Below are positions 1 through 60,466 of a DNA stretch of 60,466 nt, piece after piece. Positions within the stretch are counted from its first letter, which is position 1, and each line of letters begins with the position of its first letter. Position numbers and translations under genes: made by a program. Below the pieces are notes generated by a model. The model made no database searches. It saw only the letters and a list, made by a program, of their open reading frames with translations, and had not been told where the DNA came from. The stretch is from Stramenopiles sp. TOSAG23-2 (Eukaryota; Sar), in contig LT649250.1 in NCBI GenBank assembly GCA_900128395.1, forward strand, positions 1 through 60,466, written 5' to 3'.

Positions 1-874
1 GATTGTCATAACCACTATGGTCACATACATATTTATCGTAAGATTTCAATGAATCGAATTTGTCATTAATATATTGTTTCACCTGTATACCAAGGTCTAC
101 TTTAGATGCGGAGTTTTCAAGATATTTTATTCTCTGTTCTTCCACGTTCTTTGCAGTTTGCTCCTTTTCATTTTCCTTCTCCTTCTCCCTTTGTTCAATT
201 CTCTTTTGCTTTTCCTTCTCCCTTTGTTCAATTCTCTTTTTCTTTTCCTTTTCATTGTGTTCAATTCTCTTTTTCTTTTCCTTTTCCTTTTCCTTTTGTT
301 CAATTCTCTTTTTCTTTTCCTTTTCATTGTGTTCAATTCTCTTTTCCTTTTCCTTTTGTTCAATTCTCTTTTTCTTTTCCTTCTGTTCTTCCTTTTTCTT
401 AGCATTCTGCTCTTTTATTTTGTTTTTTTGACACTTTTTCCCGCATTTTTTCAGTTTGCGACCGTTGAATTCTTCTTCTTCTTCTTCAGCATCATCATCT
501 TCGTAATCCATGTCTGTATCAAATTTGTTGTTATCTTTATCATTTTCTTCCTCCATAAGCTCGTCGTAAGCAGAATTTACTCGAGTCCAACACTGATCAA
601 TACCCAAGTTTAGGTAACCTGGTTTGCATACATATTTATTTCTGTACGGTATATACGTTGTTCGCTCCTTTCTCCATATTGTAGGATCTTTAGGATAACA
701 TTGGCCATGCGGATAAACTTGGAAGAAAAAACCTTCCGGGCAGTCAACCTCTTCATCATATACATCAGTTTCGTCAAATTCATTATCATATTTAGAGGCA
801 CCATATGCATTTACATTATTAGCTGAATATAATATAAAACATATTGTTACGAGTATTATTAATATTTGTTTCAT
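1..874 (-). CDS. Secreted protein with Lys/Glu-rich repeats, cut by the left window edge
   Basis: Translating the minus strand from the ATG at 874 gives an open frame of about 291 codons with no stop that runs off the left edge. The N-terminus (MKQILIILVTICF...) is a clear signal peptide of about 23 residues ending in VNA. An acidic part with several Cys follows (VDCPEG, GQCYP, YVCKPGY, DQCW), then a poly-Glu stretch, then about seven imperfect repeats built on KEKKRIEQ or KEKKRIEHN. The last visible part is non-repetitive and holds another Cys. I do not recognise a family. The Cys pattern with a charged coiled-coil-like repeat suggests an extracellular or wall-associated protein. The C-terminus is outside the window. 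Confidence 0.75.
   Translation of the reverse strand, partial: MKQILIILVTICFILYSANNVNAYGASKYDNEFDETDVYDEEVDCPEGFFFQVYPHGQCYPKDPTIWRKERTTYIPYRNKYVCKPGYLNLGIDQCWTRVNSAYDELMEEENDKDNNKFDTDMDYEDDDAEEEEEEFNGRKLKKCGKKCQKNKIKEQNAKKKEEQKEKKKRIEQKEKEKRIEHNEKEKKKRIEQKEKEKEKKKRIEHNEKEKKKRIEQREKEKQKRIEQREKEKENEKEQTAKNVEEQRIKYLENSASKVDLGIQVKQYINDKFDSLKSYDKYVCDHSGYDN
195..395. repeat. In-frame minisatellite inside the secreted protein gene
   Basis: About seven copies of a CAATTCTC(T)n-C-rich unit of 27-39 bases, most often 33, lie head to tail. All unit lengths are multiples of three, so the frame on the minus strand is kept and each copy adds a Lys/Glu/Arg-rich block. Repeat number is likely to vary between isolates. 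Confidence 0.8.
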
Positions 875-1736
875 GTTTTTTGATTGTTGTCGTTGGTATT
901 GCTACGTAATATAATATTTTTATTTTGTTATGGCTTCACTTGTTTACTTTCGTTTGTATGATACTATATTATCCTCTTAATAGCTTTCCGTATATAGATA
1001 GATATATATCCATTTGTGCTGCTTTGTGTTTTTGTTGGTGATTATAATCCATAGTGTGTTCATGGTACCAGGTATTTGAGTACGCTATCCATTTGTGCTG
1101 AAACAAAAAATCTTTTTGAAATAAAAAAAACTGAAAATTAAGGTCCTATAATATTACTGTACACCAAATTAAAACATACACTAACTATACATGTACTCAG
1201 CTACACCATATACCATGGCTGGTATATGCCTACCAGATAAACCCTTAACGTGTTTGAAGATCCTCTCCCGTGTTGTTATTACGACAATATCGTATACATC
1301 GGTACAGCACAGCACTATCACACACTCATAAATGGGTACTACTATCTAATATACTTAATACTGTACAACAACGAATACGATATTACACTACGACTCGACT
1401 ACAATCAGAAAACTACAATCCCCTATGATATTTAGCAATTTAAATTGATATCAAACTGCCAAAACCCTCCTTAACTCCAACGAATTCCATCGCTGTGCCA
1501 CAACCCCCAATCCAGACCTAATGCAGGGCTCTCGCCGTACACGGCAATTTTTTTTTTTTTTATTTTTTTTTTTTTATTTATAATTTTGTGTGTGTGTGAA
1601 AAGAAGTGCACAAGTTGGGGAATCATCATCTCGCTCTAAAGAAGTTTGTTGTCGCTACACAATAATAAGTAGCTACTCTTCAGTAATAGAATCATCAACA
1701 TAATTGTTATGTCCAAATGTTAGAGAAAGAAGGATC
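875..1736. other. Intergenic region, divergent upstream sequence
   Basis: Lies between two divergent genes that both encode signal-peptide proteins. It holds a T-rich tract near 1549-1577 and a short TG run, but no convincing gene. A 61-codon frame at 1250-1435 has no ATG start and no protein-like composition. Promoters for both neighbours presumably lie here, but no motif is clear enough to mark. Confidence 0.6.
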
Positions 1737-2372
1737 ATGGTGATTAACAGCAGAATGATTTGTTTAATACAACTCATGCTGACGGTGGCAATGACTATAA
1801 TACTGACCGATAGCAAATGTTATGCAAATATTAAGCAGAAAGATCATAACTATAATATTATTAATAATAAAAATAACAGTTACATATATATTATCAGACA
1901 TGGGGAAAAGAAGTGGTTACTGGGGTGCTTGTCAAAAGCAGGCGAAGAAAGAGCACAAGCACTAAAATCAATTTTTCAAAACAAGTTTTCTTTACCAAAT
2001 CATATTTTTGCTAACTTTTATGATGATCATATTGACTGCGAACGGTGTATAGAAACAGTAATACCAATTGCAAAAGAATTACATTTAACAGTAAATTCAA
2101 CGTATGGGTATAATAAAAAATTAGGTGGTAATAAAGGCGCAGCAAATGCATTTAAAAATGTCATTCTCACATCGCAAAAGATTCCACAGACATTGCTTGT
2201 TGCATGGGAGCATATTAATATTAAACCGTTAACAGAAGCCTTAGGTGTACCACTTGCTAAAATACCATCATGGAAAGGCAGCAATTTTGATACAGTCTAT
2301 GTATTAGCATTTAATTCTACTGCACATTTAATTTCATTTGATGTTTCGTCAGAAGGCTTTACACCCCCATAG
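1737..2372 (+). CDS. Secreted histidine-phosphatase superfamily protein
   Basis: 211 residues from the ATG at 1737. The frame is open further upstream, but only from a TTG. Residues 1-30 form a signal peptide ending near KCYA, so the product probably enters the secretory pathway. The catalytic RHGEK motif is at residues 54-58 (His55 would be the phosphorylated residue), and a second core motif, WEH, has His159. A conserved-looking Arg-Cys-Ile-Glu-Thr stretch lies between them. This fits branch 1 of the histidine phosphatase (phosphoglycerate-mutase-like) superfamily, whose members dephosphorylate small molecules or proteins. The substrate cannot be told from sequence. It is short, with only the catalytic core after the signal and an Asn-rich linker. 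Confidence 0.75.
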   Translation: MVINSRMICLIQLMLTVAMTIILTDSKCYANIKQKDHNYNIINNKNNSYIYIIRHGEKKWLLGCLSKAGEERAQALKSIFQNKFSLPNHIFANFYDDHIDCERCIETVIPIAKELHLTVNSTYGYNKKLGGNKGAANAFKNVILTSQKIPQTLLVAWEHINIKPLTEALGVPLAKIPSWKGSNFDTVYVLAFNSTAHLISFDVSSEGFTPP

Positions 2373-2839
2373 AGTGTAGGAATTTTTATACATGTTACTT
2401 ATAAAATCATATAAATTATTTTAATTCAATTAATATATATATATATATATATTATATATATAAATTTATTAAAAAATCAAAACTCTTTTAATTTAACTTT
2501 TAATAACAGTTTTGCGCACTGCCATCCGAACCAATAAGGGTAAAAAAATCTGGAAACCAGAGATTTTCCTTGCCAGTACCACATAAGGGTCTCTCAGAAG
2601 AAATAAGAAATACTCATCTTATTAATACCTTAATTTTCGTCGTGATTTATGATTTTTAGATTTCGTTCATTTTTTTTAATAAATAATAAAGGCCAAAATA
2701 AAAAATACAAAATGAATAAAACAAATTGGAAAAGTAGAAAACATGTGTCACATCAATATTTATTAATACTTTATTTTCTGCATCTCTCTCCCCCCCTTTC
2801 TTCACAAACATCCAAAATATATACAGATATTAAATAAAG
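2373..2839. other. Intergenic region with (AT)n tract
   Basis: Holds an (AT)n tract near 2430-2462 just after the phosphatase stop, and a small hairpin (CTGGAAACCAG) near 2550. A 62-codon frame at 2649-2837 ends right before the next start codon and is best read as 5' leader. I see no gene. Confidence 0.6.
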
Positions 2840-3778
2840 ATGGAAGTGACATATGAAACTATATGGGAAAAAGCGGTACATGCAGTTGGATCGGAAAATT
2901 ATCAAATAGCAATTGATAACGGGTTTTTATGTTTAAATTTTTTAAATGAACAAATTGTTGTATTAGAACGTCAACATATTATGAATACTAATACTGATAA
3001 AAATAATGAAGAATATAGTAATAAAAAAAACTTCCTATTGTTAAAAATGTTGCCTTGTTGTATTTTAATGTCTAAATCGTATATATTGTCAAATAAAAAA
3101 GAAGAAGGTAGTCGTTTTTTGTCTCAATCTGTATTATTAGCGAAAAAAAAATTATATAAAGATCCAGCTGAAAATGCTGCTATTTTTTCTGTTCTAGCTG
3201 AAGTTTTTAAAATATTAAAAGATAATAAAGGGGAACATGCAATGCTTTTGGAATATATGCAACGCATGGAAAAAGAAGCCGGTAAATCCCATGTCGCAGT
3301 AAGCGATTGCTATCATTTACTTGCAGGGTTTTACATACGTAATAAACAAATTAATTTAGCCATCGAATATGGTGAAAAATGCTTAGCAAATCGATTAGAT
3401 TATTTTGGTCGAGTCAATGAAATTGTTGATAACAGTTTATATTCATTAGGATTAATCTATAGAGCTGGTGGTAGATTGAAAGATGCATTTTTGACATTGT
3501 TAGAATCTATTGAAATTAGGACACAATTATTTGGTCCAACTAGTTTGGAAACTGCTGAATCACAAGAAAGTGCAGGATTCACTGCACATCAAATGAAAGA
3601 ATTGAAAAAAGCAAATATTTTATATAAGTTGGCATTGGAGACAAGAACAACTATTTTAGGAAAAGAACATGATTCAACGAAAAGTTTATTAAAATTACAA
3701 CGACAAGTGTATGTGGAATTGACTTCTAAAACAAGTTCTCCTAGCAAAAAAAAGAAAAGGAAGAAGAAGAAGCGTTGA
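2840..3778 (+). CDS. TPR protein, kinesin-light-chain-like repeats, basic tail
   Basis: 312 residues; start ATG at 2840. Helical repeats cover most of the chain. The clearest TPR units are at about 150-290 (patterns such as LAIEYGEKCL, SLGLIYRAGGRLKDAF and ANILYKLALETR), with the 42-residue spacing and LFG/ILGKEH turns seen in kinesin-light-chain and SMYD C-terminal TPRs. No catalytic domain is present, so it is probably a protein-interaction scaffold. The tail is a run of Lys/Arg after a Ser/Pro linker, a possible nuclear or nucleolar signal. No specific ortholog is recognised. Confidence 0.75.
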   Translation: MEVTYETIWEKAVHAVGSENYQIAIDNGFLCLNFLNEQIVVLERQHIMNTNTDKNNEEYSNKKNFLLLKMLPCCILMSKSYILSNKKEEGSRFLSQSVLLAKKKLYKDPAENAAIFSVLAEVFKILKDNKGEHAMLLEYMQRMEKEAGKSHVAVSDCYHLLAGFYIRNKQINLAIEYGEKCLANRLDYFGRVNEIVDNSLYSLGLIYRAGGRLKDAFLTLLESIEIRTQLFGPTSLETAESQESAGFTAHQMKELKKANILYKLALETRTTILGKEHDSTKSLLKLQRQVYVELTSKTSSPSKKKKRKKKKR

Positions 3779-3880
3779 GTTGGATATGCATGTATGTATA
3801 ATGTTATATATATATTTTATTTGAGAAAGAGTAGTGTTAATGGTGCGCACGTTAACGTGTGCGTATTACTAAAGTGTGGT

Positions 3881-3932
3881 GTAAAAAATATTATGATTTG
3901 CATTTGATATGCTTATGCATAATATTTTTTAC
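3881..3932. repeat. Short perfect inverted repeat (hairpin)
   Basis: GTAAAAAATATTATG at 3881-3895 is perfectly matched by its reverse complement at 3918-3932, with a 22-base loop. A second imperfect palindrome (CGCACGTTAACGTGTGCG) sits just upstream near 3846-3863. Both lie after the TPR gene stop. They may be transcript-end structures or traces of a small mobile element. Confidence 0.6.
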
Positions 3933-4136
3933 GAACTCTCAGCCAGAGCAAAGGGTCCACTAAATCATAATAGTCGTTCTTAGTATACTATATATTGTAC
4001 TTAAAATACCCTATATCCTGAAATCTCAATCCCCAACAACAACAAAAATTATAAACATTATACTGTATATTTCTCCATTGACTAAACAAAAAAAAACACA
4101 CACGAAAAAAATACATTCAAGAAGAACAGGCACGCG

Positions 4137-4901
4137 CTAAACTATCACCAATTTGAATTCAAATAATCTAATCGCTTTCTTTTTGTTATCAAACGTAATC
4201 GTATGCGGTGATACTTTGTCCATTTTAACAGCAGAAGCACTGCATGTTAGCGAAACAAATTTTGTAATTAATTTTGGTGACATAATTGTTTTTATATCTG
4301 GTGGTTTTGTAAAATCAATTTCATCTTTGAAATGTTTTTCAACATCAAAATATATAAATATGTAATTGCAATTTCTGAATGTGGTTGCTTTAATATTATT
4401 TCATCTATTTCATTACCAACCAATGTTTCCATTAAATTTATAATGACCTGGGCCGAGACAGGCTTCATCATGTCAGACCGCTTTTGAATCATTTACAAGA
4501 TATTAGCAAAAAACTTTATCATCCTGGACAGGAACTTGCACTAGACAAGCAAGTTATTAAAACCAAATCATCATATTGTACATTTAAAGTTAGATTTTCA
4601 GAGAAACCAATTAAATGCGGGATAAAAGTGATTTTGCTTAAAAGGTATCCATTTCTAAGTTTGTTGTTTGCATGAATGTTTGGACATCATGTGTATTGCT
4701 ACTTTTTTTTGGATAATTGCTGTAGGAATATGAATATATTTTTGAATCATTATTATTGCTACTACTATTACTGCTGCTATGACCACCAGTACTGTTATTG
4801 CTTGTATGACCAATAACACTAATAGCTTTATATATATTTATCCATTTTTCTTCTTTTGTTAAGGAAGAGACAAATGAATAAAAGAAACAGAAGCAAGTGA
4901 A
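4137..4901 (-). pseudogene. Broken coding relic interrupted by a piggyBac fragment
   Basis: Three protein-like stretches follow each other on the minus strand in different frames. 4901-4638 has an Asn/Ser-rich part like the neighbouring real genes and ends in TFMQTTNLEMDTF-stop. 4440-4366 contains NLMETLVGNEIDEIILKQ. 4366-4137 contains YFDVEKHFKDEIDF and FEFKLVIV-stop. The last two must be joined by a frameshift inside an AT-rich run, and the first two are separated by the opposite-strand piggyBac fragment. No start codon is seen. I do not recognise the protein. It may be a dead gene, or a spliced gene whose intron holds the transposon piece. Confidence 0.4.
4442..4675 (+). mobile_element. 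piggyBac-type transposase fragment
   Basis: The plus-strand frame starting NDLGRDRL reads DRLHHVRPLLNHL, then LYHPGQELALDKQ, then KPIKCGIKVILL. This order and spacing match the DDE_Tnp_1_7 (piggyBac) domain around the first catalytic Asp (families read roughly RPLxxxL...YxPGxELSxDExM...KPxKxGIKxxxL). Here the Asp sits in ALDKQ, with the usual Glu replaced by Lys. No start codon, no remainder of the domain and no intact ends are seen, so this is a dead fragment of under 240 bases. Confidence 0.65.
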
Positions 4902-5736
4902 TTAATTTATTATAAACAACTTATATACATATACATGGATTACTAAATGTCACAATTTCTTATAAAGGATTTAACTGAATGTACAAGATGATATTCTTAT
5001 TATTTTATTAAAAAGTTATACAAAGGAACTATGAAGAACCGAGTGGAGATTCTAAAAGATATAGAATTGTCACAAATTCCCAAAGCTATAACATCAAATA
5101 ATAGCTAAACAAACCAAATCAAATACAGATCATGTCAAAACAGAGAAGTGAATAAAGACAATTATGATGAATTTAAACAACTGAAATGGAACATAAATTC
5201 TGGAGCTGCTCAATGTGTCCAAAACTTGCAGAGCTGCTAAAAGGGGCCGCTCAGTCACCAATTGTCATGATGATAGTGTTCAATGTAGGGTTCTAGAGAG
5301 GCAAGAAAACCCTTAAATGAATTAAAGGTTCGCGTCAACTTCTTCTGCAGTGAAAGAAAACCCTTAAATGAATAAAAGAGAGCGGTAGACTTTTAGAATC
5401 TCCAGTTTAATAGTGGATAAGTAATTCGAACTTCTTTTTCCCCAATCCCTTGATTGAAGACTTGTCGGGTGCAATTTTAATTTAAGATTTCATTTTTTTG
5501 AAAAATATTAATAATAAATAATAAAAAATTACGAATAAGTAAATATTTTATCGCTTTTTTTATTTTTTTAAAATCGTACGTATCAGTATCGTGCTGTCAT
5601 ACCGGAAATCAAAATTATAGAAATTTTTTGGTCAAAAAGTGCAAATACTAAAAATTATATATACATTTTTATTGACACGAATACGTTTATAAAATTTTAT
5701 ATAATGTGTAAGTGACAACTATTATCAATTATCTCA
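4902..5736. other. Intergenic region with a short direct repeat
   Basis: No complete gene. AAGAAAACCCTTAAATGAAT occurs at 5303-5322 and again at 5354-5373. Short open stretches between 4980 and 5300 have mixed, less AT-rich codons and may be further transposon debris, but I cannot assign them. The last 250 bases are AT-rich and lie after the stop codon of the large minus-strand gene. Confidence 0.5.
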
Positions 5737-8700
5737 TCATAAAGGCTGCTTAAATGCGCGTTTAATTGCTCCCAAAATTGACTCAGCTGTGTTTTTTGAC
5801 TGGGCCTCTGTCTTACCCAGGTTATTGTAACCACATGTGGTTTGAAATAAATAAACCTCCGTAGCTCTATCTGGTTTCCAATGAATTTTGCCTTTTTTAC
5901 TTCTTTGAGGTTCGTGTTGAAATCCGTGTTTATACACATGCTCAGTGTCTTTGATATATTTGTTACACCGTTGAAAAAAATTCAAGTCTTCAAATTCCTG
6001 TTTTTTTAGTAGTTTACGTACAGAATTTCTCCCTCCAAATTCAGCAAAGAAAACAATAAAAGATAAAGTCTCGTTCCTTTTTTCAGCTTCTGAAAGCAAT
6101 TCTGTGATCTTAAGTAAAGTATTTTGAACACTAAGTTTGTCAAAAGGTGGATTGGCTTCCCAACTACCTACCATGTGCTTGTTATCGTCATCAAAAAAAC
6201 TTCCAAGACTACCGAAACATTTATCCGTATCTGGAAATGCAGAATAAAATTTATCTAATCGATGATTTAGCGGTGACGCAAAACATTCCCCCTCAACTTT
6301 CAACCTTTTCCGTAAGACCTCAAAAACTTTATCTGGCAATGCCCCTTGCGCACCGCTGTTCTCCCCCCAGAGTGTGTGATATCTTTGCAACATTGACAAT
6401 ATTCTTTCATCAACTAAATTTCTAGCATAACAAAACTTGTTATTGATTCTTGCCTTGTCGTGATCACTGCATAACTTCTCGTAATACTCAGTAAATAGTT
6501 TCTGGCCTCTATTCGCATTTTGTTGAGAAATTTTTAAAGTCGTTATTGAATTTTCCTCCGTCACAACTGGCTTACTTTTATAGTCCCCAGTTTTTTGAAT
6601 TTTGATCCTAGATTTTTCCATGCAATTCATTACATCATTGTAGAGTTTACATCCTAATTTTTTATTGCCTTGAAAAATATTAAATTCATTTCCCAGTCGT
6701 TTTAAAAAGTGCTTTTCAGTAGTAACATTTTTCTCTGGTAGCATATAATCTTTATCATCTAGGAGAATTGAATTTTTCGGTCCTTTTCTTACTATGAGAG
6801 TCCATTGCTCATCCTCTGTTTGACATATTGTACCGTCCCGACTACAATCGAAAATCCAATTAGAAATCGCTTTTGCAACTTTTCTTCTTACCGTATATTT
6901 TTTTTCAAAATCTTTAACTTTGTTTTCCACAGCAACAGCAACGATTTTCTCAGTACATTTTTGTATACAATCCTTCCGCAACATTTCATGTTTAGGAAAT
7001 ACATATTTAGACGATCCGTGTTTTTCGCTTTCTTCTAAAAGTTGTGAGGGTGGGACATCATGACTAAGTTCAAATCTTCCTCGCATCCATGAAAAAGTTT
7101 TAACACTCTTTTTGAGGAAGTTTCTAAACAAAGTACGGTGTTCTGGGTGCTGTAGATCTCCAGGTATATCCCAATTGAACATTTCGCTACGGGATTTGTC
7201 AGTGGATATTATAATGGGGCGCATGTGCCTCAATTCTCCTTTCAATAAGGTGTTCAAAAACCACCATTCATCACCGTTGGTTCCATCGCGTTCAGATAAC
7301 GTGCTAAAAGATCTTCGGTATGTCTCTTTTATCTCGTTATACATAGAAGACTTTTCACATTGTTTTTCAAGATTTCTAGGCATAATAAATAAAATGTTTG
7401 TATCTTCATACTTTTGACTAATCAAATCCTTCATAGCTTTTTCGATTGCCTCTCCAGGACAATTTGATGGAGCATCACTGTTATAAGCAACATTTCGAGC
7501 ATCAATAATAAGAAAAGGATTTTCAGTTATATCAACTTCTTCTTGATTCCTACACATCAATTCCGTAAACATAGTTTTTTCCTTTGGAGTTTTCAAGGGC
7601 TTTAATTCATTTATTTCGATCATATGTTTTTTTTTCGTAATACTTTGATGGATTTTATTATTGTTGCCTTCTTTCCTCTCTTTTATTAATTTTCTTAACA
7701 AAATATTCGTAGGTTTTGTTGATTTTTTATGATTTTTTATAGCACTTTTACTATTTGTAACATCGACTGCCTCTTTCTTCACAACAAAATTCATAACTTC
7801 ACGTAGTTTATGTTTTGTGCCATTTGTAACACTAGGTATCAATCTCTTTTTATCACTTTTATTTCTTTTTGACATTTCCCCCACTTTCTTTTTAACGTCA
7901 ATCTTTACATGTTGTTTCTGTTGCATCAATTTTTTTTTCCAATTTAAAACATTCCTATACAATCTACTTTGGTCCACTCCAGCCGCATTTAGCATAGTCA
8001 TAACTTTTTTACCGGTCAACCTCCGATCTAAGTAATTTTTATGTGCTTTACGTATAGCTTGAGTTTTATATACCTGTTATATTTACAAAACATTCTTGTT
8101 AGTAACATGTATAAATATATGTGTATGTATATATAAGAGGTACAATATATATAGAAGTTGATGTGTTATTTACGTACATTTTGTACTTGTACTTGTGCTG
8201 TATAACGTTCATGCCATGATACTTGTTTGCAAATACTCAATTCTAGTCTACTAATTGCTAAAAACACACCATCGACATATGTTTCAGTTGATCTATTCCA
8301 CAAAAATAGCAGCGTTTCGAATGGCTTTATGTACGATTGAAAATTATTTATGTCACTTTTTTTGCCACCAAAAACACAGTATTTTAAACAATCACTTTCT
8401 GTACTTTCATTGCAATAAAATATAAAGCCAGGCAAGCCTTCTGAAAGTTTCTCTTTCACCTCTCCTTTCTTCTTATTGCTCTTGTCTTCACTGTTTCCCC
8501 TGCTTAAATCTTTCAATGATATCTTCTTGGGTTTCGTTGCTTTATTTTTGACAGTGCTCTTATTCTTTGCAGAATCTCTTCTTTGTTTTTTCTCTTCTCC
8601 CTCATCTTCTTCGGAATCTTGCTTTAAGTTAGCATTATAATCTAATTCTGCACCACCCAGTAGATTTAAGTTCACCATTCTATAATCGTTTGTTATCAAC

Positions 8701-9839
8701 TCATGAGTTTTAATAGTTTTCTTCTTACCATGTCTAAAGAATGACCCTTCTTCCTTTTTCATCTCATTCTTTCTATGTGCTTTAGCAACAAAGAATGACC
8801 CTTCTTCCTTTTTCATCTCATTCTTTCTATGTGCTTTAGCAACTATCTTATTACTATGTTGATCATTTGCTGCTTTTGGTTTTGCTTTCTTTAAACCATT
8901 TTGAATTACTTGCACGTTTCCCGCTTTCGTACCACCTATCTTTAAACCACATAAGTTACTTTTCGGTTTTTTCTTTTTCTTATCAGGTAGGTCGTTTTTC
9001 TTACCACGTGGTGATTCTTTTTGCTTATTTTTTTTCACACTTGATGCTTTTTTCTTTTTTTCGTTTTGACCAATTGCAATCTTTTTTCTACCCCGTTGAT
9101 TCTTAATAACCGACGATTTCATCTTTTCCTTGTCGTCATTTAGCGATACTGTCATCTTCTCCTTATTCCTTCTTTTCCTCTTGTCATTTTTAAAATTTAT
9201 TACCTTCTGCTTCTGCTTGCCTCCTATTTTAAGAGTCGAATCGTCTTTTTTCTTACCCTGTTTCACATTTAGTGCCTTTTGTTTCTTTTTCTTTTGATCC
9301 ATTGCCTTCATTGTTTTTTCCTTTCGAATTCGACCTGCATTCCCGATTTTCATCTTATCATCAGTTGTACCAAAAGTTGCAAAATCTCCTCTTATTTTTT
9401 CTTCTTTTTTAATGACTAAAGAGATTTTATTAAGCGATGCTTCCCTCTTTACCTCATTGTCATTTCTAAGCACCGGAGTTTTGCTTTCAATATCAATTGT
9501 CGTCTTCGCTTTCCTCTTGTCATTTTTAAAATTTATTACCTTCTGCTTCTGCTTGCCTCCTATTTTAAGAGTCGAATCGTCTTTTTTCTTACCCTGTTTC
9601 ACATTTAGTGCCTTTTGTTTCTTTTTCTTTTGATCCATTGCCTTCATTGTTTTTTCCTTTCGAATTCGACCTGCATTCCCGATTTTCATCTTATCATCAG
9701 TTGTACCAAAAGTTGCAAAATCTCCTCTTATTTTTTCTTCTTTTTTAATATCTGAAGTAGTTTTTCCAAACTGTGCAAAGTCATTTTTTATTTTTTCGCT
9801 CTTTGTGTTAATGGATACTTTCGTCTCTTCTGTCTCCAT
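5737..9839 (-). CDS. DCD domain + NYN/PIN-like RNase + PCIF1-type cap m6Am methyltransferase (two exons)
   Basis: Join of exon 1 (9839-8178) and exon 2 (8073-5737) gives about 1,332 residues. The start ATG at 9839 follows an in-frame TAA directly. Residues 1-460 are Lys-rich with duplicated blocks. About 468-595 is a DCD (Development and Cell Death) domain (GFIFYCN, FLWNRST, YTAQVQVQ) that crosses the intron. About 740-890 resembles Zc3h12a/NYN RNases: LIIDARNVAYN with Asp745, GDEWWFLN with Asp822/Glu823, and ISTDKSRSEM with Asp846. About 940-1322 matches PCIF1/CAPAM: GECFASPLN, SAFPDTDKCFGS and the catalytic NPPF at 1195-1198. PCIF1 methylates N6 of the cap-adjacent 2'-O-methyladenosine of mRNA. 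The WW domain of animal PCIF1 is absent. Domain calls come from motif reading. The combined architecture is new to me. Confidence 0.8.
8074..8177 (-). other. Intron (104 bases, phase 0) in the DCD-NYN-PCIF1 gene
   Basis: Donor GTACGT begins at 8177 and the acceptor ...TATAACAG ends at 8074. Without splicing, exon 1 stops three codons later and exon 2 has no ATG at its start. Splicing joins VQVQN to VYKTQAIRKAHKNYLD in frame and rebuilds the C-terminal part of the DCD domain, which is strong support. It is the only intron I can support in the window. Confidence 0.8.
8736..8843. repeat. Two tandem 54-base units within exon 1
   Basis: 8736-8789 and 8790-8843 are the same 54-base unit side by side, each encoding VAKAHRKNEMKKEEGSFF on the minus strand. 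Confidence 0.85.
9174..9749. repeat. Two apparently identical 240-base repeats within exon 1
   Basis: 9174-9413 and 9510-9749 read identically at an offset of 336 bases. They encode the same 80 residues twice, including the IRGDFATFGTTDD and Lys-rich blocks. The length is a multiple of three, so the frame is kept. Base-level identity points to recent duplication or gene conversion. Confidence 0.85.
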
Positions 9840-10417
9840 TTATCCCGTTTGTGTTCCTGTTTTAACGCAGAATGTAGTTTTAATGATCAATCTACCAGGT
9901 AGTATGTCTCAATATTAGTAATAATATCTCCAGCCTTGCTTCCAGTTTAACAATCCCAGGATGAAATTATACCATCCCTGCCTGCTATGTTAGTCAACTA
10001 AATATATGCAATAATATATATATTTATATTCTCTTTTTGTGTGTTGTAAAATTGTAAATGGAATGTTATTGCAGCAAAATATAGATGTGTAATAATTGTG
10101 TAGTGGATTCTACAATAAAATAATCGTATTTGTACAATGGGGCAATAAACCAATGTAATAAGGGCAAGTTGAACGAATTAATTTAACGTGAGTTATAATT
10201 GTAGAAAGTTAAATTATGTTATATGGAAGTTGGGATGTATAATATATATATTATATATATACGTGCATATACTCCGCGGTACCTGAGCATATAAACTTAG
10301 CACTATACACTGCGAGCGAAGCGTATTATATTTAATAATAATATATATTAAAATATATAACGTGCATAAATTATATGCAAGAACAACTTTTAAACTTTAC
10401 CACGAAGAAGCTGCTCC

Positions 10418-10675
10418 CTAAATTCTTATATTAGATCTATACGCCCCTCGTACGCTACGCTCCGATTCTTGAGGCTTCTCTCTGCTTGAGGTGCGTATAG
10501 AGTGGATTTGCTCGTTAAGGTTTCCTGAGTAGCTGCTCCCACATGATGATGCAGTGTTACGTGTTACATTGCGTATAATAATGTAATCTGGTAATGTACT
10601 AAAAAGCTTGGAAACTTTACGTTTTGACTTTTCGTTCCTTTTCATAGGCCATATATAAAATGTTCTCTTACTCAT
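10418..10675 (-). CDS. Small basic hypothetical ORF
   Basis: 85 codons from an ATG at 10675. The product is Arg/Ser/Lys-rich (MSKRTFYIWPMKRNEKSKRK...) with no recognisable domain. It contains more GC-rich codons than its surroundings. No neighbour supports a function, and the sequence around it is transposon-rich. It may be a chance frame or part of a decayed element. Confidence 0.2.
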   Translation of the reverse strand: MSKRTFYIWPMKRNEKSKRKVSKLFSTLPDYIIIRNVTRNTASSCGSSYSGNLNEQIHSIRTSSREKPQESERSVRGAYRSNIRI

Positions 10676-10736
10676 ATATATGTGTTTTTCTCTTACTCAT
10701 ATGTTATATAAAATTCTACTCATATATATCTTAGTT

Positions 10737-10949
10737 TCAGATGTAAGCCCTAAAATGATGAGCACAAGAAAACATGAAAACCTTGGTACCACCACATCCA
10801 ATTGCACCATGTGTTTTCATAAAACGCCCGTGTCCTACACCACTTTGCATGTTATTACCTAATGGCATTAATGGCATCTTTGTTTGTCCATAAATACATG
10901 AAGCATCCCATATTAATACGAACAATGCCATCATCGTCATCATTTTCAT
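10737..10949 (-). CDS. Possible small secreted peptide
   Basis: 70 codons from the ATG at 10949. The N-terminus MKMMTMMALFVLIWDASCIYG looks like a signal peptide, followed by about 49 residues rich in Gly, Met and His with three further Cys. It could be a secreted peptide or the first exon of a longer gene, but I found no convincing donor site. The hydrophobic start is the only positive evidence. Confidence 0.3.
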   Translation of the reverse strand: MKMMTMMALFVLIWDASCIYGQTKMPLMPLGNNMQSGVGHGRFMKTHGAIGCGGTKVFMFSCAHHFRAYI

Positions 10950-11322
10950 TTTTTCAATAAATATTTAATAAACAATAATCTAGATAAATAGCTTTAATGA
11001 TAATAATATGAATATATCTACCTATCTTACGACGTATAAACGTTATTATTTTTAAAATTATTTTCGAGGGTAAAAATTTTTTTGTTTTTTATTTCATCCG
11101 GTGTGCTTTCCTTTTATCGCTTCTTGGCTAAATAATAATTGCAATTTATATAGGACTTTAATACATATATTTAAAGAAAAATCAGCAAACATCAATGCAT
11201 CACATGATCAGCAATACGTATACACATAAAATGAAATCTTTTTAAAAGAAATATTTTTTAATGTGCGTTTCAGAAAAATTTCAGTTTTTGTATTTTTAAT
11301 ATTTTTAAAAAATTAAAAAATA

Positions 11323-11901
11323 GGGAGAATTGTTAATATTATGGCAATTTTACCTTAATATTATTGAACAAAATTTTTAGTGTTTACAATTAGATCCATA
11401 TATAACATATTAGTATATATATTTGTGTACTAAATTGAAAGTACGGACTTTCACCCCATTGTGTCTATGCTAGGACTTTTTTTTGCGCACCTGCTCGTTG
11501 ATAAATCAACTCCCGACGGTGGCAAAAAATAAGCTAGCATGACACATGGGGATGAAATCCTAGCCAATTTTTTATAAGTTGGATCTAGTATTGGTAATGC
11601 GGCGCCATGTTAAATATAACCAATACTGGATCCAACTTATAAAAAATTGGCTAGGATTTCATCCCCATGTGTCATGCTAGCTTATTTTTTGCCACCGTCG
11701 GGAGTTGATTTATCAACGAGCAGGTGCGCAAAAAAAAGTCCTAGCATAGACACAATGGGGTGAAAGTCCGTACTTTATTAGATCTGAAAAAATAATTGAT
11801 AGCATAAAACCATAAATAACACAAAAATGTTAGACGAAATCCCTTAAAAATACACCACCTTCAGGGTGTCAAAAATTTGCCATAACATTAACAATTCTCC
11901 C
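11323..11901. mobile_element. MITE-like palindromic element with 25-base terminal inverted repeats
   Basis: GGGAGAATTGTTAATATTAT... at 11323-11347 is matched with one mismatch by its reverse complement at 11877-11901. Inside lies a near-perfect long palindrome: arms 11438-11595 and 11619-11776 (158 bases each, one obvious mismatch) around a 23-base spacer holding GGCGCC. No transposase is encoded. This nested inverted structure is typical of non-autonomous foldback/MITE DNA elements. Flanking ATA on both sides may be a short target duplication. If transcribed, the inner arms would form a very long double-stranded hairpin. Confidence 0.75.
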
Positions 11902-12131
11902 ATAATAATGGCATATTTTAGGCTGATAGGGATATTTCCCCTTTTCTATTACTTATTAATATACAAATCAAATCAAGTTGTACTAATTTGACTTCAATAT
12001 TTTATTTATTTTTTGAATGAATAAAAATTTAACTAAGAATGTACACATGTGGAAAAGTATAGATATATATATATTGAACTAGAAACAAAGAGAACAAGAA
12101 ACATATATATTTATATATATACATATTAAAC

Positions 12132-12491
12132 ATGGCGTCATTAACTAATGAGCCACCGGCGAAAAGGTTAAAACAATCAACGATTGAAGCGTTAGAAGAA
12201 GAACGTGCGGAACCTATTGAAATTGGTATATTAGTTTTACCAGCTGGTTTTGAGTCTGCCTGCGGGATCATGACAAAAATACTTCTATATTTAGATATTA
12301 GATCATTATGTAATGTGAAACGATCATCTTTGATACAACAATGTAGAAAAAGATTTGGATGTGATGATTTTGAGCGTGTACGTGATGAAGCATTGAGTAT
12401 TGATTATGAAGGTAGAAGAAGTATAAATGAGATGATACTTTCACATCCAGCGAGAAGACTTTATTATTTAATTGAAATCTTGTTTTCTTAA
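12132..12491 (+). CDS. Hypothetical protein, 119 residues
   Basis: Clean frame from ATG at 12132 (CATGGCG context). The N-terminal part reads PPAKRLKQ, a basic patch that could act as a nuclear signal. The middle part, GIMTKILLYLDIRSLCNVKR, looks vaguely like an F-box or other short helical adaptor, and the C-terminus is helical with HPARRLYYLIEILF. Composition is like the other real genes in the window rather than the transposon debris beside it. I do not recognise a family. Confidence 0.55.
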   Translation: MASLTNEPPAKRLKQSTIEALEEERAEPIEIGILVLPAGFESACGIMTKILLYLDIRSLCNVKRSSLIQQCRKRFGCDDFERVRDEALSIDYEGRRSINEMILSHPARRLYYLIEILFS

Positions 12492-12733
12492 TTTTAGTAA
12501 AAATTCAATTTTATATATAAATATATATTTAAATGATGATATATTCTAATTTAATATTTATAATATATTTTATACAGGGTAATATATTACGAACCCAGAG
12601 TATGAATATTCATATTTTCACACAAAAATATCAAAGAAGGAAAAAAATACACATATTTTTTTAATTTTCATTATGTATGCATATACTGCTTTTTAAAATA
12701 TCATTACACGAATTATGATATTTTAAAAATTTT

Positions 12734-12947
12734 TATTCTCGTAAAATAACATTGTGTTGTCTTTTACTCTCTACCCCTGTATGCCCATAGATGGCTTACC
12801 TGTGAACTCACATCTGGATTTGCAATACGTTCTGAAGCTTTATTCTCGTAAAATAACATTGTGTTGTCTTTTACTCTCTACCCCTGTATGCCCATAGATG
12901 GCTTACCTGTGAACTCACATCTGGATTTGCAATACGTTCTGAAGCTT
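12734..12947. repeat. Tandem duplication of 107 bases covering the FkbM gene 3' end
   Basis: 12734-12840 and 12841-12947 are adjacent copies. The second contains the last codons and stop of the minus-strand FkbM gene (stop at 12871-12873). The first lies beyond the stop. The copies appear identical, so the event is recent or an assembly artefact. Confidence 0.85.
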
Positions 12948-13872
12948 GACTTGATACAATATAACCTAAAGCAATCAATTTTTTTGTTATTCGCTTGACA
13001 GCTGCAAAATTTTCTACTTCCAAGGTAATTTGTCTGATTTTCTTCCAATCACTTTTTTCAATGCCATTTAAAGCTAATTCTTCACATCCTTCAATATCAA
13101 TTTTTAACAAATCAATTACCTGCACATTATATTTTTTAATAATTGTAGATATAGTGGTCAAATTACATTCTACTTTCTCACTCTGATTTAATAATGATAA
13201 AAATAATTTAGCAAGGCATGATACAATAAAATTCGGCACTAAGGAGAAAAAACATTTACATCGACCTGTTTTTTTATACGATTGTGTCATAGCACTTAAG
13301 TCATCAAATAATCTATCTTTTCTTCTTTCATTGAAATCTGGCAATGCTGTACTCCATAACGAAAAATTATGATGAAAATCAAATGTGGTTTTGCTAATTT
13401 TATCAGAAATTCCTAATTGCAAGCAGTTTGCATTTCCACCATTATCATTGACATGTTTGTCTATATTTGCTTTACATATCTCATGAATTCGTGGTATTGG
13501 CTCGAAAGAAAATAAATTAATATTATTATTAGTAATTGAACCACAATACATGCTGAACATCCCAATGTTTGAACCTATATCAAATACGGTATCATTCTCT
13601 TTTAATTCCAAACCATGGCTAACATATGTGTTATCTTTCCATATTTCATCATATAAAAATTTAGTTTCTCCTTCTTGAAAACTAAATACTTCTTTATCAT
13701 TAGGCAAAATTAAAGTCTTTAGCTTTGCTACTTTTTTTGTTGTCGATGACGTCAGTTTTTTTATTATTATTAGAAATAAAAATGTAACTACAATTGTATA
13801 ATATTTGACGCTACTATCATCACTCTCAAAGATAGCAAGTAATTGCTGTGAAATGTCATTTAATAATGTCAT
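12871..13872 (-). CDS. FkbM-family methyltransferase with N-terminal membrane anchor
   Basis: 333 residues, ATG at 13872. A hydrophobic segment at about 25-38 (TIVVTFLFLIII), flanked by Lys, suggests a single-pass membrane anchor. The SAM-binding glycine motif VFDIGSNIGMFS is at about 96-107, and the family motif LLKIDIEGCE follows near residue 255. FkbM-type enzymes are SAM-dependent O-methyltransferases acting on sugars, glycans or polyketides, and the substrate here is unknown. The usual C-terminal strand region is present (LGYIVSS...HLWAYRG). The gene 3' end lies in a recent tandem duplication. Confidence 0.8.
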   Translation of the reverse strand: MTLLNDISQQLLAIFESDDSSVKYYTIVVTFLFLIIIKKLTSSTTKKVAKLKTLILPNDKEVFSFQEGETKFLYDEIWKDNTYVSHGLELKENDTVFDIGSNIGMFSMYCGSITNNNINLFSFEPIPRIHEICKANIDKHVNDNGGNANCLQLGISDKISKTTFDFHHNFSLWSTALPDFNERRKDRLFDDLSAMTQSYKKTGRCKCFFSLVPNFIVSCLAKLFLSLLNQSEKVECNLTTISTIIKKYNVQVIDLLKIDIEGCEELALNGIEKSDWKKIRQITLEVENFAAVKRITKKLIALGYIVSSQASERIANPDVSSQVSHLWAYRGRE

Positions 13873-14215
13873 TTGTTTTTCAATTCGTTGGCGTGGTAAT
13901 AATGGTAATGTGTATGCTATTTTATTGATTGAATTTTGTTGTTGTTGTTATCTACCAACCACGGCATCACTTGTATTTGAATTTTATTTGTATTTTAATT
14001 TTGCTTGTGTGTGTTTTTGTGGTGGGCATCACGTGGGTTTTTTATATTATCTCCTCCTCTGGCAGCAAAAGGAAGCTGATGAGTTGAAAAGTTTTTAAGG
14101 ATTGATTTATCAAAAGTTGTTAAATTTGGTTCTTCCTATATAAACTAGTTATACTTAAAAATGTTGATTCCAATATCAATATGCCACGATAATATTTTCA
14201 ATTTGCTATCCATGG

Positions 14216-14664
14216 ACAGTTCTTGACCGCACCTTCCCAGCATCTGCTAGAGGCTGGAAAAGTGGAATCGTATTTTAGGTATTATTTGTCTACTAATTAG
14301 TACATTAACACGTATAAAATTATACTATCAAAAAGCATCTGTCCGGACAGATGCCGGACAGATGCCGGACAGATGCTCTTTTTTTCAATACTGTGTAGTG
14401 TTAAAACCATGATCACATATTTAACTACACTTTTATATAGTTAAATTAGAATACTAATTTAACATAATGGTTTTAACACTACACAGTATTGAAAAAAGAG
14501 CATCTGTCCGGCATCTGTCCGGCATCTGTCCGGACAGATGCTTTTTGATAGTATAATTTTATACGTGTTAATGTACTAATTAGTAGACAAATAATACCTA
14601 AAATACGATTCCACTTTTCCAGCCTCTGCTAGCAAGAAGCTGGGAAGGTGCGGTCAAGAACTGT
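14216..14664. mobile_element. Second long palindromic MITE-like element with internal CGGACAGATGC repeats
   Basis: The ends read ACAGTTCTTGACCGCACC at 14216 and its reverse complement ending at 14664. Arms of roughly 200 bases are near-perfect inverted copies around a short AT-rich centre near 14410-14460. Each arm holds a small cluster of an 11-base unit CGGACAGATGC next to its own inverse (about 14334-14377 and 14500-14543), so hairpins nest within the hairpin. No reading frame for a transposase. No target duplication is obvious. It is unrelated in sequence to the element at 11323-11901. Confidence 0.75.
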
Positions 14665-14766
14665 ACTTTTAATTTGTTAGTACAACCTTATATATTATTA
14701 TTTTTCTCTGGACATGGCATGAAAAGTGTCGTGTTTGATACGGGGAAACATATATATATATATACA

Positions 14767-14994
14767 TATTCACCATTTATATAGTGTATGTATGTACAGA
14801 AACTTATATAAAATACAGGAGACAAGAATAATATGACTTATTATGGAACAGCTGCAATTCTTGCCACCGCTGGAGCAGCATATTCACCATTTATATAGTG
14901 TATGTATGTACAGAAACTTATATAAAATACAGGCGACAAGAATAATATGACTTATTATGGAACAGCTGCAATTCTTGCCACCGCTGGAGCAGCA
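14767..14994. repeat. Tandem duplication of 114 bases covering the cytochrome b5 gene start
   Basis: 14767-14880 and 14881-14994 are adjacent copies differing at one visible base (GGAGACAAG versus GGCGACAAG). Both contain the ATG and the first 16 codons. The upstream copy reads into a stop after about 22 codons, so it makes a short upstream reading frame before the real start at 14947. Confidence 0.9.
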
Positions 14995-15627
14995 GCTACA
15001 CATGTAATGTATGAGATACGAAAATATGGATTGGAGAATGCATGGTCAAAATCTATCGCACGTAAAGGAAGTTTTACAAATCCAGTTGCGAAACTATATT
15101 CGTCGCTAGTTCATTTTTATAGCATTAGGGGTGAGGCAAAGGCAAGAGAACATGGTGATTTAAGTGATGAAGAGAAACGACAGCAAATGTCAGACTGGCA
15201 TAGTTTTTTTTATGAGATGACTGGGGAAGTGAATTCACCAGAATTAAAACAGTTAGTCTATCATAAACGTTTTATGAATAATGATTTGTTGAATAAAATG
15301 TTTGAAGAAAGGGAAAAAAAAGAACCAGGTTCAGAGGAGGCTCTTATAATATCGATGGATGAATTACAAAGACACAATACCCCCGATGATTTATGGATAG
15401 CAATTGAAGGAAATGTATATGATTTGACTGAATTTGCTGCTCTGCATCCAGGTGGTCCTACAATTATAAAAAGATTTGCGGGAAGAGATTGTACTGATGC
15501 TTTTTTAAAAATCAAACATTCACCGTCTGCTGTTACCCTTTCTAATAAATTAATCATTGGCAAATTATCCACTACTAGAGCTACCATCGAACAAAGCAGC
15601 AACGTGAGGTTGAATGCTAGATTATAA
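14947..15627 (+). CDS. Cytochrome b5-domain protein
   Basis: 226 residues, ATG at 14947. The cytochrome b5-like heme-binding domain lies at about 133-208. The first axial His is in HPGG (His167) and the second is His191 in KIKHSPSA. The fold markers DLWIAIEGNVYDLTEF and FAGRDCTDAF are present. The N-terminal 130 residues start with a small-residue hydrophobic stretch (TAAILATAGAAATHVMY), probably a membrane anchor or organelle signal, then a charged linker. Such proteins carry electrons to membrane oxidases, desaturases or hydroxylases, but the partner is unknown. A duplicated copy of its 5' end lies directly upstream. Confidence 0.85.
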   Translation: MTYYGTAAILATAGAAATHVMYEIRKYGLENAWSKSIARKGSFTNPVAKLYSSLVHFYSIRGEAKAREHGDLSDEEKRQQMSDWHSFFYEMTGEVNSPELKQLVYHKRFMNNDLLNKMFEEREKKEPGSEEALIISMDELQRHNTPDDLWIAIEGNVYDLTEFAALHPGGPTIIKRFAGRDCTDAFLKIKHSPSAVTLSNKLIIGKLSTTRATIEQSSNVRLNARL

Positions 15628-15768
15628 AATATATAACATGTTTGTACATAAAAAAAAATGATTTCATTTTTTTAAGACTCTTTATAATTATTTTTATACG
15701 AATACGGTGTAATATATGATGTATGATACTTCTCTCAATTAAATCTCATTCGTACGATATCAAAATTT

Positions 15769-18700
15769 TTATAAATCTTTATATTCATCCCTGTTACTAA
15801 GATCATAATCACCATCCATCATAGGGGAGTTTTCAATAGCAGTAACTATTTGTTGAAAACAGATTTTTTTTGAAGTGTAAGCGGGCAACTTCAATTCAAA
15901 AAAACAGGTTTGTGCTGTTGGTAATCTTTCATTTGGATTTGGATTTGAGCATTTTTTAATCGTAAATGGCATGGTAAAATCACTTTGAGATCGCGGTAAG
16001 CGTTCACAGGCACTTACAAAACTTAGAAACAAAGATAGTTGTTTCGAATTCATTTCGTTTAATGATTCCCAGAAATATTGAATAATTTCATTTTCTTCCT
16101 CATATCCATCAGCATATTCAGTCATTGACTTTAATAAATCCAAATCAATATCGGATGAGCCACATATCAAATTTTCCAACTCTCTAGGTTGAAACAAACA
16201 AAATAATTCTGTGGGTAGAACGGAGCTAATACCGTTGTAGAAGTGCTCCAATTGAATATTACCACGTTGTAACCTTGAATTTTCGATTTGTAGTAGTGAT
16301 TCATATAAATTTTGTTTCGTAATACGTTTTGAATTCAAATATATTTCAAATTGCTCATTCAAATCATCTAATAAATCTTCATTAATGTGATCTAAATTTA
16401 TTTTTCTATATTGTTTCAGAGTACTACATAAGACAGGATCAAGACTTTTCAAATCCTCTCCATATTCAACATGGCTTCCAGTTAGAGGTTTCCATATCAA
16501 CGAAGATAAGTTTAACGGGATTATGATTCCATGCCTTACTGCTGTGCCAATTAGCTGCCCTAAAAACTTAATTCTTTTCAGAAAGGTATCGTCCATACAC
16601 TCCGGTGATGCATTAAATTCTTGAATATTTGATTGTCCCATTTTAGTACTATTTAATATTCCTAGACACTCTAATTCACTAGCACATGCACTTTGAAACA
16701 AAGCACGGTACGGGCCACCATTATCAGCAACCCCTTCTCCAGCAAATTTTACGTAAAATGCACGACTTTGACCTTTATCTTGAACATCAATAAATGATCT
16801 ACGGTAATGCTTATCCTTCCATCCACTCATCACATTATATACTTGTCCAAAAGTTGACAAATGAAAACGCTGTGATTTGTCTCCTATCTTTTTTAAAGTA
16901 TCAAGCGTTGCCTTTATACGATTGATAGATATTTCTACTAATTCTTCCGGTTTGTCGTATTCATCCATAGGTGGCTGTGTCGGCTCTGTAGTTGCATCTA
17001 AAAGTTCCTCCCAAATATTCATTTTTGTATTTTGAAAAATAATGTTCTTAATGTCATATATCTTTCGTCCAAATGATGAAGAAAAAATGATTTTTTCTTG
17101 TTGCAAAGACGTTAATTTTTCCCGTTCAATAGAAAAATCAATCAATGGGAGCAACGTGCCAATCTTTATATTTAAATTTAACAATACAAAAAAACGTGCC
17201 ATGCATGCTTCTGTTGGGATTTCTTTTTTCGCAAAAATATCATTACTATCATGCGAAGGTGACATTATATCTTTTATCTTTAAATGTGCTGGATCCAGAT
17301 TTAAACGACTTGTTGCTTGATTTATATTTTCAACTATACTCTCATCAACATCAATAGTCCACCATTTTTCATTTTGTACTAAGTTCACAAAGTTCTCAAA
17401 ATCAATTTCACGTAATGCAATCAATTCAGCTTCAGAATTGAACGCAGTTCCATTTTTATCGTCGCTTACCCCATTCCCATCCTTTGATTCTGTATCGTTG
17501 CCAAGACTTCCATCGTTAATTGATTTTAAATCTTCGTTATATTGATCAATTGCCATCCTAGCACCATCTTGACCAACAGAAAAGATCCATGTCAATGCTT
17601 CATCCACCGTTCCTTGCATCAGCATTATCACTTTGTAATCATCAGGACTAAAGTCTACTTGGCCTTGTAACATCATGGATAGAGATTGAATACCTTCTAA
17701 AACACTTGGATCTTCCTGTGGGATTTCTTCGCCTTCTTGAAGTAATCGTATTTCCCCATTGTTCACTTTAATAGCAACATCTTCTTTTGTCCAATACCAA
17801 GTTTGCTCATCTTCTCCATCTTGCGTTGTATACCATATATGCCCTCTTTGACTCCCTAATATCTTCACCTCGCCACGGATTTTACTTACTAGTCGATCCC
17901 CGGCTTTCCAATTTTGCCCAGATGATTTCTTACATGCTGCTGGAGACGGATCAACAGTGATAAATATCCCAGGGCGTGTTAAATACCGACGTTGATTTAA
18001 ACGATAACTTTTCATTAAGCGGTAGGACTCCTGCAAAAATTTCATTGGCAAATTCACACCCATTTTTTTCCAATTTTGTATCATCATAGCTGCATAAATC
18101 GCGTCATCTAATCGCTGTCTAGTACTACCAGATGGTCTTGAGATCCACTTTGAATATTTTAGTGAAACTCTGTCATTATTACCATCTTTAGCTGACAATG
18201 AAAAAGACGGGTATAGAATTTGGCTATCCATTCGGCTTCGATCTCCATCAACGCCGCCAGTGCGAATGAACCTATGTGCGACACCAAAATTAACAGCTTT
18301 TTTCTGTGTTGAAAATTGGTCTAAACCATCTTTAATGAAGGCAATAAGACCACGATCCATATCAAGTATAACACCAATTACATCACCTGTATTGTAAAAT
18401 CTACCATACATTTCTTGTCCATGTTGACGATCAACTTTGCATCTGTAGCTTATAAATGCGTAATCACCCCAACCTTCATTTTCCTCTTCATAATATTCGG
18501 GGTTGTTACTGCCTCCATTGCTATGCATATTGCGCCGATGCGAAACGCCAATCGCCATCGTTCCCCATTCAACACTTTCGCATTTGACTTCCCAATAATG
18601 AAGCCCACTCGAAAAACCTCTGTTTCCGAGCACAAATCCTTTGCTTCCACCTGCGTATTTTGCAGTCTGTAGATCATCTGATAAATCAACACCACCTTGT

Positions 18701-21700
18701 ACGGAGGAAGGATCAAATACAAATAATTTATCAAACGAAAAATTATACGAACCATTTATTTCTATATCGACAGCATCCTCTGATTCAAAACTAGACTCTA
18801 CGACATCGTTATCTATAAAATTTAATGCCTCCGGGACTTTTTCTGTTGAGAGCCTTTTCAAAGAAACGGGTGGTTTTGCGTTCGATCGAACATATTTCCC
18901 ATGTGAATACAACAGAAATTCTTTTTCAAATATTTTGTAATTTAGGGAACTAAGTACGGTGGCATACATGTTCTTGTTTAGTATTTCGTTGCCATTCTCT
19001 AAATTTGAATGCTCAAACACGCCATTCATTTTACCATTGATCCAGTTACCTTTCCAAGATTCCGTTTTACCTCCTGGTAAATATAAAATACCAAATCCAT
19101 GAGGTACCCCCCGACTCCAATAACCCTGATATCGTTGGCAAAATTTAACATGGTTTGAAATGTTGCCTATGGCAATTGGTATTTCAGCCTTTGAGGAAAT
19201 GGTTTTGCATCTTGATAATACATTGCTACCTCTATACTGACAATTGTAAAAACCACTTTTAAATCCCAAGATACGTAGGCTCGCTGTACCATAAATACTT
19301 AGACATGGTCTCACTGTATCCCATTTAAATGGGGAATCTTTTATATCTAAATTCATATACCCAACAACTTCACTATTTTTGAACAAATACAGTGATTTAA
19401 TATCATCAGAAATTAAGAAGCCTAAAATATCTCCATTTGTACAATACAATGCATGACGCGAATCTCCAACAGTATAAACTTTTCCATTTTTGGAAATAGT
19501 ACCAGTTCGAAGATTCCATGCAATACATTGTTTTTGTTTTTCTATTGACTCTTTTAGATTCGCTGCAATAGGTGCAAAGCCCACCACAAGGTCAGCGGAA
19601 CGACCTCTAGATATGTGCATAAATTCCCATAATCTGCCTTTCATTGTATGCACAGTGTGTTTCTTGTTATTATCCGGGTCTTTGCCAACATCAATAAAGA
19701 TAGAAGAGAACTTTTTATGTTTTACAGTCGAATTAATTTTTTTTCCATCATTGGAAATTACTACGTTTGCAGCATGGTTTGCGCTTGGAAATACACAGCG
19801 TGATTCATACGGTAAGAGTGGTCCCAAGTTTTTTAGCTTCACTTTGTTTGACCATTTACCTTTTAAAATATTACCTTCAATTGTCCCATTGTATTTACTG
19901 CCAAGGTTCCATTGATATGATTCCGGCGAGCCCAAAATTTGTTCAATTATTTCAAAACTAACTTTGCAACCTTCAGTGAAAGTACATGTATCTAATTCCA
20001 TAAATGGACTTTCATCATTCTTATCCTCACCATCATCAATATCATCGCTTTCATCATTTCGTGTAATAATGACACTATTTAGAAGTGTGCCTTCATAACG
20101 AAATTGGACCCCATTGTCCGGAAAATAAACTGTTCCTGATATTTGGTAGACGTAACCACTTTTCTTTTTGGTAAAATGCTTTCCAACGGCAAGCTTAAAT
20201 ACTGCCGATTTGACATCATCACTTTGCCAAAAGCCATTTACACGTTTTAAACCGTACCTTTTCCAAGACCCAACACATGTCAATATTTCATCATGGGATT
20301 GTGAAGTCCTCTCAACAATTGCAGTTTTTTTCCAAAGACTAGTTGTGTCCTCTGCCCACTCCGCATTATAAACAAAAGTTGCGGTAAGATGTTTTGACAA
20401 ATCTTCAATGTAACAGCCAGAACCGACATCAAAGCGCCAAAAGCCTAATAATGACTCTTGAGTAGCTAGCGGTAATTCATTTAACTTCCATACCATATCT
20501 CTTTTAATTTCTTTTGGACTACGTGCCACGCGCCAGTATCGTACTTCGCCCAGCAATCCACAAAAGCCGTTTTCTTTACTCCCAATATATGTCAGAGGTA
20601 ATTTTATGTTCTCTTGTGTAGTTATATAATGTTTGCCAATTTTTTCCCCATCCACATATAATTCTAAAATTGTCTTTAATCCACCACCTTTACGTGCGAC
20701 GAGTGCTAAATGCGTCCATTTCCCCCTGTTTACTTCATATTCAAAGGACAAAGGCTCAAAACCAACAATTTCAAAACATACATGCTTCCCAGTTTTAGCC
20801 TTTGAGGAAGATTTGCTTTTGTCAGCAGATTTTTTTTCTTGCCCTTTTTTCCTTCTTTTTCTTTTTTTTGGAGCTTTCCCGCCACCTGAGTTTTGTGAAG
20901 ACTCCCCATAATCAACAAACTTCGCATCGTTCATCGTTAATCCAGAACAGCGAATATGAAACCTAAATTTTGAAGAAAACGAAATGGTTTCAAGGCTGTC
21001 TTCATTCTTTTCGCCATCATCCATGGTTCCTCTTTTAATCCAAAATTCAGCTGTCCATGGAACCGACTTATCAGGCATGGTATGGGTTGATAGTGATACA
21101 GAAATGTAAGAACGGCTTGATAAAGACAATACAAAATTCCCATTTTCTATGCCTTGAAAATCATCGTTAAGCGTCACATCATTGCTACCTTGGCTTTTTG
21201 ATTTAATTAATTGCAATAGTCCAGTAAATTCAACCAGGCTCTTACTGTAGGTAGAGTATAAAGGGTGGTCTTCAAGTTCTCTGTAAATTCGCCGTGCCGC
21301 CATCGAAAACAATCTTAAAGTTGGAACAGCTTCAAGATATTTACTCAAATCTTGTTGCGTCTTTAAATGTTCATTTAGCTTTAAAACTTTTTGCAAAATG
21401 GAACTTAAAATTTTAAACGCCTGCTGTTTCATGGAGGTACTTGGTGATTTTAAAGTTCTTGTCCAAATTGAAAATAGATGTAAATAGCTTTCATTCCTAA
21501 GTTTCAAGATTTTAATGCTATCGTCATTCTTAGGGATTACACCCTCATCCGTGCCAAGTAGAACTCCTGTAATCCACTCTGCAAAATATATATTTGGTGT
21601 TTCCATAGTCTTTATATCAGTCATGCGAACGTACGATTCTTCAGTGTGCCGATTAGAAGCAAATTTTCTTTGGGCAGCATTTGCTAAAATCGATCCCAGC

Positions 21701-24700
21701 TGCTTGACTAAGAAGTTACTCAATTCAATCCCAGATTGAGATGTTGAGGAAAGTTCTGCTTCCAAGGTTGACGCTAAAATGGTCCTAATTGTGGAAGTAT
21801 TATCATACGAAGAACCACTAGGGCTTGAAGTGGATTTCATCGAGAGCCACCATTCTGGTATCGCAAATCTACTGGTGACAAGTCTTAAAAACTTAAAAAA
21901 TGTATTTGTTACGGATTCATCGCCCACAAATGTTCCCATAATATTAAAAGGAATATTTACCGTGATCGATCGTTGCCATATAATAGTCAGAAGCAGTTTT
22001 CTTCCGTTTAAAATCGTTATTTTGCGAATATAAGCAAGTAACGTCTCCGCTAAATGTTCATAGGAGATGTTCTTTAGTTCATTTAAAAACGATTTAAAAT
22101 CACTACCTACAGGAAATGCAGATGCGCTAATTGTCTGCAGCTCCTTTCGCACGTCAGTTTGCACTTGAGAATGCGTTGAATTACGGCGTTTAAAAACTCG
22201 ATTAATAGCAACATTGTTTCTATTTCTTGATGAAGAGTCATCATCAATAGTAAATTCTTCCTCCATCCCGTCCTCTGTAAATTCCGATGTCTCGCCATTT
22301 TTTTCACCTTCTTGTGCTTCTAAATTTGTCTTGTCATCACCATCTATCTGTTGTTGCATATCGTCATCCATATCATCGTCATCTTCATTCATCTCGTCTT
22401 CCTCTTCTTCTTCTTCCTCCTCTTCCTCTTCGTCGTCTGTCATTTTATCGTTTGCGTCCTCTTCTTCATTTTTACTTGCTTCTAATTCCTCGCTATGAGC
22501 TAATATCCATTGAATACTTTCTTCTATGTTTCCTTCGCATACATCATATGCAATTTCACACCAATTTTTAGGAAATCCCATTGCTAAAATAGGAGCAAGC
22601 TCAGCGTCTTGATCATCTTGTTCTGGCGCTTTTGGATCTATTGTAGCGATAACGTTGTCGCCTGTATTTGTTGCTACATTCCCTTGATCCTCTATTACAG
22701 CTATACTCGTTGCTTCGATTTGGCTTACCTCTGCATTTTCTATGGATAAATCAATAGATGACACAGTAAAATTGTTTTCCATGTTGCTATCAGCTCTGTT
22801 CTTAAAGTTATACGTTTGATCGCCTTCGCCTTTATCAAAAGATCTAAATGGTATCCTTGAAAGCCCTGAATCAGATTTTATAGCAAGTCTAATAACTGAC
22901 CTCGATACCCGTTCCGTGCCACAGGAAGAAGCGTGCGAAATACTTACGTCCAGTATATCAGATGTGAAATATGCAATCGCACCGCAAATAAATCTTGAAA
23001 CATGTGGAATGACTTTCTCTATATCGTAAGCAGATTTTGTAATAACTCTGTCAATTTCTGCTTGTAATTGCTTGCAAACTTTCCACCATCCATCCGATTT
23101 AATATGTTCTATATTATATGCATATAAATTAGCCATTTCTTTCATAGATTCTTCGATCTCGGCATCAACTTTCAGCACAGAGTGACAATATTCACCAGCT
23201 GCTTCAAAAATAATTTCTTCCTGGGCCACTTTCTCTTCATTAACTTCATCCATGAAAGCTGAAAAAATCCCGTTTGCCATATTGTTCAGAATCCAATTTA
23301 AAAACGAAACGCCATTCGGTTGCAACTTGATCTCATTATATTCTTTTTTTACGTTGAATTTAATAGATTTGCTCATGTCAATTGGATTTAAAATTAAAAG
23401 AGCCTTTGTCGGCATATCAAATCCATGTAAGAACAAGGGCATGTTTGTTCCTATTGCCATGGAAGATAATTCCCTTCGCTGAGAATACCAACGTGACATG
23501 AGGGACTCAAAAATTCGCTCCAATACAGGTAATTGGTTCAAACCACACGTATCTGTTTCTACTATTGACAAATCTAAAAGTTTCTGACAAAATTGTTTTC
23601 CATTTTCATGGTTGAATAAAGTATTTACTGCATTAGCATTGCCTAAAGCTTGCGTCAAAACTTTTAATTGTTGGTTAACAAACAGAGCTTCTTTTATTTT
23701 AGATTCGTTTGGATTCAAAAGAGGAATTTCATCTTGCCAACCGTCAGACGTGTCTATTTTCTTTGGCGCTTCTACTTTTTCTTCCTCCCCGTCTTCTTCT
23801 AGGTTCACATCTTCCTTTGATACCAATGCCGAAGGTAAAATTATAAGCTTATCAAATTTCTCGTAAACATTTTCCGCCAATACACACGACATAGTCGTAG
23901 AAATAAGCTTATCAGAAAATAAATCGCCTTTCACATTTACTTGTGGTTTAGGAATGACATTTTGGACCGAACATAGTCGTTGCTTTCCATATCGATCTAC
24001 AACTGATTTATCTAATAACACATTAACTCGATCAGACTTCATATCATAATCTTGTACAATTCCCACAGCAACATCTGAAAAACTCCATTGATCTAGTGCT
24101 ACTGCATCACTAATTTGAACTTTACCACCTGGTCGAAGTGGTTCGTAGTAACCACCTAAAACTGCAAATACCGACATCTTTTCCTTATAGACTACTTCAG
24201 ATTCCTTATTTTGATTTATATCGCGTTTCAGTACTGCCAACAAAATATTTTCTATTAATGACTTCCATTTTGGACTTTGAGCAAGAGATCTTATAAGGGA
24301 AACCGAGTCGGAGGACAAAGTAGCTGCCCGTAATGGGTGGTGCAAGGTTGAGCACTCCCTAACAGTGTGACCTATAGGTGCAGATGTTCTAGCAATAAAC
24401 TTTAAAAAGTGATTTACGAGACCAAAAGCACCAACTTTATTGGTTGATTCTGGCAAAATACATTGCAATCTTTCGGGATGCATCTCAGGCAAGACGTGTC
24501 GCAATAGTCTTAATATACGCCTTTCTATATGTGCCGGGCTTGCATGCAGTAAATTTAAAATCAATGTAAGCCATTTAGGTTCGGAAAGTAAGTCAACACA
24601 CCCCACTAAATCATTAAATCTTAGCAAGAAAGAAACAGATTCCCCAACAAATATTTCTATATTGTCCGTTGCATAAACGACATCGTCATTGGCACTGTCT

Positions 24701-27700
24701 ACTTGAGATTCCTTTAACCGATCTACTGCTTGACCCATTTCGAGAAACAAAATTTTAAACACATCCGTAGGCACGTCCTTGCTACCTATATTTTTCAATA
24801 TTAATGTCAATTGTGACGCCAATAAGTTAAACGTTTTTAAATTTGACTTTTGGCAAAGATCTACATAAAACATCTCATTGGACATCCCGCTTGTGCTAGA
24901 AATTTCTTCATACAAGTGTTGATGCTTTTGGTTTGCCATATGAAGAGCGTGAAATATACCTGATTTATCTAATACGGCTTTAAACTGAAGCTGTAATTTC
25001 ATTTTGATCGCACAGCATACCGTTAAAATATGCTGCAAATGATATGATTTAGTTTCGATGCTTTTTCGTAGTAGCTCGACCAAGGACGTATATACTGTAA
25101 TATAATCATGCTGTAGCTCCTGGACCATTTTCATGTTGCAACCGGCTGTGCCACTCGAAAATATAATATTTCGATATGAGGAAGATATTACACTTAGATA
25201 TGCACCCAATATTTTTTCGTTTTTTAACTTAAGAAGTTGCTTTCGAATCAGTTTGTAAGCATCCATTCGAAAGTTTGTTATTGAAGAAGCACGTAAAATA
25301 TTCCTTTTTATGACATTCAAGTCGACTTTGGTACTAAAAAATTTCGTAATGTCCCGTAGCACATCTTCGATACGATCTGTTTCTTCCAATGATGAAGAGT
25401 ACCTGCTTCTTAATTTTCCTCCTGAGTTTTTCCTATCCTTCTTCTTAACAGGGGCTTTTTTCCCTGAAGATACCGTTTCACCACTCGCTTTACTAGAATC
25501 TTTTTGCGAGTACAACAACATAAATACTTCTTTCATTCTTGACACTTCTTCGTTGATTGAAGCCTCCAACGCGTTTGAAGTTATTTCCCGAACTGGCGAG
25601 TAAAAATTTGACAGAAACTCTACTTTTGATTCTAATGTCAATTTCACATCCTCCGCACTCATCTTATTATTTTGCGCGTATGCGCGTAGCTTATCCAACG
25701 TAATTTTAAATGTCGATAGTATCGTCATTAAATTTTCTGGTGGAATAATTTTCATTAAAACATTTTTATCCGAATCTAATGATACATTGTATTTGTCAAA
25801 TGAACGATGCAATTCATTTGATAATTGTAACGTAAGCTTTGAGTTACCACTAAAATAAATTATAGTGGCTAACAATTTCTTGATACATTTTGGAAACTTC
25901 TTATACCAATGGCGAACGAGCATATGAATATTAGCATTATGTTCTAACCATGTAAAAATCAAATCTTTATTGCTTTGACCTTTTCTTTGTCCCGTTAACT
26001 CGCTGGTTAAATCTAACAGGCTATCGCTTTGATTTAAATTGAATTCTGTTCCAATCAAACCACCCTCCAAAATCGAAGAAGACAGCCATTGTTCAGAATC
26101 ACGAGCTTCTTTTTTCATTTGAAGACTTGCAACGTTAGTACCAGTGCTAGTCAATCCCAATAATTCTTTCTCTTTTATACCGGCCGGTGGTGGTTCGCCA
26201 AAGACTAATTTAGGTGGTACGTAACCCGTATCAACAGTTTCATTCTTTGCCAAATAATACTCGCAATCAAGCAAACAAACTGTAAGTTTTCCTAAAAATT
26301 GGCTGAGTAAGATGGAAATGTAAGTGCATTGCTTATGAACTGTGCTACTTGTTTTGATAACATTCAATATTTTATTTAAAACAGATATCAAATCAACTAC
26401 ATGGTTCTTCATATTTTGTATTGTACTTAATTCAAACTCACTCCTCAAACAAATAGAAATCAATATTTGAGGCAATAAGACCATCAAGAATGGATTTTGA
26501 AACATTGTTTCTTCTATTCCATCCTGTGTATTTTTTATATCGTTTAAAAATCCAGCAAACAACTCTTTTGCCTGATTTAATAAATGTAAAAGACAATCTG
26601 TGGCCACATCAGCCATTTTAAACTGGCAGCACTTATAGATTTCCTCATTTGAAGACGATAGATCGTAAATACCATGGTTCTCCTCCTCAAGAATTGAACC
26701 AAAGAAAAAGTCAACATATGTAACTTGATCCCCTTTGTCGCGTAACGACACCGTAGGAACCACCGGAAGATTTTGGGAAAAGTTTCTAAATGCAACACCA
26801 AAAGACCTTCGTTCTTTATAATTTCCAAATGATAATGTCCCGCCATCAATAGAAGTTGTGTCATAGGTCATATAAATTAAAGTGCCCGGAAGAATGCGTT
26901 CGCAATAATACCTATCTTTTGCACGACCACGTCTAAAGATTTTCCCTCTTAAATCAAGTGAAACTCCAAAATTTTCACTGCCAACGTAGTTATTTGAATT
27001 AAATTTAGATTCTTTTGCCATGCCAATGTATATCCGGCCTTTGCTTATATTATCAACTCTAAAAACCCAAGTCCAAACCCCACTGTCACAAACTACGGTT
27101 TCTTGTGTAGTTATAGAACCCCATACATTTTCTGTATTATGTTTTGCCTGTTTTCCGGTTTCTTTGTCTATAGATACACATTTCGCTTTTCTCCGCAGAT
27201 CAAAACTTGAAGAATCTACAATATTCGCGTTATTGTTACTTGTAATCTTTGCCGACTTTATTTTCTCCAACTTCTTTACCAGTGGAACATCTAACATATC
27301 AATTGTTGTATAATGCTCCTTTGGGACACTTTGTGCTGGATTAGGTACAGAAGTCCCAAAAATCAATTGAAACAATATTTGGGCAAAACTTATCATAATT
27401 TGGCGTTCTTTTTTATCAATCGTCTCAGCACCTTTAAAATACGATAAAATTGAATTAAATAGGATACTACTAATTCTTTTGAAATCTTTGACTTTCTCTG
27501 CCTTTGATATCTTTTTATCTGACACGATTGAACCTTTTTTGCCATACCGACTTAAGCATTCTAAATATAATTGGCTTATTGATTTTAATGTGTGCATCTT
27601 TTTTACCTGATTTCCAGACCAGTGTAAAGCACGCTCTTTAACCCACGTAGCTGGTGCATTTTCTTTTAAGTAGTTTAAAATATTCATTTTTGTAAATTCA

Positions 27701-30700
27701 GGAACCTCTTTACTGGGTTCGATATATGGTTTTGGTGTATCGCATACCTCACACTTTATTGCACTGTGTTGATTATTAAATGTGCATGCGATGCAAGCCC
27801 ACACCGCCGTCGTTTCTGTTTTTTTCTTCTTTCCACTTTGAACTTCTATGCCATCTTCTACATATTTCTGGACTTCTTCTATTGGCCATATGGCTATAAC
27901 TCCATTCTTTTTAATTTTTCTTCTCGTGTTATCATTACTATTATTTGTATGTTTCCTCACTTGGAAGTTTTCAAAATTTAATCTACTTTGGTTTAAGTCT
28001 AATTCAAATATTGGGGTAACTAAATCATCTGGTATTGTTTCCACTAATATTCCAAGCTCACATGTACACTTTTTGCATAATAAAAAAAATATTTTCTTGT
28101 GTTGACTCCCAACAAATTTCACATCTACGCCATACACCAGACTCATATCAAAACTATTGTTGTTGATGACATTTTCATTTTGGATCATGTTGTTAAAATT
28201 CAAAAATATACCTGTCAACAATGACTGTCGTTCAGTGGAACTTGGAAAGAAAATATCTACGTAATCAATGAGAATTTCGGCACACTCCTTACGTATAATA
28301 TTTAAAAATTCTAGATCTGCAATAATAATGCTGATATTGGTACTTTCTGTTGCCACCAAAACTAGCATTTCTTTTAAATTTTGCAGCAATGGATTATTAT
28401 TTAAATGAACATGTTTTTCCGTCTTCTCCGATGCATGTATTGCTTCAAAAAGGTTTGCATTTATAATCCGTAATATTGATATTGCAAAAACATTTGTTAA
28501 GGATGGATTTTGATCAAACGATGTGTGAAACAAAGCTTGACCAAATAAAGATACTAGAAGATTAAATGGTAGCTCATATGGTTGCACTGCTAACTGACTT
28601 TGGTATGTTGGGTGTTTAATTTTTGATGACCGAATATCACTTTTTATTGATACATATGCTTTACACATTCTACTTATTCCATATATCATACCAGTAACAA
28701 AAATTGAATTAGTCAAATTGTTTTCACTAACAGATTTGTCAACGATCGCTTTCATTGTAACATGCAATATATCGTTGCTACTATCGCCAAGTTCACCCTT
28801 ACCCCTAGAACTAGAGGGAAAGGAATCAATCTTGTCAGCTTTTAATTTTTCCAACCGTAAATCATCCCATAAATCAATAACGTTTTCCTGGACTTTTCCA
28901 TTCGAGGAGACTAAAAGAACTGTCCCATGATTGCCAACACTACGATCACCAAGTACAGTAGAATCGTGAACCACATTGCCAAAACCTTCATCACATTTCC
29001 AAAATCCTAATATGTCAGGATGGCTATGTACTTTTGAACATCGTCCACATGATAACCTTATTTGTTCGGTAGTAAGACATTTTTTCCACATCTGCAATGA
29101 AGCTAATGAGCCTGCCCATTCTCTGCTAGTGTTTTCCAGCTTTTCCTCGATTCCCGTGTAAATTTGACTTTGCGTATTTTTATATTGATGGTGTCCAAGT
29201 GTTAATGGCCCAACTCCATATCCTATTGCACATAGTATATGATTATACTGATCAACAACAAGATGATCTAAATAAAATTTGACAGATAGATATGAACGAG
29301 ATGGATCATACGAGACTGCAACTCCCATTGAATACCATTGATTCCCTAAAACTGCGTTTGGTTGTGAGCAAACCGTACATGACCCGTAGAACCTTATATA
29401 TATACGGCCATCATGCGTTACACCCACTTCATAGCCTCCGCTATCTTTTCTTAAGCGTGTCACCCCGAATGAATTTGATGCTTTACTTGTTTTTGTTAAG
29501 TGATCGTATATGGGCTCATATTTATAATCTGGACATGTACCTTTGGACAACAGAACATTCCACCTTTTACCATTCTTAGACAACTCTTCTGGTGTTTTCA
29601 TTCTTACTTGGATATGCATCTGCCTATTTTTACGAAAACTGTAATAATCTTTTTTATCAGCAATCTTGACGCAAGAAAATACATTATTATAATTATTATT
29701 ATTATTATTATTATTATCCTTTTTCCTTTTGAATTTTTCAAAATTTATAACATGTTTTACATCGTTGTTAAAGAAATGTTTGCAATTCTTAATTGGGTAC
29801 GAACATGCTTCTTTTGCATACCTCATCGATATTTTTGTTTTTACCGTAGATTTTATACTTATACAAGGTAATAAATATCTAGAATACATTCCAGCCGATT
29901 TTTTTTCATCCTTTCTAGATAGTATAGCCATAAAATTGGACGCTTTCGGTATATCAAATTTTGCTACGAATTTGCCATTAATATAATACATCATCTCCTT
30001 TTTCGTAACATCAATAGCGCAACCTAATACAGTCCCAAGTGCCATGGTCTTCACAACAATGTCTTCTTTTTCGCTATTTTTAACATCATATTCTTTTGTC
30101 CCCACAATACCTTTAATCTGTTTCACCAATGAAAATGCGCATTCATCCTTTAAATCGCCCAGTTGTATGTCATACGGTATTTTTGATCCAGGTGTTTCCT
30201 TCTTCTTGCTCTCAGTATTTTTTTTGTTTATACTTTCCTTTTTTGTATCTGCTATATCTTTCTCATTACTATCATTGATAGGGTTGAACATCCATCCTAT
30301 ACGAAAAAATGTACAATTGTCATTAGTGTCAACGTTCGATAGTAATTTAATTTCAAAATATAACACATTGCTTTTATTATTATTGCCATTTACGATACTG
30401 TTTGTAGATACTTTATAAGATTTGCCAGAAAATACACTGTAGCCAGAGGTTGAGTCATCGACTTCCAATTTTGCACCACCTGCTCGTTTCCAAATCACTC
30501 TTCCTGTCGTACGGCATTTCCATTCCAGAATTGAGCTTTTGACCCAATGCTTTGCCACATCATATATAAGACGGTCTTGGTTTGGTACCCAAATGTTTAA
30601 TAATAAAGACAACAAGAGACCAGTTTCACTGGCATAATGTTCTGAATCTCCATGATCTTTATATTCCTTTAAAATAACTTTTGTTGCAATTAATATTGTT

Positions 30701-31455
30701 TCAAGAGAACTATTAAATAATCCTTTTTGAAACAAATTTCCTATTGCTTTCTTTTTATCATAATCCTCTCTTACTTTTGCTAAACTCATTTGGTTTGAAT
30801 TAGTACTACCAATACTATTATTGCTATTACTGCTTTCTCGACTGCTGCTTCTTTTTAACTTGGTTGGATTTATGGACTTATTATTATTATCCCCACTATC
30901 TTCTTGTTTTTTTCTTGCTGGTCGAACAAGGATATGGTGCCGCAATAAATTATATAAATTTTCTTCTCCCTTTGAAGTTCGCATTTCACGCAACAAACTA
31001 TCAAAAATTTTAACATTCACTTTTGGATCTTCTTCCACTGAAAAAGCCCTCTCTTCTTGTTGTTTTTGTACAATATTTTTAATAATTTTATCTTGCTGCG
31101 GCAACTTCTTCCATAAAAACTCTTTTTTCTTACTAGTATATTGCAAATGTACATATCCATCTAGAAGTTCAGTTAAATTTTTACGATTTAATGTGCGTGC
31201 ATATCGACCTGAGTGCGCCATAATGGATACTTGCTGTATGAACTTTTCCACTGGTTTCCTAGTCGCCTCTTCATTTATGTTCTTTTCCAACTCGCTAGGT
31301 TCACGGTTATTATTATTATTATTATTACCCGCTTCAATATTTTGATAACTTTCTTCAAATTCAACAACTTCTTCTGCTGATTCAGCTCTTCTTAAGTTGA
31401 CACGACTTGAAAACGGGCGCCGCCTTGACACCAATAAAGGGTCTTCTTCCATCAT
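15769..31455 (-). CDS. Giant HECT-type E3 ubiquitin ligase (5,228 residues)
   Basis: One uninterrupted frame. I chose the ATG at 31455 (MMEEDPLL) because the 55 codons upstream read like AT-rich leader. Domains in order, rough residues: SPRY about 330-560; LamG/concanavalin-like 600-830; RanBP2-type zinc finger about 1218-1245 (WACIACTF...KCEVCD); second SPRY 1435-1605; UBA about 2945-2990; an acidic poly-Glu stretch; second LamG-like domain about 3438-3680; MORN-like repeat about 4108-4150 (YQGYWSRGVPHGFGILY); third SPRY about 4245-4420; HECT about 4880-5228. The catalytic thiol is Cys5184 in LPTAQTCFFELKLP. HECT enzymes take ubiquitin from E2 onto this Cys and pass it to substrate. The UBA and zinc finger probably bind ubiquitin; SPRY and LamG probably bind partners. 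Size recalls HERC1/HUWE1, but the domain set differs and no RCC1 repeats are seen. Confidence 0.9.
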   Translation of the reverse strand: MMEEDPLLVSRRRPFSSRVNLRRAESAEEVVEFEESYQNIEAGNNNNNNNREPSELEKNINEEATRKPVEKFIQQVSIMAHSGRYARTLNRKNLTELLDGYVHLQYTSKKKEFLWKKLPQQDKIIKNIVQKQQEERAFSVEEDPKVNVKIFDSLLREMRTSKGEENLYNLLRHHILVRPARKKQEDSGDNNNKSINPTKLKRSSSRESSNSNNSIGSTNSNQMSLAKVREDYDKKKAIGNLFQKGLFNSSLETILIATKVILKEYKDHGDSEHYASETGLLLSLLLNIWVPNQDRLIYDVAKHWVKSSILEWKCRTTGRVIWKRAGGAKLEVDDSTSGYSVFSGKSYKVSTNSIVNGNNNKSNVLYFEIKLLSNVDTNDNCTFFRIGWMFNPINDSNEKDIADTKKESINKKNTESKKKETPGSKIPYDIQLGDLKDECAFSLVKQIKGIVGTKEYDVKNSEKEDIVVKTMALGTVLGCAIDVTKKEMMYYINGKFVAKFDIPKASNFMAILSRKDEKKSAGMYSRYLLPCISIKSTVKTKISMRYAKEACSYPIKNCKHFFNNDVKHVINFEKFKRKKDNNNNNNNNYNNVFSCVKIADKKDYYSFRKNRQMHIQVRMKTPEELSKNGKRWNVLLSKGTCPDYKYEPIYDHLTKTSKASNSFGVTRLRKDSGGYEVGVTHDGRIYIRFYGSCTVCSQPNAVLGNQWYSMGVAVSYDPSRSYLSVKFYLDHLVVDQYNHILCAIGYGVGPLTLGHHQYKNTQSQIYTGIEEKLENTSREWAGSLASLQMWKKCLTTEQIRLSCGRCSKVHSHPDILGFWKCDEGFGNVVHDSTVLGDRSVGNHGTVLLVSSNGKVQENVIDLWDDLRLEKLKADKIDSFPSSSRGKGELGDSSNDILHVTMKAIVDKSVSENNLTNSIFVTGMIYGISRMCKAYVSIKSDIRSSKIKHPTYQSQLAVQPYELPFNLLVSLFGQALFHTSFDQNPSLTNVFAISILRIINANLFEAIHASEKTEKHVHLNNNPLLQNLKEMLVLVATESTNISIIIADLEFLNIIRKECAEILIDYVDIFFPSSTERQSLLTGIFLNFNNMIQNENVINNNSFDMSLVYGVDVKFVGSQHKKIFFLLCKKCTCELGILVETIPDDLVTPIFELDLNQSRLNFENFQVRKHTNNSNDNTRRKIKKNGVIAIWPIEEVQKYVEDGIEVQSGKKKKTETTAVWACIACTFNNQHSAIKCEVCDTPKPYIEPSKEVPEFTKMNILNYLKENAPATWVKERALHWSGNQVKKMHTLKSISQLYLECLSRYGKKGSIVSDKKISKAEKVKDFKRISSILFNSILSYFKGAETIDKKERQIMISFAQILFQLIFGTSVPNPAQSVPKEHYTTIDMLDVPLVKKLEKIKSAKITSNNNANIVDSSSFDLRRKAKCVSIDKETGKQAKHNTENVWGSITTQETVVCDSGVWTWVFRVDNISKGRIYIGMAKESKFNSNNYVGSENFGVSLDLRGKIFRRGRAKDRYYCERILPGTLIYMTYDTTSIDGGTLSFGNYKERRSFGVAFRNFSQNLPVVPTVSLRDKGDQVTYVDFFFGSILEEENHGIYDLSSSNEEIYKCCQFKMADVATDCLLHLLNQAKELFAGFLNDIKNTQDGIEETMFQNPFLMVLLPQILISICLRSEFELSTIQNMKNHVVDLISVLNKILNVIKTSSTVHKQCTYISILLSQFLGKLTVCLLDCEYYLAKNETVDTGYVPPKLVFGEPPPAGIKEKELLGLTSTGTNVASLQMKKEARDSEQWLSSSILEGGLIGTEFNLNQSDSLLDLTSELTGQRKGQSNKDLIFTWLEHNANIHMLVRHWYKKFPKCIKKLLATIIYFSGNSKLTLQLSNELHRSFDKYNVSLDSDKNVLMKIIPPENLMTILSTFKITLDKLRAYAQNNKMSAEDVKLTLESKVEFLSNFYSPVREITSNALEASINEEVSRMKEVFMLLYSQKDSSKASGETVSSGKKAPVKKKDRKNSGGKLRSRYSSSLEETDRIEDVLRDITKFFSTKVDLNVIKRNILRASSITNFRMDAYKLIRKQLLKLKNEKILGAYLSVISSSYRNIIFSSGTAGCNMKMVQELQHDYITVYTSLVELLRKSIETKSYHLQHILTVCCAIKMKLQLQFKAVLDKSGIFHALHMANQKHQHLYEEISSTSGMSNEMFYVDLCQKSNLKTFNLLASQLTLILKNIGSKDVPTDVFKILFLEMGQAVDRLKESQVDSANDDVVYATDNIEIFVGESVSFLLRFNDLVGCVDLLSEPKWLTLILNLLHASPAHIERRILRLLRHVLPEMHPERLQCILPESTNKVGAFGLVNHFLKFIARTSAPIGHTVRECSTLHHPLRAATLSSDSVSLIRSLAQSPKWKSLIENILLAVLKRDINQNKESEVVYKEKMSVFAVLGGYYEPLRPGGKVQISDAVALDQWSFSDVAVGIVQDYDMKSDRVNVLLDKSVVDRYGKQRLCSVQNVIPKPQVNVKGDLFSDKLISTTMSCVLAENVYEKFDKLIILPSALVSKEDVNLEEDGEEEKVEAPKKIDTSDGWQDEIPLLNPNESKIKEALFVNQQLKVLTQALGNANAVNTLFNHENGKQFCQKLLDLSIVETDTCGLNQLPVLERIFESLMSRWYSQRRELSSMAIGTNMPLFLHGFDMPTKALLILNPIDMSKSIKFNVKKEYNEIKLQPNGVSFLNWILNNMANGIFSAFMDEVNEEKVAQEEIIFEAAGEYCHSVLKVDAEIEESMKEMANLYAYNIEHIKSDGWWKVCKQLQAEIDRVITKSAYDIEKVIPHVSRFICGAIAYFTSDILDVSISHASSCGTERVSRSVIRLAIKSDSGLSRIPFRSFDKGEGDQTYNFKNRADSNMENNFTVSSIDLSIENAEVSQIEATSIAVIEDQGNVATNTGDNVIATIDPKAPEQDDQDAELAPILAMGFPKNWCEIAYDVCEGNIEESIQWILAHSEELEASKNEEEDANDKMTDDEEEEEEEEEEEDEMNEDDDDMDDDMQQQIDGDDKTNLEAQEGEKNGETSEFTEDGMEEEFTIDDDSSSRNRNNVAINRVFKRRNSTHSQVQTDVRKELQTISASAFPVGSDFKSFLNELKNISYEHLAETLLAYIRKITILNGRKLLLTIIWQRSITVNIPFNIMGTFVGDESVTNTFFKFLRLVTSRFAIPEWWLSMKSTSSPSGSSYDNTSTIRTILASTLEAELSSTSQSGIELSNFLVKQLGSILANAAQRKFASNRHTEESYVRMTDIKTMETPNIYFAEWITGVLLGTDEGVIPKNDDSIKILKLRNESYLHLFSIWTRTLKSPSTSMKQQAFKILSSILQKVLKLNEHLKTQQDLSKYLEAVPTLRLFSMAARRIYRELEDHPLYSTYSKSLVEFTGLLQLIKSKSQGSNDVTLNDDFQGIENGNFVLSLSSRSYISVSLSTHTMPDKSVPWTAEFWIKRGTMDDGEKNEDSLETISFSSKFRFHIRCSGLTMNDAKFVDYGESSQNSGGGKAPKKRKRRKKGQEKKSADKSKSSSKAKTGKHVCFEIVGFEPLSFEYEVNRGKWTHLALVARKGGGLKTILELYVDGEKIGKHYITTQENIKLPLTYIGSKENGFCGLLGEVRYWRVARSPKEIKRDMVWKLNELPLATQESLLGFWRFDVGSGCYIEDLSKHLTATFVYNAEWAEDTTSLWKKTAIVERTSQSHDEILTCVGSWKRYGLKRVNGFWQSDDVKSAVFKLAVGKHFTKKKSGYVYQISGTVYFPDNGVQFRYEGTLLNSVIITRNDESDDIDDGEDKNDESPFMELDTCTFTEGCKVSFEIIEQILGSPESYQWNLGSKYNGTIEGNILKGKWSNKVKLKNLGPLLPYESRCVFPSANHAANVVISNDGKKINSTVKHKKFSSIFIDVGKDPDNNKKHTVHTMKGRLWEFMHISRGRSADLVVGFAPIAANLKESIEKQKQCIAWNLRTGTISKNGKVYTVGDSRHALYCTNGDILGFLISDDIKSLYLFKNSEVVGYMNLDIKDSPFKWDTVRPCLSIYGTASLRILGFKSGFYNCQYRGSNVLSRCKTISSKAEIPIAIGNISNHVKFCQRYQGYWSRGVPHGFGILYLPGGKTESWKGNWINGKMNGVFEHSNLENGNEILNKNMYATVLSSLNYKIFEKEFLLYSHGKYVRSNAKPPVSLKRLSTEKVPEALNFIDNDVVESSFESEDAVDIEINGSYNFSFDKLFVFDPSSVQGGVDLSDDLQTAKYAGGSKGFVLGNRGFSSGLHYWEVKCESVEWGTMAIGVSHRRNMHSNGGSNNPEYYEEENEGWGDYAFISYRCKVDRQHGQEMYGRFYNTGDVIGVILDMDRGLIAFIKDGLDQFSTQKKAVNFGVAHRFIRTGGVDGDRSRMDSQILYPSFSLSAKDGNNDRVSLKYSKWISRPSGSTRQRLDDAIYAAMMIQNWKKMGVNLPMKFLQESYRLMKSYRLNQRRYLTRPGIFITVDPSPAACKKSSGQNWKAGDRLVSKIRGEVKILGSQRGHIWYTTQDGEDEQTWYWTKEDVAIKVNNGEIRLLQEGEEIPQEDPSVLEGIQSLSMMLQGQVDFSPDDYKVIMLMQGTVDEALTWIFSVGQDGARMAIDQYNEDLKSINDGSLGNDTESKDGNGVSDDKNGTAFNSEAELIALREIDFENFVNLVQNEKWWTIDVDESIVENINQATSRLNLDPAHLKIKDIMSPSHDSNDIFAKKEIPTEACMARFFVLLNLNIKIGTLLPLIDFSIEREKLTSLQQEKIIFSSSFGRKIYDIKNIIFQNTKMNIWEELLDATTEPTQPPMDEYDKPEELVEISINRIKATLDTLKKIGDKSQRFHLSTFGQVYNVMSGWKDKHYRRSFIDVQDKGQSRAFYVKFAGEGVADNGGPYRALFQSACASELECLGILNSTKMGQSNIQEFNASPECMDDTFLKRIKFLGQLIGTAVRHGIIIPLNLSSLIWKPLTGSHVEYGEDLKSLDPVLCSTLKQYRKINLDHINEDLLDDLNEQFEIYLNSKRITKQNLYESLLQIENSRLQRGNIQLEHFYNGISSVLPTELFCLFQPRELENLICGSSDIDLDLLKSMTEYADGYEEENEIIQYFWESLNEMNSKQLSLFLSFVSACERLPRSQSDFTMPFTIKKCSNPNPNERLPTAQTCFFELKLPAYTSKKICFQQIVTAIENSPMMDGDYDLSNRDEYKDL

Positions 31456-31627
31456 GATGTATATATTGTAATATCTTTCTTTTTTTTTTGTAAGTAATAA
31501 TGAAGAAAAGATATATGATGCGTGTGTGTATATATATAATATATATTGTGGTTGTACATATCTAAATATCTTAGTAAATCTATTAACAATATTAAAATAT
31601 CTATTATTTACTACTATCATAGTTTTA

Positions 31628-31659
<32 letters not shown>

Positions 31660-32128
31660 GTTATTATTAGTTTTTTTTTTTTCTTCTTCTATCGATACCT
31701 GGTAGAAGAAGAGCACAAGACCAGAAGAGCAGACCAGGCAGACCAGCAGACCACAACAAAATTTTTCCCATGAGTCTGGATAAGATTGTAGTGATATTCT
31801 TATGTTAACATCAAATTAAGGGTTTTATGAAGTATCATATTATCTCTTACAGTAGTATAACTGAATATCTTAGCCTACTGGCCGCCTACACTAGGAATAC
31901 CTTAAAATAGAATGATTAATCTTTGTTATCGAGCGAAAATACAACAGCACAAGTAGCAACACTCGACTCCTCTCCTCATCAATAATAAAAATAATAAAAA
32001 TAAAACAAACAACAACAAACGGTGTATATTAAATTTAGATGGAACCAAGAAATTATTCAAATCATATATTTCATGATATATATTATTCGATGATTTAGAT
32101 CCATACATTGTAATAACACATTGACACA
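31456..32128. promoter_or_regulatory. Shared upstream region of divergent HECT and PrmC-fusion genes
   Basis: 673 bases between two divergent start codons, holding a (TTA)n run at about 31628-31661 and a T/C-rich tract. Both promoters must lie here, but no TATA or initiator element stands out against the AT-rich background. No gene seen. Confidence 0.45.
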
Positions 32129-33655
32129 ATGAATGGCAAAGATCTAATACCAAATAAAAATAATAATAATAATAATAATGCGCCATATAAAATTGAATAT
32201 GAAGATGAAAATTTAGTTATAGTTTCAAAACACGCTGGAATTGGAATCTATGAGTTAGTAAACTTATTAAATTTAGAGCATCAATTTTTAGTATTAACCC
32301 CATGTCCAAAGGCAATGAAAGGTGGATTGGTAGCAATTGCTAAAAATAAGGCATCGTTAGACTACTTTAAACAAGATAAGAATAAATTACAATTTACATT
32401 TTTGGGATTATGCATTGGTAAATTTGATAAAAAAGAATTGAAAATAACAGATAATCTGTCTAATCATGAAGCAACAACAATAGTCAAAGTAATAAGCACT
32501 CACCAAAGTAATTCTGCGGGTTATATATCGCTTGTTGAATTAACTTGTGGCTTGCATACAACATTTTGGCGAAATCAATTTCGGCGGCATCTATACGGAA
32601 TAAATCATCCAATCATTGGAAAGGTTGCTAGCTGTAAAAAATTAAAGAACCAGAAAACAAAACTAGCATTGTCCTGTATTAAAATTTGTTCATCCCCGTC
32701 ATCATCCAATAAAGATACAACATCATCATCGTCGACAACAACAAATGTAATCCATGTTGAAATTCCACATTATCCTTTACCTTTCATGGAAAAAATTATT
32801 AAAGTAGAAACAGAATATTTCAACAAAAAAGAATCATCATCACAAATTTATCAACATGGTAAACAGAAATTTTTAAATCATGAATTTTATGTAAATAAAC
32901 ATGTGTTAATACCAAAAAAATCTAGTGAAACTATTGTCAATGTTGCATATAATATAATAAAATCGAATAACAATAATAGCAATAATTATTCTTATAACAT
33001 CCTGGATTGCGGTACTGGCTGTGGGTGTTTATTGTTATCCCTTTTATTAAAATGTAAAAATAATAATTTGATTCATAAGGTAAAGTATAGTGTTGGTATC
33101 GATATATCACAAGATGCATTGAATGTTGCAATTGAAAATGCAAAGAATTTGATATTAAATAATGATGCAAACAACAACAGCAATAATAATAATAATAATA
33201 TAACATTTTGTTTAAAATCATTTGAAAACATAAATGAGCTAATGAAGGATTATGCTTTTAATATTGTTATTTGCAATCCACCATATTTAACAACAAAGCA
33301 AGCAAAGTTAACATTAGATTACGATATACTTAAGGAAGAACCTGAACTTTCCTATCTTGTTCCAGGAATAGATGGATTATTATTTTATCGCCAAGTTGCA
33401 ACAAGTTTAATAGGAAAGAAAGTAGATGATAATGATGATAATAATAAAATAAAACAACAACAGAAGAAGAATAAACGAAGAAAAATTGAAAAAGAAAAAA
33501 GCAATGAAAATGTTTTGCATTTAATATTTGAAGTCCCGCATTATTTGATCGCACCATGCAATGAAATGTTATTTGAATTGGGATATGTTAATATTGAAAT
33601 TCATAAAGACGAAAATGGATTTGATCGTTGTTTGAGTTGTATTTTTGTCAATTAA
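32129..33655 (+). CDS. Pseudouridine-synthase-like domain fused to PrmC/HemK-type methyltransferase
   Basis: 508 residues. After a poly-Asn stretch, residues about 19-190 follow the RluA-type pseudouridine synthase layout: YEDENLVIVSKHAG at the start, a GGLVAIAKN strand, and LVELTCGLHTTFWRNQFRRH...HPIIGKVAS at the end. The catalytic HRLDxxTSG motif is replaced by PCPKAMKGG, so the catalytic Asp is missing. Residues about 265-508 are a SAM methyltransferase with ILDCGTGCGCLLL and the NPPY signature at about 383-386 typical of PrmC/HemK, which methylates the Gln of the GGQ motif in release factors. Insertions of Asn and Lys runs interrupt it. I infer an inactive RNA-binding front end guiding the methyltransferase. 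Residue assignments are by eye. Confidence 0.75.
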   Translation: MNGKDLIPNKNNNNNNNAPYKIEYEDENLVIVSKHAGIGIYELVNLLNLEHQFLVLTPCPKAMKGGLVAIAKNKASLDYFKQDKNKLQFTFLGLCIGKFDKKELKITDNLSNHEATTIVKVISTHQSNSAGYISLVELTCGLHTTFWRNQFRRHLYGINHPIIGKVASCKKLKNQKTKLALSCIKICSSPSSSNKDTTSSSSTTTNVIHVEIPHYPLPFMEKIIKVETEYFNKKESSSQIYQHGKQKFLNHEFYVNKHVLIPKKSSETIVNVAYNIIKSNNNNSNNYSYNILDCGTGCGCLLLSLLLKCKNNNLIHKVKYSVGIDISQDALNVAIENAKNLILNNDANNNSNNNNNNITFCLKSFENINELMKDYAFNIVICNPPYLTTKQAKLTLDYDILKEEPELSYLVPGIDGLLFYRQVATSLIGKKVDDNDDNNKIKQQQKKNKRRKIEKEKSNENVLHLIFEVPHYLIAPCNEMLFELGYVNIEIHKDENGFDRCLSCIFVN

Positions 33656-34008
33656 ATATAATTGTGAGAGGTCGGGTAGGGGAGGTTTTGTACAGTAATA
33701 GAGGCCGATTGCGTATGAAATATATAGCGGGGTGGTTGTTGTAAAATTTTATAAAAATTACTAGTATAATAATAATATAATAGTGTGATGTTTTAGTTTG
33801 AATTTTCTACTTTTCTACAATGCTATGTCTATGCATTTTCAAGTTATTGAATTTATTGCGACATCATTAAATTATTAGTCGTCTAAATATATATATTTAA
33901 TCGATACATAACTATATAATTACAATATATAACGATTATTCATAACAACAATATATAATATTTATTCATTCATACCATAACAACAATATATAATATTTAA
34001 TCCATAAA
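33656..34008. other. Intergenic region
   Basis: 353 bases between two genes on the same strand. AT-rich, with a twice-repeated AACAACAATATATAATATTTA-like stretch just before the SET gene start (about 33945-33999). No gene or clear signal seen. Confidence 0.5.
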
Positions 34009-37000
34009 ATGACTGACTTTAACAATGAATTTGAAAAATATTTTTTTGACAAAGTAAACCGATGTATAACTGACATTGGTAAAAGAATGTTAAAAGATGT
34101 ATTTATGGAATTTTCTAATAATAGCAATAATATGAACTATACACAGTTTCAAAACCTATTCTTAAAAGCAAATCCTACACAACCAGTGCCAATGAATGAG
34201 GATATTTTTACGGATATGCATCCTACCAAAACTGTCAGTTTGGAAAATTTTCAAAAACTGTATGAAATTGGCCTTCTCGAAAACTATGAAGAAGCGCTGA
34301 AAAGCATAAAAAGTGAATTCAATAATTTAAATGTTGACATTAATTTTTATATAAATGAAAATAACAAAAATAATGAAAATAATAACGTGGGAAACAAAAA
34401 TAACGATAATAATGCAAATAACAAGGAGATTGTTGGTAATAATCCCGAGACTGGCAGTACAACTACAACAACAATAAAAACAGTAGCAATTAATCGAGCT
34501 GCTTCTCCAGGTAGCAGCTTGCAACGTGATATTGTTGCAATCGATAATACAGCAACAAAAGTAGTAGCAATAACTGGAACTGCTTCTCCAGACAACAGCA
34601 ACTTGCAACATGATATTTCTGATAATGAAAATACAAACATACCAATTCTTAACAACAACAACAACTATAATAATGTAAATAATGATATTTCTGCAATAAA
34701 AAATGATACTACGTTAATGGCAGCAGCTATTACTGAGGATATTTGCTTGCAAAATGATGATGTTGTTGATAATATTGCAATAAACGATGAGATTGCACCC
34801 TTGACGACGACGACAACAACCACCACCACCGCCACAACAGCAATCATCGATGATCATACCTTCGAAAATGACATTGCTATGGATTGCGATAACAATGAAG
34901 CAAATGAGAATATGATAGTCGATGAAGAGGATGGGATATATAGCCCAGAGAAGAATTTGCTTTTTACGTTTAATTTTAACAATATTGACCAACGTGTCCG
35001 TGTAGCTAGCAAAGAACTTATACGTGTTTACCAACGGGAGAACCCAGGGGCGAAATGGGCTGAAAATTTACATGCTGAATGCAATAGGCATGTCACCGAG
35101 TCAAGGTACCAAGTTAGCTTCCGTAATTCAAAAGATGTTTTGTGGATTCATGGAAATGCTGATGCTATAAAGTTAAAGAAAGAAATTACATTGAAGAAAA
35201 GTTGGTTCATTAGTGCATGGGTATTAGCAGATGATTTTTTATTAGGGTTCGATAAACGATCTTCACAAAAATGGAGAACATTATGTAGTTGTGCTGTTGG
35301 GAATGAAAAAAAATATGCATCATATCATATCATGTTGACAAGTTTTAAAAAAGATATTTTTATTGGACCGTATATATCAGTACCAAATGAAGGTACTGAA
35401 AAAAAATACAATGGGGATGGTATATTTCTACCGTGTCGTGATAGTGAAGGAAATGATGTAAATTTTTACAATGTCTTAAAACATGGTGAATTCAATCATA
35501 TAGCTGTTCACGGTGAAGCAAGTGTGATTGAAAATGGTAAAACTATTCCCGGCTGGACAACTGTATATATCAATGGCAATAAAGTCGGAGAAGTGGAAGG
35601 TGTGGTTGATCTCCCAATACAAGTTATCGGCCAATGCGCCTCCAAGACAAAGGCTAGATATGGCATCCAACGAATGGTGGACTTTCGTGTATATCAAATG
35701 CCACAAGAAGTTTGTTTAATCTCCCCATCACCAGCAGTACAAAGCGTTTTATCACATTCAATGGTACAATTGGATGAATACCCTGACTTACCAGAAACAG
35801 ATTCGTGGAAAGAAACGGAAAAGTCAAAGATTTTAATGACATTTGATCCATCCGTTGGTAACAGCAGCAGTAAATCGTATCGTATAAATGTGGAAGAATA
35901 CGAGAAAAGCTTGGCTGCAAGAGAAGCTCTTCTTATGGAATATGAAAAAAATAACAAGAAGAAAAGTGAAGAAGATAGAAAACGAATAGCAGAGGAACGA
36001 AAAAAACTCAAAGAGGAAAGAAAGGAACAATCTGAAAATCGGTTGATGGCAAAGGAAGAAACGCTTGTACGTCGGCGTATTAAATTTTTAATTGCAGAAA
36101 AGCGAAAGCTTGAAGCAATAAAGAAAAGAGCAGAAATTGTTCGCCGAAGAGAGGAAGCAGCTAGGAGAAAAAAAGAAGCAATGGAAACGAATTTGATGCG
36201 AAAAGAAGATCATTTGCAGGCTATTAAACGTTTAAGGAAACAGAAAGAGGAAGAAAAGAGAAGAATGGAGAAACGAATAGCGGAAGAAAAGAAAAGGGTG
36301 GAAAGACGGAAAGCTGAAGAAAAGAAAAGGGCGGAGAGACAAAGAGAGTCAAATGAATTGCAGTTGATGATACTTGAAGAAAAATCGTCTAAAAAGTACG
36401 AACGAATGTTGAAAAGGGAAATGGAGGAAAGCTATCGGAAAGAAAAAGAAGTGCAAAGTAAAACATTCAAGAAAACTGCTATTGAAGCAAAGGAAATTTT
36501 AAAAGAGACGATGGAAATGATTTTTACATTGGAATATGAAGAATTTGATAAAATCAATAATAAATATAGTGATGTCAATTCACAATCTTCTTTTGCCATT
36601 AAACCGTATATGGAGAAATTGAAGTTTACAAATACTGTTGATGGATATAAAAAATTCTGTCATGGATTAGTTCAATTCGAATTTGAAGTGAATGCAATTT
36701 TGTTAGATTTGATTGTAAAAGATTATACCGATATCAATGTCCGTACATATGTGGAGAAGCAATATCCAATAAGAGATTTTTTCATTGCAAAAAATTTCTG
36801 TAGCGCTGCAAGGCAAGAATGGTTCCGTTTAAATGAAACAAAATGCATTTGCATTTCAAATAAGGATCCGGAGAAAGGGGCGTTATTTAATATAGATGCT
36901 AATGAGCTGGAATGGGAATCAGATAGTTGTGCTATTTGTGAAAAATTACAATCACCATATCAAAGGAATCAAGATGATGATGTCGAGGAAATGGTGCGTT

Positions 37001-38571
37001 GTGATGGGTGCATTTTTTCCTATCATATATGTTGCATGAAATTTATTAATGGGAAAAAGTTTGATCCGATGGGGGATGAAATATTTCATTGTCCTATATG
37101 TGAAGCAAGCAATGATCTTAGAAATTCAGTTTTGCAAAACGATGTTCAAAAAATGGTTAGCTCCTTACTTGATGACCGCTTTGCAAATCCATTTTGGCAA
37201 CCGGTAATTTCATCTTTAAACTTTGAGCGTGACATGAACGCCATTCAAATAGCATCTAGTGATGGACAAGTAGAGATACTACAAATGCTATTAGCACCTT
37301 TCATTGACTCACAATACCGTTCAAATGATAATCTATATGAACTTCCTCCATCTCTCTTTTTTAGCTTAAATACATGGAGAGAAGGTAATTGCATCGATAT
37401 TGCAAAAGGAAAAGGTCATGTAGAGACGTTATTGCAATTAAGTTCTCGAGGTGCGCCTGTGACTCGGAAATGTTTACAAGAAACAAGATTGAGGCGAGCA
37501 GAACTTAATAGGAATAATAATGTTGACTTTGGTCAGGGGTTAGAATTGAACAAGTTAAATTGGGAGGATATGCAAGACAATAAAGACGTTGTGTTTATTA
37601 ATCATAATATTGAGTCCAAAACAGTATTTAGTGAATTGAAAAAGATAAGAGCGTGTAAGTGTGATGAAAATAGCAATGGTGGAAAGGGTTGTCTTCCAAT
37701 ATACTTGCCGGAAATGGAAAAGAAATATATATCAAGCCGTGGTGAAACTAATAGCTATCCCTTGCATCCTAACCAAAATGGTGTTTACGTCGAGTGTAAT
37801 TACAACTGTCCATGTAGTAAATATGTTGTAAATCGGAGAAACTCTGCTGCGAGTACTTGGGCTGACTGTGGGAGACGACAATTACAACAAGGTTGTAGAT
37901 ATGCCCTAGATATTATCAAATTAGAGGATGGAAGAGGGTATGGTGTGAAAACTTTACAAAATATTAAAAAGGGTGCATTTGTTACGGAGTATATCGGTGA
38001 AATTATATCCACAGAAGAAAATTTAGCACGTGAAAAAGCAGCAATGCAACGAGGAGATTCATCTTCCTTTTATACGTGGGATTTGGGGAAGAAATTTGTC
38101 ATTGATGCAACCAAGTATAGAAATGTGGGCTCTCTTGTTAATCACCGGTGTAAAAGAGGAAATTTGGTACCAGCAAAAGTTATGGTTCATCGCCAACGTC
38201 CGCGAATGGCTTTCTTTGCTAGACGTGATATAGAGAAAGGAGAGGAACTGACGATAAATTATTGGACTGGCGTTAAAAAGTCAAAAAAGACTGGGTTTGG
38301 TGCATATTGTTTATGTGTAGATTGTGTGAAGAAAAGAAAAAAAAGGGAGAGAGAAGCAACAAATGATGGTAGTAGCAACAGTAGCAGTAATAGTAATAGC
38401 AGTGGCAGCTCGATCGAAAATCCAATGATAATTGATGGGGAACATGACGATGAAGAACATGTTAGATCAATCAGTAGAAACAGTACCAGTAGCATGATGA
38501 GTAGTAGTAGTAGTGGTAGTAGTACAGATGATGAGGTAAAACATCTAAATAAAAAATCCCGGTTGGAGTGA
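34009..38571 (+). CDS. PHD-SET lysine methyltransferase with LamG-like and coiled-coil regions
   Basis: 1,520 residues, ATG at 34009. Residues 1-100 are helical and may be EF-hand-like, followed by a long Asn/Thr-rich linker. About 360-570 resembles a LamG/concanavalin fold (WFISAWVLADD, VYINGNKVGEVEG). About 640-830 is a Lys/Glu/Arg coiled coil. A PHD-type zinc finger lies at about 973-1035 (CAICEKL...CDGC...YHICC...CPIC). Two ankyrin-like repeats follow at about 1075-1150. A Cys-rich pre-SET part (about 1211-1300) precedes SET at about 1304-1425: GYGVKTLQNIKKGAFVTEYIGEI, GSLVNHRCKRGN and GEELTINYW, with a post-SET CLCVDC. NHRC replaces the usual NHSC. Probably a nuclear histone methyltransferase; target Lys not predictable. 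Confidence 0.85.
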   Translation: MTDFNNEFEKYFFDKVNRCITDIGKRMLKDVFMEFSNNSNNMNYTQFQNLFLKANPTQPVPMNEDIFTDMHPTKTVSLENFQKLYEIGLLENYEEALKSIKSEFNNLNVDINFYINENNKNNENNNVGNKNNDNNANNKEIVGNNPETGSTTTTTIKTVAINRAASPGSSLQRDIVAIDNTATKVVAITGTASPDNSNLQHDISDNENTNIPILNNNNNYNNVNNDISAIKNDTTLMAAAITEDICLQNDDVVDNIAINDEIAPLTTTTTTTTTATTAIIDDHTFENDIAMDCDNNEANENMIVDEEDGIYSPEKNLLFTFNFNNIDQRVRVASKELIRVYQRENPGAKWAENLHAECNRHVTESRYQVSFRNSKDVLWIHGNADAIKLKKEITLKKSWFISAWVLADDFLLGFDKRSSQKWRTLCSCAVGNEKKYASYHIMLTSFKKDIFIGPYISVPNEGTEKKYNGDGIFLPCRDSEGNDVNFYNVLKHGEFNHIAVHGEASVIENGKTIPGWTTVYINGNKVGEVEGVVDLPIQVIGQCASKTKARYGIQRMVDFRVYQMPQEVCLISPSPAVQSVLSHSMVQLDEYPDLPETDSWKETEKSKILMTFDPSVGNSSSKSYRINVEEYEKSLAAREALLMEYEKNNKKKSEEDRKRIAEERKKLKEERKEQSENRLMAKEETLVRRRIKFLIAEKRKLEAIKKRAEIVRRREEAARRKKEAMETNLMRKEDHLQAIKRLRKQKEEEKRRMEKRIAEEKKRVERRKAEEKKRAERQRESNELQLMILEEKSSKKYERMLKREMEESYRKEKEVQSKTFKKTAIEAKEILKETMEMIFTLEYEEFDKINNKYSDVNSQSSFAIKPYMEKLKFTNTVDGYKKFCHGLVQFEFEVNAILLDLIVKDYTDINVRTYVEKQYPIRDFFIAKNFCSAARQEWFRLNETKCICISNKDPEKGALFNIDANELEWESDSCAICEKLQSPYQRNQDDDVEEMVRCDGCIFSYHICCMKFINGKKFDPMGDEIFHCPICEASNDLRNSVLQNDVQKMVSSLLDDRFANPFWQPVISSLNFERDMNAIQIASSDGQVEILQMLLAPFIDSQYRSNDNLYELPPSLFFSLNTWREGNCIDIAKGKGHVETLLQLSSRGAPVTRKCLQETRLRRAELNRNNNVDFGQGLELNKLNWEDMQDNKDVVFINHNIESKTVFSELKKIRACKCDENSNGGKGCLPIYLPEMEKKYISSRGETNSYPLHPNQNGVYVECNYNCPCSKYVVNRRNSAASTWADCGRRQLQQGCRYALDIIKLEDGRGYGVKTLQNIKKGAFVTEYIGEIISTEENLAREKAAMQRGDSSSFYTWDLGKKFVIDATKYRNVGSLVNHRCKRGNLVPAKVMVHRQRPRMAFFARRDIEKGEELTINYWTGVKKSKKTGFGAYCLCVDCVKKRKKREREATNDGSSNSSSNSNSSGSSIENPMIIDGEHDDEEHVRSISRNSTSSMMSSSSSGSSTDDEVKHLNKKSRLE

Positions 38572-38687
38572 ATAACAGTGGTAATATATAAAAATAATAT
38601 GATACGAAGTATATATATATATATATATCATAAAATTAAAAATATCTCTCTCTCAATACATTAATACATTTTTACACTTTCGTAATC

Positions 38688-39011
38688 TTACAATGACTTC
38701 TTTTTTTTCTTTTTTCTTCTTTTCTTTTTATCTTCATTATTCAATAAACCATATTCTAGTTCAGTATCATACAATAATTCTTGGACAGGGATACCTTTGG
38801 CAACATCGCGTGGTGTTTGACCTTTATTATTTATTGTAACTAAAACACGCTTTAATATTTTTTCTAAACCATTTTCTTTTAAATATTTAAAAACAGTATC
38901 AATGTATAACCAAAAGTCACGTCGAGCTGCGGTATGTATCGGTGTCTGATCAAAGTAAAGCAGAAACAATGTTATCTGCAGTAGAAAGGACAAAGATGTT
39001 AAATTTAGCAT
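38688..39011 (-). CDS. Ankyrin-repeat fragment, 5' part uncertain
   Basis: The frame read from ATG 39011 ends with a Lys/Arg-rich tail (KKKRRKKKKKKSL). Its core DQTPIHTAARRDF...INNKGQTPRDVA is a genuine ankyrin-repeat pattern. The first 30 codons are hydrophobic, unlike ankyrin, and lie antisense to the zinc-knuckle gene. A likely acceptor (TTTGATCAG before ACACCG, near 38950) would join the ankyrin part to an exon upstream that I cannot find. It is either a spliced gene with an unseen first exon or a truncated gene. Confidence 0.45.
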   Translation of the reverse strand: MLNLTSLSFLLQITLFLLYFDQTPIHTAARRDFWLYIDTVFKYLKENGLEKILKRVLVTINNKGQTPRDVAKGIPVQELLYDTELEYGLLNNEDKKKRRKKKKKKSL

Positions 39012-39553
39012 CAAGAAGAAAGAAAAAACAGACTGAATTACAAAATGCTAAGAAAACGGTAGACACCATGGAAAGTGTTCAAGAATATTTAAATCAACAA
39101 CATGAAGAATTTCATCGCACGTTTCAACATCATCCTACGAAACCTACAGGCAATAATACGAAATATAGAGAAAAACATGGGCGTCGTACATTCATATACA
39201 CTCCTGTCATCCCATTTTTAAGTAAAACACCTGAATTTGAGGGACAACATATTATACCAGCAGCCACTAAAGATAAACCATATCATGAACAAGCAATAAA
39301 ACTGATTAAACATGGGAAAAAATATGGACGTAAATGTCGTAGCATGTTACAAGAGACATACCCAAATTTCAATATTAGTGAGAAAGGAAAATATATTAAA
39401 AAGTCAGTACATTGTGGTTTATGCAAAAAAGTTGGCCATATTCGATATAACTGTCCTCTTGTCCCAATAACTGAATTAGAACAACGAAAAATTTTGAACG
39501 ATATATTACAAGAAAGAGAATTATTTAACTCTAAAAATAAGAAGCTGTATTAA
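38969..39553 (+). CDS. CCHC zinc-knuckle protein
   Basis: 194 residues from the ATG at 38969. The frame is open for about 26 codons upstream but without an ATG. Near the C-terminus lies a CX2CX4HX4C zinc knuckle: CGLCKKVGHIRYNC with ligands at about 149, 152, 157 and 162. This is the type used by RNA-binding splicing and processing proteins. The rest is basic and helical, with a motif-like stretch GRRTFIYTPVIPFL. Possible role in RNA binding. The 5' end overlaps the antisense ankyrin frame by about 43 bases, so one of the two starts is probably wrong. Confidence 0.65.
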   Translation: MLSAVERTKMLNLASRRKKKQTELQNAKKTVDTMESVQEYLNQQHEEFHRTFQHHPTKPTGNNTKYREKHGRRTFIYTPVIPFLSKTPEFEGQHIIPAATKDKPYHEQAIKLIKHGKKYGRKCRSMLQETYPNFNISEKGKYIKKSVHCGLCKKVGHIRYNCPLVPITELEQRKILNDILQERELFNSKNKKLY

Positions 39554-39912
39554 AAAAAAAGCTTTTAAAATGATTTAATGTTCGTACGAAGTACATACTT
39601 CGTTTTAACACTTGTTCGTAAATTTAAATACCGTATAAATTATGATATATGTGTATATAGTGTTGTTAAAAAATCTAAAGTTCATTCAGTCAATCCTACT
39701 AATAGTAACAAGCGCTAAATACACAGCCGTCCTGTGCACTCTAATTACGTACGAGTACTCTTAACTCCTACAGGCATGATATTATATTTTTTAAAATAAA
39801 AAAAAGAAGGAGATGTAGAATGTTTTTACACACACAAGCTCTTCGTGTATTTTCCTGCTGTATTTACATTATATAATATTTAATATTAATAATTATATAC
39901 TCTTTTCGCTTT
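39554..39912. other. Intergenic region between convergent genes
   Basis: 359 AT-rich bases between the stop codons of the zinc-knuckle and U-box genes. No gene or clear structure seen. Both transcripts should end here. Confidence 0.5.
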
Positions 39913-41382
39913 TCAACCATATTTTTTATTAATGGCATCTGTCAATTTATTCGCAGCGGCTACATCAAATCGACCAGTATGCGTGTATGTTGTTCTTTTC
40001 CATTCATTATTCTCCGTTTCTTTCAATCGTTGAAGACTTTCTTCTTGCAAACTACCTTTACGAGGTGGAGATAACCGTGGATTCACAAATTGACTATTAC
40101 TGTTGGATGTATTTACAGTGTGTCTACGTGATAATGGAATTTGATTGCCAAAATTATGATTATTTACATATGTATTATTACTACTGGTAGAATTTTTAGG
40201 CGAACCTTTAAATTCAATCGAAGTTGGTGCTAACCTGCTTACTTTTTTAAAATTATTATTATTTTTATTTTCTGATTGTTTCAAATATGATAGATTATTA
40301 AAGCAATTATTACACAATGGTTTGAATTCATTTGCAATTTTACCTCGTGTAGTAGCTTCGTTAATTTGGCAATGATAACATTTTATTTGACCACTATCAT
40401 ATGGCGATGTAGTGGTATTAGTTGTATTTACAGTATATCTACTACCAGCGCTGTTGCTATTATTGTTATTATTATTACGATGATTGCTATTTGTTGACGA
40501 TTTGAATTCCATATTACGATTTGTAGCTTCATTTATTGATAAAGGACGGAAAGATGAATTGCGTCTTGGTATATCGGTTGTATCAACCATTTGTGATTGT
40601 TGTGCAACCATTTGACGACAATCGTCACAAACTTTAATCCAATCATTACCAACTTTTGATTTAGCTGTTGCATTTTTTTCGCAAAGACTGCATTTTGGCA
40701 CCGACGACGAGGAGGAGGAGGACATTGATATAGCTGAAGAAGTATAACCGCTATTGTTTACATTTGAGGATGCGAAATTATTATTATTATTATTGCTACT
40801 ATTATTATTTCTATTTGTCCTTTTAAATGACATTGGTTCAGGTACATGATTTAATGGGCTATTGGAATTACTGTGATTACTATTTGTGGACATTTTGACT
40901 TCACTTTTATTGGGAAGAGATGAAAAAAAAGATGATGATTCTTGTTGAACAGTCGTTTTATTGTCAGTACTATTATTGCTATTTCCCCCAAGTGCAGATA
41001 CGGCACTTTTATAACGTCGTATACTATCAGCATTTCCAGGTTGCTTAGCTTTATATGCTGCACATGCATCTCTTAGAGCAAAATTTGGGGTTAATGCTTT
41101 GGACTTAATTTCACTACCTGTCATAGGATTGGTATTGTTGTTAGATAACCATGCTTCAATAGCGCTTCGTTCAAAAGTATGGCCGTCACTAGTAATAACT
41201 GGATCATCCATAACTTCTTGTGTAATTGGACAAACTAAAAACTCTGGTGCATCCCCAAAATCATCATCATCTAAATATGAATTTTCATTTGTACCATTGT
41301 TGCTATCATCAACATCATTATTATTATTATTCGAACTAGCACTATCAACGTTGACTTTTTTTTTCGATTTCCCTGCGCCCAT
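39913..41382 (-). CDS. U-box E3 ubiquitin ligase, putatively N-myristoylated, with two CxxC zinc motifs
   Basis: 489 residues. The start MGAGKSKKK fits the N-myristoylation pattern MGxxxS followed by basic residues, so the protein probably sits on a membrane. The U-box is at about 45-115 (FLVCPITQEVMDDPVITSDGHTFERSAIEAWL), well conserved, and should bind E2 enzymes. The remainder is Asn/Ser-rich low-complexity sequence with two CxxC-x(18-22)-CxxC modules at about 231-258 (KCSLCEKN...VCDDC) and 333-360 (KCYHCQIN...LCNNC), probably zinc ribbons for substrate or RNA contact. The C-terminal 50 residues (ETENNEWKRTTYTHTGRF...) are better ordered. No ARM repeats or WD40, unlike common U-box ligases. 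Confidence 0.85.
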   Translation of the reverse strand: MGAGKSKKKVNVDSASSNNNNNDVDDSNNGTNENSYLDDDDFGDAPEFLVCPITQEVMDDPVITSDGHTFERSAIEAWLSNNNTNPMTGSEIKSKALTPNFALRDACAAYKAKQPGNADSIRRYKSAVSALGGNSNNSTDNKTTVQQESSSFFSSLPNKSEVKMSTNSNHSNSNSPLNHVPEPMSFKRTNRNNNSSNNNNNNFASSNVNNSGYTSSAISMSSSSSSSVPKCSLCEKNATAKSKVGNDWIKVCDDCRQMVAQQSQMVDTTDIPRRNSSFRPLSINEATNRNMEFKSSTNSNHRNNNNNNSNSAGSRYTVNTTNTTTSPYDSGQIKCYHCQINEATTRGKIANEFKPLCNNCFNNLSYLKQSENKNNNNFKKVSRLAPTSIEFKGSPKNSTSSNNTYVNNHNFGNQIPLSRRHTVNTSNSNSQFVNPRLSPPRKGSLQEESLQRLKETENNEWKRTTYTHTGRFDVAAANKLTDAINKKYG

Positions 41383-41579
41383 ATCGATAATTATTATTTT
41401 TATGTATATTTATTGAAATGATCTACAATGTACTGTACTGTTGTCTATTGATTTAAATTTTATTTATGAAAATTTGATGATAAATATATTTCTATTTTTT
41501 TGGGTAGTAGTATTATTATTACGTTATTATTATTTTTTTTGGTGCTTCTTATTCTTTGTATGTAGAAGTTGAGCAAAAT

Positions 41580-42370
41580 ATAATACTATGGACACAGCAT
41601 TAGAGTTGATGCCTGATGCCAGAGAAGTTTTGTTTCTAATATAAGTTGATATAAAATTGCTTGCATTTATCAAACTTGTTCATCAGGTCCAACAAAGAAG
41701 AATTGGTCAAGATTTGATTCAGGCAGAGGACCTCATGTTTTCTCTGGCTTGTATGGTACATCCCAAATTCCACCAAAACGGCTCCAATAACTTTGTTTGT
41801 AACTCTTTGTAACTACCTTCCAACACATTCAGTAATTTATTTGCTTGAATATTTTTCAATTTGTCAAGATTTCTTGTAACTTCTTTTCTTTTCCAATAAA
41901 ACGCTATTTATTGCTTCCAGTTGTTTGGTTAATTCTAAATACATTCTTCTTCTTCACTAGAGCTAGCTTCCTTTTGAAGTTTTTCAATTTGTTTCTCAAG
42001 TTTAGATATTGTACATTTCAATCCTGCTACAAGTTGTGGTTAAACTGTTAAGTTGATTAACACAACACATAAGGTTCCACTCAAACATAGTCATTACTAA
42101 ATGTTTATAATCTCCTTTCTTAAGAAAGAACATAACTGACAGTATTCCTCATACATTATTCCTTCTTGTGTTAAAGTTGTAAACATTTTGACTGCAATGT
42201 CAAATCTGTTCGGTGGAATAGCTTCATTAGGATAGATACATGAAAACATATGACATAAGTTAGGCACTGACTCTTCCCTTTGCTTGATATACCATTTCAA
42301 GGCCAACTTTTTCAACTTTTTTCTGATCAAATTTTCCAAAAGATCAGAAGATGTTACAAGTCACTGCCAG
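41580..42370 (-). pseudogene. Decayed coding relic, probably transposon-derived
   Basis: The minus strand shows successive protein-like stretches in different frames. LLENLIRKKLKKLALKWYIK to SFLRKEIINI-stop lies at about 42366-42097. TMFEWNLMCCVNQLN follows. Then come KLEKQIEKLQKEASSSEEEE, LTKQLEAINSVLLEKKR, then LLEPFWWNLGCTIQAREN and DQFFFVGPDEQV. Multiple stops and frameshifts break it. Codon use is less AT-extreme than the host genes. A coiled-coil segment is visible. The mix resembles N-terminal parts of animal-type DNA transposon proteins, but I cannot name the family. Confidence 0.4.
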
Positions 42371-43256
42371 GAGGGTATTACCTCCTGGTAGTGTAACCAT
42401 TCATTGGTATTATAATAATAATAATAAGGCATGCAGTTGTATTGAATCAAACGGTAGTAAGGAACACATTACCTGGATGGGTTGGAGGTTTATTATCATT
42501 AATGTGGGATAGATGGCCAATTTTACTTTGAACCTGTAATCTGCTTAAAACCAGATTTTTTTTTAATAGAATGTGCCAAGGATTTAATGAGTATGAATGT
42601 ATCAAGAAGGCTGCCAGCTCTATATTATGCATGTCCCACTGGGCAATCGTTGTGTGGAGGCAGATTAAATCAAAACCAAACAGCACATTTAATGATTTTG
42701 ATCCAGGCATTTATATATATATTTAACAAATGTTCCTTTTTGATAAATGTCATATACATAATAAACAAACAGCATCATCGGTGCCATGAGCCATGCTATT
42801 ACCATGTTCACTTTTTCATGTTCTCATCAGGGTTCACCTGGAACACCAATTACAATGCCTTGTGTGTTCTGACTACAATGCTATATGCTCTATCCTTTCT
42901 AAAACACACTATAAGGATACTATAGAATACACTGTACTGTATTGTATGGGAACCTACCAGGATAATATTGTAGACCTGGTATATACGAGGAGTGCTGGAG
43001 TGCTGGAGTGCTGGAGTGCTGGCCCAGCTGGGTTGCTGAAGCCAGAAAGAACCGGAGACAGAACGACAGAAGAACGAAAAAACAACAACAAAAAAAAACA
43101 ACACAAAGAAGTGCCAAAAACTTTTATTAATACAACAAATATATATATATATATACATTTACACATAACCTATACACAGACATAAACACAAACAGACACC
43201 CTGTAAATATTTATAGTAAATAATATCAAAAATATAATAGTACAACTGCAAGAAAA
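42362..43256. other. Intergenic debris with hairpin and short tandem repeat
   Basis: An inverted repeat lies at 42362-42374/42381-42393 (CACTGCCAGGAGG, one mismatch). An 8-base unit GGAGTGCT is repeated four times at 42989-43020. Short open frames on both strands near 42450-42720 have less AT-biased codons and may be transposon remains. Nothing supports a functional gene. Confidence 0.5.
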
Positions 43257-43892
43257 ATGTACAAGAAGGAAAAAGTACAAAAAATGTATAGAATAAGTAT
43301 ATTTATTATTACCTTTTTCATTGCATCAACTATTAATAATGTTTTGTCCTCCTTGCCTTTACGGAATACTATAGATAATAATAATAAATATAAAATAGAA
43401 TTATATGATCCACGACATCGTTCAGACGATGGATGGGATAAAATAGAGTACTATACAAAGTCTCGTCTTTCATTGTCACAAAATTCATTTTCGTTTTTGC
43501 AAGAAAGCGCGAGTGCGGACCCAGATCCACAAGCACTTGGGCCAGCAAGACTTGATTGCGACTGTACATTTAAGAAAGCAAATCCAACTGGTAGACCAGA
43601 TAGTCAATATCACTATGGTAAAATACCAAATCAAAAAGTAAACTATTTAAGTGATCAAAAATTAAGAAACGTAATTAAATCGGAAGCAGCGGCTGGTTCC
43701 AAAGTTCCAGAAATCAGAAACATTGACTTAGCAACTGGTAAAATAATTAAGCATCATGGTGGTAACGTGAATAAAGCACAAAATAGTATTTATAAGGATA
43801 CTGATGGCACTTCCTTTATGGAAATAAATGAAGAAAAGCTCACGTTTGAATTTTTATTACCAGAAGAAGAGGATGATGACGAGAAGAAGTGA
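43257..43892 (+). CDS. Secreted protein with acidic tail, family unknown
   Basis: 211 residues. An N-terminal signal peptide (MYRISIFIITFFIASTINNVLSS, after a short basic lead MYKKEKVQK) ends at about residue 32; either Met1 or Met10 could start. The mature part is hydrophilic, with two Cys close together (LDCDCTFKKANPTGRP), a GGNVNKAQNS stretch and a strongly acidic C-terminus (EEEDDDEKK). No domain recognised. An 11-G run follows the stop by ten bases, unusual in such AT-rich DNA. Confidence 0.65.
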   Translation: MYKKEKVQKMYRISIFIITFFIASTINNVLSSLPLRNTIDNNNKYKIELYDPRHRSDDGWDKIEYYTKSRLSLSQNSFSFLQESASADPDPQALGPARLDCDCTFKKANPTGRPDSQYHYGKIPNQKVNYLSDQKLRNVIKSEAAAGSKVPEIRNIDLATGKIIKHHGGNVNKAQNSIYKDTDGTSFMEINEEKLTFEFLLPEEEDDDEKK

Positions 43893-44151
43893 GAAGAAAA
43901 TTGGGGGGGGGGGAGAGAAAAATGTACATGATGTGTGAGAAATTTTTTCGCATGTATATATAAAAACATATATTTTTTTACGTATAAAATAAAATAAAAA
44001 GCGCTCAACAAAGAATATTTTAAAATACGAGTTCGTACGAACGTATATTTTTACATATTTTCTCTCTCTATTTTAGTATAAAACGCAACACAATCTCTTC
44101 AAATTTGTATGGGATAAAAAATACATCTCATATCCTCTCGAAAAATATTTT

Positions 44152-46608
44152 TTATACTGGATTTGGCCTTCTTTGCTTTAACAATGTTAAAGCTTCACGG
44201 TGGTTTCCTTGCTTTAATCGTAAGTAAAGAAATGCTCTTAAAATCTCTGAGGAAGATGGATTTAATGCCAATGCTCGATTGAGAGAACTTTCTGCATTTT
44301 CCAAATCACCAATCTGCAAGCGGACAGCAGCAACATTTACACATAATGCAGCACGTGCTTGTGCACTAAAAGGATTTTCAGCAATTGTCGATGGCAAATC
44401 TGAATTAGTAGATCTAAATATACCATCATCCTCCTGGCCTTCAGATGCATCCTTCTTAAATGCTTCCGTTACACGATCTAATGCTTCGTCTGGGCGATTC
44501 ATCATACATAATGCTTCAGCAGCATATGTGCGACCTAATAATTTATGCCCAGCACTGCATGGTGGTGAGGAAGATAATAATTCCTCCGTTGATTTTAATG
44601 TTAATGTTGGATTACGAATCACTAAGCCACAATAACCAAGACCAACCAATGCACTTTGTCTTAATACGATTAAACGTTTTTTGCTTTCTTTCACCTCTTC
44701 ATTGTCCTCCTCGTCTTCGCGGTCATCACCAACGGTATCAAACCTATTCTTGTTACTATTACTATCATCAATATTAGCTCCACCTTTGTTATCGGTGTTA
44801 TTATTACCACTAGCAGAACCTTTTGCTTCCGTCATAAATAAAACATTTTTTAAGCATGCGATTGCAAATTCAATGGACATTTCTCCATCCCCAGCACGTG
44901 CTGGTATGCCACCACTTTTCTTCCTATTATTTTTAGGCAATAAAATACGCCTAGAGGTAATATTACCATCACCAACTACTGACTCGACTAAATCATTTTT
45001 AAATCTAGCTAAATTTTCATCTGCATCTTTTAATGTAACACCATGAGATGATGCTGCAAATGCTTCGGCTTGTACTTGATTTTGACGCTTTTCATTTTCT
45101 ATCATGCAACACTCTGCAATTCTTAACCATAAATGGGGTCGATCTTTTTGATATTTAGCCGCTTCTATAAAGCATTGAAATGCAAGATTTACATCTTCCC
45201 CAGATACTAAAAGTTGTATACCAGCATTGTATACAATATCACTACTAATGCTTAAATCAGCACCTGCACTTAATGCTTTGGAAAAGTATAGTGCCGCTGT
45301 GCGGTAACGCCCAGTGCTAAAGTGTATGCATCCCATATTGTTCAAATATAACGCAGAGGCTTGTTCGTTCACTTCGCTGCATGAATTTAACAATTTAATA
45401 CTTTTTTTGTAATTTGCACGTAAATATTCCAAATTTGCTTTTAAAAATAAACCTGTCGTATTATCAGGCAGTGGATCATCCCCAATCGAACCTGGGGGTA
45501 AATCCTTTAATTGCTTTTGATAAATTTCTAATGCACTTTTCACTTCCTTCTTTGCACGTTGGACGTTCCAACGTATTAATTCAAATTGCGCTTTATATAA
45601 TCGTAATTTAAAATGAAAAACTATTGACATGGGAGATAGCTCAGTTTTACTTTTACTATCGTTTTCACCATTTTCTTGTGCGTTATTATTATTATTACTA
45701 TTGTTATTATTATTACTCGCATCGTTGCTATTATTATTGTTGTTATTATTGTTGCTATTGCTGCTGTTGTTGTTGTTATTGCTGCTGTCTTCCATTTCTT
45801 CTGCATATTTTTCCAAATAATCAATAACTTTTGCTGCATTGTCTTGCATTTCCGTCATGCTTCCGTTAATGTTTTGGTTTCCACGAAATAAATTAATATA
45901 AACTTCTAATAATAAAGTGCACGTTTTCAATGCTATTGGCTCTTCCAATAACATTATATTTGAAAAAAGTGTTTCCAATGTCTTCAACGCTAATGATGTA
46001 CGTTTCATTTTGATCAACACGGTTGCTTGGTTCAACATCAAAATGGACATTAATGGATCGCCAGCAAATTCATCTTCATCAATAACACCACTACTATTAC
46101 CACTTTCTTTATTTAAATCGTCTTCACCATTATTACTATTATTGTTATTTGTATCTGACGAGTTACCACCTTCATCTTTTGAATTGTCACCGCTATTTTT
46201 TGAGTCTGTTAGACTCTCGTCGCCATTACCATTGCTACTACTGGTAGTAGTACTAAGGTCCGATAAGCTTTGCTTTGCAGCTTCTTTTTTTAACTTTGCA
46301 AGTTCTTGTAGAAAAAAATGTGCACTACCTTGTTTATTACTAACACGTTGATGATACTCACAAAGTGCAATATTATGACTAACTTTTAAACCACGTTCAC
46401 CTTTTTCTATTAAACTATCTACTATAGATTTTAATACAGTAATACAATTATCATATTTTTCGTTGTCAAAAAAAGCTTTTGCTTTTGTTGCTAATTGTCT
46501 AAGTTTTATTTTTTCTTGATTGTCAGCTTTACTATTATTACTATCTGTATTATTTCCTTGTTCATTATTCCCTTTCATAGTACTATCATTTGACTGTTGC
46601 GTTGCCAT
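44152..46608 (-). CDS. CNOT10: CNOT10, CCR4-NOT complex TPR subunit
   Basis: 818 residues, ATG at 46608. TPR-like repeats run through the chain, separated by long Asn/Ser/Asp-rich inserts. Diagnostic CNOT10 stretches are YLNNMGCIHFSTGRYRTAALYFSKAL, YNAGIQLLVSGEDVNLAFQCFIEA and LWLRIAECC in the middle, and a C-terminal repeat ending FLYLRLKQGNHREALTLL. CNOT10 binds CNOT11 and the NOT1 N-terminus in the CCR4-NOT deadenylase, which shortens mRNA poly(A) tails. Length is close to animal CNOT10. Divergent from the CUL4 gene across an 850-base gap. Confidence 0.85.
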   Translation of the reverse strand: MATQQSNDSTMKGNNEQGNNTDSNNSKADNQEKIKLRQLATKAKAFFDNEKYDNCITVLKSIVDSLIEKGERGLKVSHNIALCEYHQRVSNKQGSAHFFLQELAKLKKEAAKQSLSDLSTTTSSSNGNGDESLTDSKNSGDNSKDEGGNSSDTNNNNSNNGEDDLNKESGNSSGVIDEDEFAGDPLMSILMLNQATVLIKMKRTSLALKTLETLFSNIMLLEEPIALKTCTLLLEVYINLFRGNQNINGSMTEMQDNAAKVIDYLEKYAEEMEDSSNNNNNSSNSNNNNNNNNSNDASNNNNNSNNNNNAQENGENDSKSKTELSPMSIVFHFKLRLYKAQFELIRWNVQRAKKEVKSALEIYQKQLKDLPPGSIGDDPLPDNTTGLFLKANLEYLRANYKKSIKLLNSCSEVNEQASALYLNNMGCIHFSTGRYRTAALYFSKALSAGADLSISSDIVYNAGIQLLVSGEDVNLAFQCFIEAAKYQKDRPHLWLRIAECCMIENEKRQNQVQAEAFAASSHGVTLKDADENLARFKNDLVESVVGDGNITSRRILLPKNNRKKSGGIPARAGDGEMSIEFAIACLKNVLFMTEAKGSASGNNNTDNKGGANIDDSNSNKNRFDTVGDDREDEEDNEEVKESKKRLIVLRQSALVGLGYCGLVIRNPTLTLKSTEELLSSSPPCSAGHKLLGRTYAAEALCMMNRPDEALDRVTEAFKKDASEGQEDDGIFRSTNSDLPSTIAENPFSAQARAALCVNVAAVRLQIGDLENAESSLNRALALNPSSSEILRAFLYLRLKQGNHREALTLLKQRRPNPV

Positions 46609-47461
46609 AATAAAGATGAAGATATTATTATTATTATTATTCTTTCAAGATCCACAACAAATAAGTATATATATTATATATTATTATATATATATATCAT
46701 GAAGTGTTCACTGTTCTTCCAGACTATCTGAATATCTCCCAATTTGCATTGAATTGTATATGAAGTATGAAAGTTTTCATTCAACATGATGAACATTAGT
46801 AGACTAATTATATAATAATAAATCTAATAATAATAATAATAAATACAAAAAAGATCGTCGTCTTATTCATTTTATTACCTGGTGGTATTTTATTAAAAAT
46901 ATAAAAGTTATTAGAAGCAAATAAGAGAAGGACTATGGTTGGTGGTGCTGGAAACAATGATACGATTTATAGCTTAGACTAGTAATTAGTATATAGGATC
47001 ATTCCTATCAGAGTGGCAGAAAGCAGCACACAGCAGTAGCACAGTAGCACGAGAGCAATATTCAGCTAGAGAGCTGGGAGAGCGAGAGAATACAATGCAA
47101 TGCTAAGGAATGCTGGAGAAGGCCAGATCGTTATTTCTTTATCTTTGGTGTTAAATTGTACATTGTACTTGTTAGTATATTCACCCCATTCACATCGCAA
47201 ACAACATTTTGCAAATCGTATTCCTGGTATTCCTGGTATTCGTCGTTTGAAAAAAATAGAAAGAAGAAGTCTTTAAAAAAAATAGTTATTATTAATAGTA
47301 TATATATTTATCTAATACTTCCAACATAGATAGAGAAACATATTATTGCAAATTATTGTTTTGTTTTATCATTTAGTAGCTGATATATATATATATATAT
47401 ACATTTTAATTATTCATATATATAGAACACACACACACACACATATAAATAAATAAGAATC
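46609..47461. promoter_or_regulatory. Shared upstream region of divergent CNOT10 and CUL4 genes
   Basis: 853 bases between divergent start codons. Contains (ATT)n and (AT)n runs near each gene and a less AT-rich part at about 47010-47120 (AGCAG/GAGAG-rich). No gene seen; promoter elements presumably present but not distinguishable. Confidence 0.45.
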
Positions 47462-49855
47462 ATGTCTGGTGTTGTCTTTGCTTCCCATAATATTAATGGT
47501 GCAACATCTAGATTGCAAAAAAATAAAAAAAAGAAAAAAACAACTAAGAAACTAACTATTAAAGCATTTAAACGTAAGCCTAAATTACCAGATAATTTTG
47601 AAGCGGAGACATGGAAGAAATTGCAAGGGGCAGTATTGGCAATATACAGTGAAAATCCAGTCTCAGCTAGCCGCGAGGATTTATATCGTGCAGCAGAGGA
47701 TATGTGTATGCATAAAATGTCACAACGTTTATATTTAAATTTAAAACAAGAATTTGAAACGCAAACACGTAAAGTTATGGAACAAATGATTGATGTTTTA
47801 AACAATGCTACTGGAACGACGGAGACATCTTTCATTGCTAAGTTCGAAGCATTGTGGTCATCCCATTGTGACCAATGCTTGGCTATACGGTCGATCTTTT
47901 TGTATCTAGATCGCACTTACGTATTGCAAAATGCTGGTAGCACCGGTATACGTTCATTATGGGATATGGCAGTTGTATTATTTCGTGATAATTTAGCTGC
48001 GGTGCCAGATGTACAAAAACGCATAGTGGATAGTGTACTTGCCCTTATACGTGGTGAACGGAATGGCGAAAGCATGAATCGGCCTCTTGTACGCAAGGTA
48101 TTGAGGGTATTTACTACGTTAGGAATATATAAGAATATTTTTGAACATTTATTTTTAGAAAAATCAAAACTTTTCTATGCAGCGGATGGTGTACGGCGCA
48201 TGTCAGAAATGGCAATTCCAGATTATTTAGGCCATGTCCAAAAACGTTTAAACGAAGAAGCTGAACGTGTGATGACATATTTGGACCCATCAACACGCTT
48301 GCCATTGCTACGTTTGTTAGAGACTCAATTATTGCAGAAACACGTGGATAATATGTTGGAGAAAGGATTTGATAATTTACTGGATAAAAATCGTGTCGAT
48401 GATTTATCGTTGATGCATAATTTATTTAATCGGGTAGATGGTGTTGATGCTGAACGTAATGCATTTTCAAAATATATTAAAAAAACCGGGGAGAAAATTG
48501 TAAATGCAAAAGATCAAGACAAGCAAATGGTCCAATCTTTATTAGATTTAAAAGATAAGCTGGATCTTATATTGCTCAAAGCGTTTAATAAAGAGGAAAC
48601 TTTTACATATGCATTAAAAGGTGCATTTGAATATTTTATAAACATACGGCAAAATCGTCCTGCGGAAATGTTAGCAAAATATGTTGATCAACGTTTACGT
48701 ACTGGCCGTGTCAATGTTACCAACAACAGGGCGAATAATAGCAATAGCGGCAGTGTTTCCGCTGCTGCTGCTACTACTACTACTACGACCACTACAACAT
48801 CAACTACTGCTGTAGATAGGGAAATTGCTGCAATGGGTGGTGACGATGAAATGGAAACCGTTTTAAATCGTGTTATGGTATTATTTCGTTATATTAATGG
48901 AAAAGATGTCTTTGAGGCATTTTATAAAAAAGATCTTGCAAAACGTTTGTTGTTAAATAAAAGTTCCTCCTTTGATCTGGAGAAAAGCATGATATCGAAA
49001 TTAAAAACAGAATGTGGTGCATCATTTACTACGAAGTTGGAAGGTATGTTTAAAGACATGACATTATCAGTTGAAACCATGCAATCCTTTCAAGTATCAA
49101 AAGAAGCAAAGGAATATTCAAATGAATTAGATATGCATGTGCATGTATTAAGAACCGGATTTTGGCCTACCTACCCACCTATGGAAATGAAATTGCCAGA
49201 AAAAGTTTCAAATGCACAAAAAGTCTTTCAAAGTTTTTATGGAGAAAAGTATCAAGGTCGTAAATTATATTGGCAACATTCTTTAGCTACATGTGTTGTT
49301 AAAGGGAAATTTCCGAGAAGTTCACATGAATTCAATGTCTCATTGTTTCAAGCTAGTATATTAATATTATTTAATAATTTAAAGGAAGGTGACAAAATCA
49401 CATTTAAAGAAATTAAAGAGCTAGTTGGCATTGAAGAGAAGGAACTTAAACGCACGTTGCAATCATTGGCATGCGCAAAAATTCGTCCAATCAAGAAGAG
49501 ACCGAAAGGAAAAGAGGTGAAAGAGGATGATTACTTTATAGTTGCGCATGATTTTAAAAATGCGCGTTTTAAATTAAAAATTAATCAAATACAAGTTAAG
49601 GAGACGAAGGAAGAAAATAAGGAAACAAATGAAAAAGTATTTAGAGATCGGTTGCATCAAGCAGATGCATGCATTGTACGTATTATGAAAACTAGAAAAA
49701 CATTATCGCATAGTGATTTGATGTCAGAAACATTAAATCAAATTAAATTTCCTGCCAAAGGCAGTGACATAAAAAAAAGAATTGAATCGCTAATTGATCG
49801 AGAATATATTGAACGACATGAAGATAATCCACAGATGTATAATTATCTTGCTTAA
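47462..49855 (+). CDS. CUL4: Cullin-4, scaffold of CRL4 ubiquitin ligases
   Basis: 797 residues. The start of the cullin fold reads LTIKAFKRKPKLPDNFEAETW, typical of CUL4, after a short basic tail. Helical cullin repeats include RSIFLYLDRTYVLQN and ERNGESMNRPLVRK. The cullin homology domain has GKDVFEAFYKKDLAKRLLLNKSSSFDLEKSM. The C-terminal winged helix carries the neddylation site Lys743 in ACIVRIMKTRK and ends QMYNYLA. CUL4 binds DDB1 through its N-terminus and RBX1 through its C-terminus, working in DNA repair, chromatin and cell cycle. An Asn/Ser/Ala/Thr-rich insert at about 420-455 interrupts the domain between conserved blocks and is probably a surface loop. Confidence 0.95.
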   Translation: MSGVVFASHNINGATSRLQKNKKKKKTTKKLTIKAFKRKPKLPDNFEAETWKKLQGAVLAIYSENPVSASREDLYRAAEDMCMHKMSQRLYLNLKQEFETQTRKVMEQMIDVLNNATGTTETSFIAKFEALWSSHCDQCLAIRSIFLYLDRTYVLQNAGSTGIRSLWDMAVVLFRDNLAAVPDVQKRIVDSVLALIRGERNGESMNRPLVRKVLRVFTTLGIYKNIFEHLFLEKSKLFYAADGVRRMSEMAIPDYLGHVQKRLNEEAERVMTYLDPSTRLPLLRLLETQLLQKHVDNMLEKGFDNLLDKNRVDDLSLMHNLFNRVDGVDAERNAFSKYIKKTGEKIVNAKDQDKQMVQSLLDLKDKLDLILLKAFNKEETFTYALKGAFEYFINIRQNRPAEMLAKYVDQRLRTGRVNVTNNRANNSNSGSVSAAAATTTTTTTTTSTTAVDREIAAMGGDDEMETVLNRVMVLFRYINGKDVFEAFYKKDLAKRLLLNKSSSFDLEKSMISKLKTECGASFTTKLEGMFKDMTLSVETMQSFQVSKEAKEYSNELDMHVHVLRTGFWPTYPPMEMKLPEKVSNAQKVFQSFYGEKYQGRKLYWQHSLATCVVKGKFPRSSHEFNVSLFQASILILFNNLKEGDKITFKEIKELVGIEEKELKRTLQSLACAKIRPIKKRPKGKEVKEDDYFIVAHDFKNARFKLKINQIQVKETKEENKETNEKVFRDRLHQADACIVRIMKTRKTLSHSDLMSETLNQIKFPAKGSDIKKRIESLIDREYIERHEDNPQMYNYLA

Positions 49856-50073
49856 AATGTATATATGAAAACGAGTATGTATATATATATATATAATATA
49901 TGAATATGACATTTTACGAATATATATATGATATTTTTATATCTAGACTAAACCTGTCCGTGTCTTTCTTCTCTCTCCCTCTCTCAGTTTTTGTCGAAAA
50001 TATACTAGTTATGGCATTTCTGTATATATATATATCAAAATATACTATCAACGAATCGCGGTAATAATTATAT

Positions 50074-50547
50074 TTATCCTACAATACCAACGATACCAGC
50101 TCCAACAATCGGACCAGAGTTACCGTCAATTAAAGAATTTTCATGACCACCTTTACCAAGATCGTCTTCCGAAGCATGGATGGCAATAGAACGTCCGATA
50201 ATAGATTGCGGTCCAATTAATTTTACTAAGTTATCTGAAATATCAACTTTTGCTAAACCATCATCATTTGCTTCAATATTACCAAGACTTCCTACATGGC
50301 GTGTGTCGTCAGCTGGCGCGCCGTGATTTTTTCCAAAAGGGTTGAAATGCGAGCCTAATGAGGTAAACCCTTGGCTTAAGTTCCCATATACATTGATTGA
50401 TAAACCATGTTTGCCTGGAGCAAGTCCTTTAATTTCACCGGAAATAGAAGTTGGTGCATCTTCCGATGCTTGTTCAAACATTAAATAACCTTCAAGGGTA
50501 TCTTTATTTTCTTCCCCGCCAACGAATACTGCTACTGATTTTGCCAT
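50074..50547 (-). CDS. Cu/Zn superoxide dismutase-like protein lacking key metal ligands
   Basis: 157 residues, the normal length of cytosolic SOD1. The fold markers GSHFNPFGKNHGAP, RHVGSLGNI and DDLGKGGHE are clear. Using human SOD1 numbering: His46 and His48 (copper) are Ser50 and Asn52 here (HGLSINVYG replaces HGFHVHEFG). Zinc ligand Asp83 is Ser87. Disulfide Cys57 and Cys146 are Phe61 and Ala150. Arg143 is not conserved. His63, His71, His80 and His120 remain. Copper-dependent dismutation is therefore not expected. No signal peptide, so probably cytosolic. It may be a structural or regulatory paralog. Confidence 0.85.
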   Translation of the reverse strand: MAKSVAVFVGGEENKDTLEGYLMFEQASEDAPTSISGEIKGLAPGKHGLSINVYGNLSQGFTSLGSHFNPFGKNHGAPADDTRHVGSLGNIEANDDGLAKVDISDNLVKLIGPQSIIGRSIAIHASEDDLGKGGHENSLIDGNSGPIVGAGIVGIVG

Positions 50548-51266
50548 CTTGTTTTTCTTTATTTTATTATTATTACTACTATTAATATTATTGCTGTTTG
50601 CTATTATTAGTTACTATTAATAATATTTGTTCATGTGACTTTTCTTTTTCCTTCTACATTTTTATCTCTTATTATTGTATTTTGTCTTATTCATTTTTTC
50701 AAAACATGTTGTATATCGATTTATTCGAGTAGTATATTAACACTACACATCATTGGAATTGAATGGCTGGTTGAAAAAAGAAGATTTTTTGATGCCATGT
50801 TCTCGTTGTCTTCCATCATATTCCAACATAAGGTCTTCTCGTCAGGCCGGTTACGTGATAGGTAACATTATGTACTTGGTAGTATAATAGTTACAATTTT
50901 TATTGAAATTTCTGAATTTTGTAATAAAAAATAAAACTGTAAAAAAAAAAAGAAGGTCAAAAAAACGTGTGAGATTTTATCTTCAAATTAATTTAAACTA
51001 ATAAAATATCTCACAAAAATAATAAAACGCTTTTGTATATTAAAACCTAATTATCATACTTCGTAAATTCGTATGATATCAGTACAGTCTATGATGGTTA
51101 TGATACTTTTTAAAATATCCAGCATATCTATTTTAATAAAAAATACGAAATTATATAAATATATGATATATCTTTGAGATACATGATTCATATGCATATC
51201 ATAATATTTTTTAATATCAAATATTAAAAAAATATTATAAAAAATAAAACGTGAAAGATTGTTCTA
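50548..51266. other. Intergenic region with AT hairpin
   Basis: 719 AT-rich bases. A strong inverted repeat ATAATATTTTTTAATAT at 51201-51217 pairs with 51221-51238 and lies just after the stop of the next minus-strand gene. It may help end that transcript. No gene seen. Confidence 0.5.
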
Positions 51267-52382
51267 CTATTGCCTTGCATATGCTAAAACAATATCTTTC
51301 TTTTTCCATTTATCACGTCTCATTTTTTCTTTCAATAATTTTTCTTTTTTTAATTGTTCTCGTTCCAATTTTTTACGTTCAATTGCTTCCCTATTTTTTC
51401 TTTTTTTCCACATTTCAATTTCAGATGGAGTATCACTAATTAATTTGGCTCTACTTGCTAATAAATAATTGGTTGTATTAATATTTTTAGCTTTTTGTTT
51501 ACTTTCTATATCTTTTTTCGTCATCAACATTACAAGTCTATCACGTTTTACTTTTCTTACCATACGAGCATGATCTCTTTCATTTTGCTCTTTTCTTCTC
51601 AATTCATTTTCTTTTTCTTCTTTTTCTTTTGCTTGTTTTTTTAACCTTTCTTCACGACGTCTATTGTCATATTTCGTTTTCCAATCATTAAACGATTTCG
51701 ACTCTTCTTCTTTTTTATTTTCTTTCTTTCTTTTTTCTAATTCCATTTTCTTCGTTTGTTTCTTTGCAGCAATAGCTTTTTTCCTTGCAGCTTCTTTACG
51801 TTTTTTTGCTTCCCATTCCTCATATGTAACACCAAATTGATACGTATGTCGTTTTGTTTGATCTTTTAAAGCTAACGATTGTGCGTTTACAAGTACATTT
51901 TGTTGTTTACTGGATGATGGGGAGGAAGACGACGTTGAGGATTGCTTTCCAGCAGCACCACCACCAGTTGGGCTATTGCTCTTCCCTCTTGCTTTTTTCT
52001 TATTCAATGCTCTATTGGACAAAAATTTGCTTTCCTTTTGACGAAAATATTCTGGCCAATATCCATCTTCTTCTTTTCTAGTCATACGTTGTTCTTGATT
52101 TATAAATATTGGGTCACGTTCATATTGACCAATATATTTTGCATTATTTTTTTTCTTCCCAATACTTTTACTTCTTGTATTTACAATTGCAGGTTTTCGC
52201 TTGATTCCGTAAAATTCACCATATTGTGATATTGATGAACTATATTCTGTTTGAGAATTGATTGGATTTGTATTTCTAGGTTTTATGTCTTCATATCTAC
52301 TTGGGTTATATGATGTAACAGTCGTTGAAAATGAATTTGCTGTTGGTTTTAAGTTAGTTGTAGCAGCTGTAGTAAATTGCAT
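51267..52382 (-). CDS. Basic coiled-coil protein, CCDC34-like
   Basis: 371 residues, ATG at 52382. The N-terminal third is Ser/Thr/Asn-rich with GKKKNNAKYIGQYERDPIF. The rest is a very charged Lys/Arg/Glu coiled coil with spaced Trp motifs (YEEWEAKKRKEA, FNDWKTKYDNRR, EMWKKRKNREA). The W-centred repeats within a K/E-rich helix resemble CCDC34-type proteins linked to cilia and flagella in animals. The match is compositional and the assignment weak. No other domain seen. Confidence 0.7.
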   Translation of the reverse strand: MQFTTAATTNLKPTANSFSTTVTSYNPSRYEDIKPRNTNPINSQTEYSSSISQYGEFYGIKRKPAIVNTRSKSIGKKKNNAKYIGQYERDPIFINQEQRMTRKEEDGYWPEYFRQKESKFLSNRALNKKKARGKSNSPTGGGAAGKQSSTSSSSPSSSKQQNVLVNAQSLALKDQTKRHTYQFGVTYEEWEAKKRKEAARKKAIAAKKQTKKMELEKRKKENKKEEESKSFNDWKTKYDNRRREERLKKQAKEKEEKENELRRKEQNERDHARMVRKVKRDRLVMLMTKKDIESKQKAKNINTTNYLLASRAKLISDTPSEIEMWKKRKNREAIERKKLEREQLKKEKLLKEKMRRDKWKKKDIVLAYARQ

Positions 52383-52959
52383 TTTGTTAATAATATAATG
52401 TTTGTTTTTTTTTCGAAATTAATTAATTAAAAATTGCGTGTTATCTCGTTTGAATGATTATATATATATATCTACTTTCTTTTTTTACTTATAATATGCA
52501 TATAATAGAATAATATGTAATAATTTTTTCCTTTTCTTATTATCAATCCAATTATATCAATTTGTTTCCTTTTCTTATTGAATTTTACAAATGATTTTAT
52601 CCATCAAAAAAAGAAGTTTTTTTTAACTGCCGAAATCTGGAAATCTGGAAATCTTCCCTCCGATGGTATTTTATTAACTATGGTCACAGCATTATGAGCT
52701 GAAAGTGATTTCATATTTAAGGATATTTATCAGATGAATGAATCTTGAATCTTGGTGCCTTGTAGGAATAATAGATTGATGATGATAAAATAATATATAT
52801 TAGAACAACATCTACAAGTATAGACGACCTTCTCATCAATAGATGTATATATATATATATAGCATTCCTATGGACGATCAAATCATTCCGTTATAAAGAA
52901 CATAATTCAGGGGAAACGAAAAAAAGTTAGGAGAAATATATATACATAAATACATAAGA
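52383..52959. other. Intergenic region between divergent genes
   Basis: 577 AT-rich bases with an (AT)n tract near 52845-52860. A short phrase AAATCTGG is repeated at about 52634-52648. No gene seen. Confidence 0.45.
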
Positions 52960-54000
52960 ATGGCGAAGAAGAAGAAAACAAAGAATAGTAATAATAGTAC
53001 GACAAAAAATAAAAATGATGTATTAATAATTATTCTTATTGCTTGTGTAACATTTTATATTGCTAATTTATATTTCAATAGTGGCCCAAAGTTCATGGAT
53101 TATGAGGAATGTGCTGAGGCAAGTGTATTAACCATTTTAGATTTACCAAAAGCTATCATATCGGATGGATTAAAGAAACTAGATAAGAATTTAAATGCCG
53201 ATTTTGCTGCTAAATTTAACTATCCATCAAGTGTAAAAGGTGTTGCTATAAGTTTAATGAAGTGTGGAAATGCATTTCAAGTGGACCACCCAAATTATGT
53301 TACAGGTGCGTTTGTAATATGTTATATTACGTTGCAAACTTTTGCGATTCCTGGGCCAATCATCTTGAGCGTACTTGCCGGCGTGTTTTACGATAGTGTA
53401 TACGTAGGTGTTGGAATAGTCGCATGTTGCTGCGCTCTCGGTAGTTCTTTATGTTATTTATTATCATATTTTCTAGGCAAACGTTCCTTATACAATTTGA
53501 TACCAACACGTATGGATGAATTTTCAAGTCGTATTGAATCAAACCGTGAAAATTTATTATGGTATATGTTATTTTTGCGATTAACACCATTATTACCTAA
53601 TTGGTTTATCAATGTTGCAAGTCCAATTGTTGGTGTTCCATTATCTCATTTTGCTATTGCAACATTTTTAGGGACAACACCAGCAAATGTTGTTTATTAT
53701 TATGCAGGTACTGTATTAAAAGATCAAGGTGAATTTAATACATCTAAAGGATATAAAAGTATTATTGTGATGACATTATTAGCTGTACTATCTTTAGTAC
53801 CAACAATGTTTAAAAAACAAATTGCTAACATGGAGAAAGAAATGGGTTCTTCTAGTAAAAAAAAAACTGCATCTTCCACGAAAAAAAAATCTACCACTAC
53901 GAAGAAAAGAAGTAGCAGTAGTAATAGGAAGAAAAAAAGTACGACTACTGGTTCAACTAGATCTTCTTCTAGATTACGTAGAAGGAATGCAAAGAAATAA
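52960..54000 (+). CDS. TMEM41-type VTT-domain membrane protein
   Basis: 346 residues, ATG at 52960. A basic lead is followed by a membrane segment at about 20-37. The VTT/DedA core lies at about 115-255, with QTFAIPGPIILSVLAG (127-141), a small-residue helix ending SYFLGKR (165-175) and the family signature FLRLTPLLPNWFINVASPIVGVP (205-227). This is closest to TMEM41A/B, ER lipid scramblases needed for autophagosome formation and lipid mobilisation. A further membrane segment lies at 266-283. The C-terminus is a long Lys/Ser/Thr/Arg tail (about 295-346), longer and more basic than I would expect for the family. Confidence 0.9.
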   Translation: MAKKKKTKNSNNSTTKNKNDVLIIILIACVTFYIANLYFNSGPKFMDYEECAEASVLTILDLPKAIISDGLKKLDKNLNADFAAKFNYPSSVKGVAISLMKCGNAFQVDHPNYVTGAFVICYITLQTFAIPGPIILSVLAGVFYDSVYVGVGIVACCCALGSSLCYLLSYFLGKRSLYNLIPTRMDEFSSRIESNRENLLWYMLFLRLTPLLPNWFINVASPIVGVPLSHFAIATFLGTTPANVVYYYAGTVLKDQGEFNTSKGYKSIIVMTLLAVLSLVPTMFKKQIANMEKEMGSSSKKKTASSTKKKSTTTKKRSSSSNRKKKSTTTGSTRSSSRLRRRNAKK

Positions 54001-54003
54001 ATA

Positions 54004-54034
<31 letters not shown>

Positions 54035-54353
54035 TGATATATGATATATAATATAAATAATTAATTAATATATTACAACAAGATGTATATATATATGACA
54101 TATGATACATATGATATTATGATATATTGATGGGGAGAGGAAAATTTAATATATGTGTGCGTCTTAAAGATAAATTAGTTCACACACACCACAGATTACA
54201 CCCTCTCTCTCTCGTGTCTCTATTTAAAAAAAGTGTGGTAATACTAAGATATATATTTATATTTCTGGGAAGTGTAAAATTATTATAACTTATAGATTTT
54301 TAACCATATCATCACACATGTATTTTTTATTATAATATATATATTTCTTTTTT
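54001..54353. other. Intergenic region between convergent genes, (AT)n tract
   Basis: 353 bases between the stops of the TMEM41 and small unknown genes, including an (AT)n run at about 54005-54034 and a CA/CT-rich patch near 54180-54220. No gene seen. Confidence 0.5.
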
Positions 54354-54737
54354 TTACTCCTCATTTTTTTCTGTTTTATCATCATCATTGTTATTAGTGG
54401 TCGTATTACTTGGTGGACTATTACTATTACTATTGTTACTAATTTGTACAGCTGCTATGTTTGTCGCTAATAATGTATCTGTTGGGCCAATTGTTATTCC
54501 ATTCCTTGAATTTTCCACAGGTGGATTTCGATTAGATGTATCTGTCGAACTTTCTTGTTCATTACGCCAACTATCAAATAAATGACTCTCTGTTCCAAAC
54601 TCTTCTCTTAGTTTTGTTCTTTTTTCGACTTGCTTTCGTGTTTCATTTTGTAATTTATTTCGTACTTGTAAATTCCTTTCAAAAAATGCACGCGTCCGTT
54701 CATCCACCGTGTTTGTATTGTTTACTAAATCCGTCAT
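54354..54737 (-). CDS. Small hypothetical protein with Asn/Asp tail
   Basis: 127 residues, ATG at 54737. Residues 10-60 form a charged helix (DERTRAFFERNLQVRNKLQNETRKQVEKRTKLREEF) followed by a short conserved-looking stretch, SHLFDSWRNEQE. The C-terminal half is low-complexity Asn/Ser/Asp. No family recognised. Composition and a clean ATG favour a real gene. Confidence 0.55.
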   Translation of the reverse strand: MTDLVNNTNTVDERTRAFFERNLQVRNKLQNETRKQVEKRTKLREEFGTESHLFDSWRNEQESSTDTSNRNPPVENSRNGITIGPTDTLLATNIAAVQISNNSNSNSPPSNTTTNNNDDDKTEKNEE

Positions 54738-55383
54738 GTTTTATATCTTTTTAAAATTTGTTCATATATATATATATAATTCTTTCTATTGTTTCTTTTC
54801 TTATTATCCATCTTCTCTGTTTCTTTTTTCTTTCAAAATTATTTTTTTATTATTATTTAATTTTAAGTTTTATTTCAAACAACCATCATGCAGTTGCTCC
54901 ATCATCAATGGAATTAACGCGTAATATTTTCCGAGAATTAGCCGTAAATGTTTACCTAACCCTGTTTTGTGTGTGGAAATATCCGCGCCCGCATGGCCGA
55001 GCGGTGGAAACCAGATTAATTTTTTTTTTTTTCCCATTGTTATTAGTTCTGTAAATTTACAGCTGTTATGTGTGTGCCTAGAAAAAAAATGATATGGGCA
55101 ATACCATTAAAATCCGAGTTACCTTACACAGCAAGTGTTATTCATCTTTTTTCCTGAAGATTTAATGCAACACCCTACCAGCTAGATACAATCTTATAAG
55201 GTTTATGGTAAACTTTCGTATATTACCAAAAAATATATAAATAATAAAAAATACATGTAATAATAGACGACTATATTACATGTATATATCTAATATATAT
55301 ATCATTTGAAATACATAATCATAAATACTATATTCACGTATCATCATTATTATAATTTTTTACTTATACCAAAAGCAACCAAG
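54738..55383. other. Intergenic region with a tRNA 5'-half-like fragment
   Basis: 646 bases. At 54987-55012 the plus strand reads GCCCGCATGGCCGAGCGGTG, like the 5' part of a Ser or Leu tRNA with its A-box (TGGCCGAGCGGTGG, 54994-55007). The sequence then runs into a poly-T tract at about 55020-55032, and no B-box or T-arm is found, so this is a truncated tRNA or tRNA-derived fragment, not a gene. The rest is AT-rich without genes. Confidence 0.45.
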
Positions 55384-56925
55384 ATGACTATGTATCAAAT
55401 GAAAAAGACAATGTTAATGTTGATTATTTATACAGCATGTTTAATCATTTGCTCATTAGCAAGTGAATCTCATAAAATTACATTTGCATTGAAAGAAAAA
55501 GATACAAATGTATTGAAAGATATGCTATTAAAAATTTCAGACCCTTCAAATAAAAAAATGTTTCGAAAATATTTAACCCATGAGGAAGTTGCGAAGCTGG
55601 TACAACCGGTAAATGGGGCTCACGAAAAAGTAATGAAATGGATACGTAAAAATTTTGAACAAACTACAATATCGATTAATAAACATGGCGACTTACTTTA
55701 TCTCACGACGGACATGGAAAAGATTGAAAATGTTTTTAAAGGTTCCACTGATACAAAAAATCCTATTAGTATAGTCCCATTGGAACTAAAGGATTATGTA
55801 TATGCAATACATAATGTTGTGGAAACATTGCCCAGAATGTCAAGTATAAAACGCAAGAATCTTAAAGGTCAATTTAAAGGCATTGATGTAAATCCACAAA
55901 TAATTTATAAGCAATATGGGATGGAAGATTCAGATGTAGGTGGGAAATCTTCGAAAAACGCTCAAGGCGTTGCCGCATTTGAAGATGCTGAATTTAAACA
56001 AGAGGATGTAAATGATTTCCAGAAATATTACAAACTTCCATCTGTTAACATTGGTGTTGTTGGTCCAAATAATGGTGGGTATTTTGGCGAAGCTGGGCTA
56101 GACACACAATACATTACCGCATCTGGGAGAAACGTTAAATCCTTTTTTATTTCTCAAGAAGAATTTAACTTACTTGATTGGTGTGAGGAAGTATTAAATA
56201 TGACGCAAATTCCACAAGTTTTATCTGTTAGTTGGGGTGGTGGAGAATCTCAATATCCAATTGCACATCAAACCTCGGCGAATAAATGTTTTCAAAAATT
56301 AGGATCCATGGGAGTATCTATATTTGCTGCTGCTGGAGATGATGGTACTGGCAAACAAGGTTTTTGGACGTGTAAGAAATTTGATCCAACATGGCCTGCA
56401 TCCTCGCCATGGGTGACTGCAGTAGGCGCAACATATATTAATACTTCAAATGTAGAAAATGGATGGGATTTTAGTGGAGGTGGATTCAGTTGTAATTTTG
56501 ATAGACCATCGTATCAAAATGATGTGATTGGATCGTATTTGAATTCAACTACAAATTTACCTGATTCATCACTATTTTGTAAAAATGGTAGAGGAACACC
56601 AGATATAAGTGCAGTAGGTACAAATTTTCTACTTTGTAGTGGTGGATGTAGTAATCAAGGAAGTTTAAGTGGCACTTCAGCTAGTACACCGACAGTTGCT
56701 GGTATGGTATCTGTTATTAATGATCTGTTACTTTCCCAAGGCAAGGCACCTGTAGGCTTTATAAATCCGGCACTTTATCAAAATTCTCATAAAGTAGGTT
56801 ACGATGTAGTGACAGGCAATAATAAACAAGGGTGCCCTAGTGGTTTTCCAGCTGTTAAAGGATGGGATGCAATGACTGGAGTTGGCACACCGCTTTTCAA
56901 TAATTTGAAAAGTATTTTAATGTAA
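55384..56925 (+). CDS. Secreted sedolisin (peptidase family S53, tripeptidyl-peptidase-like)
   Basis: 513 residues from the ATG at 55384; the longer frame starts only with TTG. Residues 1-27 form a signal peptide (MLMLIIYTACLIICSLAS). A pro-domain (about 30-165) contains YLTHEEVAKLVQP, as in Pro-kuma_activ. The catalytic part shows GEAGLDTQY with Glu236 and Asp240, AAAGDDGTG with Asp319, and SGTSASTPTVAGM with Ser432, which together make the Ser-Glu-Asp set of sedolisins. The C-terminal calcium-binding region (GWDAMTGVGTP) is present. Sedolisins are acid proteases; this one probably works in a lysosome-like vacuole or outside the cell, and looks complete and active. Confidence 0.9.
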   Translation: MTMYQMKKTMLMLIIYTACLIICSLASESHKITFALKEKDTNVLKDMLLKISDPSNKKMFRKYLTHEEVAKLVQPVNGAHEKVMKWIRKNFEQTTISINKHGDLLYLTTDMEKIENVFKGSTDTKNPISIVPLELKDYVYAIHNVVETLPRMSSIKRKNLKGQFKGIDVNPQIIYKQYGMEDSDVGGKSSKNAQGVAAFEDAEFKQEDVNDFQKYYKLPSVNIGVVGPNNGGYFGEAGLDTQYITASGRNVKSFFISQEEFNLLDWCEEVLNMTQIPQVLSVSWGGGESQYPIAHQTSANKCFQKLGSMGVSIFAAAGDDGTGKQGFWTCKKFDPTWPASSPWVTAVGATYINTSNVENGWDFSGGGFSCNFDRPSYQNDVIGSYLNSTTNLPDSSLFCKNGRGTPDISAVGTNFLLCSGGCSNQGSLSGTSASTPTVAGMVSVINDLLLSQGKAPVGFINPALYQNSHKVGYDVVTGNNKQGCPSGFPAVKGWDAMTGVGTPLFNNLKSILM

Positions 56926-57112
56926 CAGGAGAGAGAGAGAGAATGAAATGCACTAATATCAAATACGAATATATAACACATGTTATTGGAACGAACGCAA
57001 TTTTTACTATGGTCATATTATCATAATATGTTTAAAAAGAAAATTAAAAATAATACCCGACACGTAATGATTAAATACTCGTATATAATATTTTTTTTTA
57101 AATAAAAACCAA

Positions 57113-57126
57113 GGGGGGGGGGGGGG
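57113..57126. repeat. Run of 14 G
   Basis: An uninterrupted G tract on the plus strand between the convergent sedolisin and coiled-coil genes. A similar run of 11 G is at 43903-43913. Both stand out in DNA this poor in G+C. Confidence 0.85.
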
Positions 57127-57222
57127 TGTAACGACACACAGTCTTTTTTTTATATTCGTACCCGTTCTTTTTCTTCCTCCCGCTTCTTTTCACATGTTTT
57201 AAGTTAATTTCTTTTTTTATTT

Positions 57223-60093
57223 TTATTCTTTCTTACTTTCATCTGCTGTTGTAATATCACCATCAACTTCTTGTTCTTCATCGTTCTCTTCCCCTCCTTT
57301 CTCATTATTATCACCATCAGCAGTTTCTTCCTTTTCATCCTCTGAATCTTCATCCAAAACAGCTAAACTTGCCTTTTCTTTCTCTCTAATTTTATTAATT
57401 TTCTTTTTTAATTTATCACTCCAGCCATATGTTTTTAATCTTTCTTGAAATTTTACTTCTTTTAAATGTTCTTCCAACATACCAGGTTTTGCCAACGAGA
57501 TCTTACGTGGTCCACTACCACCATACGGATTAGCAAGTACTCGTGTATCAAGATTATTGTACCAACCTGGTCCAGGAGATTGTGGAGATGTAGGAATTTC
57601 CGATAGACGTTCCAATCGCCTAATATTTGCAAATGTACCAACATTAACCATTTCCCCATTTAACACTGCTTTTCCGATTTCTTTACATGCCATATCAACG
57701 CCCGTTTGCAAATTTTTTATTGCTTGTCGCTTACGTTTATCTTTAGTGGCGTAAATTTTTTTAGGGTTTCTTTTATTTTCATTAAAGTTATTGCATTCCG
57801 AGCAAAATGTAAACTCAGCTGTTTTCGGTTCAAATTTTAAAGGAGTTTTACACACCCAGCAACCTTGTGGAGGAAGCTTTTTCCTTTTTTTCTTATCGAC
57901 GTATGGTATAGTACGCATTTCTTTATACACTTTGCCCATTTCTTCTTTCCATGCATCAATTTCAGCAAGTCTTGCTCGTGCTTGGATTTCGTCCCGTGCC
58001 AATGAAACATTCAAGTCTAAACGCCGTGTTTCTCCTGCATCGTGATATTTTATTGCATCGTTATATTGCGTTTTCGTTGCGATGTAATATTCTTTAACAA
58101 AAGCTTGAACTATTTTATTTACATGTTTTTGTATATGTTCAAAATTTAATTCCAATTCCTGGTGACCTTTTTCAAATTCTACTGTTATGTACGTTTTAAT
58201 TTCATTTAACAACGCATTTATTTCAATTCTATTACCTTCGCCATTTTTCAAAATATCTTGAAGTTCACCTAAATTTTCCTTAACATCTTCATCCATCATA
58301 GCTTTAAGACCATATGATTGGACATCTAAGTATCTATTAGTTTCTTGCAAAGCACCATATGCTTTTTCGCAGTCATCGTATCCTAAATCATGTTTGTACA
58401 ACTCTAAATTCTTAAGACTATCTTCAATCCATTGTAGATTAACTTTACGCGCTTCTCGATCATGTTGTACCCGTGCTCTCAATCTCATTAATCGACGTTC
58501 TAATTTATTTGCTGTGAAATATTGTTGTCCATACATCGTCCAAGCTTTTGCTTCTACACTATCTTTTGGTCCTGGAAAATTATTTTTAATCAGCATTTTA
58601 TCATTTTTCGGTTTTTCATGTTCCATATAATATGCATATGGATCTATTTTGACCGGTTCTATTCTATTCTTTTGCAAGACTGGGAAAACACCACTATAAT
58701 CGATTACACGTCTACCTACAACAGAATCTCTCATTTTCCCTAATTTATCGCCAGTTCCGTTCACTCTTTCCTTTTTTTGCGGTCGTAACTTTAGAATTTC
58801 TTGTTTATATTTTTTCGCCGTAAACGTTTTTCTAGGTATGAGCCCAATTAAACTCAATCTTTCATCTTCCGTTAAGGCCATAAATTCAATATTTTTTTTC
58901 TTCCTTTCAATTGTAACAGTACTACGTGGACTTGTATAATCTTCCTCCTCACTTTTTTCTTTGCCACTCGACTTTGCCTTTTTTAATGGTCGAACAGGTT
59001 TTGCCAATCTATCCCATCTGGCATTTGGTATTTTTGCCAATGGTAACATTTCAGCTTCTAAAATTCCCCCCGAAACATCTGGTATTGAATCCAAACCTAA
59101 ACCATGTTCACTAGCATTGCCAATGCTACCTCTGGAGTCTAAGTTGTGCCTTTCTATTTCTTTTCTCCGTTCCTTAGCACTTAACCAGGGTTTCTTTTCC
59201 AATTTCGGTTTGTTTACTTCTTTCATACGAGTTTTTTGCTCTGAACGTATCATTTCTAAGGCCAACTTAATTTTCGATCTTCGCTTTCTTTTTGCTATTT
59301 TATATGATTCTTTTAAATCTTGAATACGACGTTTGTAATGGTTACGAAAATCATCTCTTTCTTTCTTTCGTCGTTTTAAATCTTGTTCTTCAAAATACTC
59401 TTCAGAATGTTTTTCCTCCTCTGTTAAACACATCCGCATAAAAAATTCAGTTTCTTTTTCTATTCCTATCTGTTTTATTTTTCTTTCTTCCCATTGTCGA
59501 AAGCTTAAGTTTTTCTTCTTTCGATTTAAAATTTTTGACAAAAGTGGTGAAAAGATTTTCTTCTTCTTCTCCTCCTCCACTTCTTTCAGTTCTGCTACAG
59601 TTTTATTTTTTTCATTATTAGTTTCCTGGTCATTTTTTACATTATTTACATTGTTAATATCATCAGCATTTATATTGGTCTCATCGATCAATATTGTGTT
59701 GCTACTAGTATCGTTATTGTCATTGTTATTTGTGGCTGTTTTTGCCATTGCAGCTGCTTTAAGTGCTTGCAATGGCTTATGTTTTGCAGGGCGCTTTTTT
59801 TTCTTTATTATTTTCTTTTCATCACTTTGACTATCACTAGTATTACCAGCCTTTTCTGTGTCTTCACCATCTTTTTGTTCTGTTTTTGATATTCTCTCTT
59901 TATCCAGAACTTTCTTTTCCTGTTTGTTCAATTTCGCTTTTTTTTTGTTAGCAGCTTTTATTACAGCGATACGTGCTTTCTTTTTCTCCTTTTTTTTCAA
60001 TTTTTTCCTTTTTTTTGGTGATAACTTTCCAACAGAAGTTTGCTCTTCTTCTTTTAACTCTGTTACTATTTCTTTCACCAATGCTTTCTTCAT
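57223..60093 (-). CDS. Large basic coiled-coil protein with a CxxC zinc motif
   Basis: 956 residues, ATG at 60093. Residues 1-130 are extremely Lys-rich (nuclear/nucleolar-like). A Glu/Lys/Arg coiled coil follows, then a region of ordered motifs: TIERKKKNIEFMALTEDERLSLIGLI near 395-420, DYSGVFPVLQKNRIEPVKIDPYAYY near 470-500 and AKAWTMYGQQYFTANKLERRL near 515-540. Long helices span about 540-735. A zinc ribbon-like CWVCKTPL...FCSECNNF lies at about 741-768, followed by a GPGWYNNLDTRVLANPYGGSGPR stretch near 855-880 and a very acidic tail. I do not recognise a family. The repeated conserved-looking motifs suggest a structural or cytoskeletal protein. Confidence 0.75.
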   Translation of the reverse strand: MKKALVKEIVTELKEEEQTSVGKLSPKKRKKLKKKEKKKARIAVIKAANKKKAKLNKQEKKVLDKERISKTEQKDGEDTEKAGNTSDSQSDEKKIIKKKKRPAKHKPLQALKAAAMAKTATNNNDNNDTSSNTILIDETNINADDINNVNNVKNDQETNNEKNKTVAELKEVEEEKKKKIFSPLLSKILNRKKKNLSFRQWEERKIKQIGIEKETEFFMRMCLTEEEKHSEEYFEEQDLKRRKKERDDFRNHYKRRIQDLKESYKIAKRKRRSKIKLALEMIRSEQKTRMKEVNKPKLEKKPWLSAKERRKEIERHNLDSRGSIGNASEHGLGLDSIPDVSGGILEAEMLPLAKIPNARWDRLAKPVRPLKKAKSSGKEKSEEEDYTSPRSTVTIERKKKNIEFMALTEDERLSLIGLIPRKTFTAKKYKQEILKLRPQKKERVNGTGDKLGKMRDSVVGRRVIDYSGVFPVLQKNRIEPVKIDPYAYYMEHEKPKNDKMLIKNNFPGPKDSVEAKAWTMYGQQYFTANKLERRLMRLRARVQHDREARKVNLQWIEDSLKNLELYKHDLGYDDCEKAYGALQETNRYLDVQSYGLKAMMDEDVKENLGELQDILKNGEGNRIEINALLNEIKTYITVEFEKGHQELELNFEHIQKHVNKIVQAFVKEYYIATKTQYNDAIKYHDAGETRRLDLNVSLARDEIQARARLAEIDAWKEEMGKVYKEMRTIPYVDKKKRKKLPPQGCWVCKTPLKFEPKTAEFTFCSECNNFNENKRNPKKIYATKDKRKRQAIKNLQTGVDMACKEIGKAVLNGEMVNVGTFANIRRLERLSEIPTSPQSPGPGWYNNLDTRVLANPYGGSGPRKISLAKPGMLEEHLKEVKFQERLKTYGWSDKLKKKINKIREKEKASLAVLDEDSEDEKEETADGDNNEKGGEENDEEQEVDGDITTADESKKE

Positions 60094-60466
60094 AGTTTAA
60101 CAATAACTCTTTCTAATAATGAAGGAAAAGGATAAATAAAATTGTTTCTTGTAAGTTTCTCTTAATTATTCTAATTATTATTTACATAACATGATTTCTT
60201 ATAGGTTTGGAAAAATGTTAACTTATTTGTTTCAATATGTTTATATATGTATTGTTTTAATTGTTTTCTTCTATCCCGATACACATATGTATTTGTGTAT
60301 AATAGTTTTATTATTGTTGTATATGGCACTATGTAATTATTATTCCCTGCCCAGATGTTAATGTGTATAGGGGTTTCAAATGTATAAAGGAATCATAATG
60401 AAAATATATAGAAAATTAAGTAAATGAATAAAATTTATTTTAAGTATATATATCAGTACAAGTCTC
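60094..60466. other. Intergenic region at right edge
   Basis: 373 AT-rich bases upstream of the large coiled-coil gene. No frame reaches the right edge with protein-like composition. Nothing else seen. Confidence 0.5.

Follow-up and report, generated by a model that had tools for sequence, protein, structure and literature searches.

The gene studied here lies on the minus strand of C17 (GenBank contig LT649250.1 of Stramenopiles sp. TOSAG23-2), a stretch of 60,466 nucleotides that we refer to as the window. Exon 1 runs from 9839 to 8178, the intron from 8177 to 8074, and exon 2 from 8073 to 5737, and joining the exons at a GTACGT donor at 8177 and a CAG acceptor at 8074 gives a single frame of 1332 aa. 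Its features are as follows:

9174..9764, minus strand: within exon 1, two direct repeats of 255 nt that are 98% alike (9174-9428 and 9510-9764)
8736-8843: direct repeats of 54 nt, 100% alike, inside exon 1
8178..9839, minus strand: exon 1, 554 aa, with the Lys-rich N-terminus and most of the DCD domain
8178..8429, minus strand: exon 1 part of the DCD domain, residues 471-554 (PF10539, E 8.5e-10)
8074..8177, minus strand: predicted intron, 104 nt, phase 0, GTACGT...CAG
5737..8073, minus strand: exon 2, 778 aa plus stop, with the end of the DCD region, a linker, the NYN domain, and the PCIF1 core
7033..7533, minus strand: NYN/PIN nuclease-like domain, residues 62-228 of the exon 2 model
7501..7503, minus strand: acidic position 1, D745 (LIID), from the alignment; matched by eye to PRORP IIIDGAN, outside the hhalign segment
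7267..7272, minus strand: acidic positions 2 and 3, D822 and E823 (NGDEWW), placed by hhalign opposite PRORP NDDW
7198..7200, minus strand: acidic position 4, D846 (ISTDKSR), placed by hhalign opposite PRORP TND
5749..7044, minus strand: PCIF1 core, helical domain plus methyltransferase, residues 225-656 of the exon 2 model
5923..6423, minus strand: Pfam match to PF12237 (PCIF1_WW), which is the methyltransferase despite its name
6142..6153, minus strand: catalytic NPPF motif

That the 8177/8074 join gives one spliced frame had been proposed in an earlier note made from the sequence alone, and the proposal holds. The predicted intron is supported by the intronless paralog C655, which aligns to the joined protein without gaps through the splice junction (50 of 124 positions identical), and by the PF10539 match, which becomes longer and better once the exons are joined (from E 3.5e-9 to 8.5e-10). 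Two neighboring genes joined in error would also place a predicted intron at the junction, and P0001, a near-identical protein, starts inside exon 2. However, this explanation is effectively ruled out, as two paralogs (C345 and C655) carry all parts in one intronless frame each and the homology is ungapped across the splice. Lys makes up 25% of residues 1-460 of the joined protein, and the direct repeats within exon 1 are a sign of fast change in this Lys-rich tail.

The window contains 21 other open reading frames of at least 170 aa, of which 10 were scanned; some of the other 11 are surely spurious. Those scanned comprise two TPR proteins, an FkbM methyltransferase, a cytochrome b5, another methyltransferase, a U-box protein, a cullin, a Cu/Zn superoxide dismutase, a kumamolisin/subtilase, and one frame without a family at E 1e-5. 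None of these 10 (of 21) is transposon-like, which does not bear out an initial description of the stretch as transposon rich and leaves the idea of a transposon or mobile-element protein unsupported. A near-perfect hairpin at 11438-11776 (161-nt arms, 99% alike, 17 nt between them) is a small foldback or MITE-like element, and partial copies of it lie on contigs C454, C771, and C531. Positions 15772-31629 hold an open frame of 5286 aa without a stop that, by eye, looks like a giant HECT ubiquitin ligase.

The joined protein carries a DCD domain, then a NYN/PIN nuclease-like fold, and then a PCIF1-type methyltransferase, all in one chain. This is the order first claimed for it, and the two intronless paralogs encode the same parts. 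Pfam searches placed both outer domains above their cutoffs: PF10539 (DCD) at residues 471-562 (39 bits versus a cutoff of 27.8; E 8.5e-10), with the residues past 554 encoded in exon 2 at 8050-8073, and PF12237 at residues 1106-1271 (139 bits versus a cutoff of 31.1; E 1.6e-40). The DCD domain, which the earlier note linked to stress and cell death proteins, makes more sense as a predicted modified-base binder of the PUA-like kind, related to EVE and YTH, than as a cell death module: Bell et al. 2020 (PMC7641849) group it with such binders near EVE and YTH and report it in mRNA maturation proteins. Elsewhere in the genome, C480 (L017:6133-9501, minus strand) combines DCD with UBA, CCCH, and LSM14 domains in one frame, and C186 (L016:3328-6864, minus strand) is a frame of 1179 aa with DCD, DnaJ, and a CCCH match under the cutoff. 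The domain set of C480 ties DCD to mRNA control in the present organism, and the additional domains on both genes fit DCD as an RNA reader.

The genome searched (17.45 Mb in 793 contigs) contains at least five PF12237 genes, namely C17, C345, C655, C133, and C164. The DCD-NYN-PCIF1 set is found in C17, C345, and C655, the last with two DCD domains, and C133 is a separate, more canonical PCIF1. With the PCIF1 half as query, 76 proteins were retrieved from the protein database. Three of them contain the NYN block (P0001, P0002, and P0005; phmmer, E < 1e-20), and none of the others pass the phmmer inclusion threshold for it. P0001 is a near-copy of C17 (719/729) and P0002 of C345, and P0005, which is 43% identical to C655 and has a frame break inside the methyltransferase, may come from another lineage or from a paralog. 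The same architecture is therefore present beyond C17 in the two paralogs and, up to the frame break, in the diverged P0005. A quick tree was built from 80 PCIF1 cores, leaving out P0005, whose core is cut short. In it, C17, C345, and C655 group together with their near-copies and with P0003 and P0004 (SH-aLRT 99), apart from C133; support is 58 for the DCD-NYN rows on their own (five rows), and long branches are flagged. Protein searches with P0005 and with A1 returned only P0005 and P0001, respectively, and as limited-word searches, they do not imply absence elsewhere. Two pattern scans of IMG/VR gave no relative, leaving a viral origin without support, and a pattern scan of GTDB contigs gave none either.

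The PCIF1 core is complete, with the helical domain and the methyltransferase fold both present. The family name PCIF1_WW is a misnomer in Pfam, as PF12237 is really the methyltransferase (PMC7641849). C17, C345, and C655 all retain an intact NPPF. At E 0.1, Pfam gave no WW hit for the joined protein, and we do not file C17 as a PCIF1 ortholog. Zebrafish PCIF1 contacts the cap through Arg239, Arg269, and Glu563 (PMC7948815), and with these positions placed by counting along the chain, the Arg239 column holds Arg in 59 of 81 aligned proteins and Asn in 10. C17, C345, C655, P0005, P0003, and P0004 have Asn at this column, as do P0001 and P0002 judging by motif. The Arg269 and Glu563 columns vary widely across the family and decide nothing. 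Since the Arg that contacts the cap phosphate in zebrafish is replaced in the members seen, a cap substrate can only be inferred from these sequences.

AlphaFold modeling of exon 2 gave a PIN/NYN fold for the block between DCD and the PCIF1 core, as had been suggested for residues 740-890; folded alone, the NYN domain gave a low-confidence model. The block has no Pfam match over the cutoff in C17 or C655. PF11977 (RNase_Zc3h12a) reaches 12.8 bits in C17 versus a cutoff of 23 (E 0.096), and PF16953 (PRORP) reaches 15.7 bits in C655, under its cutoff of 39.1 (E 0.012), and has no match in C17 or C345. PF11977 also found nothing at E 1 in the organism's own genome, which does not exclude this family: the NYN domain of these proteins has diverged too far for the profile to recognize. 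PF01936 found one other gene in the genome, C549, which the NYN profile does not match (hhalign P 0.24). A family profile of four rows did match the NYN portion of the PRORP encoded in this genome (hhalign score 34.8, probability 57%, P 1.1e-4), and none of 200 shuffles of the PRORP NYN sequence reached that score (maximum 24.1). When the NYN alignment was used as a profile against the PDB, PRORP2 appeared only at E 1, ranked under RGS and interferon-beta (E 0.07-0.12). The original NYN/Zc3h12a label stands for the PRORP/ZC3H12/KHNYN group as a whole and not for ZC3H12A in particular. The four acidic positions are D, D, E, and D in C17 and D, D, D, and D in C655 and P0005. Computation shows a PIN/NYN domain of the PRORP/ZC3H12 group with four acidic positions, which are candidates for a metal site.

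In the reading that we prefer, and whose chances we judge to be about even, a divergent PCIF1 paralog is the basis of an enzyme that processes RNA with a single chain. The DCD domain (PUA-like and related to YTH and EVE) would dock on modified RNA, the PCIF1 core would hold the RNA near its 5' end and methylate N6 of adenosine, and the presumably metal-dependent NYN domain would cut the same held RNA in copies that keep the acids. Methylation and binding would be the constant function and cutting would be optional, because C345 keeps its methyltransferase motif with three of the four acids lost. The most likely mechanism would be reading plus N6 methylation of an adenosine, with cutting by the copies that keep their acids. 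Because the cap-phosphate contact is replaced, the RNA could be a capped Pol II transcript or have some other end that contains adenosine.

The loss of acids in C345, which retains one of the four along with its DCD domain and NPPF, is shared by P0002, whose frame is 98.7% identical, with mismatches at 10 of 839 columns and a single gap. A putatively nuclease-dead, otherwise intact form thus persists. Its stability, together with the Glu that replaces one Asp in C17, could mean that these proteins are only methyltransferase paralogs in which the PCIF1 core and DCD do the work and the NYN domain is vestigial or a noncutting RNA-binding scaffold. We regard this as possible but doubtful, as C17 has four acidic residues and C655 and P0005 have D at every position. 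The acids kept in C17 and C655 could instead indicate a decay factor, with the PCIF1 core as a tether to RNA 5' ends, the NYN domain destroying transcripts, and methyl transfer playing a minor part. The DCD protein C480 carries LSM14, a family known for decapping control, which would agree with such a role. However, NPPF is present in all three copies and the nuclease site in only two, and we think a decay factor very unlikely.

The nuclease domain would be the first known to us among PCIF1 proteins. Surveys of the domains of adenine methyltransferases have been made. A phage paper (PMC7824862) cites one such survey for a PCIF1 clade. In the open-access literature, we found no description of PCIF1 fused to a NYN or PIN domain, and a subscription paper may exist; PMC11334937, PMC9458431, PMC7824862, and PMC7641849 mention PCIF1 as well as a "NYN domain" or "PIN domain," and none joins them in the passages concerned. 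Fusions of DCD with a CAPAM-like methyltransferase were described in 2020 from C. tobinii, a haptophyte, and S. kvevrii, a choanoflagellate (Bell et al. 2020, PMC7641849).

Like those fusions, C17 carries DCD on the N-terminal side of a PCIF1/CAPAM-like methyltransferase within the same chain. By the paper's description, the two are set apart in that DCD is said to replace the helical domain there, whereas C17 keeps its helical domain and has a NYN nuclease-like domain between DCD and PCIF1. "NYN" is absent from the main text of that paper, which mentions PIN in connection with bacterial EVE proteins (PMC7641849). The remark in the earlier note that its author knew of no described protein with this order needs narrowing: the pairing of DCD with a CAPAM-like methyltransferase was already known, and the nuclease part is, to our knowledge, new. 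From PCIF1/CAPAM itself, C17 differs by the unmatched WW domain, Asn in place of Arg239, and the added DCD and NYN domains. With PRORP, which is encoded separately in this genome (C473), it shares a NYN fold of the same group, the four acidic positions, and the profile match. However, PRORP has PPR and a split zinc-binding domain, and the joined protein has no PPR match at E 0.1 and, reading exon 2 before the NYN domain, one Cys and no CxxC. ZC3H12A-D (Regnase) and KHNYN differ by their CCCH or KH domains, neither of which has a Pfam match in the joined protein, and by PF11977 being under the cutoff.

Bacterial PIN-GNAT-EVE proteins encoded near restriction systems also combine a reader with an RNase (PMC7641849). 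The analogy is only one of working: a single chain joins a PUA-like modified-base reader to a PIN RNase and to a modifying enzyme; the modifying enzyme is an acetyltransferase and not a methyltransferase, the proteins are bacterial and archaeal, and we claim no whole-chain homology. This comparable set, and the predicted reader, writer, and nuclease in one chain here, would suit the first interpretation offered for the locus, a check in which RNA bearing the enzyme's own methyl mark is spared and the NYN domain cuts unmarked 5' ends. Extended to a one-chain eukaryotic RNA restriction-modification enzyme, DCD would read a base modification, the PCIF1 core would write N6-methyladenosine on the 5' ends of RNAs, and cutting by the NYN domain would fall on RNAs lacking (or carrying) the right mark; C345, with its putatively dead nuclease, could be a modification-only partner. 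Against it stand the changed cap contact in the members seen, the missing nuclease site of C345, and the lack of a mobile-element gene among the 10 scanned neighboring frames, and we consider it improbable.

A natural chain coupling a PCIF1-type writer, an RNase-like domain, and a predicted reader would allow a direct link between cap-adjacent m6Am and RNA fate to be tested in a single purified protein, and the putatively nuclease-dead paralog C345 would be a natural control. The role of cap-adjacent m6Am is still debated. Knockout results on this mark conflict (PMC9458431).

Other PCIF1 proteins showed further domain combinations. C164 (L008:1837-6510, minus strand) encodes a MATH-ankyrin-PCIF1 protein of 1558 aa with ALPPS where NPPF is expected; its PCIF1 part has probably lost catalysis and serves for binding. 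Residues 102-231 of P0003 have a weak CID match under the cutoff (E 0.0077), a possible replacement for WW as the polymerase II tail binder. According to precomputed labels, P0061, P0063, and P0064 combine PCIF1 with a second methyltransferase (PF13649/PF08241/PF05891), and P0072, in Paratrimastix, combines it with an OTU1-like ubiquitin thioesterase.
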